A stretch of DNA of 43,590 nucleotides, from positions 1 to 43,590 of the forward strand of contig JAKAKE010000070.1 of the NCBI GenBank assembly GCA_021824625.1, given 5' to 3'. A program made the translations under genes and the position numbers. Shown one piece after another: positions 1 to 43,590 of this stretch. Position 1 is the first letter of the stretch. Each line of letters opens with the position of its first letter. This DNA is from Bacteroidota bacterium (lineage in GTDB: Bacteria > Bacteroidota > Ignavibacteria > Kapaibacteriales > UBA2268). The notes beneath the pieces were generated by a model. The model was not told the DNA's origin. It worked only from the letters and a program-made list of their open reading frames with translations, and searched no databases.

Positions 1-537
1 TGCACCAATTACAGGAATACCTCTATCATTTTCGATTGAATCCCTGATGATTTTTTCGTGTCTTTTGCCTCCGACTTGATTTAAAATAACAGCCCGGATT
101 GCGATATCCTTATCGAGTGTCTTGCATCCCAGAACTATTGCCGATGCTGTTCTTGTCATTTTAGTTACATTCAGAACAAGTATAACGGGAACTTTCAGTA
201 GTTTTGCCAATTCTGCCGTGCTGTGAGTACCGGAAGTATCGAAGCCGTCATATAATCCCCGGTTTCCTTCAATTACCGAAATGTCCGAACTCTTAGAATG
301 AATTAGAAAAGATTTTATAACATTTTCATTACCCATCAGGTATGTATCGAGATTTCTTACTACATTTCCTGACGACAGCATCAGCCATGCCGGGTCAATG
401 TAATCCGGCCCTTTCTTGAATATGCTTTGTTTCAAGCCGATTCTTTTTAATTCGGCAATTATCCCGCAACTGACAAAAGTTTTGCCTGAATCCCCGCCAG
501 TCCCTGCAATTATGATACTTGGTAATGGATGTAACAT
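1..537 (-). CDS. Cobyrinate a,c-diamide synthase, N-terminal part (runs off window)
   Basis: The reverse strand reads an open frame of 179 codons from an ATG at 537 to the window edge without a stop. The protein opens with a P-loop (IIIAGTGGDSGKT), followed by KKGPDYIDP, LMG and an EGNRGLYDG motif, the order found in the CbiA/CobB family of glutamine-dependent amidases with a DTB-synthetase-like ATP-binding N-terminal domain. In that family the enzyme amidates the a and c carboxylates of cobyrinate, or of hydrogenobyrinate, during corrinoid synthesis. The C-terminal glutaminase half lies outside the window, so intactness cannot be judged. Gene symbol left blank because cbiA and cobB cannot be told apart from this fragment. 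CobQ-type cobyric acid synthase is a less likely alternative, because of the EGNRGLYDG motif. Confidence 0.88.
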   Translation of the reverse strand, partial: MLHPLPSIIIAGTGGDSGKTFVSCGIIAELKRIGLKQSIFKKGPDYIDPAWLMLSSGNVVRNLDTYLMGNENVIKSFLIHSKSSDISVIEGNRGLYDGFDTSGTHSTAELAKLLKVPVILVLNVTKMTRTASAIVLGCKTLDKDIAIRAVILNQVGGKRHEKIIRDSIENDRGIPVIGA

Positions 538-1053
538 AAATTCTTAGGGATTGCATTTAAAAAAGAATAAATTTTCAATTTCCAATTTTTAATTTTCATT
601 GAATTTTCAATAAATAAATTTCAAAATATATATTTTTTCCAATAACTTAATATCTTCAGATTCTTAATTGTTTAATTGTTTTACAATGACTCAATCCATT
701 CAACCATTTTAAATTATAAATTGATTGAAAATTGCAAAATTGAAAATTAAAAAATTTTTTCTTATAGAAATAATAAATTATTTGTAACATCAATTAGTAA
801 TATAATAATCAAATAAAAAATAAAAATCCTGTTATATTGAGTCTAATTGTAAATTACACATTATGTCAGTCTGAGCGTAGTCGAAGACTGATTAGAACAA
901 GGTTGTCATACTTCGACTCCGCTCATTATGACAGATTTTCAATTAGGCATTATATAATGAAAAAATATTTATTATTGTGTGCAAAAATTTACACACTTTT
1001 TATTATCTTTGTTTTCCTTGATGTTGAAAATAGGTGATTGAAAAAATTAAAAT
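538..1053. other. AT-rich intergenic region with inverted AT-rich tracts and a repeat element
   Basis: No credible gene. Two AT-rich tracts near 571-597 and 723-754, built from AATTTTCAATTT-like words, are roughly inverted copies of each other. The 127-bp dispersed element follows at 832-958. Between it and the exporter gene there is a short GTGTG...CACAC inverted repeat (979-998) followed by a T-run, and a TATCTTTG octamer at 1004-1011 that matches the Bacteroidota -7 box TAnnTTTG. No good -33 TTTG lies at the right spacing, so the promoter is only a suggestion. The small open frame at 837-1037 is produced by the repeat and is not reported as a gene. Confidence 0.5.
832..958 (+). repeat. 127-bp dispersed palindromic element, copy 1
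   Basis: This stretch recurs in inverted orientation at 34694-34820 with about three substitutions in 127 positions. It contains two hairpins. The first is 866-891 (stem TCAGTCT/AGACTGA, loop GAGCGTAGTCGA). The second is 904-933 (stem TGTCATA/TATGACA, loop carrying TCGACTCCGCTC). The two loops are complementary at 11 of 12 positions, and the outer parts (CTAATTGTAAAT against CTAATTGAAAAT read from the other strand) also form an imperfect inverted repeat, so the whole element is one long imperfect palindrome. It carries no protein gene. It looks like a MITE- or REP-like non-autonomous element. Confidence 0.9.
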
Positions 1054-1767
1054 ATGCTTGTATCCATTTTAGCCGGAGTGATAATCGGAATAGTAATGGG
1101 CATCCCGCCGGGTCCGGTTGCTGTAACTGCCATAAAGCTGGGACTGAACAAAGGTCAAAGGCATGCTGTATTTGCTTCATTAGGTACTGGGCTTATGGAT
1201 TTCTTTTACTGCCTCATCTCAATGTTTGCCGCTTCTGCAATTGTTTCGCTTGTAACTAACTTCTTTAATGGATATCCTATTGTCCTTCTCATTTTCCAGG
1301 TAGTAGTTATTGTATCGGTGATTATTATAGGCTTATACCAGTTTCGTATTAAAGATGAAATCAAAAACACTGAAAATGATATTATCAAACCCAAAAACAA
1401 ATTCCTCGATAACCTTGCTCATAAAGGACCTTTTCTGCTTGGATTTGTCGTAGCTATATCTAATATAGCCAATCCTACATTTCTTCCTTCTATGGCTTAT
1501 GTAACGATGAATGTTCACAGCTTTGGTATAATAGATAACACTGCAATAAACAATGTTTTCTTTTCATTAGGTTTTGGCTTTGGAAATTTTATTTGGCTGT
1601 ATATTGTCGTGAGAATTCTTCTGCATTACCAAGAGAAGATGACTCCCCATTTTATGGCACGTATCCATCAATTTGCCGGGTTCACTCTCATTGGATTCGG
1701 TACGATACTCGGCTTCAGGGCATTTATTCATTGGGCAGAAGTATTGAAGCTGGCACTCTTCTTTTAA
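1054..1767 (+). CDS. LysE/RhtB-family amino-acid exporter
   Basis: A 237-residue, strongly hydrophobic protein. The N-terminal GIPPGP motif (residues 16-21), followed by a conserved loop ending in GTGLMDF, is the hallmark of the LysE/RhtB/Rht translocator family: small inner-membrane proteins with about six membrane segments that export amino acids or related metabolites. Hydrophobic stretches at the N-terminus, around 50-95, 125-160 and 165-235 agree with this. The substrate cannot be read from the sequence. The gene stands alone: the upstream neighbour is divergent and the next gene is about 350 bp downstream. No strong ribosome binding site precedes the ATG. Confidence 0.85.
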   Translation: MLVSILAGVIIGIVMGIPPGPVAVTAIKLGLNKGQRHAVFASLGTGLMDFFYCLISMFAASAIVSLVTNFFNGYPIVLLIFQVVVIVSVIIIGLYQFRIKDEIKNTENDIIKPKNKFLDNLAHKGPFLLGFVVAISNIANPTFLPSMAYVTMNVHSFGIIDNTAINNVFFSLGFGFGNFIWLYIVVRILLHYQEKMTPHFMARIHQFAGFTLIGFGTILGFRAFIHWAEVLKLALFF

Positions 1768-2118
1768 ATTTTGAATTTTAACTTTTAAATTATGGTTCTC
1801 TTTTCATGCTGAATTTTTATTTCAGCATCCATTTCCTGAAACCCTCGTCATCTTTAATTTAGTTTCACGCAAAAAAATTACAAAGAGGAAAAAAGTTGGA
1901 CAAAGAAAAGTTAAATCAATTATCTAAAATCACTTTTGTCCGATATAAAAATATTATCAATAGGATATGACATTATTTTTCAGAGAGTTCCCCTAAAAAA
2001 ATTGTGGGGGGGAATTTTTTTAAGACAACCGTGATGATTTATTAATTACTTGAAAAATTAATAAATAATAATTATATTGTCATTTAATATTTCATATTAT
2101 TCGTAATGAATATTTATA
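1768..2118. other. Intergenic region with two hairpins, no gene
   Basis: A hairpin at 1806-1828 (ATGCTGAA, 7-nt loop, TTCAGCAT) follows the exporter gene, without a following T-run. A second structure at 1988-2021 (TTCCCC ... GGGGAA followed by seven T) resembles a weak intrinsic terminator and also the dispersed TTCCCCC...GGGG motif found at 6320, 9411 and 37917. The rest is AT-rich and shows nothing recognisable. Confidence 0.45.
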
Positions 2119-2442
2119 ATGTCTGAAATTGTTGCAACAAATGATATAAAAATCGGAATGGCAGTAAGCGAACCTGTCGTCAACTCATTTGGCCAGACGC
2201 TAATTTCATCAGGTGCCGAAATCAATGAACAGCACATAAAACTCTTAAAGATGTGGAATATATCGTGTATATCCATTAAAACATCCGAAAGCGACGAATT
2301 AGAGGAACTGACAGAGGACATGATAAACCTCGGCTTGGATAGATTGTCAAAAAGACTTACCTGGCAGCCACGAAACGATAATGAAAAAGACTTAATTGAC
2401 CTTGGTATTATTAGTGCGGTGAATATAATTGCAAGAAAATAA
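2119..2442 (+). CDS. Small protein resembling the domain that precedes HD-GYP domains
   Basis: 107 residues, soluble, no signal peptide. Residues 8-52 (DIKIGMAVSEPVVNSFGQTL then GAEINEQHIKLLKMWNISCI) follow the pattern seen N-terminal to HD-GYP c-di-GMP phosphodiesterases: 'G M x L/V ... G x x L ... G ... T/N x x H I x x L'. No HD-GYP domain follows. Instead the next gene encodes an HDOD protein and begins within or just after this one, so the two are probably translationally coupled. The likely role is an accessory or partner domain in a small signalling unit with the HDOD protein and the histidine kinase. The assignment rests on pattern only and the function is unknown. Confidence 0.7.
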   Translation: MSEIVATNDIKIGMAVSEPVVNSFGQTLISSGAEINEQHIKLLKMWNISCISIKTSESDELEELTEDMINLGLDRLSKRLTWQPRNDNEKDLIDLGIISAVNIIARK

Positions 2443-3304
2443 TCGAAATTCCGGATTGGTTAATTTAAACTCCATGGTTGATAAGATAGCCGATTTTCCA
2501 ACCTTGCCTACGATATACACATCTTTGCTGGAAGTATTATCAAATTCAAGGTCAACTGTTCAGGATGTTGCAGATATTATTTTAAATGACCAATCATCAA
2601 CATTAAAAATATTGAAGCTTGTAAACTCCGTTTTTTATGGATTGCAAAGCCGGGTTGATACGATTTCCCAGGCTATCTTCTATATCGGATTCAGCGAAAT
2701 AAAAAACATAGTTCTAACATTATCTGTCATTGATGTTTTCTCCAATACTAAGTCTCTGACATATTTTAACCTTGTTGATTTTTGGAAACATTCTATAGCA
2801 GTCGGGATTGTCTCAAGAAAAATAGCAAAATTGATAGGTATTAAAAATACGGAGAATTATTTTCTTGCAGGAATTGTACACGATATCGGAAAATTATTCT
2901 TTATAAATACCTTTAGTGAGGAATATAATAAAGTTGTAAAATATGCACTCGACAACAAACTAATTATTTGGGAAGCAGAAAATAAAATCTACGGCTTTAA
3001 TCATATGGATATTGGTGAGATGCTTGCCGATAAATGGCAGCTGCCGGCAACAATTAATCATGCAATCAAATACCATCATAGTAAAGATATTGGGAGCGGT
3101 ACCCCCGAAACGACATTATGTGTTCATATTGCCGACATCATAGCAAGAATTATGGAATTAGGGAATCCGGGCGATAATCTCGTGTATCCTCCCAGCCAAG
3201 AAGTATGGGAGATATTGAATATCCCGCCTGATACTTTTGCGAAAATGTATAATAGTATAATTTCGGAATACAGGCAATCCGTTGGAATTCTTTTGTTGAA
3301 ATAA
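2429..3304 (+). CDS. HDOD domain protein
   Basis: 291 residues from a TTG at 2429 that overlaps the upstream stop by 14 bp; an in-frame ATG at 2474 would give 276 residues and cannot be excluded. Residues about 17-215 match the HDOD domain: VDKIADFPTLPTIYTSLLEV at the start, LKLVNSVFYGLQSRVDTISQAI in the middle. Unlike many HDOD proteins it keeps HD-like residues: WKHS, VHDIGKLFF, a FNHMDIGEMLADKWQLP helix and YHH. HDOD proteins are thought to be regulatory relatives of HD phosphohydrolases in bacterial signalling. Whether this one is catalytic is open. It is followed 18 bp downstream by the sensor kinase. Confidence 0.87.
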   Translation: MQENNRNSGLVNLNSMVDKIADFPTLPTIYTSLLEVLSNSRSTVQDVADIILNDQSSTLKILKLVNSVFYGLQSRVDTISQAIFYIGFSEIKNIVLTLSVIDVFSNTKSLTYFNLVDFWKHSIAVGIVSRKIAKLIGIKNTENYFLAGIVHDIGKLFFINTFSEEYNKVVKYALDNKLIIWEAENKIYGFNHMDIGEMLADKWQLPATINHAIKYHHSKDIGSGTPETTLCVHIADIIARIMELGNPGDNLVYPPSQEVWEILNIPPDTFAKMYNSIISEYRQSVGILLLK

Positions 3305-3322
3305 TTATTAATTATAATTTTT

Positions 3323-4633
3323 ATGCCGGAAGAGATAGTCATAAGCGAGGAGTTAAAAAATTTTTTTAGAACAATGGAAAATTTTTGCAATACCCATGTT
3401 CATGAAACTACTGTATTGAATTATATCAGCAGCAGTTTGAAAGACATGATGGAATTCCCTTCAGCTAAGTTTAATGCATTATATTATCTCAATCAGGAAT
3501 CCTTTGAATTTGAATTAAACTCAATTTATCCTGAAAGTGATATTAGTGACATAAATAAGGTTTTTCAGTTAATGATTGATTCAGGCTCACTCGGCAAATC
3601 ACTTCAAACAGGAGAAATCAGTTTCTTTAATCATAAAGCAAAGAAAAGTAATAATCATTATCTTATTTGTCCTTTAATCGGCTCAAAGGGTGTCATTGGA
3701 CTAATCCTAATGAAAATAGACATTGCACCCGAGGATATCGAAAATTATCTCGTTAAGCTTTTAAAGATGTTTATAAGTATTTTTTCTATAGGACTAGAAA
3801 AATTCACTCTTTTTGAGAACCAGTCAAAAGCTCAGGACATGCTCGACCAGATGGTGGCTTCAAGGACTATAAAGATTGCACAAAGCAAAGTCCGGCTTGG
3901 TGAGAAAATTGAATCGCTCAAATCGGACCTCACAATGACTATGCCTCATGAGGTCAGAACACCGATTAACCAGATTCTTGGCTTTTCCGACTATCTTATT
4001 AAAACATTAAGTAAATCCGATATAAAAGATTCGGAGGATTATTTGGAAATTGTCAGAGATATTCATTCTTCAGCGGAAAGGTTACAGAGGTTGTTCGAGA
4101 ATTACCTTTTCTTTGCGAGACTTTCAATGATTTCCACAAATGTGTTTGAAATTCAAAATCTCAAAAAAGACATTAGTCCTTCTGTTCAGCCAATTATTTA
4201 TGACAGAATAATGATGAACATAATGCAGGCGGGAAGGCAGGGTGATATTAAGATTGAGCTTGCCGATTCACCTGTTGCAATGAACGAAGAATATGTAAAT
4301 AAGATTGTCGAAGAAATAATTGGAAACTGCAACAAATACTCCGAACCGGGGACAGGAATTGAAGTATTCTCATTTGTGAAGGATAATAACTATATATTAA
4401 CATTCATTGACCACGGCAGAGGAATGACTGCCGAGCAGATTCAAAGCATTGATGCATACATACAGTTCGACCGCAGGTCTTACGAACAGCAGGGTTCGGG
4501 TTTGGGCTTATCAATCGTCCAAAGGATACTTGACCTTCATGATGGAGAATTTGCCGTAGAAAGTGCCCCGGGAAATTATACGCGGGTTATGATTAAGCTT
4601 CCAATACCCGCCAATTATGAGTCTGAAAATTAA
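3323..4633 (+). CDS. Soluble sensor histidine kinase with GAF-like sensor domain
   Basis: 436 residues with no membrane segment or signal peptide, so a cytoplasmic kinase. Residues about 20-165 look like a GAF-type sensor domain, followed by a short helical linker. The HisKA box is MPHEVRTPINQILGF with the phospho-acceptor His209. The HATPase_c domain has the N box (EEIIGNCNKYSEPG), G1 box (FIDHGRGM) and G2 box (GSGLGLSIVQRI), all apparently intact. It ends only four bases before the convergent ABC permease stop. No response regulator is present nearby, so it may signal through an unlinked regulator or through the HDOD proteins encoded just upstream. Confidence 0.93.
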   Translation: MPEEIVISEELKNFFRTMENFCNTHVHETTVLNYISSSLKDMMEFPSAKFNALYYLNQESFEFELNSIYPESDISDINKVFQLMIDSGSLGKSLQTGEISFFNHKAKKSNNHYLICPLIGSKGVIGLILMKIDIAPEDIENYLVKLLKMFISIFSIGLEKFTLFENQSKAQDMLDQMVASRTIKIAQSKVRLGEKIESLKSDLTMTMPHEVRTPINQILGFSDYLIKTLSKSDIKDSEDYLEIVRDIHSSAERLQRLFENYLFFARLSMISTNVFEIQNLKKDISPSVQPIIYDRIMMNIMQAGRQGDIKIELADSPVAMNEEYVNKIVEEIIGNCNKYSEPGTGIEVFSFVKDNNYILTFIDHGRGMTAEQIQSIDAYIQFDRRSYEQQGSGLGLSIVQRILDLHDGEFAVESAPGNYTRVMIKLPIPANYESEN

Positions 4634-4637
4634 TTTT

Positions 4638-5453
4638 TTAGATTGTCTCACTCATAGAAGCTTTTTGATAGATGATTGCAATGAAGAAAATCACCGCCTG
4701 TACGAGTATAATTGTTGCCCCGCTCGGAAGGTCAAAAATATAAGATGTTATTAAGCCGATTATTGAACTTACTATTCCGAGGCAAATCGAAATAATTGTC
4801 ATTCCGAAAAATGTTACTGCTATGAGCCTCGCCGATGCGGCAGGTATAACAAGAAATGCTGCAACGAGGATGATACCTACAAGCTTCACGGAAACAACAA
4901 TTGTTATCGCAAGAAGTATGTTCAGTACATAATCATCAATTGTTACAGGTATTCTGTCCGTTTTTGCCAGTTCCCTGTCGAAGGTAGAATAAGCCCATCT
5001 GGACCAGTAAAAGAAAAACGTAAGAACAGTAAATAAAGTTAAAATAATAGTAACTATGAGGTCTGATGTCTGCACTGATAAAATCGAGCCAAAGAGGTAA
5101 GCAAATGCATCGGCTGTGTAAGAACGTTTCAATGAAAGAAAAATAATTCCGAGTGCAACTGATATTGCAAATAAAATCCCGATAGAAGTATCGCTTCCGA
5201 GATTTGTCTTGTCTTTTAACAATGTGATGCCGATTGATGCAATAATTGTAAATGGAATTGCAATCCATAGAGGTTCGGTATTGAGAAGAATACCGAGAGC
5301 CACTCCTCCGAAGGCGGCATGAGCCAGTCCGGAACCCATAAAGCTCATTCTTCTCTGTACAATGAAAACGCCAAAGTAACTCGACATGAATCCAACAAAA
5401 ATGCCTGCAAGCATGGCTCTCAGCATAAATGACTGCATGAATGCCTCAATCAT
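4638..5453 (-). CDS. Zn/Mn-type ABC transporter permease (ABC-3 family)
   Basis: 271 residues with about eight hydrophobic segments. The N-terminal part (FVGFMSSYFGVFIVQRRMSF then GLAHAAFGGVALG) and the later DDYVLNILLAITIVVSVKLV and LVIPAASARL segments are typical of the ABC-3 permeases of the ZnuB/MntB/SitC type, which form the membrane channel for zinc, manganese or iron uptake. The gene starts inside the end of the upstream ATPase gene (8-bp overlap), so the two are co-translated. The periplasmic metal-binding lipoprotein that normally completes the system is absent from this window. Which metal is carried cannot be decided. Confidence 0.9.
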   Translation of the reverse strand: MIEAFMQSFMLRAMLAGIFVGFMSSYFGVFIVQRRMSFMGSGLAHAAFGGVALGILLNTEPLWIAIPFTIIASIGITLLKDKTNLGSDTSIGILFAISVALGIIFLSLKRSYTADAFAYLFGSILSVQTSDLIVTIILTLFTVLTFFFYWSRWAYSTFDRELAKTDRIPVTIDDYVLNILLAITIVVSVKLVGIILVAAFLVIPAASARLIAVTFFGMTIISICLGIVSSIIGLITSYIFDLPSGATIILVQAVIFFIAIIYQKASMSETI

Positions 5454-6201
5454 GATGCCTCCCGACGAAAATCATTTCATGGCGATGCCCGACGTGTCCG
5501 AATGTCTTCCTGAGACATTGTTCCGTAAATGCATTATCAGGAGTATCGAAACATAGAATTTGCCTGTTCAGCATTAAAACGTGGTCAGCGTGATGGTAAG
5601 CGGCTTCCCAATCGTGAGTAACCATAATAATAGTGGCATTAAACTCGGATTTATAATCATCAATGATTTTGTGAATGTCGTTTTCGCCTATCCAGTCTAT
5701 TCCTGTAGCAGGTTCGTCCAGGACAAGAATTTTCGGCTTACGGATTAATGCCCTTGCGAGATATACACGCTGAAGCTCACCTCCTGACAGCTTATTGAGA
5801 GGACGTTTTGCAAGATTTCCGGCTCCTACCTTTTCGAGAGTTTCCATTACAGGTTCTTTGTTAGTCTTTATCATTTTGCCGGGCCATTTTGCTTTTAGTC
5901 CGGTTGAAACAAGCTCGATTGGCAGTGCAGGGAAAGACCTGTCCAATGTTTTGATTTGAGGAACATATCCCAGGTCGAAAGGTGAAAGTTCATCGGTATG
6001 CTTCCCAAAAATAGTTATCGTACCTTGATTGGGCTTGAGTAAACCAAGTATGACTTTCAGAAACGTAGTTTTTCCTGCACCGTTGGGACCTACAACTGAT
6101 ACAAAATTGCCTCCTGGTATGCTCAGGTTAAGGTTTTCCAGAGCAGAATACCTTGCAAAATTCACGTATAAATTTTTTACATCAATCGCTATATTATTCA
6201 T
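5446..6201 (-). CDS. Zn/Mn-type ABC transporter ATP-binding protein
   Basis: 251 residues with all ABC ATPase motifs: Walker A GPNGAGKT (38-45), signature LSGGE (138-142), Walker B ILVLDEP (158-164) and the H-loop histidine in VTHDW (His196). Pairing with an ABC-3 permease identifies it as the ATPase of a ZnuC/MntA-like importer. The C-terminus is rich in histidine (GHVGHRHEMIFVGRHHD), which may bind metal; histidine-rich C-termini are also seen in some zinc-transport ATPases. The gene is first in a two-gene unit reading toward the histidine kinase. I see no clear Zur- or MntR-type operator upstream. Confidence 0.92.
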   Translation of the reverse strand: MNNIAIDVKNLYVNFARYSALENLNLSIPGGNFVSVVGPNGAGKTTFLKVILGLLKPNQGTITIFGKHTDELSPFDLGYVPQIKTLDRSFPALPIELVSTGLKAKWPGKMIKTNKEPVMETLEKVGAGNLAKRPLNKLSGGELQRVYLARALIRKPKILVLDEPATGIDWIGENDIHKIIDDYKSEFNATIIMVTHDWEAAYHHADHVLMLNRQILCFDTPDNAFTEQCLRKTFGHVGHRHEMIFVGRHHD

Positions 6202-6512
6202 AACAGAAGAGAAAATTACCCCGTTAAAAATGATAAGTCGTAAATGAAATTAATTAATTTTATCACTAATGTCTAATATAATAACATTATTAATTTGTCA
6301 TAGCTTTATTTTTTAGAGTATTCCCCCCTTAAAAAAAGGGTGAATTTTTTTCGGGCAATAGCGAAATAAATCATCAAATTTTACCCAATGACTATTTAAA
6401 CACATAATTAAAGTAATATTTAAAGTAATTTAATCAGAGTAACTTAAAGTAAAAAAAAGCGTTTATTTGTATAAGTGATAAAGTTGTTTTTTCTTTAGAG
6501 AAAGGGTAAGTT
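6202..6512. other. Divergent intergenic region with TTAAAGTAA direct repeats
   Basis: This gap separates the minus-strand ABC genes from the plus-strand lipoprotein gene. It holds a hairpin remnant at 6320-6351 (CCCTT, A-rich loop, AAGGG, then seven T) related in sequence to the dispersed TTCCCCC...GGGG palindrome. It also holds three exact TTAAAGTAA words at 6408, 6420 and 6444, plus a degenerate TCAGAGTAA at 6434, in direct orientation with roughly one helical turn between them. They lie 60-105 bp before the lipoprotein start and could be an operator, but this is not established. Confidence 0.4.
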
Positions 6513-7046
6513 ATGAAAAAAGGAAAATTTTTAGTTACAGTATTTGCATTTGCGTCTTTGATTTTACTTTATGGATGCATAAATAATAATGAGGGTCCAA
6601 TGGGACCTCCGGGGAATGCAAACGTGAAATTCTTTACCTATACTATTTATCCGAACGACTGGCTTGCATCAAATGACCCGAACCTTTGGTACTTCGACAA
6701 GCGGTGCGATTATGTTACGCCGGACATAGTTGATTATGGTGCAGTACTGTTTTACCTGAAGGAAACATCAGGGAAATTGTCATGGATATCATTACCAACA
6801 ACCAGCTTATACAGAGATAACGGACAGGCATATACAACTGAGTATCAGCCCTGGCACTCGGATTATACTTTGTCTATCCAATGGATTGACACACATCCCA
6901 CAAATCCCCGCAAACCGACATGGAATTGTGTGATTAAGGCAATCATAATTGCAGATTATCCAAACAGCATTATAAAAGCAAAAGGTATTGATGTTAGGAA
7001 TTATGAACAAGTGATTAGTGCGTTGAATCTTTCAGCGACAGAATAA
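6513..7046 (+). CDS. Putative lipoprotein with a short collagen-like GPMGPPG segment
   Basis: 177 residues. The N-terminus is a lipoprotein signal peptide (MKKGKF, then a hydrophobic core) ending in LLYGC, with Cys22 as the likely lipidated residue; Tyr at position -2 of the lipobox is unusual. Residues about 28-34 contain GPMGPPG, a collagen-like triplet tract after the lipidation site that is frequent in lipoproteins of this bacterial group. The remainder is rich in Trp and Tyr and does not match a family I recognise. SD-like AAAGGGTAAG lies just before the ATG. A strong terminator follows at 7061-7100, so the gene is probably monocistronic. Confidence 0.75.
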   Translation: MKKGKFLVTVFAFASLILLYGCINNNEGPMGPPGNANVKFFTYTIYPNDWLASNDPNLWYFDKRCDYVTPDIVDYGAVLFYLKETSGKLSWISLPTTSLYRDNGQAYTTEYQPWHSDYTLSIQWIDTHPTNPRKPTWNCVIKAIIIADYPNSIIKAKGIDVRNYEQVISALNLSATE

Positions 7047-7060
7047 TTTAATTTCAGCAT

Positions 7061-7100
7061 GAACCGATGATTAAAAATCATCGGTTCAATTTTTTATTTA
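7061..7100 (+). terminator. Rho-independent terminator after the lipoprotein gene
   Basis: A perfect 12-bp stem (GAACCGATGATT at 7061-7072 and AATCATCGGTTC at 7076-7087) with an AAA loop is followed by AATTTTTTATTTA. It lies 14 bp after the stop codon of the lipoprotein gene. Confidence 0.92.
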
Positions 7101-7220
7101 TTTACCTTCCAAGAAATAATAGAGAAAAAAATATTCTTTAATTTAATCTTTGGTTGACTCCTTTTGGCTTCATTTTTGATATTTTCTTAATGTATTTATT
7201 AAAATATTATAAAAGAAAAT

Positions 7221-8141
7221 ATGCCTGAAAGTAAATTATTTATTGAGATAGCATCTTTAGAAACGGAGCAAAAAAATCCGCAGACAGAGAATATTGATAT
7301 TGCCTCGACTAAGGAAATTCTCGGGATGATTAATGATGAGGATTTAACTGTTGCTTCAGCAGTGCGTAAAGAAATTCCCAATATTACTAAAGCAGTTGAC
7401 AGACTCGTTGAGTCTTTTAAAGCCGGAGGAAGGTTATACTATTTCGGAGCAGGAACAAGCGGCAGGCTTGGAATAGTTGATGCGGCAGAATGTCCGCCCA
7501 CATTCGGTACAGACCCTGAAATGGTACAGTGCATTATTGCCGGAGGGCATAAAGCTGTTTTTAAGGCTCAGGAAGGTGCCGAAGATGCACCTGAAAACGG
7601 AGCAAGAGAAATAATTGAAAGAGGTATTCGAACTCCTGATGTCGTTTGCGGTATTGCGGCATCCGGCAGAACACCGTTTGTCAAAGGCGCTTTGGAAGAA
7701 GCAAGGAAAAGAAATATATTTACAATCTTAATAGCAACAGTACCAAAGAAAAAAGCAATTGAGAATGGGATGATTGCTGATATTATGATTTGCCCAGTGG
7801 TCGGTCCCGAAGTTATTACAGGTTCAACCCGAATGAAATCCGGGACAGCACAAAAGCTGGTGTTGAACATGCTGACAACTGCTTCAATGGTACGGCTTGG
7901 AAAAACACTCGGGAACGTGATGGTTGACCTCCAGCTTACTAATGCAAAACTCAGGGAAAGGGCAAATCGAATACTTATGATGCTTGCCGATGTTGATTAT
8001 GATACTGCTGAGAAAATTCTTAAAGAGAACGGTGGGCATGTTAAAACAGCACTTGTTATGCTATTGGCGGATGTTGATGTTGAACAAGCAAAAGCCCGAC
8101 TTAAGAAAGCAGGGGGATTCATTAAAAAAGCAATCTTTTAA
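7221..8141 (+). CDS. murQ: N-acetylmuramic acid 6-phosphate etherase MurQ
   Basis: 306 residues, close to the roughly 300 usual for the family. MurQ splits N-acetylmuramic acid 6-phosphate into GlcNAc 6-phosphate and D-lactate in peptidoglycan recycling. The SIS sugar-isomerase fold is seen from YYFGAGTSGRLGIVDAAECP (74-92), the family signature. Glu90 and Glu121 sit 31 residues apart, the same spacing as the catalytic pair Glu83/Glu114 of the E. coli enzyme. The phosphosugar loop TGSTRMKSGTAQKLVLNM is intact, and the C-terminal helices (LADVDYDTAEKIL, LADVDVEQAKARL) form the usual UBA-like tail. It stands alone: no MurNAc transporter, MurK/AnmK kinase or amidase gene is adjacent. Confidence 0.96.
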   Translation: MPESKLFIEIASLETEQKNPQTENIDIASTKEILGMINDEDLTVASAVRKEIPNITKAVDRLVESFKAGGRLYYFGAGTSGRLGIVDAAECPPTFGTDPEMVQCIIAGGHKAVFKAQEGAEDAPENGAREIIERGIRTPDVVCGIAASGRTPFVKGALEEARKRNIFTILIATVPKKKAIENGMIADIMICPVVGPEVITGSTRMKSGTAQKLVLNMLTTASMVRLGKTLGNVMVDLQLTNAKLRERANRILMMLADVDYDTAEKILKENGGHVKTALVMLLADVDVEQAKARLKKAGGFIKKAIF

Positions 8142-8619
8142 TTCACAATTAAATTTAGTTATTAGGGGTTTAGGATTAACCTCACACTTTAGTCTAAGGT
8201 GGCTCGTATGTAGCACCTGGTCAGTTCTCGTGCCTCCCCCCCCATACTGAAGTATGGGGTTACTCTCATGCGGTGACGCAAGTTGGATGAATGGTGATTT
8301 GTGTGATTATGAGGTTTATGATTAACCTCACACTTTAGTGTGAGGTGGCTGGGATGTAGCACCTGGCAAGTTCTCGTGCCTCCCCCCTGCTGAAACATGG
8401 GGTTATTCTTATAAGGTGACGCAAATTGTCTGAACATGATTAAAGGGATTATGAGATTGCAGGATTTATTACACATACCTTAATACTTCCACAATGAAGG
8501 GAAATTATTTTTTATGTGGGGTTAAGACAATAGGTCCTGTGTCAAGTATGGAATGACAATTTCGTGATTCTTTTACAAGCACAATGTGACATGTAAAAAT
8601 TAACAATTCAAAATTAACT
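8142..8619. other. Intergenic region holding the two-unit hairpin repeat
   Basis: The region between the convergent murQ and TPR-CHAT genes is occupied mainly by the tandem two-hairpin repeat described separately (8180-8460). The last 150 bp are AT-rich with no recognisable feature; I see no good terminator for either gene. Small open frames on both strands here are generated by the repeat. Confidence 0.5.
8180..8460 (+). repeat. Diverged tandem pair of paired-hairpin (H1-H2) units
   Basis: Two units start 146 bp apart. Each has an H1 palindrome (8180-8199, degenerate right arm; 8326-8345, intact CCTCACACTTTAGTGTGAGG), a 39-nt spacer with four differences between copies, and an H2 palindrome (8240-8259, intact CCCCATACTGAAGTATGGGG; about 8384-8402, degenerate). 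H2 is followed by GGTTA(C/T)TCT and a shared GGTGACGCAA word. The spacer contains GCAC...GTGC, which can form a further stem. The same H1 and H2 palindromes build the array at the right end of the window, with different spacers. Confidence 0.88.
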
Positions 8620-11600
8620 TTATTCTCCGACCATTACGAAGCCGCCCCAATAGTATGGGTAGTGGTATTTGTCTCTCATCTCATTTCTTGCTTCGTTGAA
8701 TGCTGTACGTTTATCTTTGCCGTTTAACCATTTTGAATAAAAAGATGTCATCAATTCCTGTGTTTCTTTGTCAGGTACAGTCCATAGTGACATGATAATA
8801 CTCTTAGCTCCTGCCTGCTGGAATGCTCTTTGTAATCCGTAAACTCCCTCTCCATTTTTGATTTCTCCTAATCCGGTTTCACAAGCACTCAAAACTACTA
8901 AATCTGTTTTATCCAAATTGAGATTCATAGCCTCATAAGCTGTAAGTAATCCATCATCTATATTTTGATTTTCCAGTTTTTGATTGTTTAATGTATTCTC
9001 TGCTCCTGAAAATAATAAGAACGACCTCAGTAAGGGATTCTCTGCCACTCTCTTTGTCTCCATTCCCATTAACATTTCATCATTCCTGATTTCAATATCC
9101 TTAAGAAATTTCCCATGTGTAGCAATATGTAAAATCCTCGGATTATCTACTCCTTTTACTGCTTCCTCCAATGCTTTCTCTCCCAGATGTGAATTTACAT
9201 TCCATCCTTTTTTTGTGAATTCATTTGCTATTTGTTCTATTTCTGTTCTTGTTGAAGGTAATGGTATTATACCACCTCTTGTTGTACTGTCCAATGTATT
9301 ACCGAGATAGTAGAATTCTCTTGTCCTGTTTTCTGCTATTGCATTAGCCAGTTCAAGATGTTTTGTACTATCCAAATTGAACATCGGGTCGCCAAATAAT
9401 TCAACAACCATTTCCCCCTTTTTCAAAGGGGGATTAAGGGGGTTTTCTTTCCTCTCCACCAAATCCCTCGTACTTGTTACAACTCTAATATCAACATCAT
9501 CAGAAAGATAATGCTCTGTCTTTGGATTCATCAGTGTAGCAAGATTGATTTGATTATATACACCATCGGGAGATAAATAAACTGTCTTTATTCCTTTCAA
9601 TTTCTTTGCAATCGGTTCCCAAAATTGTGAGTATGAGTCTTTGTCTTCGAGTTGATTTTGAATAGAATTATGATAATTTTTGATGTATAATTTTTCTAAT
9701 TCAGCACCGTTCTTCAGCAGGACTAATTCAGGCTCTTTTGATTTTTTCATAACAATTAATGCGGAATAGAAAACAGTGTCTGTTATTCTGCCTTTTTCAA
9801 TAAGATTGATTCTTACGATTTCAACAATAGCTTCATCTTTTTCCAGATTTTTTTGGACATCTTTCCAATTTAATTTTTGCATATCATATTGTTTTTGGAA
9901 AATCTCAGAACGTTTTGTCAGTTCTTTCTCCTGCTCATTGGCAGATTTGATAATCGAATCTAAATTGATTTTCTTTTTTTCCAATAGAGCTTTGGAGAGC
10001 AGATAGAGCTTCGCGATGTATTCTTTTTTATCCTTCCAGCTATTAAAAAGTTGAATTAAAGTAGTGTCATTGCTTGACAGAATACGGCTTCTTACCTTGT
10101 TTGTGGAACTTAAAAGCATTCCCTTAGTCAGCAATTGATTATCAAACATAGTTTCAAGTATTTGCGGAGATTCTTTATACCTTAAAAAAGCGAAATTATT
10201 GAATTGCAGATAGTATTTTGAAAAAGTATTAAAATATTGTCCCTTTTCTTCCTCGGATAGAGATGGAAAATAATTATTTAACATATTGTAGCAAACTGTC
10301 ATTAGCTCAAGATATAGATGTTCAGCATCGTCGTAGCGTCCCCAGCGTTTGTAGAATGAAGCCATTTGATTTATGGAATTTGACAAATACGGATGGCCCC
10401 CTTTGAACAAACGTCTTCTCATCTCTAATGCCTCTTTGTATAATGGCTCGGCTTCGGAATATCGTCCCCTTTCATTGTAGAACATTGCCATGTTATTGAT
10501 GGAGTTTGCTAAATCAGGATGGTCGCCCTTGAAGAAGCGTCTTCGCATTTCCAATGCTTCTTTGTATAGGGGCTCAGCTTCATTGTAATTACCCCTGCCA
10601 TCGTAGAAATAAGCCATGTTATTGATGGATGTTGCTAATTCCGGATGGTCGCCTTTGAATAAGTGTCTGCTCATCTCTAATCCTTCTTTGTATAGTGGCT
10701 CAGCATCCTTGTAATTACCCCTGTCATCGTAGAACAAAGCCATGTTGTTGATGGACCCTGCTAAATCAGGATGGTCGCCCTTGAAGATGCGTCTTCGCAT
10801 TTCCAATGCTTCTTTGTATAGGGGCTCAGCTTCATTGTAATTACCCCTGTCATCGTAGAACAAAGCCATGTTGTTGATGGACCCTGCTAAATCAGGATGG
10901 TCGCCCTTGAAGAAGCGTCTTCGCATTTCCAATGCTTCTTTGTATAGGGGCTCAGCTTCATTGTAATTACCCCTGCCATTGTAGAAATAAGCCATGTTGT
11001 TGATGGAGTTTGCTAAATCCGGATGGTCACCCTTGAAGATGCGTCTGTACATTTCCAATGCTTCTTTGTATAGCGGTTCAGCTTCATTGTAATTACCCCT
11101 GCCATTGTTGAATGCAGCCATGTTATTGATGGATTCTGCTAATTCAGGGTGGTCGCCATTGAATAGACGCCTTCTCATCTCTAATGCTTCTTTGTATAAT
11201 GGCTCAGCATCGGCATAACGTCCCTGCCCATTGTTGAACATAGCCATGTTATTGATGGATCCTGCTAATTCAGGGTGGTCTCCCTTGAATATATGTCTTC
11301 TCATCTCTAATGCTTCTTTGAATAACGGCTCGGCTTCGGAATAGCGTCCATGTATAACATTGAAATATGCTATGCTATTGATGATGTTTGCTAAATCCGG
11401 ATTATCTCCCTTGAATAAACGTCTGCTCATCTCTAATGCTTCTTTGTATAATGGTTCAGCTTCATTGTAATTACCCCTGGCATTGTATAACATTGCCAAG
11501 TTGTTGATGGAGTTTGCTAAATCAGGATGGTCGCCCCTGAATAATGTTCTGCATAATTTCAGGTGAATTTCCTGATAATAAATGGCTGAATCCAATTTAC

Positions 11601-11841
11601 CTGAATAATAAAATAATTCGGCGATTGAACCAATAGTAGAAGCATAATTTGTATCTAATTTGCAAAATTCTTTTTCAACTTGTGGAAGTGCTTTCTGTGC
11701 CAACTGCAAAGCAGTTTGGTAGTCCTGCTTTTCCTGATAAAATTTCGTGCTGTCCATCAGCTCCTGCCAGGACTGGGCGTAGGCAGTGAATAGTGAACAG
11801 TGAATAGTGAACAGTATAATTAATGTGAATATAATTCTCAT
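8620..11841 (-). CDS. Exported TPR-CHAT protein
   Basis: I choose the ATG at 11841 (1073 residues) rather than the longer frame from 11910 because AAAGGATATATT precedes it and it begins a clean signal peptide (MRIIFTLIILFTIHCSLFTA then YAQ). Residues about 103-522 are ten consecutive 42-residue tetratricopeptide repeats of kinesin-light-chain type (GDHPDLANSINNMA then GNYNEAEPLYKEALEMRRR). A coiled linker follows, then a C-terminal CHAT domain, a caspase-like cysteine peptidase fold, with likely catalytic His909 (LHIATHGKF) and Cys987 (VVLSACETGLGE). TPR-CHAT proteins are widespread and mostly uncharacterised; the signal peptide places this one in the periplasm or beyond. No T9SS C-terminal sorting domain is present. 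An in-frame repeat insertion lies at 9411-9444. Confidence 0.9.
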   Translation of the reverse strand: MRIIFTLIILFTIHCSLFTAYAQSWQELMDSTKFYQEKQDYQTALQLAQKALPQVEKEFCKLDTNYASTIGSIAELFYYSGKLDSAIYYQEIHLKLCRTLFRGDHPDLANSINNLAMLYNARGNYNEAEPLYKEALEMSRRLFKGDNPDLANIINSIAYFNVIHGRYSEAEPLFKEALEMRRHIFKGDHPELAGSINNMAMFNNGQGRYADAEPLYKEALEMRRRLFNGDHPELAESINNMAAFNNGRGNYNEAEPLYKEALEMYRRIFKGDHPDLANSINNMAYFYNGRGNYNEAEPLYKEALEMRRRFFKGDHPDLAGSINNMALFYDDRGNYNEAEPLYKEALEMRRRIFKGDHPDLAGSINNMALFYDDRGNYKDAEPLYKEGLEMSRHLFKGDHPELATSINNMAYFYDGRGNYNEAEPLYKEALEMRRRFFKGDHPDLANSINNMAMFYNERGRYSEAEPLYKEALEMRRRLFKGGHPYLSNSINQMASFYKRWGRYDDAEHLYLELMTVCYNMLNNYFPSLSEEEKGQYFNTFSKYYLQFNNFAFLRYKESPQILETMFDNQLLTKGMLLSSTNKVRSRILSSNDTTLIQLFNSWKDKKEYIAKLYLLSKALLEKKKINLDSIIKSANEQEKELTKRSEIFQKQYDMQKLNWKDVQKNLEKDEAIVEIVRINLIEKGRITDTVFYSALIVMKKSKEPELVLLKNGAELEKLYIKNYHNSIQNQLEDKDSYSQFWEPIAKKLKGIKTVYLSPDGVYNQINLATLMNPKTEHYLSDDVDIRVVTSTRDLVERKENPLNPPLKKGEMVVELFGDPMFNLDSTKHLELANAIAENRTREFYYLGNTLDSTTRGGIIPLPSTRTEIEQIANEFTKKGWNVNSHLGEKALEEAVKGVDNPRILHIATHGKFLKDIEIRNDEMLMGMETKRVAENPLLRSFLLFSGAENTLNNQKLENQNIDDGLLTAYEAMNLNLDKTDLVVLSACETGLGEIKNGEGVYGLQRAFQQAGAKSIIMSLWTVPDKETQELMTSFYSKWLNGKDKRTAFNEARNEMRDKYHYPYYWGGFVMVGE
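9411..9444 (-). repeat. Dispersed palindromic repeat inserted in frame in the CHAT gene
   Basis: On the plus strand this 34-bp stretch reads TTTCCCCCTTTTTCAAAG and then GGGGATTAAGGGGGTT, with an 8-bp stem (CCCCCTTT/AAAGGGGG). It is a repeat common between genes in several bacterial phyla. Here it is translated as NPLNPPLKKGE within the linker or start of the CHAT domain without breaking the frame. A related copy lies at 37917-37948, and weaker relatives at 1988-2021 and 6320-6351. Confidence 0.8.
10276..11535 (-). repeat. Ten tandem 126-bp repeats coding the TPR array
   Basis: Each 126-bp unit codes one 42-residue TPR of the CHAT protein. Several neighbouring units are nearly identical in DNA, for example those around 10726-10980, which implies recent duplication or gene conversion. 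The outermost unit nearest the CHAT domain is the most diverged. Confidence 0.9.
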
Positions 11842-12055
11842 AATATATCCTTTAAAATATATATTTCGGTCTAATGAATATAAGTTAAAATTAAGGAAAT
11901 TTAGAATCATATAAAATATAATTTAATTTATTCTAATAATTTAATTAGTTTTTGACTAAATAAATACAATCATTAATAATTATAGTCTTAATAATATTAG
12001 TCCATCCCCGTCTAATTAAAACTTAATAAAGCCTGATTATTAATTTTATATAAGT

Positions 12056-12063
12056 TAATTTTG
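12056..12063 (+). promoter_or_regulatory. Possible -7 box (TAATTTTG) for the E1 dehydrogenase gene
   Basis: TAATTTTG matches the Bacteroidota -7 consensus TAnnTTTG and would give a leader of about 40 nt. No clear TTTG is seen about 20 nt upstream, so confidence is low. Confidence 0.3.
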
Positions 12064-12110
12064 AATTAATTAAGGTTTTGAAATATTGATGAAAATAACG
12101 GGTGAAATTG

Positions 12111-14297
12111 ATGGCTGAAAAAGTTGCAGATAAAAAGACAAACGGGAAAGCACGTGCAGTTGTAGGTGATGGCAAACCAATCGGTAAAATACTTAATCAA
12201 TACCTTGAGCCAAGACATGCTAAGGTAACTTACATGGGCAAAGAAAAAGACATTATTCTGAATTGCCCCTTTGACGGAAGAAATTTTACAAAAGAAATAG
12301 TGTTGAAATGGTATGGTGAAATCCAACTTGGAAGAAGATTGGATGACAAAGCCGCATTGTACGTGAAAATGGCAAAGGGATGGTCTTACCATGCACCGTT
12401 TGCAGGACATGACGGAATCCAGCTTGCAATGGGAAAAATATTCAGGCAGGGAAAGGATTTTTTATTTCCTTATTATAGGGATTTACTGACTTGTTTATCG
12501 GCAGGTATGACTGTTGAAGAAATTTTATTAAATGGATTAAGCAAGGAAGCCGATGTAGCAGGCGGCGGGCGACATATGAGCAATCACTTTGCAAAGCCCT
12601 CGATAGGTATTCAGAATGTTTCATCATGTACCGGCAATCATGCACAGCATGCGGCAGGTGTGGCAAGAGCAATTAAGAAGTACAATGATGATGCTATTGC
12701 AATTTATTCAAGCGGTGAATCGGCTTGCTCCGAGGGATATTTCTGGGAAGCAGTGAATTGTGCCTGCCTCGAAAAACTTCCTGTGATTTTTGTTATTCAG
12801 AATAATAAATATGGTATTTCCGTACCGGTGTGGGAACAGACTGCAAATGCACAAATCTCGGATAATTATTCAGGTATGAAAAACCTGATGCTCTTTGAGT
12901 GTAACGGAAGATGTCCGTTTAATTCGTTCAATACTTTGGTTGAAGCGAGGGAATACGTCCTGAGCGGGAAAGGTCCTGCAATGGTTCATGCCGATTGTGA
13001 CAGGATGGGACCTCATTCAAATTCAGATCCTCATCTGCTCTATCGGACAAATGAAGAACTTGAGGAGGCAGCTAAGAGGGACCCACTACTTCAAATGAGA
13101 TATACAATTCTTGATTACAAAATAGCAAAAGAAGAAGAACTCAAGGCAATCGAAGAAGAAAATGAAAAAATAATAAAAGAAGAAGCAGACAGAGTAGAAG
13201 CCATGCCTAATGCTGACGGCTCCTCATGGGAGGAATTTATTTTTCCTGAACCTTATGTGAAAACCGAAGCTCATACCGAGCCTGAAAGTGATGCTAACGC
13301 TCCGATTATAACATTTCGCGAAGGTATCAATATTACATTGAAGGAAGAGTTCCGGCTCAATCCAAACACTTTCTTGTGGGGACAGGATGTTGCCTCAAAG
13401 AACAAGCAGGGCGTTTTCAACGTTTGCAAGGGTATGCTCGATGAATTTGGGAATGACAGGATTTTTAATTCACCAATTGCAGAGAACAATATTGTCGGTT
13501 CTGCAAACGGATTTTGCAGATATAGGGATGATATTCGTGTAGTAATAGAAGGAGCTGAATTTGCAGATTACTTCTGGCCCGCAATGGACCAATACATTGA
13601 GTGTTCGCATGAGTATTGGAGAACGAAAGGGCAGTACACGCCAAACCTTGTGATTCGACTTGCAAGCGGCGGATACATTCAGGGTGGATTGTACCACTCG
13701 CAAAACCTTGAAGGTACATTCACAACAATTCCGGGCATAAGGGTTGTCAATCCGGCATTCGCTGATGATGCTGTCGGCTTAATGAGGAATGCAATCAGGT
13801 CAAAAGGTGTTACGGCATTTCTTGAACCGAAATTTCTCTACAATTATAAACCCGCTTCCACACTTACACCACGAAGTGATTTTATTGTTCCGTTCGGAAA
13901 AGCAAAGCTAAGAAGAATAGGAACCGATGTGTCAATAATCAGCTATGGTACCGGTGTTCACCTTAGTCTGAATGCCGCAAAGGAACTCGAAAAAGAAAAC
14001 ATATCAGTTGAATTACTTGATTTAAGGTCGTTAATACCCTGGGATAAAAAAGCTGTAGTCGAAGCAGTTAAGAAAACGAACCGGGTGGTGATTGTGCATG
14101 AAGACAAGGTTACAGGCGGCTTTGGAGGCGAGATTTCAGCCTTCATTAATTCGGAAGCATTTAATTATTTAGATGCACCTGTCCTGAGAGTAGGCTCAAA
14201 GGACTGTCCGGTGGGTTTTGCAAAGGATTATGAGAACGCGGTTTTACCGAATGTAGAAAGTGTCAAGGATAGTGTAAGAAAAGTTTACAGGTATTGA
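12111..14297 (+). CDS. Fused alpha/beta E1 component of a 2-oxoacid dehydrogenase
   Basis: 728 residues from the ATG at 12111, which has GGGTG upstream; a GTG at 12102 is in frame but less likely. Residues about 60-380 are the E1-alpha part: HDGIQLAMG, GGRHMSNHF, and a TPP/Mg-binding segment from GESACSEG (about 202) to IQNNKYGIS (about 232), with GES replacing the usual GDG. A Glu/Lys-rich linker follows. Residues about 396-728 are the E1-beta (transketolase-like) part, with ITFREGINITLKEEF, AENNIVGSANGF, SYGTGVH and VELLDLRSLIPWD. Such enzymes decarboxylate pyruvate, branched-chain or acetoin-type 2-oxo acids and pass the acyl group to an E2 lipoyl protein. The substrate is not certain; branched-chain is the commoner annotation. 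No E2 or E3 gene is adjacent. Confidence 0.9.
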   Translation: MAEKVADKKTNGKARAVVGDGKPIGKILNQYLEPRHAKVTYMGKEKDIILNCPFDGRNFTKEIVLKWYGEIQLGRRLDDKAALYVKMAKGWSYHAPFAGHDGIQLAMGKIFRQGKDFLFPYYRDLLTCLSAGMTVEEILLNGLSKEADVAGGGRHMSNHFAKPSIGIQNVSSCTGNHAQHAAGVARAIKKYNDDAIAIYSSGESACSEGYFWEAVNCACLEKLPVIFVIQNNKYGISVPVWEQTANAQISDNYSGMKNLMLFECNGRCPFNSFNTLVEAREYVLSGKGPAMVHADCDRMGPHSNSDPHLLYRTNEELEEAAKRDPLLQMRYTILDYKIAKEEELKAIEEENEKIIKEEADRVEAMPNADGSSWEEFIFPEPYVKTEAHTEPESDANAPIITFREGINITLKEEFRLNPNTFLWGQDVASKNKQGVFNVCKGMLDEFGNDRIFNSPIAENNIVGSANGFCRYRDDIRVVIEGAEFADYFWPAMDQYIECSHEYWRTKGQYTPNLVIRLASGGYIQGGLYHSQNLEGTFTTIPGIRVVNPAFADDAVGLMRNAIRSKGVTAFLEPKFLYNYKPASTLTPRSDFIVPFGKAKLRRIGTDVSIISYGTGVHLSLNAAKELEKENISVELLDLRSLIPWDKKAVVEAVKKTNRVVIVHEDKVTGGFGGEISAFINSEAFNYLDAPVLRVGSKDCPVGFAKDYENAVLPNVESVKDSVRKVYRY

Positions 14298-14423
14298 AAA
14301 AAATTGACACAATGAAAGTGTGTAAAAAATCTGACACTGTGAGGGAAGAAGCACAAAGAAAAATTAATTAATTTTAATAAATTCAGATTATTTAACTTTT
14401 TTTCACTTTTTTTTTCAAGTAAT

Positions 14424-14455
14424 TTTGGAAAATCTACACTCAAAGACTAATTTTG
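14424..14455 (+). promoter_or_regulatory. Bacteroidota-type promoter for tRNA-Arg
   Basis: TTTG at 14424-14427, a 20-nt spacer and TAATTTTG at 14448-14455 match the TTTG-N19-ish-TAnnTTTG promoter used by the primary sigma factor of Bacteroidota. The tRNA 5' end is 24 nt downstream. Confidence 0.65.
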
Positions 14456-14478
14456 TGAATTAAAATAAAAGGAAAAGT

Positions 14479-14552
14479 GCGCCCGTAGCTCAACTGGACA
14501 GAGTGTTGGATTCCGGTTCCAAAGGCTGGGGGTTCGAATCCCTTCGGGCGTG
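14479..14552 (+). tRNA. tRNA-Arg (anticodon CCG)
   Basis: A 74-nt cloverleaf can be drawn by hand. The acceptor is GCGCCCG/CGGGCGT (first pair G-U), and the D stem is GCTC/GAGT. The anticodon stem is TTGGA/TCCAA with loop TTCCGGT, giving anticodon CCG (reads CGG, arginine). The T arm is GGGGG-TTCGAAT-CCCTT. CCA is not encoded. It is preceded by a good Bacteroidota-type promoter and lies 41 bp before the TPR protein gene. Confidence 0.95.
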
Positions 14553-14593
14553 CTTCAGTCAAGTTAAATACAAGGGTTTATTAAATAGATTTT

Positions 14594-15349
14594 ATGTCGG
14601 ATAAAAAAGTTATTAAAGAAAACACAGATAAGATTTCAAAGAAGAAAAGTTCTAAAACACAATTAGACCAGGGAGACAATAAGGTTGTCAGGTTTCAGCG
14701 ATTTGTCGAGAACAACCGCAAGCTTGTTATGTGGGTATCATTCGGAATAGTAGCCGTAACAGTTTTGTTCTTTGTTATCAGGTCCTGGTCCGAAAAGAAG
14801 AGTGAAGAAAACATGAAAATGGCTTCTGTGGCTTTAAACAGGATTCTCGATTACTATAATAAAGCTGACTACATGAAATCACTTTACGGTGATTCGACAA
14901 AGATGATAAGAGGCCAAAAGGTTATCGGTTTGATTGATATAATAGACGAATACGGTGGTACCGAACAGGCAGAAATAGCAAAGCTTTATGCGGGGAATTG
15001 TTATTTGGGAATGCAAAAATCACGTGAAGCAATATCATATTTTGAAAAAGCGATTGGGGCTGACTCAAAGATGGTAATGATGGGAGCCAATGCAGGACTT
15101 GGTGCCGCAAATGAAATGGCAGGTAATTATAAGACGGCAATTGATAATTATGACAAAGCCTCTGAGTTAGCAGATATTGAAGATGTAAAATTCAGATATA
15201 TATATTTTAGCGGATTATGTTCCGAAAAAATCGGGGATAAGAAAACAGCAGAGGTCAAATTCAGGCAAATACTTGTAGAATCAACGTATTCTGAGTTTAC
15301 AAATTACGCAAAGATAGGATTAACCCGACTTGGCACGATAATTGAGTAA
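14594..15349 (+). CDS. Membrane-anchored TPR protein (YfgM-like)
   Basis: 251 residues. A lysine-rich cytoplasmic N-terminus (about 1-45) is followed by one membrane segment (about 46-64, VMWVSFGIVAVTVLFFVI) and a periplasmic helical region with at least two TPRs (YAGNCYLGMQKSREAISYFE; GLGAANEMAGNYKTAIDNYD). This architecture matches the YfgM-like family, whose E. coli member associates with the SecYEG translocon and periplasmic chaperones. A link to export of the large secreted proteins encoded next to it is suggestive but unproven. The gap to the giant gene is about 90 bp. Confidence 0.75.
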   Translation: MSDKKVIKENTDKISKKKSSKTQLDQGDNKVVRFQRFVENNRKLVMWVSFGIVAVTVLFFVIRSWSEKKSEENMKMASVALNRILDYYNKADYMKSLYGDSTKMIRGQKVIGLIDIIDEYGGTEQAEIAKLYAGNCYLGMQKSREAISYFEKAIGADSKMVMMGANAGLGAANEMAGNYKTAIDNYDKASELADIEDVKFRYIYFSGLCSEKIGDKKTAEVKFRQILVESTYSEFTNYAKIGLTRLGTIIE

Positions 15350-15438
15350 CGAACTGTGTTTATAATGATAATGAAGAAGATAATGAAAATAGAAAATAAA
15401 TTTTTTGTACATAATAGTAATATTTTATGGGAGGTAAC

Positions 15439-18400
15439 ATGCATCGTTTGTTTCGTTTAAGCTTACTGGTAATTTTACTGGGCATCATAGGATACTCGGT
15501 AGGATTAGCAGACAAACCCCGGATGTCATTATCAGGGAGATTAGTCCCCGGTGAGGTTAGGGTTTTGGTAAAAGATACCATATACTACGTCAATTATGAG
15601 TACGATATTTTTGGTACTCTGATAATTGAACCTGGTACAACAATTGAGTTCAATCCTAACGGCAGGATGATAGTCCAGCAGGAAGGAAGACTCATTGCAG
15701 ACGGTTTTGCAAGGGCTACATATAATCCGAATCCATTTTCACATAATGGAACTACGATTTTGCCTTATGAAAACGTCGCAACAACCCGAAACCCATACAG
15801 CTATATAGGGTATTCGGACCTCAGATATTTTCTTTACGGAACTTATAATCACAATTTGAACGGAGTTGTGCCAACTGATGTTGACGCAACTATTGACGTT
15901 TCGACTCCACGTGATTTAACTATTAATTTGAACAAATACCGTAACATTTTTGACGTAGTACTCGATACTGCTCAACGTCGTATTGTTGACCTGGTTGGAA
16001 ATGGGGTAAATTATCCCGAACCATCAGCACCACAGTTCAGGATTCCATTCGAAGATGCAATCATGTTTATTGCTTCGAAGCTTGGCTCGGCACCAGCCGA
16101 TGATTATAACTTACAAAGATACCCGTGGAGAAGAATCGGAGATTTACCGGTCAACATAGTTGCCGAGGAAATCGTATTTAAGGGACAACCCTTTCAGAAT
16201 TTCTCTTACGAATGGGGACATATAGTTGTTTTACCAGGTGCAAGGGCTGCATTTTTCAGGAACTGTAAATTTGACGGTTTAAGAAAAGATACAACTGTTG
16301 ACAGGCTTCCTTATTACGTAGCCTCTCAATTTACACCGCCATTGACTCAGTCTGAGGTTGATGCCCTTAACAGGACGATGCTTGACAGGTCAAACGGAGG
16401 CGGTGGAGCAATAACAACTTTCTCATCCAGAACATGGATTATTAACAGTAGATTCACATGTAATATGGCTCGCCACAAAGGCGGTGCTTTACAGATTTTA
16501 CAGACACCCGAAGGATTTCCAAAGCCGGCATATAACCCAGGTTATTACCGTCTTGATAAAAACCCGAATATAACTGATAAGGGTGGAGAATTATCGCAAA
16601 TCAATACTAATAATGTCATGCCGGGATTTAGCAAAATTTTTGCTATAGATTATATTGATGAAGACCCGGTGAATTATCCCGAACCAATGACAAGCTATGA
16701 CCGTCAGTATTATGACGATGCCCGTATAGCTGTATATCTTGGCAGAATGAGGAACCTTAAGTTTGATGATAACTTTGTTCAGTTGGCAAATATCAGCATT
16801 CAAACAATCGGAACACCTCCGCAAACTGTTGTAAGAGATGACACAACGATTGTAGCCAGCGGAAATCAATACTATGGTAACCTTGCTTTCGGCGGTGCCG
16901 TTTACATCGGAGGTGAATCAAGTACCTTTTCTGTAACACCTTTTGTCGGTGAACCAACAGGTTACAGGACACATCCTTTTGAAATTGGTTTAGGTGTTAA
17001 TAATTCAATTAACATTCATGGGCCCGGTCCGGGATTTGCACCGACATTACAAACATTCCCGCTACATGACACTATATTGTTCCAGCATAACTGGGCAAAC
17101 AACTATCAGGGCGGAGTTACATCATTAGGTGCAAGAGGCGGTGCCATATATGCAGGTGACCATACTTCACTTATCGTTGCAGGTGAATTCAGAGATAATT
17201 ACGCATATACAAAATACCTGCAAACTGATTCCAACGGCTCTAACCCGGGTTATTATGCAAGGGGCGGTGCCATTTACCAATCCGATTCGAGGAATAGATT
17301 ACAGGTAAGAGGCGGACCGAACAGAGCTAACGGAACGAATGTAGATAATCCGACAATATTTTATAATAACTGGGCCGGTACAGGTGGTGCAATATTCGTT
17401 GAAAGAGCCACTGATATTACTGACCCGTTATCCTTTGATAGTCCACTTTGGGAAGAACCGAAATTATATTTACAATCACCGATTATCGGCGGTTCCGACC
17501 ATTACATTTACACGAGAGATTATGGATTTAATATAACCTTCCGCCAAAACAGGGCAAGGTCTTATGGCGGTGCTATTTTTACAAACAGGAACATGTCTGT
17601 AAACGGTGCAGGCGGAGTTACCAATAATACATTAATTGGTTACGGAGGCAGGTATGCAGTTGCATTTGACAGCAACCATGCAGGTTATGCAGGCGGTGCC
17701 GTTCATATCCGTATACCATTCAGAGCCTCATCACCTGATATGGAAAGAACAGTTCAGATGATTCGTGCTAATTTCACTTACAATAAAGTTGGTGAAAATA
17801 TTGCCGAATCTTTGAAACCACAGGTCAGGGGCGGTGGAGCTTTGTATGTTATGAATGCAGACCTTAACTTAATGAAGGGCCTTGAATTTAGAGGCAACGT
17901 AGTTTATAACGGAAACGGCGGTGCCATTCATATGGTCAGGCCTAACCTTTATAATAAGAGATTCTTCCTTACTGATTTGGATAATGAGGAAAGAACAGCT
18001 TCATCGGCAATGCCATATTATTATTGGCCGAATACATCTTATTCATCCGAAAACGGAGTTTTGGCTTATATGTCGAGTGCCTATCCGCCCGATGCCAGGA
18101 TGTTGGTAAGATTCCTCGATAACCAGCTTATCGTAGATGACCAGATTCTTGCTACACAAAGCGGAAGCGGTACAACACAAATCGGTAAAGGAACACCATC
18201 AACCACTGCCAATCTTTTTGGTGTAGCATTCCTTAATGAAGACGAAGGTTATACTGTCGGAGCAGGCGGTACAATTATCAGGTTAACCGAAGGCGGAGAC
18301 CAGTGGGAATACATACCTTCAGGTACGGCAAATCAGCTAAATGACATTGACTTCCTGACAAATAATGTTGGTGTTATCGTAGGTGATAACGGAACAGTTT

Positions 18401-21400
18401 TGAGAACACTTAACAGTGGTCTGAACTGGGCACCGGTAGCTGTTAATTTATTACCCGGCTGGTCGTTAGCTGGGATTAATTTCTACTCTGTGAAATTCTC
18501 GGGTTCAAGCTCTAATTTAGGTTACCTTGTAGGTGATGACGGCTTTATTGCAAAGATAACGGTTACATTAAGTACAGTAACAGTTGACCAGGTTGAATCC
18601 GGTACAATTCATAACCTTTATGAAGTGTACTTCAACAGAGTACACGAAGGTTATGCAGTTGGACACAGGGGTTTGATCCTGAAACTTAATGCAGATGATA
18701 AATGGGATGGACAGATATCAAACATATATACTGACTTATACTCAGTTTATTTTACAAATGACTATACAGGCTATGCAGTCGGCGAAAATGGCGTTCTTTT
18801 GAAAACGACTAATGCCGGTTATAGCTGGGACAGAATTGAAACAGGAACAACAATTCAGTTGAACAGGGTTTGGTTCACAGGCTTGCATGACGGTTATATT
18901 GTCGGCAATGACGGCTTGATGCTGAAGTCAACAAACGACGGAGCGACTTGGTTTGCCCTCGACCCGAAAACAACTGATAACCTTAACGATATATTCTTCA
19001 AGACACCTTCTGTGGGTTATACAGTCGGTGATATGGGATTTGTTGCCCGTACTTCCGATGCAGGAGCAAATTGGGTAAAGAAACTGTCGAAAGATTTACA
19101 GTATGTTGACGTCAGAAGATGGGCTCAGGAATCAGGTTTACCTGAGAACGGTGTCGGTCTTGGAGGCGCAATCTACATTCTCGACAGTGCCACAGCAAGC
19201 AGATTCGGCAGACTCGATTCGACATGGTTCAACAGAGTAAGGATTTTAAATAACTTTGCTTATTCGGGTTCTGCAATTTATTCGGACAACTTCGATATGA
19301 AGTTAGTGTTCAACAGGTCTTTGATTACAAGCAACATGGTTGATGACCGTAACGACATCGGTATCTTCCAGAATGCAATCACAGGCCCTGTCCTGAGAGA
19401 CCCGAATGATATGTCAATTACAATCGGAAACGTTGCTTCGAGCGATTTGGCGAGTACATGTATTTATGGTGAAATTCAGGGTCCATCCCCGGCATTCACC
19501 TTCTCTGAAGCGGCAAACTCGATTTACAATAATAAATCAAGATTTTTAATCAGGCTTCCCGATGCACCGAACACAAAGGGTGTTCTTGCAGGACTGACAG
19601 GACTTGGCTTCGGCGGTACCGATACACTTTCGGGCAACTACTGGGGCAAGACAGAAGCGAACGTAACCATGATTGTTTACGATTCATGCACGAACTGTCC
19701 CGGCAAGAAATACAGAGGCGGACATCAGGAAACATTCTATCTTGACACAACAGACCTCGTCGGCGGTTACAATTACCACCGTACAAAAACTTTGGATTAC
19801 CGACTCTGGGAAACAAAGAGCGAAAACAATGCATTGAGGAATTCATTCATTTTGAGACGTGATAAAAGTTATTTATTCGAAGGGCCATTTGAATCAGTGT
19901 TGAAATGGGATTATCAGCCGATTCCTCTAATGAATGAGAATGATGAAAATACACCGGCTGACTCGAGTATTCCCGACATTCTGCTTGCGAGCGGAAGGAT
20001 TTACGATGCTTATGATAAAGGTACCGACGTAAAGACAGCAGATTATGCACGCAGAAGAATGAGTCCGATTGAAGACTTTGCAGTCGGTATTCCACCGGAG
20101 TTGGGAAGGTATGTTGACAATACTTCACCTTATTATGGCAAGTATGTCAGGTGTCTTGTAAGAGACCCGTTCATTGCCGATAGCTTAGTCAACGTAACTG
20201 ACCCGGCTTATCCGATTATCAATTCATTGCAGACAGAATTCTACCCATTCGTGGGACCTGCCATGGATACATTATTCTATCATCCAATCGGATACCCGCT
20301 GTTCCTCGAGACAGAAGCTAATTACACGGGTGACGTTAACAGAACAAACCATGACCTTAGATTCCTTAATGAATCGGTCTTCTTTGTAATTAATGAAACA
20401 ACTAATGATTATATAAGAGTTAACCTGAGACAAGTATCGGAAGATGCATCCCACAGGGAAGTGTTCAGAGGAAGGGTTGAATTAATTCCTGACTCATCCA
20501 ACAGGATTCCGAACACGACCATCAGGCGTTCAAATGAAGGTTTGCTCAACTTCGGCTCAAACATAGGCGACCCGCATATGTTGAAAGCAGTCGAGCATAA
20601 TGCCTATAATGAGGATAAAGGAACATTACCGGGCAGGAAATATTTCAACAGGTTTGACCAGCTTGGCAATGAGCCGCTGCTCTACAAGAACAGGCCGACA
20701 ATGCCTGCATCAAATAATAAATTCAGCGTTAACTATGAAACATATTTCGCAGGCGAGCGTTACAGGGCATTACCTGTTAATGTTGGCGATTCGGTCAGCG
20801 TTGTTTCCAGAACAATTCTCTGGAGGGACGGTGTGGACACAGCATTACAAAAAGGTTTCGGCTTCAGAGTAACAAACTCGACTATGCCTGCCGAATTTAC
20901 AGGCGATATATATCATCTTAAAGTTGATACAATCGTGAAATATGTTCCTTCGCAGTTCCCCTGGAGAAATGCACATGGTATATATGACACATTGAAAATA
21001 ACAAACTTCCTGCACAAGGTATTTGTTACAGAGGACAGGGAATATCCGAAACCGGTAGGAACATACAGCCAGCCTAATCCTCCATTAGGCATCGGTGCCG
21101 ATGCGGTGGGACGCGACCATATCATTAATATAACAGCCAAGGACTGGAACAAATTCTACGACCCAAGGGCTTTCGAGATTCCCGATGATTATGCTTATCT
21201 GAGATATGAAGCATATCCATCTTATCCAAATTCAGGACTTAAGAACTGGTTGAAATACGAATATGTACCGGCAGGAGCTACGTATGTAACAAATCCGAAG
21301 GATGAAGCTAACGGTTATCTCTTACTCAGAGGCCGTCCGACCAATCCTTATGTCGTACCGGGCGGCGAAGAAGTTTATGTAACGGTACACAACTATCCGC

Positions 21401-23910
21401 CTCATTACAGGACAACGGATTCTTTGAAAGAATATCCGAGCAATTTTGACCAGGATTATATTGATAAATTCATCTATCTGTTTACTCCGTATCTTAATGC
21501 ACCGGTTTACGATACTAAAAATAACGCAAGATTCATGCAGCAGGATACGATTGATTACGGCAGGAACTTTGTCGGTGAATACAGGTTCAAGATATTTGTG
21601 GTTGACAGCAACCCAAGATTCCTGATGCCTGATGACCCCGAGCGTGGTTATCCGATTCCAAATTCGGCATATCCTGAGGATATAACTGTAACTCTCGACT
21701 CAAAGGGCACTCAAAATACCGAGTATATCGGTACCTACAATGCTTCGGTTTATCCATGCCGTACCAAAGTTGACGGAAGATTGAAAGCTAATTTGACAAA
21801 CAAATTAAGATTTGCAGTTAACTTAAATACAAATGACGAGTTAGAAGACCAGTGGGCAGACGGCAAAAATTGGGACTTCCGCTATGGACGTACAGCTTAT
21901 GGATTCCTAAACATAGCTTACAGGCCAAATGCTAATCCAGGCGATACATCAGCGGATTCTCTGATTGTTCTCGATACATTGGTAACTGATCCGAATATTT
22001 ACAATGCAACCACAATTATCAGGCAGGCAAGGCCGATATGGATGGACGATAAGTTCATTTATAAATACGGAACTGCAAATGGTAATGATGCATTTGCAGA
22101 TACAGAAAAAGATGATTTCGGCGGCGATTTCACAACAAGAGGCGAGTTGAACATCAGGGTTGACAGTGTATTGGCTTATGCTATGTTAACACCTCCGAAC
22201 CGTAAGAATGATGAACTTGCACTCGATACAGTATTGACAGTTGTTGTAAATGACGGTCACGGAGGAATAAGCAAGATTGATTTACCGTTAATGGTGAACG
22301 TCGAGCCTGTGATTACAACTGCAACAGTATTACCGTCGGCTAAGGAAGATTTTGAATACAATCCTCAGCTTATGGATAAATCGAAGATGATTCAGGTGGC
22401 AGACCCGAACTTCGGACAGACTCATTACTTTGAGATTCTTTATTCGAACAGTTATCCCGGTATTGACAAGTTACCGCGTGACCCATGTTTCCCGGATGCC
22501 GACCCGACAAATTATTGGGATATCAGCGACAAGAAAACAGCACCCGAATGGTTGAAAATTAACAGGCAAAGCGGTTTACTTTATGGCGTACCCGGAGTGA
22601 AAGATGCTCCAAGGAATGAGTCAGTAACTATACTTTGCTGGGATGAAGACAGCCTGGTAACAATGCAGACATTCTCGATATTTGTTGATTCGACAAGGCA
22701 TCGTCCGAGAATCGAATCATCACCGATAGTAAGATGCGTTGAAGAAGGCAAGGAATATCTTGATTCTATAAAGGTTAGAGACCTTGACTTGTTGAGGGGA
22801 AGACAGCAGGGAGACCCAACAGAAACCCTGACATTCGAATTTTTGGATCCAAAACCGTCTAACACAGTGTTAGACCCTGCAACAATATCCGGTATCCAGA
22901 GCAATCCTGACCAGGTAGTTTATATCAGGTCAACCGATTTCGGAGCTCCGAGAGACCCGGATGGCAAGGTTACCATCAGGGTAAAGGTTACAGACGAAGC
23001 AGGATTAACAGACGAATTAATATTTAGATTGAAATTCTCTGACCCGACTGACTTTGTGTGTCCGATTAAAGTTGAAAATAACTTGGGTGCCTACCAGATG
23101 CTTGAGTTTGGTACAGGCAAGGGAGCATCAACAGGTGATGGATTAGATAATGAAGCAATAGGATTTCTTGACGCAAATTTCTGCGAGTACGAAATTCCTC
23201 CAAGGCCTCAGCAGGACGTGTTTGATGCCAGATGGGATATTCCTACGGTGAATGGAATATTAAGGAACATATTCCCACAACCGACAAATACTCCGTTTGA
23301 GGTAAGAATATACAAGTGTGTATTCCAGTCCGGCGGCGAAGCAGGAAACACTTCAAGCCATTATCCGATAAAGATATCGTGGAATAAGAACGATGTACCG
23401 AGCAAGACTGAACTCACAAAGAATCCCACAGGCGCATCCTGGTATATCAGGGATTTACTGTCAGACGGAAATTTGTTCGGATACAATATGAATACCGGAG
23501 AAGGCGCTTCAGCTCCCGATATCCAGAGAACAGAAGTTAATGGTGTTATTACTCTAACAATAAACAGAAGTGGTGTAAAGGAATTCATCATCGTCCATGA
23601 CTGGACTTCAGATGTAGAAGATGGTGATGTTATAACCACGGGGATTAATTCGGTATCGCCGAACCCGATGACAAGAACAACTGAAATAAAATTCAGCGTG
23701 TCCAAGAAATCCAGCCTGAGACTCGAAGTAATTGACGAGCTTGGCAAATTGGTTTCGGTCATCGCAGACGGAGAATATAATCCCGGAAGCTATCAGCTCA
23801 ATTGGGATGCCCGCGACATAAGCGGACATGAGCTTTCGAGCGGTACTTACACCTGCCGTCTGATTGCAGGTGCAGCCACATCAACTGAGAAGATAGTTAT
23901 TGTTAAATAA
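15439..23910 (+). CDS. Giant T9SS-secreted beta-helix / Ycf48-type propeller protein
   Basis: 2823 residues. I start at the ATG at 15439 because GGGAGGTAAC immediately precedes it; an ATG at 15427 overlaps that Shine-Dalgarno itself. A signal peptide ends near GLA (about 23). Residues about 240-900 carry nine or so GGA(I/V)(Y/H/F) motifs, as in right-handed beta-helices of Pmp-like surface proteins. Residues about 925-1215 contain seven repeats (GYTVGAGGTI, GVIVGDNGTV, GYLVGDDGFI, GYAVGHRGLI, GYAVGENGVL, GYIVGNDGLM, GYTVGDMGFV), the count of the seven-bladed Ycf48/HCF136 propeller. Another GGAIYI motif follows. A cadherin-like segment (APEWLKINRQSGLLYGVPG) lies near 2370. The last ~85 residues, from SVSPNPMTRT, are a FlgD-like T9SS sorting domain ending STEKIVIVK. 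It is probably a cell-surface or released adhesin-like protein. Confidence 0.92.
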   Translation: MHRLFRLSLLVILLGIIGYSVGLADKPRMSLSGRLVPGEVRVLVKDTIYYVNYEYDIFGTLIIEPGTTIEFNPNGRMIVQQEGRLIADGFARATYNPNPFSHNGTTILPYENVATTRNPYSYIGYSDLRYFLYGTYNHNLNGVVPTDVDATIDVSTPRDLTINLNKYRNIFDVVLDTAQRRIVDLVGNGVNYPEPSAPQFRIPFEDAIMFIASKLGSAPADDYNLQRYPWRRIGDLPVNIVAEEIVFKGQPFQNFSYEWGHIVVLPGARAAFFRNCKFDGLRKDTTVDRLPYYVASQFTPPLTQSEVDALNRTMLDRSNGGGGAITTFSSRTWIINSRFTCNMARHKGGALQILQTPEGFPKPAYNPGYYRLDKNPNITDKGGELSQINTNNVMPGFSKIFAIDYIDEDPVNYPEPMTSYDRQYYDDARIAVYLGRMRNLKFDDNFVQLANISIQTIGTPPQTVVRDDTTIVASGNQYYGNLAFGGAVYIGGESSTFSVTPFVGEPTGYRTHPFEIGLGVNNSINIHGPGPGFAPTLQTFPLHDTILFQHNWANNYQGGVTSLGARGGAIYAGDHTSLIVAGEFRDNYAYTKYLQTDSNGSNPGYYARGGAIYQSDSRNRLQVRGGPNRANGTNVDNPTIFYNNWAGTGGAIFVERATDITDPLSFDSPLWEEPKLYLQSPIIGGSDHYIYTRDYGFNITFRQNRARSYGGAIFTNRNMSVNGAGGVTNNTLIGYGGRYAVAFDSNHAGYAGGAVHIRIPFRASSPDMERTVQMIRANFTYNKVGENIAESLKPQVRGGGALYVMNADLNLMKGLEFRGNVVYNGNGGAIHMVRPNLYNKRFFLTDLDNEERTASSAMPYYYWPNTSYSSENGVLAYMSSAYPPDARMLVRFLDNQLIVDDQILATQSGSGTTQIGKGTPSTTANLFGVAFLNEDEGYTVGAGGTIIRLTEGGDQWEYIPSGTANQLNDIDFLTNNVGVIVGDNGTVLRTLNSGLNWAPVAVNLLPGWSLAGINFYSVKFSGSSSNLGYLVGDDGFIAKITVTLSTVTVDQVESGTIHNLYEVYFNRVHEGYAVGHRGLILKLNADDKWDGQISNIYTDLYSVYFTNDYTGYAVGENGVLLKTTNAGYSWDRIETGTTIQLNRVWFTGLHDGYIVGNDGLMLKSTNDGATWFALDPKTTDNLNDIFFKTPSVGYTVGDMGFVARTSDAGANWVKKLSKDLQYVDVRRWAQESGLPENGVGLGGAIYILDSATASRFGRLDSTWFNRVRILNNFAYSGSAIYSDNFDMKLVFNRSLITSNMVDDRNDIGIFQNAITGPVLRDPNDMSITIGNVASSDLASTCIYGEIQGPSPAFTFSEAANSIYNNKSRFLIRLPDAPNTKGVLAGLTGLGFGGTDTLSGNYWGKTEANVTMIVYDSCTNCPGKKYRGGHQETFYLDTTDLVGGYNYHRTKTLDYRLWETKSENNALRNSFILRRDKSYLFEGPFESVLKWDYQPIPLMNENDENTPADSSIPDILLASGRIYDAYDKGTDVKTADYARRRMSPIEDFAVGIPPELGRYVDNTSPYYGKYVRCLVRDPFIADSLVNVTDPAYPIINSLQTEFYPFVGPAMDTLFYHPIGYPLFLETEANYTGDVNRTNHDLRFLNESVFFVINETTNDYIRVNLRQVSEDASHREVFRGRVELIPDSSNRIPNTTIRRSNEGLLNFGSNIGDPHMLKAVEHNAYNEDKGTLPGRKYFNRFDQLGNEPLLYKNRPTMPASNNKFSVNYETYFAGERYRALPVNVGDSVSVVSRTILWRDGVDTALQKGFGFRVTNSTMPAEFTGDIYHLKVDTIVKYVPSQFPWRNAHGIYDTLKITNFLHKVFVTEDREYPKPVGTYSQPNPPLGIGADAVGRDHIINITAKDWNKFYDPRAFEIPDDYAYLRYEAYPSYPNSGLKNWLKYEYVPAGATYVTNPKDEANGYLLLRGRPTNPYVVPGGEEVYVTVHNYPPHYRTTDSLKEYPSNFDQDYIDKFIYLFTPYLNAPVYDTKNNARFMQQDTIDYGRNFVGEYRFKIFVVDSNPRFLMPDDPERGYPIPNSAYPEDITVTLDSKGTQNTEYIGTYNASVYPCRTKVDGRLKANLTNKLRFAVNLNTNDELEDQWADGKNWDFRYGRTAYGFLNIAYRPNANPGDTSADSLIVLDTLVTDPNIYNATTIIRQARPIWMDDKFIYKYGTANGNDAFADTEKDDFGGDFTTRGELNIRVDSVLAYAMLTPPNRKNDELALDTVLTVVVNDGHGGISKIDLPLMVNVEPVITTATVLPSAKEDFEYNPQLMDKSKMIQVADPNFGQTHYFEILYSNSYPGIDKLPRDPCFPDADPTNYWDISDKKTAPEWLKINRQSGLLYGVPGVKDAPRNESVTILCWDEDSLVTMQTFSIFVDSTRHRPRIESSPIVRCVEEGKEYLDSIKVRDLDLLRGRQQGDPTETLTFEFLDPKPSNTVLDPATISGIQSNPDQVVYIRSTDFGAPRDPDGKVTIRVKVTDEAGLTDELIFRLKFSDPTDFVCPIKVENNLGAYQMLEFGTGKGASTGDGLDNEAIGFLDANFCEYEIPPRPQQDVFDARWDIPTVNGILRNIFPQPTNTPFEVRIYKCVFQSGGEAGNTSSHYPIKISWNKNDVPSKTELTKNPTGASWYIRDLLSDGNLFGYNMNTGEGASAPDIQRTEVNGVITLTINRSGVKEFIIVHDWTSDVEDGDVITTGINSVSPNPMTRTTEIKFSVSKKSSLRLEVIDELGKLVSVIADGEYNPGSYQLNWDARDISGHELSSGTYTCRLIAGAATSTEKIVIVK

Positions 23911-23920
23911 ATTTTAATTA

Positions 23921-23946
23921 GGCAGGCTTCGGCAACGGAGCCTGCC
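23921..23946 (+). promoter_or_regulatory. Intercistronic hairpin with GCAA tetraloop
   Basis: GGCAGGCTTCG and CGGAGCCTGCC form an 11-bp stem (one T-G pair) closed by GCAA, a GNRA tetraloop. It lies 10 bp after the giant gene stop. No T-run follows, so it is not a classic terminator; it could be a 3' stabiliser, a processing site or a partial attenuator that sets the ratio of the giant protein to the downstream proteins. Confidence 0.7.
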
Positions 23947-24003
23947 GATATTGAAAGAAGTGATATGAAAATAAATTTTTATAATAAATATGCGGAGATG
24001 AAG

Positions 24004-26127
24004 ATGAAAAGATTTTTCTTAATTGCTGTAGGAATAGTACTGCTGATGATAGCAGTAACCGAACAGCCGTTAAAAGCACAAATCTACGGAGAGTACGATA
24101 CCGTCAAGGCAGTGCAGCTTACAAATCCGATTGGATATGTTCCGCTGTCAGGTGCCACCGCGATTAGTGCTATAAGCTTCAAGAAACCGTCAGCGCCTAA
24201 TTTACCGCCTACCATAATTGATAGGGATAATGGGTATTACAAAGTTTCCCTGGGAACAGGATTCAACTTTGAGTATAACGGCGAGGTTTATAATGAAGTA
24301 TGGGTTTGCGTAAACGGTTTTATAACCTTTTCGCAGCCGGTGTATGTCGAATCAACAGACCCGGAAGGTTTGTTCAAATTCGGTTCGTCATACCAGATTA
24401 ATGTTATTGCACCATATTGGGGTAATCATTTTCTTGTTACAAAACAGGATACAGTTGCCGAGGGAACTAACAGGCATTTACCCGGAGAGATTTCTTATAA
24501 AACAGACACAGTTCCAAATACCGGTGGACTAAGGGTATTTACCGTACAGTGGAAAAACATCTATATTAATTTGCAGACACCTCTGCTACCCGGAGAGTTG
24601 CCTCCATTGAAAAACGGCATAGGAAATTTCCAGGTAAAATTATATGAATGTCCCGACCCATATTCAAGACAAGGAGACATTGAGTTCTGTTATGGACAGG
24701 TTGAAGGAAATCCCTACACAAATGAAGATGTGGTTATTACCAGGGATGCAACAGTCGGAATTAAGGGCGAAAGTAACGTTAGAGGAACTTTTGCTGATTT
24801 TATGAATGCATTATATTTTGACCAGGCATGGACAACCTTAGATGACAAGGATTACAATCCTGACTCAACAAGAATGGGACTGAGGAAGACAAATGCATGG
24901 CAACCTTCAGGCGGCACAGACAAAAGGATTCATTATTATGCAATAGCCAGGTTGCAAGCCGAAAGGTATTGGGGCGACGGCGATGCCGATATGTCCAAGC
25001 TTGTCGGAAGGAAACACGGTACATTTGGAGAGACACAGAACCGTTATGTTACTTTCAGTGATGCGAGAACGATTATGCGTTCGGTTGTTACAACCAAGCA
25101 ATTAGACAGCGTCAGAAAAAGAAATGCATACCACGGGGATGTTGACCATGACGGAAGATATTTTTACAGGGATACAGGTGTCATAAAAAGCAAGGTTAAT
25201 CCTTTGCTCGACTCACTCGACCCGAACACAGGCGACCCGGTACAGGGAACCCAGAGAACCACTCTTCCATGGAAAAATATATATTACGGAGATAGTTTAT
25301 CTTACGTTACAATTAAAGACCCAATGGGTAACGACACTGTTGTTCCTACGAAGATTAATACATTGAAGATGGTATTCTTCACTGTGGATGAACATGATGC
25401 AGCTTTGATTCTATTTTATATGAGCGGCAGGTTGGAATCATTACCCTACCTGATTGATTCTATACCAACTCATGGTAAGATTTCGGTTGATGAAGAACCT
25501 GCAACAAATATCATTGCAGGAATGGCAGAAAGGCTTGAACCAAATAAATATATTTTCCCTGTATATATAAATGGAGTGATTGATGGGCCTGTATCTTTCA
25601 AATTTGATGTGAACGGTACAGTTACCGGAGTTACAGCAGATAACCAGGATGGAAATATTTTAACTGCCGATTTCGAGAACAATATTGCGGCACTCGCAGG
25701 TTCAGGTTCGTTTAAAACAGATGTGCCGGTTGCTTTTGTAACCGTAACAACTGACAAACCGGAATTGCTATTGTCAAACATCAGGTTCAACGGCAAAGAA
25801 ACCGGAAGGCAGACTATTTATCTTACCGGAGTTGAGGAATCGGATAATAACGGTGAATTATTACTTCAGAATCAGCCGAATCCATTCACAAGCAGGACTG
25901 TTATATCAATGAATATTGCAGACGAGGGTATGTACAGGTTAGCTGTATATGATGCACTCGGTAATAATGTGAGAACTTTATACAACGGTTCATTGAATGC
26001 AGGTACTTACAGTTTCGAATGGGACGGCAGGAATGACAGCGGTAACCCATTGATGAACGGGGCATACATTTACAGGCTTACGGGCCAGAATGTGTCGGCT
26101 TCGAGGAAATTAATGCTTAACAAATAA
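24004..26127 (+). CDS. T9SS-secreted protein with dockerin-like segment
   Basis: 707 residues from the ATG at 24004, chosen because GGAG stands six bases before it and it gives a compact signal peptide (MKRFFLIAVGIVLLMIAV then KAQ); an upstream in-frame ATG at 23965 would add 13 residues. The N-terminal region (YYKVSLGTGFNFEYNGEVYN, WVCVNGFITF) resembles beta-sandwich modules of secreted FCB proteins. Mid-protein, two acidic segments, WGDGDADMS and YHGDVDHDGRYFYRDTGVI, resemble the paired calcium loops of dockerin type I. A cohesin-like beta region precedes the C-terminus. The tail from LLLQNQPNPFTSRTVI to RKLMLNK is a FlgD-like T9SS sorting domain. It belongs to the same operon as its neighbours. 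Confidence 0.85.
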   Translation: MKRFFLIAVGIVLLMIAVTEQPLKAQIYGEYDTVKAVQLTNPIGYVPLSGATAISAISFKKPSAPNLPPTIIDRDNGYYKVSLGTGFNFEYNGEVYNEVWVCVNGFITFSQPVYVESTDPEGLFKFGSSYQINVIAPYWGNHFLVTKQDTVAEGTNRHLPGEISYKTDTVPNTGGLRVFTVQWKNIYINLQTPLLPGELPPLKNGIGNFQVKLYECPDPYSRQGDIEFCYGQVEGNPYTNEDVVITRDATVGIKGESNVRGTFADFMNALYFDQAWTTLDDKDYNPDSTRMGLRKTNAWQPSGGTDKRIHYYAIARLQAERYWGDGDADMSKLVGRKHGTFGETQNRYVTFSDARTIMRSVVTTKQLDSVRKRNAYHGDVDHDGRYFYRDTGVIKSKVNPLLDSLDPNTGDPVQGTQRTTLPWKNIYYGDSLSYVTIKDPMGNDTVVPTKINTLKMVFFTVDEHDAALILFYMSGRLESLPYLIDSIPTHGKISVDEEPATNIIAGMAERLEPNKYIFPVYINGVIDGPVSFKFDVNGTVTGVTADNQDGNILTADFENNIAALAGSGSFKTDVPVAFVTVTTDKPELLLSNIRFNGKETGRQTIYLTGVEESDNNGELLLQNQPNPFTSRTVISMNIADEGMYRLAVYDALGNNVRTLYNGSLNAGTYSFEWDGRNDSGNPLMNGAYIYRLTGQNVSASRKLMLNK

Positions 26128-26129
26128 TA

Positions 26130-27341
26130 GTGAGTATTATTGAAAAAATGATTAGATGTTTCTGGTTGCTGCTGCTGATATACATAGGCAGCAACCAGAT
26201 GTTAAAAGCCCAGGACACGGCTCATGTTGTTTTGAAAAATCATTACCCGGTTGATGTTTGTGGAAGTTCGAGTGAAAAAGAATGCACAATATCAATAAGT
26301 ATAGGCGAGGTTAAGCCAGAGGATGATTTTTACGGTTTTAACTTTGAGGCAAGATATAATCGCGAAAAATTCATTTTTAATGAGCCTTTATATATAAATA
26401 CTCTGGCACAGTTCTTTGATAATGATAAAAGGAATGTTGCTTTTTTAGATTCCGGTCTCATAAGAGGTTTTGGAGGTACATATAGTGGTACAAGTGTTTA
26501 CGGTAATATGCCATTAATCGCTTTTAAAGGTAGGTTTATCGGTCAATGCCCCGACACAAGTTATATTAGGTTAGAATGGATAGAATTTACCAGGGAATTT
26601 AAAAAGGTAGTTGATTATTCAAATAAATATGTAATTGTTAATGCAGAAGTGGCGGATAAGCCCGGCAGAAGCATTACGGCAGGATTTGAAAACGATACCG
26701 TGATTTTTGATAAAGCTGACTCGACTGGAGTTGCAGTTGCAAAAATAAATGTTACAAATAATACAAGACTCAATAATATTGAATTTGAACTTGTTACTGA
26801 TGATACTGTAAATTTCAGAATAGAAAAAGAAGATGTTAAGAGCATAACCGAAAAATTGAAGATTGATAGTCTGACAGACATTGAAAACGGATACAGGATT
26901 TATACGACTATTTTTGATGATATTGGCAATGATTCGGTTTTTGAAATAAAAATTAAAGAGTTAAAAAGAAATGGTGAAATTAAGGAGTTAAAACTTACAC
27001 CAATAAAAGTAAACGATTGTACTTGTATAAAAAATTTAATTGAAGATAAGACAAATTTAAAAGGGAATAAAGAAGATACTTTAGGTATTACTGAATTTGA
27101 AAATAAAGCTATAAATGGTTATTATAATGAAATAAAAGATAAATTTATTATAGAAACAGATACAGAAATAAAAGAGATTGTGATATATAATATTTTGGGA
27201 AATTTGATAAAGAAAATAAACATAAGTGTTATAGATAAAAATGCCGAGATAGCGGCAGACGGGTTAACGAGTGGAGTGTACCTGGTTACCGTCAGAAACA
27301 TGAGAGAAGAAATAAATAAGATTGTTATGATAAAAAATTAA
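26130..27341 (+). CDS. T9SS-secreted protein, possibly cohesin-like
   Basis: 403 residues from a GTG at 26130, two bases after the preceding stop, which suggests coupled translation; an ATG at 26148 is an alternative start. The signal peptide is MIRCFWLLLLIYIGSNQMLKA. Residues about 45-170 (ISISIGEVKPEDDFYGFNFE; VAFLDSGLIRGFGG; LIAFKGRFIGQC) follow the pattern of cohesin-type jelly-roll domains, but the match is by eye only. Four or more cysteines suggest disulfides. The C-terminus, from residue ~320 (FIIETDTEIKEIVIYNILGN to INKIVMIKN), is a T9SS sorting domain. The second half of the gene is richer in A+T and lysine than its neighbours. Confidence 0.8.
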   Translation: MSIIEKMIRCFWLLLLIYIGSNQMLKAQDTAHVVLKNHYPVDVCGSSSEKECTISISIGEVKPEDDFYGFNFEARYNREKFIFNEPLYINTLAQFFDNDKRNVAFLDSGLIRGFGGTYSGTSVYGNMPLIAFKGRFIGQCPDTSYIRLEWIEFTREFKKVVDYSNKYVIVNAEVADKPGRSITAGFENDTVIFDKADSTGVAVAKINVTNNTRLNNIEFELVTDDTVNFRIEKEDVKSITEKLKIDSLTDIENGYRIYTTIFDDIGNDSVFEIKIKELKRNGEIKELKLTPIKVNDCTCIKNLIEDKTNLKGNKEDTLGITEFENKAINGYYNEIKDKFIIETDTEIKEIVIYNILGNLIKKINISVIDKNAEIAADGLTSGVYLVTVRNMREEINKIVMIKN

Positions 27342-27374
27342 TTTTTAAGTATTCATTTATATTAGGGGGTACTC

Positions 27375-30300
27375 ATGAAGAAGTATTTATTACAATTACG
27401 AGGCTACCGTATTTTTCTGAGCATGGTATTGCTAGCAGGTATTCTGATAGTAGATGCAGGGAATTTATGGAGCCAACAACCGACAAGGCCAAGAGCGCCG
27501 GTTCTGAGTTTAACCGCATCGAGAAACGATTATAGCAGAGACTGGTATCCTGATGGAAGGATTTGGATACCGGTAGGTGAGACAAGCTTACCGAGGGAAT
27601 TCTTAATGCCGGTCTTTATTGAGAACCAATGGCACACTTACACTGGGCCTGGTTCAAAAGCTTTGTATGTCGCAAAACCCATTTTCAGCTTCGACTTCAA
27701 GATTTTATACGATAGCTTAGCTGTTACACCGATGGGCATTGTGAAACATCATCCATTTCCCGACACAAACGATAACAGGGTACGCAGGGTAGATAATAAA
27801 GGTGATGAGTATTTTTATGAGCCGTATGCAAGCAAGTTCAACATTACCTGGGATGAATTCAAGGCTCCGTATTACCAGATGAATATTGACCCAAATGTTA
27901 CCAGCCAGGTAAAAGGCAGAGGACATGGAATCAGGATTGTCGGTACATCAATAACTCCATTGCCTGAAACCGATACTATTAATGAGCAGTTTGTAGTTCT
28001 GTTTTATATTAGATTCAGAATTAATCAGTTCATTAATTCATTCTCGAAAGAAGTCGGTTATACACCGATTTATATATCGAGCAGGTATCCCGATAATAAT
28101 GGGAATATGCAGGCAGACTCAATTAAATTTAATGATTGGGCTATAAATATTGATGCACCATTCAAGGAGTACAGGAACTATGCCGAGTATCCTTATGTTG
28201 CACTCGATTATCCGGACCCGGGCGATGCTAATGTGCTGGGGGGCATGGATAATAGCATTTTGTCAAACTGGGTTACAGAAGCTATATTACCCGGAATGAT
28301 ATATTTAAGAATGTTCGATAATTTACCTGAATTTGGATACAGGCTCGAAAGAGGCGTGGGTTCATCTCCGGCAATTGTTCCCCTTCTCAATGAATATTGG
28401 GTTATGCAAGACCCGATTACCGTTGATTCAGGAAAAGTTGTAAGGGATGCCAACGGAAATCAAATTGGTGTTGGTTCACGTCAGTTTGAACTACTGAATA
28501 CGGTGGAAATGACGAGAATGAACGATATTTACCTCGAATCAGACCAGCCATGGCTTTTAATAAGGATACATTCGGCAAGAGGTAAATACACACCCAACAA
28601 AGACAGTACAAAAGCTTATGTAAAATGGTTAGATGAAATTCTGGGATGCGCAAGCCCGTCTGACTGCTGGCTTGACCAAATGCTTATTACGACTACCAAA
28701 GACCCGGATGTGTTTGTAGAATTAAAATGCGACCCGGATAGAATCGAAGATTCACCATACGGAAATTATGGAGGCGAGAAAGCCGGAGTTTATGAAGGCC
28801 ACATTACGATTTCATCATCGGATGCAGAATTAAGCCCTGTAAGGTTGAAAATAACATTTATTAACTTCAGGGACGCCTTTGAGCCGCCTCTTTACGAAGA
28901 AAACGGATTATATAATGACCCGCATGCAGGTATTACCCTGGATATTAAACAACACAACCAAGCTGACCCGAGAAGGACGAGGATTGTGTTTGGTACAGGA
29001 CACCGTGCATCCAATGCTGTTGATTCGGTGTTCGGCGAAAAAGAAGCAACTCACACTCTTGGAAATTACAGCAGTGGTTCCGGATTGTTTGAAGCACGCT
29101 GGTTTTTGCCGGATGCAACTGAAAGTCAGTTATTTGCTCCCGAAGGATTTGGGGATTTCTTCCCGAATGATGAAGTGCAGCAGACAGGTGTAATCAGGAC
29201 GAATTTAACGACAACACCGACAACTTATGATACAATTCCGAATACAGGCTCGAGGGATATCAGGAATATCCGTGATACATCGGAATCAATTACTTACTTC
29301 TGCAAATATATAAATCAATATCCGATAACAATCGAATGGGATACACAGGATTTTCCGGAAGATGCTGTTCTCTTCCTGTCAGATACAGCTAATGGTGCAT
29401 TAGCAAGATTCCCAACAGTAAATATGCGTGAAGCTACTTACCTTGGCGGAACAAGATACTCATACTATATTGATGACCCGGCTGTATCTACTTTCAAAAT
29501 TGAATATACATTGCCAAAAATAATCGAGTATGTTGACCCTTATGGAAATGCGATTATCAAGAAGGGCTGGAACCTGCTTTCATTGCCGGTAAGGCCAAGA
29601 AATGCGAAATGGTATGTATTCTATCCAAATGCAATGAATATTCCTTATTTATTTTATCCCCAGGGAGGATATCAGCCTAGGGAAGACTTAGCACCAGGTT
29701 TTGGTTATTTCATTAAATACAGTGATAAAATTGATAAGACATTCCGCGGTGTGGTAATGAAGAGAATTACAGCCGATGGATTTGATGATGCATTTGCGGA
29801 TAAAATTCCTATTTATCCCGGATGGAACACCATTGGCGCTTTATCATATCCTATGAATGTCAGAAATATTGATTTTGACCAGCATACAGAATATCCCGGT
29901 GAGGTTCCCGATAAAATCTTTGTCCGCAAATTTGGTATTTGGGCATTCGACACCGACCGTGGGTATTATGAAGTATCAATTATGGAACCCGGCTTAGGTT
30001 ACTTTATGAAGTCGGATAAGCATGGATACCTGAAGTTAGTCAGCAGTAATGCTAAGGATATTGTTGACGAAAGCAACGGTAAGGCTGACCTTCTTTCGAG
30101 GAGTGTAAGAATCGAGTTGCGCGACAATTCAAGGCATGAAGGCAAACTTTATCTGACTTCAGACAAAGATGCAGATATAAGCCCTTATGAGCTTCCACCT
30201 ACACCACCGGCAGAGATGTTTGATGTGAGGTATGATAATAACATGTATGTAAATAACATGAGCGAGTCGGTGATTACACTGCAGGGTATAACTTATCCAC

Positions 30301-30719
30301 TATCAATCAACATGGATTATGCCGATGCGAACTATACTTTTTATGATGCAGTATCGAACCAGGAATTAGGTAGTATCCGTAAAGGCGATGACGGCAACGT
30401 CGAAGTGTTCGGAACAAGAGGCAATGCAATAAAGGTTCTCAGAAGCGACAACCTGGCAGGCAATTACAGCCTGACAAGCACACCGAATCCTGTAGTAGGT
30501 AATTCAATCATTACATACGTAGTCGGAGATAAGGAACTTGTTAACGTCAAATTGTATGATGCTATCGGAAATGAAGTGATGACACTTGTGAGCAACCAGG
30601 TGAAATCAGGCGAACAAACAGTGTCGTTTGATTCTTCGAGACTGACACAGGGAAGATACATCTGCAAGATGACGGCAGGAAGCCATACTGAAGTGATGTC
30701 AATAACCGTTGTTAAGTAA
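27375..30719 (+). CDS. Large T9SS-secreted protein
   Basis: 1114 residues with GGGGGT before the ATG and a signal peptide ending near LWS-QQ (about 33). The N-terminal ~220 residues (EFLMPVFIENQW, FSFDFKILYDSLAV) are beta-rich and may be a cohesin-like sandwich. Residues about 720-880 contain two related segments with a GWNLLSLP/GWNTIGAL start and a PGFGYFIKY/PGLGYFMKS end, a duplicated module common in secreted proteins of this group. The last ~85 residues (STPNPVVGNSIITYVVGDKE to EVMSITVVK) are a T9SS sorting domain. No enzymatic motif is evident. It is the last gene of the cargo operon, followed by a strong terminator. Confidence 0.87.
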   Translation: MKKYLLQLRGYRIFLSMVLLAGILIVDAGNLWSQQPTRPRAPVLSLTASRNDYSRDWYPDGRIWIPVGETSLPREFLMPVFIENQWHTYTGPGSKALYVAKPIFSFDFKILYDSLAVTPMGIVKHHPFPDTNDNRVRRVDNKGDEYFYEPYASKFNITWDEFKAPYYQMNIDPNVTSQVKGRGHGIRIVGTSITPLPETDTINEQFVVLFYIRFRINQFINSFSKEVGYTPIYISSRYPDNNGNMQADSIKFNDWAINIDAPFKEYRNYAEYPYVALDYPDPGDANVLGGMDNSILSNWVTEAILPGMIYLRMFDNLPEFGYRLERGVGSSPAIVPLLNEYWVMQDPITVDSGKVVRDANGNQIGVGSRQFELLNTVEMTRMNDIYLESDQPWLLIRIHSARGKYTPNKDSTKAYVKWLDEILGCASPSDCWLDQMLITTTKDPDVFVELKCDPDRIEDSPYGNYGGEKAGVYEGHITISSSDAELSPVRLKITFINFRDAFEPPLYEENGLYNDPHAGITLDIKQHNQADPRRTRIVFGTGHRASNAVDSVFGEKEATHTLGNYSSGSGLFEARWFLPDATESQLFAPEGFGDFFPNDEVQQTGVIRTNLTTTPTTYDTIPNTGSRDIRNIRDTSESITYFCKYINQYPITIEWDTQDFPEDAVLFLSDTANGALARFPTVNMREATYLGGTRYSYYIDDPAVSTFKIEYTLPKIIEYVDPYGNAIIKKGWNLLSLPVRPRNAKWYVFYPNAMNIPYLFYPQGGYQPREDLAPGFGYFIKYSDKIDKTFRGVVMKRITADGFDDAFADKIPIYPGWNTIGALSYPMNVRNIDFDQHTEYPGEVPDKIFVRKFGIWAFDTDRGYYEVSIMEPGLGYFMKSDKHGYLKLVSSNAKDIVDESNGKADLLSRSVRIELRDNSRHEGKLYLTSDKDADISPYELPPTPPAEMFDVRYDNNMYVNNMSESVITLQGITYPLSINMDYADANYTFYDAVSNQELGSIRKGDDGNVEVFGTRGNAIKVLRSDNLAGNYSLTSTPNPVVGNSIITYVVGDKELVNVKLYDAIGNEVMTLVSNQVKSGEQTVSFDSSRLTQGRYICKMTAGSHTEVMSITVVK

Positions 30720-30752
30720 TAGAAATTAGTTAATAACAGATTATAGTATTAT

Positions 30753-30793
30753 CAAATGGGCGGCATATATTATGTTGCCCATTTGTTTTTTTT
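30753..30793 (+). terminator. Rho-independent terminator of the T9SS cargo operon
   Basis: CAAATGGGC (30753-30761) pairs with GCCCATTTG (30777-30785), followed by eight T. It lies 34 bp after the stop of the 1114-residue protein and marks the 3' end of the operon. Confidence 0.92.
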
Positions 30794-30877
30794 GCCGATA
30801 ACAACTATTTGTAAAATAAAAATAATGTTAAGACATCTTTAATTATAATTATTTTTAAATTCTAATAAGAAATCATA

Positions 30878-31660
30878 ATGATAAAAAGATTACTAATTGT
30901 AACAATTCTAATTCTGAATACCCTAACGGTTTTCTCTTATACGCATTTGGAAGTTCCCATAGAATTAATGGATGAATTCGATTCGAATTACACGCTGGTA
31001 TTTGGAGTAGATGAATCGGCAACCAATACATGGGATTCATTATTGGGAGAATTCAATGCTCCGAGATGGCCGCCATACGATTCTTTTCATGCTGCATTTG
31101 AAATATTCGATTCTGTAAGGTTGCAGGAATTGGTATGGTCTTACAAAGATTTCAGGCCAATTATTGATTCACAACACTTTTATGTTCAATATTCAATCAA
31201 TGTGGTAAGAGGCGATGGAAAACTACTGATTTTTAATTGGGGTAAAATGCCAGAGTTTATTGATTCTGCAAAAATAACAGACAGGGAAGAGGACCTCGAC
31301 TTAGAAGATTTTAGCTTGACCGGAACTAAGAAAAGTGATACAGTCAGAAACACGTCTCATAATGATTTTTATGTGAAGGTGTGGTATAATAATGAACCGA
31401 AAATTGTTTATGAGAATGACAATGATAATTCGGAAATTTTTGTTTATCCGAATCCTGCATTTGGAGATAATATATTTATTGAAGCAAAGTCCCCGGGATT
31501 TTCATATAAAATATTTACTGAAACGGGAATTGAATTAGTTGCCGGTAAATCGGAATTTGACAGGACTGAATTAAAAATTGCAGACTTGACAAAAGGAATA
31601 TATTTTGTTGTGTTAAATACTGCCGGCGGAAATTATGTTAAGAAATTAGTAAGATTGTAA
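30878..31660 (+). CDS. Small T9SS-secreted protein of unknown function
   Basis: 260 residues with a signal peptide (MIKRLLIVTILILNTLTVFS). Residues 20-175 are rich in aromatic and acidic residues (WDSLLGEFNAPRWPPYDSFH; LEDFSLTGTKKSD) and match no family I recognise. Residues about 188-260, from IFVYPNPAFGDNIFIEA to NYVKKLVRL, are a short type-A T9SS sorting domain rather than the longer FlgD-like form seen in the giant neighbours. It is separated from the upstream operon by the terminator at 30753 and is followed 32 bp later by the GT2 gene. Confidence 0.82.
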   Translation: MIKRLLIVTILILNTLTVFSYTHLEVPIELMDEFDSNYTLVFGVDESATNTWDSLLGEFNAPRWPPYDSFHAAFEIFDSVRLQELVWSYKDFRPIIDSQHFYVQYSINVVRGDGKLLIFNWGKMPEFIDSAKITDREEDLDLEDFSLTGTKKSDTVRNTSHNDFYVKVWYNNEPKIVYENDNDNSEIFVYPNPAFGDNIFIEAKSPGFSYKIFTETGIELVAGKSEFDRTELKIADLTKGIYFVVLNTAGGNYVKKLVRL

Positions 31661-31692
31661 ACTCAGTTTTTTTTATTAATATTGAAGATAAT

Positions 31693-32727
31693 ATGGCTCA
31701 AGAGCTTGTTAATGCAGAAGGACAAAATAAGGAACAAAATAATAGAAATATCAGGTATGCCAGAAAGCCGCATCAGGTAAATCAGGCAAGAAGAGATTCT
31801 CCATTCATATCGGTTGTAATTCCATTGTTTAATGAAGAGGAATCATTGCCAGAACTTGCCTTACAGCTTGAAAATGAGCTGAAAAAAGCATCCCATAACA
31901 GGTATGAGGTTATTTTTGTAGATGATGGTTCAACCGATGATTCATATTCAGTTATAAGAAGCATAAATCAAAGGAACAGGCGTTTCAAGGCAATACGATT
32001 TAGGCGGAATTACGGTAAGTCAGCCGCATTATCGGCGGGTTTTAATACAGCACAGGGAATGATTGTAATAACCATGGACGCTGATTTGCAGGATGACCCT
32101 GCAGAGATTCCAAACCTTGTAAAAAAAATTAAAGAAGGATATGACCTTGTTGCCGGATGGAAGAGAAAAAGGCATGACCCGATAACGAAAACCATACCTT
32201 CAAGGTTCTTTAATTTTATTACATCAGTCACAAGCGGAATAAAGCTGCATGATTTTAATTGCGGTTTAAAGGCATATAAAAGGGTTGTAGTGAGGAATCT
32301 ACAGGTATATGGCGAGATGCACAGGTATCTTCCTGCATTGGCTCACTGGCAGGGCTTCAGAGTGACAGAGATTCCCGTAACACATCATGCAAGGCGCTAC
32401 GGCAAAACAAAATTCGGCATGACAAGGTTCATTAAAGGTTTTCTTGATTTATTGACTGTGCTTTTTACGACAAGGTATTTCAAAAGGCCACTCCATTTCT
32501 TCGGAACAATAGGAACGCTATTTACTTTGTCAGGGTTTGGAATTGATTTGTGGCTGACAATAGAGTGGTTTATGAAAAAGACAGCATTAAGCAACAGGCC
32601 GCTTGCTTTGCTGGGTATAGCCCTGATTATAGTTGGAGTCCAGTTGGTTTCGATGGGATTGTTGGGTGAGATGATAACAAAAAATTCACTTGAAAAGGCA
32701 AATTATCAAATATCAGAACGTTTATAA
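31693..32727 (+). CDS. GT2-family membrane glycosyltransferase (DPM1/GtrB-like)
   Basis: 344 residues. After a basic N-terminal extension of about 35 residues comes a GT2 catalytic domain: ISVVIPLFNEEESLPEL, VDDGSTDDS (nucleotide binding), MDADLQDDP (DxD-type metal site) and the HARRYGKTKFG acceptor loop. Two C-terminal membrane segments (about 268-290 and 305-330) match the polyprenyl-phosphate-glucose/mannose synthase type (GtrB, DPM1 with C-terminal helices). The enzyme probably transfers a sugar to undecaprenyl phosphate for envelope glycan or protein glycosylation. It starts a group with an outer-membrane protein and a GT9 enzyme. Confidence 0.92.
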   Translation: MAQELVNAEGQNKEQNNRNIRYARKPHQVNQARRDSPFISVVIPLFNEEESLPELALQLENELKKASHNRYEVIFVDDGSTDDSYSVIRSINQRNRRFKAIRFRRNYGKSAALSAGFNTAQGMIVITMDADLQDDPAEIPNLVKKIKEGYDLVAGWKRKRHDPITKTIPSRFFNFITSVTSGIKLHDFNCGLKAYKRVVVRNLQVYGEMHRYLPALAHWQGFRVTEIPVTHHARRYGKTKFGMTRFIKGFLDLLTVLFTTRYFKRPLHFFGTIGTLFTLSGFGIDLWLTIEWFMKKTALSNRPLALLGIALIIVGVQLVSMGLLGEMITKNSLEKANYQISERL

Positions 32728-32743
32728 ATTTGGGATGTTTTAA

Positions 32744-33517
32744 ATGAGGCATGTTGGAATACGAATTTACAGGAAAGCAATTATTGTCATATTATTATTG
32801 ATAACACTGACAGGAAGTTTGTTGGCACAGTTTAGTAAGGGTTTTTCTTTAGGATGGGGAATGAAAACAACTGAGCTGATAGGAAGTAACCCTGCATCTA
32901 AGCCGTTTTCTGAACCGGATCCAAATAAACCTCCTTTGTTTGGAGGGGGTTTTGATGGGCCACAGCCCGGAATGGAACTATTATTTGAGTTTCCGGTCGG
33001 AGAGAATAATAATTTTACAATACCGTTAGGAATTGATTATACGTTTTTTCAGGGCCTGCAAAGGATACCCCTGACTTATTTTGTGTTGCAGGACCTTGAT
33101 AACAGAATAGATATTTCTTCCATATCTCTCGGTTTGAATTATGCAATTAAGAAGTATGATATAGCCAATGCAAAATTTTATGTAGGGTTAGAAGCAAAAA
33201 CATCCTTTGTCGGAAAAAATGTTTTTACGATTGTAACAAATTATCGTAATCTGGATTCGATTGAAATATTGGAATCGTCATTGAAGGAATCCTGTGTCAG
33301 GCTGGGTGGTTCACTTAAATTAGGCTTGGAAGGGGAGATAGCTCAGAACTGGTATGTGAATATTCATGGGACATTAGGCATATTAAATTTGGTTGGCAGA
33401 AATGATTCAAGAGGCGAATTGCTGACACCATATAGAAAAACTTCTTTTTCTTTTGAAAATCAAGAATCGTTGGTTTTTACAATTCAATACTCTTTTTTAA
33501 TCCAATACAGATTGTAG
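32744..33517 (+). CDS. Predicted outer-membrane beta-barrel protein
   Basis: 257 residues with a signal peptide (MRHVGIRIYRKAIIVILLLI, cleavage near LLA-QF). The mature part shows alternating hydrophobic/polar strands and ends in an aromatic-rich strand (TIQYSFLIQYRL), as in outer-membrane barrels of the OmpA/PorT-like size class. There is no family-specific motif that I recognise. It sits 16 bp after the GT2 gene and 4 bp before the GT9 gene, so it is probably co-transcribed with glycan-modifying enzymes. Confidence 0.65.
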   Translation: MRHVGIRIYRKAIIVILLLITLTGSLLAQFSKGFSLGWGMKTTELIGSNPASKPFSEPDPNKPPLFGGGFDGPQPGMELLFEFPVGENNNFTIPLGIDYTFFQGLQRIPLTYFVLQDLDNRIDISSISLGLNYAIKKYDIANAKFYVGLEAKTSFVGKNVFTIVTNYRNLDSIEILESSLKESCVRLGGSLKLGLEGEIAQNWYVNIHGTLGILNLVGRNDSRGELLTPYRKTSFSFENQESLVFTIQYSFLIQYRL

Positions 33518-33521
33518 TTTA

Positions 33522-34595
33522 ATGAAAGAAAGTGATATTGTTTATTATCCGGATTGCAGGCATTTTCGAGGCGATATTCCCTGTAAACCGCATAAGGAAT
33601 CAGGTGTTCACTGTGATGTATGTCCGCATTATGATGCTGTGAAGGGTAAAATATTAATTATCAAACTCGGAGCAATAGGGGATGTCATAAGGACAACACC
33701 GCTTTTAACAAGAATCAGGAAGGAATATCCCGATTATGCAGTTTGGTGGCTGACTTACAGTCCGGGGATTCTACCTCAAAATGAGATTGATAATATTTTA
33801 AATTTGAGCTCCGAATCTATCTTAATATTAAGTGCAACAGAATTCAGCATAGTAATAAATTTAGATAAAGACCTCCATGCTTGTGCATTAACAAAGAATT
33901 TATCCTCAAAAGAAAAGTTTGGTTTTACATTATCAGATGGTAAACCCGCACCAATAAATGCTAATGCAGAACATAAATTTCTTACGGGAATTTTCGATGA
34001 TGTCAATAAAAATAACACAAAGTCATATCTCGATGAAATTTTTGAAATATGCGGTTGGGAGTTCAATGGCGAGGAATACCTGATTGATAAGAGCGGCGAT
34101 TACAAATGGCAAATTAATTCAATCGGAAAAAAAATTATCGGATTGAATACCGGATGTGGCAGCAGATGGACAACAAGGCTCTGGAAGGAAGAATATTGGA
34201 TATCGCTCATCAATCTTCTTCAGGAGAAAGGATATTGCCCTTTATTACTTGGAGGAGAGCAGGAACATGAAAAAAACTTAAGACTTTCAACAGTTACTAA
34301 AGCAATATATTTAGGCAATTTTCCACTTCAACAATTCATATCTTTAGTTGACCAATGCGATATTGTGATTACAGCTGTAACTATGGTTCTTCATATTGCC
34401 ATAGCACTGAAGAAAAAAATTATTCTATTCAATAACATTTTCAATACGAATGAATTTGAACTTTATGGCAGAGGAGTTATAATACAACCGGATAAGCCCT
34501 GTACCTGTTTTTTCAGCCCTGCATGTAAAAATACAGAATATTTTTGTATGGATTATTTAATACCTGATAAGGTAATGGAGATGGTTGAAAAATGA
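33522..34595 (+). CDS. GT9-family glycosyltransferase (heptosyltransferase-like) with Cys clusters
   Basis: 357 residues. KILIIKLGAIGDVIRTTPLL (about 43-62) is the classic N-terminal signature of heptosyltransferases of family GT9, and GLNTGCGSRWTTRLWKEEYW plus PLLLGGEQEHE form the donor-binding C-terminal half. It presumably adds a sugar to a lipid-linked glycan or LPS-like core in the cytoplasm. Before the Rossmann domain is an unusual Cys motif: Cys12, Cys21, Cys31 and Cys34 with His14, His24 and His30, a plausible zinc site. A second cluster lies near the end (CTCFFSPACKNTEYFC). The stop codon overlaps an ATG (ATGA) of a 21-codon frame. Confidence 0.9.
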   Translation: MKESDIVYYPDCRHFRGDIPCKPHKESGVHCDVCPHYDAVKGKILIIKLGAIGDVIRTTPLLTRIRKEYPDYAVWWLTYSPGILPQNEIDNILNLSSESILILSATEFSIVINLDKDLHACALTKNLSSKEKFGFTLSDGKPAPINANAEHKFLTGIFDDVNKNNTKSYLDEIFEICGWEFNGEEYLIDKSGDYKWQINSIGKKIIGLNTGCGSRWTTRLWKEEYWISLINLLQEKGYCPLLLGGEQEHEKNLRLSTVTKAIYLGNFPLQQFISLVDQCDIVITAVTMVLHIAIALKKKIILFNNIFNTNEFELYGRGVIIQPDKPCTCFFSPACKNTEYFCMDYLIPDKVMEMVEK

Positions 34596-34657
34596 ATAAG
34601 GTAAATTATTATAATTTTCTTTGTATAATATTATCTTTTTCAATTATTGAAAAATAA
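34592..34657 (+). pseudogene. 21-codon open frame overlapping the GT9 stop (possible gene remnant)
   Basis: An ATGA overlap with the GT9 stop starts a short hydrophobic frame of 21 codons ending at TAA 34655-34657. ATGA coupling is typical of a following operon gene. The 127-bp repeat begins 36 bp later, so this may be the 5' stub of a gene lost or interrupted there. It may equally be chance. Confidence 0.25.
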
Positions 34658-34997
34658 CCTTCGAATTTCAAATTTCTATTTATTATCAAATCTATTATAT
34701 AAGGCCTAATTGAAAATCTGTCATAATGAGCGGAGTCGAAGTATGACAACCTTGTTCTAATCAGTCTTCGACTAAGCTCAGACTGACATAATGTGTGATT
34801 TACAATTAGACTCAATATAATTTCGCCAATTCATATTTTTTTTTATATTTTTATTTTTGTCGTTAAAATTGTTAAATTTAATTCTAAGGTTTAATCTAAA
34901 TAATATATCAAATTAACATATAATTAACTCATAATTTTAATAATTTATAATTATTTTCTATCAATCTTTTTTACGAAAATTTATGATATAGTTTGTT
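34596..34997. other. AT-rich intergenic region with repeat element copy 2
   Basis: Apart from the 21-codon frame and the 127-bp element at 34694-34820, this region is very AT-rich and shows no gene, terminator or clear promoter. The open frame at 34609-34815 on the minus strand comes from the repeat. Confidence 0.5.
34694..34820 (-). repeat. 127-bp dispersed palindromic element, copy 2 (inverted)
   Basis: Reverse complement of 832-958 with about three substitutions (for example GAGCTTAG in place of GAGCGTAG in the first loop). Both hairpin stems are unchanged. The match begins and ends at the same points in the two copies (ttatattgag ... ttatataat), which gives sharp boundaries. Confidence 0.9.
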
Positions 34998-36410
34998 ATG
35001 AAAATAAAAAATGAAAAATATATTGAGCTTAAAATTGAATCAATAGGTTTCGAGGGTGTATCTATTGCCCGGAATGAAGGACTGGTCTATATTGTGAAGG
35101 GTGGAATTCCGGGTGAAAAAGTATTGGCAATCGAAAAAAAGCGAAAAAGAAGATATACAGAAGCAAGTGTTAAGGAGATTATCGAATCTTCGGAATTTCG
35201 TGTGGAGCCTCCATGCAGGTACTTCGGTGTATGCGGCGGATGCTCATGGCAAAATCTTCGATATGAACAACAGCTTTACTGGAAGAGGCAGCATATTGTA
35301 GATTCCTTCGTGCATATTGCAAAGATAGAACCCGGTGAGATACTTACTCCTCTTCCTTCACCCCGGATATATAATTATCGGAACAAAATGGAATTTTCTT
35401 TTGGTACTTCACGTTGGCTGGCCGACGAAGAAATAATTAGCGGTGAGGAGATAAACAACAAATCTTTTGCGTTGGGATTGCATATACCGGGCAGGTATGA
35501 TAAGGTACTCGATATTGAAGAATGTCATCTTGTTGATGATAAAGCGATACAAATACTCAACGATATCAGGAACATGGCTTTGACTATGGGCATTCAGGCA
35601 TTCAATGGCAAGATACACCAGGGTTTTTTGAAAAACCTCGTTTTCAGAATTGTCAGTTCAGGGATGACATTGGTTATTTTGGTAACAAAAGATTTTACAG
35701 ATGATTCCGATAAAGAATTTGTTGATTGGCTGTTCGATGATTTAAGAGTTAAGCATGGAATTTCGACTGTGGTTCATGCTGTAAATAATTCAGTCAATAC
35801 TGTGGCAGTGGGAGATATCCAAAGGATTGAAGGCGGGGGTTTTCTTATTGAAGAAGTCAATGGGATTAAATTTAAGATTTCACCATTTTCATTTTTTCAG
35901 ACAAATACAAACCAGCTCCCGAGATTTATGAATTCAATAATTGAATTAGCAGAATTTAAGGATAGTGATATTGTATGGGACTTGTTCTGCGGTACAGGTG
36001 CAATTTCGCTGTTGTCATCGGGAAAGGTCAAATCAGTTATTGGATTCGAAATATCAGAAGATTCTATTAAAGATGCCATGGAAAATGCAAAGCTGAATAA
36101 TATTGAAAATGTACAATTCAGGTGTGCCGACCTGAATTCTAAGAATATCGGAAAAGAATTTATAAATATCCCTCAGTGCGATGTCATTTTGGTTGACCCG
36201 CCAAGAGCAGGATTACATAAAAATTTGATTGAAACATTACTCGACATTGCACCCCGCAAAATGGTGTATGTAAGTTGTAATCCTGCTACACAGGCAAGGG
36301 ATTGCGGTTTATTGTCAGAGAAATACCAAATAAGTAAAATACTGCCTGTCGATATGTTCCCGCATACTTACCATATTGAATCCATAGCCCTGCTGAATAA
36401 AAAATCCTAA
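34998..36410 (+). CDS. rlmD: 23S rRNA (uracil-C5)-methyltransferase, RlmD type
   Basis: 470 residues. An N-terminal TRAM domain (about 1-65) is followed by the iron-sulfur motif C73-x5-C79-x2-C82, with a fourth cysteine at 176 (IEECHLVDD). The SAM-binding Rossmann core has WDLFCGTGAISLL and DVILVDPPRAGL, and the catalytic loop is VSCNPATQARD with nucleophile Cys427. All features of the TrmA/RlmC/RlmD family with a 4Fe-4S cluster are present. RlmD methylates U1939 of 23S rRNA in E. coli. RlmC/RlmCD activity cannot be excluded from sequence alone, so the symbol is a best guess. The gene stands alone with no clear ribosome binding site. Confidence 0.9.
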   Translation: MKIKNEKYIELKIESIGFEGVSIARNEGLVYIVKGGIPGEKVLAIEKKRKRRYTEASVKEIIESSEFRVEPPCRYFGVCGGCSWQNLRYEQQLYWKRQHIVDSFVHIAKIEPGEILTPLPSPRIYNYRNKMEFSFGTSRWLADEEIISGEEINNKSFALGLHIPGRYDKVLDIEECHLVDDKAIQILNDIRNMALTMGIQAFNGKIHQGFLKNLVFRIVSSGMTLVILVTKDFTDDSDKEFVDWLFDDLRVKHGISTVVHAVNNSVNTVAVGDIQRIEGGGFLIEEVNGIKFKISPFSFFQTNTNQLPRFMNSIIELAEFKDSDIVWDLFCGTGAISLLSSGKVKSVIGFEISEDSIKDAMENAKLNNIENVQFRCADLNSKNIGKEFINIPQCDVILVDPPRAGLHKNLIETLLDIAPRKMVYVSCNPATQARDCGLLSEKYQISKILPVDMFPHTYHIESIALLNKKS

Positions 36411-36534
36411 CAACATAAGATTACAAACAAGCGATAAATTTTGAAGGAAAATATGTTCATAGTAATTTGAATTATTAGTTAATACAAATTAATTAATTAG
36501 CATTATTAAATTATTATTTTTATTAAGGTGTTAT

Positions 36535-37248
36535 ATGAAGTTATATTTTATTAATTCGCTTTTTGTCATCTGCTTGTTTTGCTTTAACATTGCCAGGGCT
36601 GACCAACGTTCTTATGTATGGACTTATGAATATCAAATCATGGATATTGGTAAAGCAGAATTCGAGCAGTACACAACTTTTTCATCGCCGGATATTGACA
36701 GTTTTAAAACCATGGGAAGTACGGAACTTAATTTTGAACTTGAAGTAGGAATGAATGACAGGTTTGATTTTGCAGTTTACCAGGTTTTTAAACAATCTGC
36801 CGAGGCATCTTTAAAGTATTCAGGATTTAAGCTTAGAGGCAGGTATAAATTCTTTAAAAAGGATGAATTTTTTGTTAATCCTTTGATATATGTCGAATAT
36901 ATCGGTAATCAAAGCTTTTCGAAGCATGAATTTGAGGCAAAACTGATATTAGGGAAAGATTTGGGGGATTTCAATATCTCATTGAATCCATATTTTGAGT
37001 ATGCTTATGAAGATAATGGATGGGAGTTTACTCCAAAGTATGCTGTTGGCGCTTGTTATCATGCTTCCCCATTGTTCTCTTTGGGTGTGGAAGCTGCAGG
37101 AGATAAATCAGGCAACTATTTTGGCCCCACAATTTCTCACGGAGGTCCGGGTTTGTGGTTTTCATTAGGTTCATTATTCAAACTTGGGGAAGTTGATGCA
37201 GGTAAGCCTGAGTTCCGGGTTAGGATGATAATCGGTGTAGAATTGTGA
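36535..37248 (+). CDS. Predicted outer-membrane beta-barrel protein
   Basis: 237 residues with a signal peptide (MKLYFINSLFVICLFCFNIA-RAD). The mature part is made of alternating amphipathic strands (FELEVGMNDRFDFAVYQVFK, GFKLRGRYKFF, FNISLNPYFEYAY, PEFRVRMIIGVEL), with the C-terminal strand ending in a hydrophobic residue, as in beta-barrel outer-membrane proteins. I do not recognise the family. It is followed by the hairpin at 37271-37294. Confidence 0.65.
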   Translation: MKLYFINSLFVICLFCFNIARADQRSYVWTYEYQIMDIGKAEFEQYTTFSSPDIDSFKTMGSTELNFELEVGMNDRFDFAVYQVFKQSAEASLKYSGFKLRGRYKFFKKDEFFVNPLIYVEYIGNQSFSKHEFEAKLILGKDLGDFNISLNPYFEYAYEDNGWEFTPKYAVGACYHASPLFSLGVEAAGDKSGNYFGPTISHGGPGLWFSLGSLFKLGEVDAGKPEFRVRMIIGVEL

Positions 37249-37270
37249 TGATTTATGTGTGATAGTGAAA

Positions 37271-37294
37271 AACCTCGTACTGAAGTGCGAGGTT
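37271..37294 (+). repeat. Solo hairpin of the ACTGAAGT palindrome family
   Basis: The core CCTCGTACTGAAGTGCGAGG (37273-37292), extended by AA/TT, has the same ACTGAAGT centre as the H1 and H2 palindromes but a third stem sequence. It lies 23 bp after the beta-barrel gene stop. There is no T-run, so terminator function is doubtful. Confidence 0.75.
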
Positions 37295-37346
37295 ATATAC
37301 CGGATTGTTCTAAAAATACCGATTTTGTATTTTGTCATTCTTCACT

Positions 37347-37371
37347 TTGTTCAGAATGATATCATTACAAT
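37347..37371 (+). repeat. Short inverted repeat TCATTCT...AGAATGA
   Basis: A hairpin with a 7-bp stem and an 11-nt loop (TCACTTTGTTC) lies in the convergent gap between the barrel and lipoprotein genes. It resembles a common intergenic palindrome of these bacteria and might help terminate both genes. No long T-run is present. Confidence 0.4.
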
Positions 37372-37427
37372 TCAGAATAATTTAAGCAACTTAGTATATA
37401 TCGCATAGCCCGGAGAATTTTTTTTTG

Positions 37428-37736
37428 TTATTTCACTTTTTCTGATTTGAGCAGTTCCTGTTGTGTGCGGGAACGGATGGTATCCATCATAATGAGAAAT
37501 TCTTTTGGGTCCTGTGTGTAATATTTCCAGTCTTCAAAAAAAGTCTGCTCTGTATATTGATTTTTCTTGTATGCTTTTTTTACTTCCTTATTGGCAGTTG
37601 TTGTGTCCTGGTATCTTTCCCTTGCAATGAGTATTTCTTTATAAGTACGGATAAATCTTTCCTTGTCATCATCGGAATGGGAACAAGCGATGAAAAATAT
37701 AAAGAATGTGCATAAAAAGAGCAAGATTTTTTTCAT
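37428..37736 (-). CDS. Small lipoprotein, DUF4296-like
   Basis: 102 residues from the ATG at 37736, preferred over the longer frame from 37781 because AAGGATA precedes it and it starts a lipoprotein signal peptide (MKKILLFLCTFFIFF then IAC). Cys18 is the likely lipidated residue. The mature part is short, helical and highly charged (ERFIRTYKEILIARERYQDT; YTEQTFFEDWKYYTQDPKEF), which resembles the DUF4296 lipoproteins of Bacteroidota. The function of that family is unknown. Confidence 0.75.
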   Translation of the reverse strand: MKKILLFLCTFFIFFIACSHSDDDKERFIRTYKEILIARERYQDTTTANKEVKKAYKKNQYTEQTFFEDWKYYTQDPKEFLIMMDTIRSRTQQELLKSEKVK

Positions 37737-37916
37737 ATATATTATCCTTAATAAAAAATTATTTGTGCAAATATAAGGCAATAATTGATAATTGAAAATT
37801 GATAATTAATAATTTGGGAATGGAGGATGGGGGAAGGGGGTTAGGGATTGATTTTCATTACCATAAAAGAGCAACGTAGTTGCGGAATATTTATAGAAAA
37901 GAGATAATAAGAAAGG

Positions 37917-37948
37917 AAACCCCTCACTCCCTTTGAAAAAGGGGGGAA
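37917..37948 (-). repeat. Copy of the dispersed CCCTTTGAAAAAGGG palindrome
   Basis: AACCCCTCACTCCCTTTGAA and the following AAAGGGGGGAAA correspond to the reverse complement of the in-frame insertion at 9411-9444, with a 6-bp stem. It lies just downstream of the terminator of the 1508-residue protein gene. Confidence 0.7.
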
Positions 37949-37952
37949 AGAT

Positions 37953-37985
37953 AAAAAAAGCCGGAGCGGAAAACCCGCCCCGGCT
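37953..37985 (-). terminator. Rho-independent terminator of the 1508-residue T9SS protein gene
   Basis: On the minus strand AGCCGGGGCGG pairs with CCGCTCCGGCT (one G-T pair) around a GTTTT-type loop, followed by seven T. It lies 22 bp after the stop codon. Confidence 0.93.
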
Positions 37986-38007
37986 GTTATAGAAATCAAT
38001 CAGCTTA

Positions 38008-41000
38008 TTATTTTACGATAACCATTTGCTTGGTTTCGGAATAAGCACCTGTAGTCAATGTGTAGTAATAAACTCCGGTGTTCAGGCGCAATGAGTTAGT
38101 ATTAACCTTAACTTCTTGCTTACCGGCACCGAGTGTAGTATTGAGAAGCACTGCAACTTCACGTCCGAATAAATCAGTTACTGTCAGACGCACTGCTGAA
38201 GGCCTCGGCAATTCAATCCAGATTGATGAATTAACACTGAATGGGTTCGGTTGATTCTGGGAAAGACTGAATCCTTCGTAGTTATCATCAACAGCACCTA
38301 TGATATCGGTATTAACAGTAACGGTAACAACTTCAGACCTTAAGTTTCCGCAATCGTTTGAAACGACGCAGTAGTAATCACCTTCGTCGGCTTTAGCAGC
38401 AGAATCAATGCTGAATGAACTGGCAACAGCATCAACTATTTCATTTCCGTTCTTGTACCACTGATATGTGAGTGGTTCTGAACCGGTTGCTGTAATGCTG
38501 AGATTAACAGGCTGATTTTCGGTTACTACAACGGGTATCGGCTGTATTGTTATAGCCGGAGCAACGTTTACGGTAACTGTAGCAGGATTGGTTGTTGACG
38601 TGTTTGTAGTCGGCAATGCAGTGATTTCACATGTGTAATCACCGGAAAGCCCTGCCGTCAGATTGCTGATGGAAAGGGTGTTAGTAGATGTACCTGCATA
38701 ATTTGCATTATCTCCGATGCCCATTCCATTGCGTTTCCATTGGTAAGCTAATCCCGTACCACCTTCGGTAACGGTAGCATCAACCGTAAGCTGGGCGTTG
38801 TCTCCTTCGCAGGCAGTTAAGCCCTGGGGCTGAGAATTGATGACAACCTGGGGAACTTTCAAAAGTTTGAATGTCCTGGATGAGTCGTTATTGCACTCGG
38901 AGAAGACTTTTGCATAATAATTAAAGTTATAGTCGTTATCATCAATGTCCTTGATGCCAAGGATATTTGATGCGGCTCCTGAATACTTCTTATTATTTGT
39001 AATCTGAGTATAAACGTTATTAGCGTCAATCTTCCACCATTCGTATCTCGGGCTGAACAGCGGCGGGTCATCGAGTAAACCGAATGCATGTGCTTCGACT
39101 TCGAAGTACAATGAAGCGCCTGCTTCGGCAAATTTGTCAACCGGGCTGCGTGTGATTTCGACAGGAGCGAGTATGTTGACCGTTACGTAATCCGTCCAGA
39201 GAACATCCTGGCCAAATCCGAATACCTGGCATCTGTAAACGCCTGCATTCGAGTAATTGAGAGGCCCGAAGAACAGAATAGACTTGTTATAGTTCGGGTT
39301 GTCCAAATTAGTCATTGGAACGTCATCTTTCCACCACTGATAATGAATAGGAACACCGAGCGTTAGGAATGCGGATACTCTTAAATCGGTATTAGCAGAA
39401 CCAAGACATTCGTTCATGGTTTCCGGCTGGGAAACTATGCTGAGCGTGGGATGCAGGTTGTCCGCACCTGTAAAGAATCCGCTTGCCGACCTGTCTTCGA
39501 GGTCGAAATCATAATTCTCGAATAACCAATAGTATACCGGGTTATCTCCAATTACCGGTGGCAAAGTCGGTGGAATATAGGGCCATACAGTATTCGGGAC
39601 GGCTGCAAAAAGTGCATCCGGGCTGATCATGTCTTCTTCAAACATTGCAAGGTGCAAATTATTTGGAGCATTGAAGGTCCTGTCGGTGAAGTATGTTTCT
39701 TCGTCGTTTGGCGTTGTGTAATAGCGCCAGTTGAGCATCGTTGCACTTGTATCGAGATTGCCTAATGTATAAACCACCTGTACGTCTGTGTCATACCACC
39801 TGCCTATGAACTGTCCGAGTGCCGGTGTGGCAGTATTCCAGAAATTATTCTGGTTTGCTTCGTAAGTCGGGAAGTTCTTTACACGCATTACTTTTCCGTA
39901 TCCGGCATTTTGTAATATGTTTCTGTATAATTGAACATATCCTCCGTCAATGACTGCAACTGCATACTCGTTGTCAATTGTGTTGGAGTTCACACTGATT
40001 GTGTTGTAATAAAATCCTATGTCCCATGAACTGACTTCGTTAATACCGACCAGGTCCTGTCCGTCAACCATATTGGTTGCAAAGACACTGCCGTAAGAAT
40101 TATTAACTGCTAATCCATTCAAGCCGACACTACCGAAGCCCGGGTTATTGTTAACATGAACTGTGTTCTTAGTAACAGCGACAGAAGCTGTGTTATCGAG
40201 CAGAATGCCATTACCCAAATCCATATCGAGCATCGTTATTGTGTTGCCGTCAACGGTAACGCCGAAACTGCTTGAAATCTGAGGCCTGCCGTCATTTTTC
40301 TTTGCTCCATCGGGACGCTGTGTATTGGGATTCGAAATAATAATACCTGTTAACGGATTATTAAGAGTATTAAGGATAGTAATATTATTATTGCTGCCAA
40401 CGGTACCTAATGTAACATCATTAAGGCGAATACCATCAACGTTTGTAAGGTTGTTGAAAGTGTTACCCGATACCTGAAGCGGACTGGTTGTCATATAGAA
40501 AAACGGGTATGTATGTGTAACCTGCAAGGCAGCCTGTCCCTGGCCAATTCCCGTAATTCCCGAGAAAGTATTGCCTGTAATCACAGTTGAATTCCATGTA
40601 TGCAAGCCGCCCATCGGGTTTGTGTAATTATAGTTGCTTATTGTATTGCCGGTGAAGTTAACCGAACCGCAGTCCTGCATTCCGTCATAAGCAAGGTAAA
40701 CACCGATATTCCTGGCTCCGAGGAAATAGTTGCCCTGGAAATCGAGTGTACGGCAAATATTCGATATATTTTCATAAACATTATAAGAACCGTAATAAAT
40801 ATGGTTGCCCATGAACTGAATATTATCTGCCTGGTCGAGATAGAACACTGCATGCGACGGGTCTGTTATTAGTGTTTCGATACCTGTGAAGTTACATCCG
40901 TCGAATAATATGTTATTGCAGTTCGACAAGTTGAACATTCTGCCCCATGCGTTTGCAGGTGCTTCGAATACCTGGAAGTTGATATCCTCGAATGTTACGT

Positions 41001-42534
41001 CTGAGGCACCCGAAAGGTCGCCAAGATAAAATCCTGCGCCCGGCAAAGTATGCTGTAAAGTAACTACCTCACCCGGAGCGGGCCTTATGATTACAGGGCT
41101 CCCGCCGGGATTTGAATAAGCACCCAGCGAAAAACTTCCCGTATAGGGTGTACCGAGGTTTCTGACCTCAAATATGACTGGAAGTCCCATCGTACCGTAT
41201 ATACCGCCGCCATTCAGATAGTTGATGGCTGTCTCGAAATCCGGGAAATTACTCAATGGGCCGCCCACAGTGTATGTGGTTCCTTCTGCAAGTTTTGCCG
41301 CTTTTGAAATAAATGAATAATTGTTCAGCATGTCATAATCTGTAACAGCAGTAAAAGATGCGGATGCAGTTATATAGTATGGAGCCATCGGCGATTTAGC
41401 AGGGAAACTGCCTGAACCAATTGTTACATCGGCAAAATTACCGGGTTGAATTTTCAATCCGGAAGATTGAATCCAGGGTGCTAAAGGCGTACCGTCAATT
41501 GCGGGATATATTTCAATTCCCCAGCCCTGGTCGGAATCCAAGGGCCTTGCGCCTGCATTATAAACGCGGCAGACGATTGGAACGGAACCGCCATCTCCGA
41601 TTGGCTGTAATCCATAAGGATTTGTAATGTCAATATCATAATTAATCGGTGAAAATACCCTTTGCATATATGCAGGGCTTGCGTCTGTGTAGGCACCACC
41701 ATTCAATGATGCACTTCCCTGAACACTTATTTGACATGGTGACCATCCGGGCCCGGTAATAGTATAATATGTCGGGTTTGGAAAAGTAACAGTAGTTGAT
41801 GCATCCGGTGCAAGGCTGCCTGACCAGTTCAGAACCTGAGTCTGAGGATCCATACCTGTATTAGTTGTCGTAAGTGTAAGGTCAATACTTGTCAAAGGTA
41901 TTGAAACACCGGTATTTTTCAAAACTGCAAAAGTCTGATAGGGACCAACGTGGAAAGGTACAGTGTAGTTATATCCTGCCCTATATATTTCTGTTACTTC
42001 TGCATCGGGCATCGGTGGTACTGCAACTATTGTATAGTCCTCAACCTCTCCATAATATTGACCGCCACAGGGGTTAGAACCTCCATACCAAACCATACGA
42101 ACTCTCATTCGCGTTGTTCCTTCTACCAAATTCAATGGAGCAACTATTGTACCTGTGAATTCATGGTAATCACTTGTTGTTAATAAGGTTTGTTCCCCGG
42201 CGTCTGTCAAGACGCAGTTACTATTCCAGTCAATAGAAACGTAAACAGCATCACCAGTATAACTAGGCCCTCCATTTATTACTGTAATTGTGTAACTTTT
42301 AGTTGCCTTCATTATTGTGCTTTGTGCTGTGTAGTCACCAACCCCACCTTGCCAACCAGTAGTATTATTTATTGTGCCGACTGTAACCTGGCCAATATAT
42401 TCATCCTGTGTGGTTGTTGAAGCAGCGCAATATGTGCATGCATTGGCATAAGATATTGATGTTGCCGCATAAAACAACAGAAACATGAGTGTTGATAGGA
42501 GCAATGCCTTGCTCAATTTTGAAAATAACTTCAT
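38008..42534 (-). CDS. T9SS-secreted GEVED / beta-helix / Ig-repeat surface protein
   Basis: 1508 residues with AGAGGTG before the ATG and a signal peptide ending near SYANA (about 32). Residues about 33-172 are a GEVED domain (VSIDWNSNCVLTDAGEQTLL; QYYGEVEDYTI). Residues about 180-415 look like two CARDB-type beta-sandwiches. Residues about 430-930 have right-handed beta-helix character (repeated N-G-N-T-I strands such as VTGNTFSG, VSGNTFNN, VDGNTITM). Four Ig-like domains follow (YQWWKD, YEWWKI, YQWKRNG and YQWYKNG cores). The last ~90 residues, from FSLSQNQPNPFSVN to ETKQMVIVK, are a T9SS sorting domain. Paired cysteines in the Ig domains suggest disulfides. It is probably a surface adhesin. 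Confidence 0.92.
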   Translation of the reverse strand: MKLFSKLSKALLLSTLMFLLFYAATSISYANACTYCAASTTTQDEYIGQVTVGTINNTTGWQGGVGDYTAQSTIMKATKSYTITVINGGPSYTGDAVYVSIDWNSNCVLTDAGEQTLLTTSDYHEFTGTIVAPLNLVEGTTRMRVRMVWYGGSNPCGGQYYGEVEDYTIVAVPPMPDAEVTEIYRAGYNYTVPFHVGPYQTFAVLKNTGVSIPLTSIDLTLTTTNTGMDPQTQVLNWSGSLAPDASTTVTFPNPTYYTITGPGWSPCQISVQGSASLNGGAYTDASPAYMQRVFSPINYDIDITNPYGLQPIGDGGSVPIVCRVYNAGARPLDSDQGWGIEIYPAIDGTPLAPWIQSSGLKIQPGNFADVTIGSGSFPAKSPMAPYYITASASFTAVTDYDMLNNYSFISKAAKLAEGTTYTVGGPLSNFPDFETAINYLNGGGIYGTMGLPVIFEVRNLGTPYTGSFSLGAYSNPGGSPVIIRPAPGEVVTLQHTLPGAGFYLGDLSGASDVTFEDINFQVFEAPANAWGRMFNLSNCNNILFDGCNFTGIETLITDPSHAVFYLDQADNIQFMGNHIYYGSYNVYENISNICRTLDFQGNYFLGARNIGVYLAYDGMQDCGSVNFTGNTISNYNYTNPMGGLHTWNSTVITGNTFSGITGIGQGQAALQVTHTYPFFYMTTSPLQVSGNTFNNLTNVDGIRLNDVTLGTVGSNNNITILNTLNNPLTGIIISNPNTQRPDGAKKNDGRPQISSSFGVTVDGNTITMLDMDLGNGILLDNTASVAVTKNTVHVNNNPGFGSVGLNGLAVNNSYGSVFATNMVDGQDLVGINEVSSWDIGFYYNTISVNSNTIDNEYAVAVIDGGYVQLYRNILQNAGYGKVMRVKNFPTYEANQNNFWNTATPALGQFIGRWYDTDVQVVYTLGNLDTSATMLNWRYYTTPNDEETYFTDRTFNAPNNLHLAMFEEDMISPDALFAAVPNTVWPYIPPTLPPVIGDNPVYYWLFENYDFDLEDRSASGFFTGADNLHPTLSIVSQPETMNECLGSANTDLRVSAFLTLGVPIHYQWWKDDVPMTNLDNPNYNKSILFFGPLNYSNAGVYRCQVFGFGQDVLWTDYVTVNILAPVEITRSPVDKFAEAGASLYFEVEAHAFGLLDDPPLFSPRYEWWKIDANNVYTQITNNKKYSGAASNILGIKDIDDNDYNFNYYAKVFSECNNDSSRTFKLLKVPQVVINSQPQGLTACEGDNAQLTVDATVTEGGTGLAYQWKRNGMGIGDNANYAGTSTNTLSISNLTAGLSGDYTCEITALPTTNTSTTNPATVTVNVAPAITIQPIPVVVTENQPVNLSITATGSEPLTYQWYKNGNEIVDAVASSFSIDSAAKADEGDYYCVVSNDCGNLRSEVVTVTVNTDIIGAVDDNYEGFSLSQNQPNPFSVNSSIWIELPRPSAVRLTVTDLFGREVAVLLNTTLGAGKQEVKVNTNSLRLNTGVYYYTLTTGAYSETKQMVIVK

Positions 42535-43030
42535 AAAACACCTCTAAAAATTTTGAAACATTTTGTTTATTTAACTAAGAACTATTTAATTTTCTTCTTC
42601 TAAGGACTTCCATCCATGCTTTCACATCATATAAACCGGCTTATTATATATATTAATGTTAAAATAAACCAAGTACAAAGATATGCAAGACAACTTAAAA
42701 AAACAATTATAATAAGTAAAAAAACACAATTCTTTTCTTCAGCTTAATTGAAGAAAACCTAATCGCATTTATATATCCAATGAAAACAGTAACAAATGTA
42801 ATGCCAAACCTCCAAACAAATGAATAAAACCCCAAAACATAGAGCCACTCTTGATTTTTTCAATTTTCAAACACACTTTTTGAAAAATTGACACTTCACC
42901 TTATAGTAAAGACACATGAAAAGCAAAAAGGTCTCAGAAAATTTTCACTTTTTTTTAAGATTATTTGCGGAGAAATGGTGAAAGTATATAAATATCAATG
43001 TGATAAGGAGAAAAAATATTTTTTATGAAA
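42535..43030. other. Promoter region of the 1508-residue protein and AT-rich spacer
   Basis: No credible gene. On the minus strand TATCTTTG (42683-42676), with a TTG 20 nt further upstream (42706-42704), fits the Bacteroidota promoter pattern and would give a leader of about 135 nt. On the plus strand TTGAAA (42880-42885), a 16-nt spacer and TATAGT (42902-42907) form a weak sigma-70-like match pointing toward the hairpin array. I give the plus-strand match low weight. Confidence 0.4.
42676..42706 (-). promoter_or_regulatory. Candidate Bacteroidota-type promoter for the GEVED/Ig protein gene
   Basis: Minus strand: (A)TTG, 20-nt spacer, TATCTTTG. The -7 box matches TAnnTTTG exactly; the -33 box lacks the first T of TTTG. 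Confidence 0.4.
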
Positions 43031-43590
43031 CCTCACACTTCAGTGTGAGGACGGGGTAGTCAACCGACAAGTCTCATCCCTCCATACTGAAGTATGGAGT
43101 TATAAGTAACCTCACACTTTAGTGTGAGGGGAACGGTTAAGAGACATACAGGGAGAATCTCCCCCCATACTGAAGTATGGGGTTAAAGTAACCTCACACT
43201 TCAGTGTGAGGGGAACGGGTAAGAGTCAGACAGGGAGAAGTGGGCAGCCCAAGTCATCATCTCCCCCCATACTGAAGTATGGAGTTATAAGTAACCTCAC
43301 ACTTTAGTGTGAGGGGAACGGTTAAGAGACATACAGGGAGAAGTGGGCAGCCCAAGTCATCATCTCCCCCCATACTGAAGTATGGGGTTGTAAGTAACCT
43401 CACACTTCAGTGTGAGGACGGGGGAGTCAACCGACAAGTCTCATCCCCCCATACTGAAGTATGGAGTTATAAGTAACCTCACTTCAGTGTGAGGGGAACG
43501 GGTAAGAGTCAGACAGGGAGAAGTGAGCAGCCCAAGTCATCATCTCCCCCCATACTGAAGTATGGGGTTGTAAGTAACCTCACACTTCAG
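43031..43590 (+). repeat. Tandem array of paired hairpins (H1-spacer-H2), six units plus a truncated seventh
   Basis: H1 palindromes (CCTCACACTTCAGTGTGAGG, or a TTTAG variant) start at 43031, 43110, 43192, 43295, 43398, 43477 and 43578; the last is cut by the window end. H2 palindromes (core CCATACTGAAGTATGG, up to CCCC/GGGG) start at about 43082, 43163, 43267, 43368, 43449 and 43548. H2 is followed by a linker such as GTTATAAGTAA. Two spacer classes occur: ACGGGG(T/G)AGTCAACC... (units 1, 5) and GGAACGG(T/G)TAAGAG... (units 2, 3, 4, 6). Unit steps are 79, 82, 103, 103, 79 and 101 bp. There is no coding potential. The array continues beyond the window. Confidence 0.95.

Follow-up and report, generated by a model that had tools for sequence, protein, structure and literature searches.

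A tagged hairpin array at a contig end of a Bacteroidota bacterium, very probably the BIME run of a REPtron built around an IS200-branch TnpA_Y1 transposase

The stretch of DNA analysed here (the window, 43,590 nucleotides) is the whole of contig C231 of a Bacteroidota (Ignavibacteria) draft genome of 3.58 Mb in 231 contigs. Its right end is occupied by alternating palindromes, raising the question of what kind of element such an array is and which enzyme, if any, acts on it. The two palindromes are H1 (CCTCACACTTYAGTGTGAGG) and H2 (CYCCATACTGAAGTATGGRG), and the centre of H1 is the reverse complement of that of H2, as the original prediction had claimed. Six copies of each are followed by a cut-off H1, so the array at 43031-43590 consists of six complete H1-spacer-H2 units and a partial seventh that runs off the contig end (Table 1), in agreement with the at least six and a half units first proposed. 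The tandem units are 91-95% alike and are linked by 9-10 nt; their spacers measure 29, 33 or 53 nt and have sequence in common. When every loop is read in one orientation, complete hairpins in the window comprise 8 bp, a TTYA loop and 8 bp, the exceptions being two copies with one unpaired position and one 18-nt copy. They carry the 5' tag TAA, or AAA or CAA in three copies, and each unit is an inverted pair with the tags on its outer sides. Over both strands of the window there are 20 matches to the H1 core and 14 to the H2 core, where 0.12 and 0.01 are expected by chance. The extent given in the original prediction was real but too small, since two dispersed units and a single hairpin elsewhere in the window had been missed. 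A 126-bp tandem repeat in the window (10349-11541) lies inside an ORF on the minus strand (8620-11910) and codes for the TPR repeats of a TPR-CHAT protein.

Table 1. Hairpin units and single hairpins in the window
Feature	Positions	Strand	H1 start	H2 start	Basis
BIME unit 1: H1 (tag AAA), 29-nt spacer, H2	43031..43099	+	43031	43080	sequence
BIME unit 2: H1, 33-nt spacer, H2	43110..43182	+	43110	43163	sequence
BIME unit 3: H1, 53-nt spacer, H2	43192..43284	+	43192	43265	sequence
BIME unit 4: H1, 53-nt spacer, H2	43295..43387	+	43295	43368	sequence
BIME unit 5: H1, 29-nt spacer, H2	43398..43466	+	43398	43447	sequence
BIME unit 6: H1 of 18 nt (two bases missing), 53-nt spacer, H2	43477..43567	+	43477	43548	read from sequence
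Unit 7: partial H1 cut by contig end	43578..43590	+	43578		
Dispersed BIME: same hairpin pair, other 40-nt spacer, H1 degenerate	8180..8259	+			
Dispersed BIME: same family, 37-nt spacer, H2 degenerate	8326..8402	+			
Single degenerate REP, TAA-CCTCGCACTTCAGTACGAGG	37273..37292	-			

The original prediction had suggested extending the contig to the right and looking for a TnpA_REP-like Y1 protein, and contig C15 supplied the gene and probably the extension as well. The end of C15 overlaps the reverse complement of the window end by 63 nt with one mismatch, so that the window array and the C15 array are likely, though not certain, to be one, the window holding its more distant portion. On C15, two arrays of window-type units flank a gene for a 140-aa protein of the Y1_Tnp family (PF01797, 97.6 bits). 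The upstream array has five units and ends 79 bases before the transposase ATG. The downstream array has three complete units and one cut by the contig end, and the TAA stop codon of the transposase gene is also the tag of its first hairpin. The upstream neighbour of the transposase gene encodes an ABC transporter. Gene order is the same in the congener G003, where the ABC-transporter stretch is 86.8% identical and the syntenic transposase locus has one unit upstream and three downstream, compared with five and at least three on C15. Arrays that flank a single Y1 tnpA gene are a feature of REPtrons, and this arrangement is found in both species.

The genome has one copy of this transposase, its other matches being 30-38% identical. 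The closest named relative by transposase is Ignavibacteria bacterium RIFOXYC2_FULL_35_21, with 87% protein identity. An AlphaFold2 model of an 87%-identical homologue (pLDDT 84.8) gave 30 PDB matches at E <= 0.001 with TM-scores of about 0.6, every one of them named a transposase; among them are IS608, ISDra2, TnpA_REP in complex with a REP hairpin, and IS200-type and other proteins. Ten relatives show no variation at the HUH histidines, the tyrosine or the Q--HH residues.

The tyrosine motif, YIVNQEEHH, fits Y---Q--HH, which is the signature of TnpA_Y1 subclass 1.2 in the classification of Quentin et al. 2018 (PMC6006769). The DH[VI]H motif, the short protein and the low copy number also agree with that subclass, and the fold and the NCBIfam IS200/IS605 model (NF033573; 77.6 bits, cut-off 55) identify a transposase of IS200 type. 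The score with the NCBIfam REP transposase model (NF047646, REP_Tyr_transpos) is 28.5 bits, below the cut-off of 80, and the Y---NP motif of the class-2 TnpA_REP proteins is replaced by Y---Q--HH. In PMC6006769 the REPs described for class-2 subclasses are tagged with GT[AG]G. No GTAG or GTGG tetranucleotide is present at the hairpin foot here, the tags being TAA, AAA and CAA in the window and TAA/AAA, TTG and TAG in relatives. Both of these defining features are absent, which places the arrangement outside the class-2 RAYT/GTAG kind described so far. For subclass 1.2 the REP column of the table in PMC6006769 reads 'no', and our searches of the open-access literature gave no report of REPs for it.

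The association of gene and hairpins was examined in relatives. A first linkage scan of 42 loci found AA-tagged hairpins near 14, namely the C15 gene, 12 relatives and L087, the last with only one weak A+T-tagged hairpin. In the first set, AA-tagged TTYA hairpins lay no more than 500 bp from the gene in 12 of 14 relatives and were absent beyond 1 kb in all; the two relatives without are those that are 30-32% identical. A further 33 relatives (28 new loci from a draw of 395 Bacteroidota genomes and five from an earlier search), which were the closest by protein rather than a random sample and had not been selected for hairpins, were then scored, and TTYA hairpins were present within 500 bp of the gene in 30 of them, at odds with the absence of associated REPs in the published table. 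The three loci without are L079, L221 and L228. Among the 32 loci with a recognised Y motif (a motif test that left out L226, included in the count of 33), 29 have hairpins, with 92 near the gene (31 kb) and two far from it (41 kb); 0.1 were expected from shuffles.

The window locus was already known when the hairpin criteria (8 bp, TTYA, G+C) were set. When the loop was left free, which removes the loop assumption alone, 72 of 74 perfect 8-bp hairpins near the 33 genes were TTYA-centred, as were eight of nine beyond 500 bp. In an alignment of 60 hairpins both sides of every one of the eight stem pairs vary, and pairing is kept in 97.7% of cells, compared with 33-49% in slid controls; these hairpins were collected with at least 7/8 pairs, so the pairing itself is partly by selection. 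The stems differ among relatives yet stay paired.

A second candidate enzyme is encoded on C15 itself. A class-2 RAYT gene (locus L046, 2822-3358, minus strand) lies about 4 kb from the array gene, its product passes the NCBI REP_Tyr_transpos model at 118.6 bits against the cut-off of 80, and it too is syntenic in G003; the hairpins could belong to this enzyme, with the class-1 gene a bystander. However, the RAYT gene has repeats of its own: on one side (L046 2500-2820) seven copies of a CCCTGTCRRGAGTTA repeat with five palindromic GAGTTACTC cores, and on the other (L046 3381-3389) one related core, GAGTAACTC. Because these repeats are unlike the TTYA hairpins, the class-2 RAYT was rejected as the cognate enzyme. 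Moreover, the TTYA arrays adjoin the class-1 gene, and it is class-1 homologues that have TTYA hairpins beside them in the 30 of 33 loci above, at which class-2 genes were not sought. We regard a bystander role for the class-1 gene as very unlikely.

A protein tree was built from 69 loci. Four short or broken proteins were omitted, those of L069 and L071 (TAA hairpins), L083 (TAG, CAT) and L093 (none), and L072 was not in the input. In the resulting 65-row quick tree, for which SH-aLRT is the sole support, one branch (SH-aLRT 96) has hairpins in 41 of its 44 rows and the other side in one of its 21, four of these 21 rows being Y1 paralogues from the same genome. The tags cluster on this tree: the classes TAA, AAA, TTG, TAG and none require 10 changes, compared with a shuffled mean of 35.9, a test that overstates independence because many rows are related. 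A sub-branch of 20 rows (support 97) has TAA/AAA tags in 18 and no hairpin in two; outside it there are two more TAA rows. Some sub-branches combine TTG and TAG, and one locus can contain both tags. At L083 (G022:C14) the homologue is broken by a stop codon, and two TTYA hairpins with the tags TAG and CAT are nearby. On C15 a pair of TAG-tagged TTYA hairpins (L046 5028-5047 and 5123-5142) lies between two genes; TAG is the tag class of other relatives, and this contig bears the TAA-type array.

The association was also assessed genome-wide in 395 Bacteroidota genomes, 71 of which have a close copy of the gene, defined as a match at 1e-30, so that more diverged copies count as negative. With a hairpin covariance model (R1), for which up to about 20 candidates per genome were scored under strict filters, at least 10 hits were obtained in 37 of the 71 gene-positive and 24 of the 324 gene-negative genomes, and at least one hit in 64 and 109, respectively. 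After removal of the 30 gene-positive genomes that had been looked at for model training, at least 10 hits were present in 21 of 41 gene-positive genomes. Hits without the gene and genes without hits are real exceptions: seven of the 71 gene-positive genomes have no R1 hit, and the congener G001 has REPs with homologues of at most 33% identity. Gene loss, diverged copies or draft gaps could account for them.

Copies throughout the genome were sought with a 22-base pattern, allowing up to three mismatches, with the reversed pattern as control. In this genome the pattern had 76 matches on 22 contigs, corresponding to 69 places after seven both-strand overlaps had been merged, and the control had none; the 69 include weak matches, and those on C12, C38, C94 and C150 failed a stricter hairpin test. 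By that test, 21 dispersed loci that were fetched contained an inverted (convergent) pair in 14 cases, a single hairpin in three and none in four. All but one of 20 loci tested are intergenic, clear of any ORF of at least 100 aa, and 10 of 18 genome matches with two mismatches are compensated pairs. The 8-mer ACTGAAGT alone is not enriched in the genome (145 occurrences, 166 for the reversed control), so the counts depend on the longer patterns. Matches on both strands of congeners numbered 69 in G003, 43 in G002 and 19 in G001, the controls again giving none, and any match to the pattern was present in 13 of 60 genomes searched. The loci fetched from this genome (G000) and from G001-G003 yielded 60 convergent pairs (58 distinct). 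The palindromes are thus many, short, dispersed, mostly intergenic and arranged as inverted pairs with their tags outside, as are REPs and BIMEs.

The number of units at a given site differs between species. Beside the window ORF 7221-8141 there are two units here, eight at the orthologous site in G003, and no TTYA hairpin at that site in G001 or G002 (3.2-3.5 kb examined), a comparison of copy numbers in which the exact insertion junction, or a precise empty site, was not defined. Variation in array size among congeners, together with the 91-95% likeness of the tandem units, is what would be seen if the array were simple satellite DNA that slippage or recombination had expanded with no enzyme involved. 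The hairpins are, however, dispersed as pairs, and in other families they turn up again, with other stems, next to homologous genes, which makes a satellite origin extremely improbable. The original prediction would have been reduced to a local satellite by an array found once in the genome and not in relatives; dispersal of the family in the congeners argues otherwise.

The spacers had been predicted to carry both conserved sequence and conserved structure (GGGAGA..TCTCCC and GGGC/GCCC). Shared sequence was found, whereas the structure was not: RNAalifold consensus folding of 13 units from the window array and the C15 arrays gave no pairs in the spacer, nor did consensus folding of 45 other units of the genus, and in both sets the hairpins alone pair. 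Folds of single units vary, some pairing parts of the spacer and others pairing H1 with H2 into one long hairpin. REPINs have been described as folding into one long hairpin. An Rfam scan of the window returned a tRNA elsewhere as its sole match, with none at the array. The suggestion of a structured RNA thus gained no support, either as structure beyond the hairpins or as an Rfam match. The array might still act as a terminator, an mRNA stabiliser or a regulatory RNA, its link to the transposase being historical; the hairpins are stable, and known REPs have acquired such roles according to PMC6006769 and PMC8266576. Given that spacer pairs are not conserved, that Rfam is blank at the array, and that the array does not follow a coding region but sits 497 nt before the start of a gene that is read in the direction away from the array (38008-42534, minus strand), we consider such a role highly improbable. 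The 1508-aa product of that gene has Ig-like and GEVED domains and a weak match to a type IX secretion tail (22.9 bits, cut-off 27).

The gene and its flanking hairpins could instead be an ordinary IS200/IS605 insertion sequence, the repeats being its ends and decayed copies. The NCBIfam name of the protein agrees with this, as does the presence in several relatives (for example L075, L076 and L078) of a single inverted pair of hairpins some 25-75 bp from the ends of the gene, an IS-like layout. A gene moving with its ends and leaving near-identical copies was, however, not seen. At the cut-off used, 62 of the 71 positive genomes have a single match, and in the two-match genome that was looked at (G240) the copies are not near-identical, being 61 and 56% identical to the query. 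REP pairs are present at many places without the gene, and the gene locus is syntenic with G003 beside the ABC-transporter stretch. No plasmid relative was found by DNA, or by protein at 1e-20. An ordinary insertion sequence is therefore unlikely.

The array is very probably a BIME run of a REPtron built around a class-1 (IS200-branch) TnpA_Y1 of subclass 1.2 and not around a class-2 RAYT. The REP/BIME layout recognised in the original prediction is borne out by the flanking of a Y1 gene by the same units and the dispersal of the family in congeners, and the mobilised single-stranded DNA substrate proposed there fits the evidence, mobilisation being deduced. In single-stranded DNA each REP would fold into a TTYA-capped 8-bp hairpin. 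A TnpA dimer would bind the hairpin, its loop and its 5' tag (TAA here), and the HUH/Tyr site would nick beside the hairpin and join strands. REP pairs would in this way be copied or moved to other single-stranded sites, and arrays would grow through recombination between units. Binding, cleavage and mobilisation by the C15 enzyme, and guidance by the tag, are proposed by analogy. The model for these steps is the work on E. coli TnpA_REP, which, according to PMC8266576, binds single-stranded REP and makes tag-dependent cleavages at CT. Set against a REPtron are that movement has not been directly seen, that the tag differs from GTAG/GTGG, and the exceptions already given among genomes (24 of 324 without a close gene copy, seven of 71 with one) and among the 33 loci (three).

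The REPtron proposed here resembles those of TnpA_REP (RAYT) proteins, such as E. coli (subclass 2.2) and Stenotrophomonas (subclass 2.5), in its 5'-tagged hairpins some 20 nt long, its inverted pairs with variable linkers, its tandem and dispersed intergenic copies, its arrays flanking one Y1 gene, and its use of more than one stem type per array (H1 and H2, as Y and Z). Unlike those REPtrons, it has TAA/AAA, TTG or TAG in place of GT[AG]G, a TTYA loop throughout, and an IS200-branch enzyme that falls below the cut-off of the REP-transposase model. The enzyme shares with subclass 1.2, as outlined in PMC6006769, the two motifs, a length of about 140 aa, the low copy number and occurrence in Bacteroidetes, but in one clade REP-like hairpins flank most of the members that were examined, against the 'no' in the table there. 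It shares with IS200/IS605 elements (IS608, ISDra2) the fold, the HUH, Tyr and Gln residues and, as predicted here, hairpin substrates; it differs in that a low-copy gene is accompanied by dozens of gene-free hairpins, with no sign of the gene moving as a unit.

We think it rather probable, though with less assurance than for the array itself, that a whole clade of subclass 1.2 TnpA (Bacteroidota, with some Planctomycetota relatives) forms a REP system in its own right, which arose from the IS200 branch through a domestication separate from that of the class-2 RAYTs and has its own protein-read hairpin code (a TTYA loop with TAA/AAA, TTG or TAG as the tag). If so, many genes annotated as insertion-sequence transposases would be resident REP-spreading enzymes, and automated names such as IS200/IS605 transposase may conceal REP systems. 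This would offer a role for subclass 1.2, to which none had been assigned. In the literature covered here, REPs and their transposases are known mainly from GTAG-tagged, largely Proteobacterial examples; a second Y1 branch with its own REPs, common in Bacteroidota, would provide a comparative set for transposase domestication and tag reading. The distribution of tag classes on the protein tree leaves the guide hypothesis open to direct test.

Short tagged palindromes have also been reported, in the form of CGTC-tagged REPs, from Chlorobi, Bacteroidetes and other phyla (Di Nocera et al. 2013, PMC3733652), and that paper found no dedicated transposase for them. The hairpins in the window are similar in kind but have another loop, and their tags are not CGTC. 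The repeats beside the class-2 RAYT gene are a third hairpin type in one genome. At L056 (G000:C24) a paralogous subclass-1.2 Y1 gene (447-920) lies between hairpin arrays at 40-411 and 925-1408, with eight upstream and 10 downstream tandem copies at a period of about 51 bp, inverted about the gene; in G003 (L100, C11) there are four and four copies. The L056 hairpin differs from those above (CAACT..AGTTG) and has AACGTC/GACGTT alongside. L056 is a second REPtron-like locus, and the GACG/CGTC-like sequence flanking its hairpin may be relevant to the CGTC-tagged REPs that are said to have no transposase.
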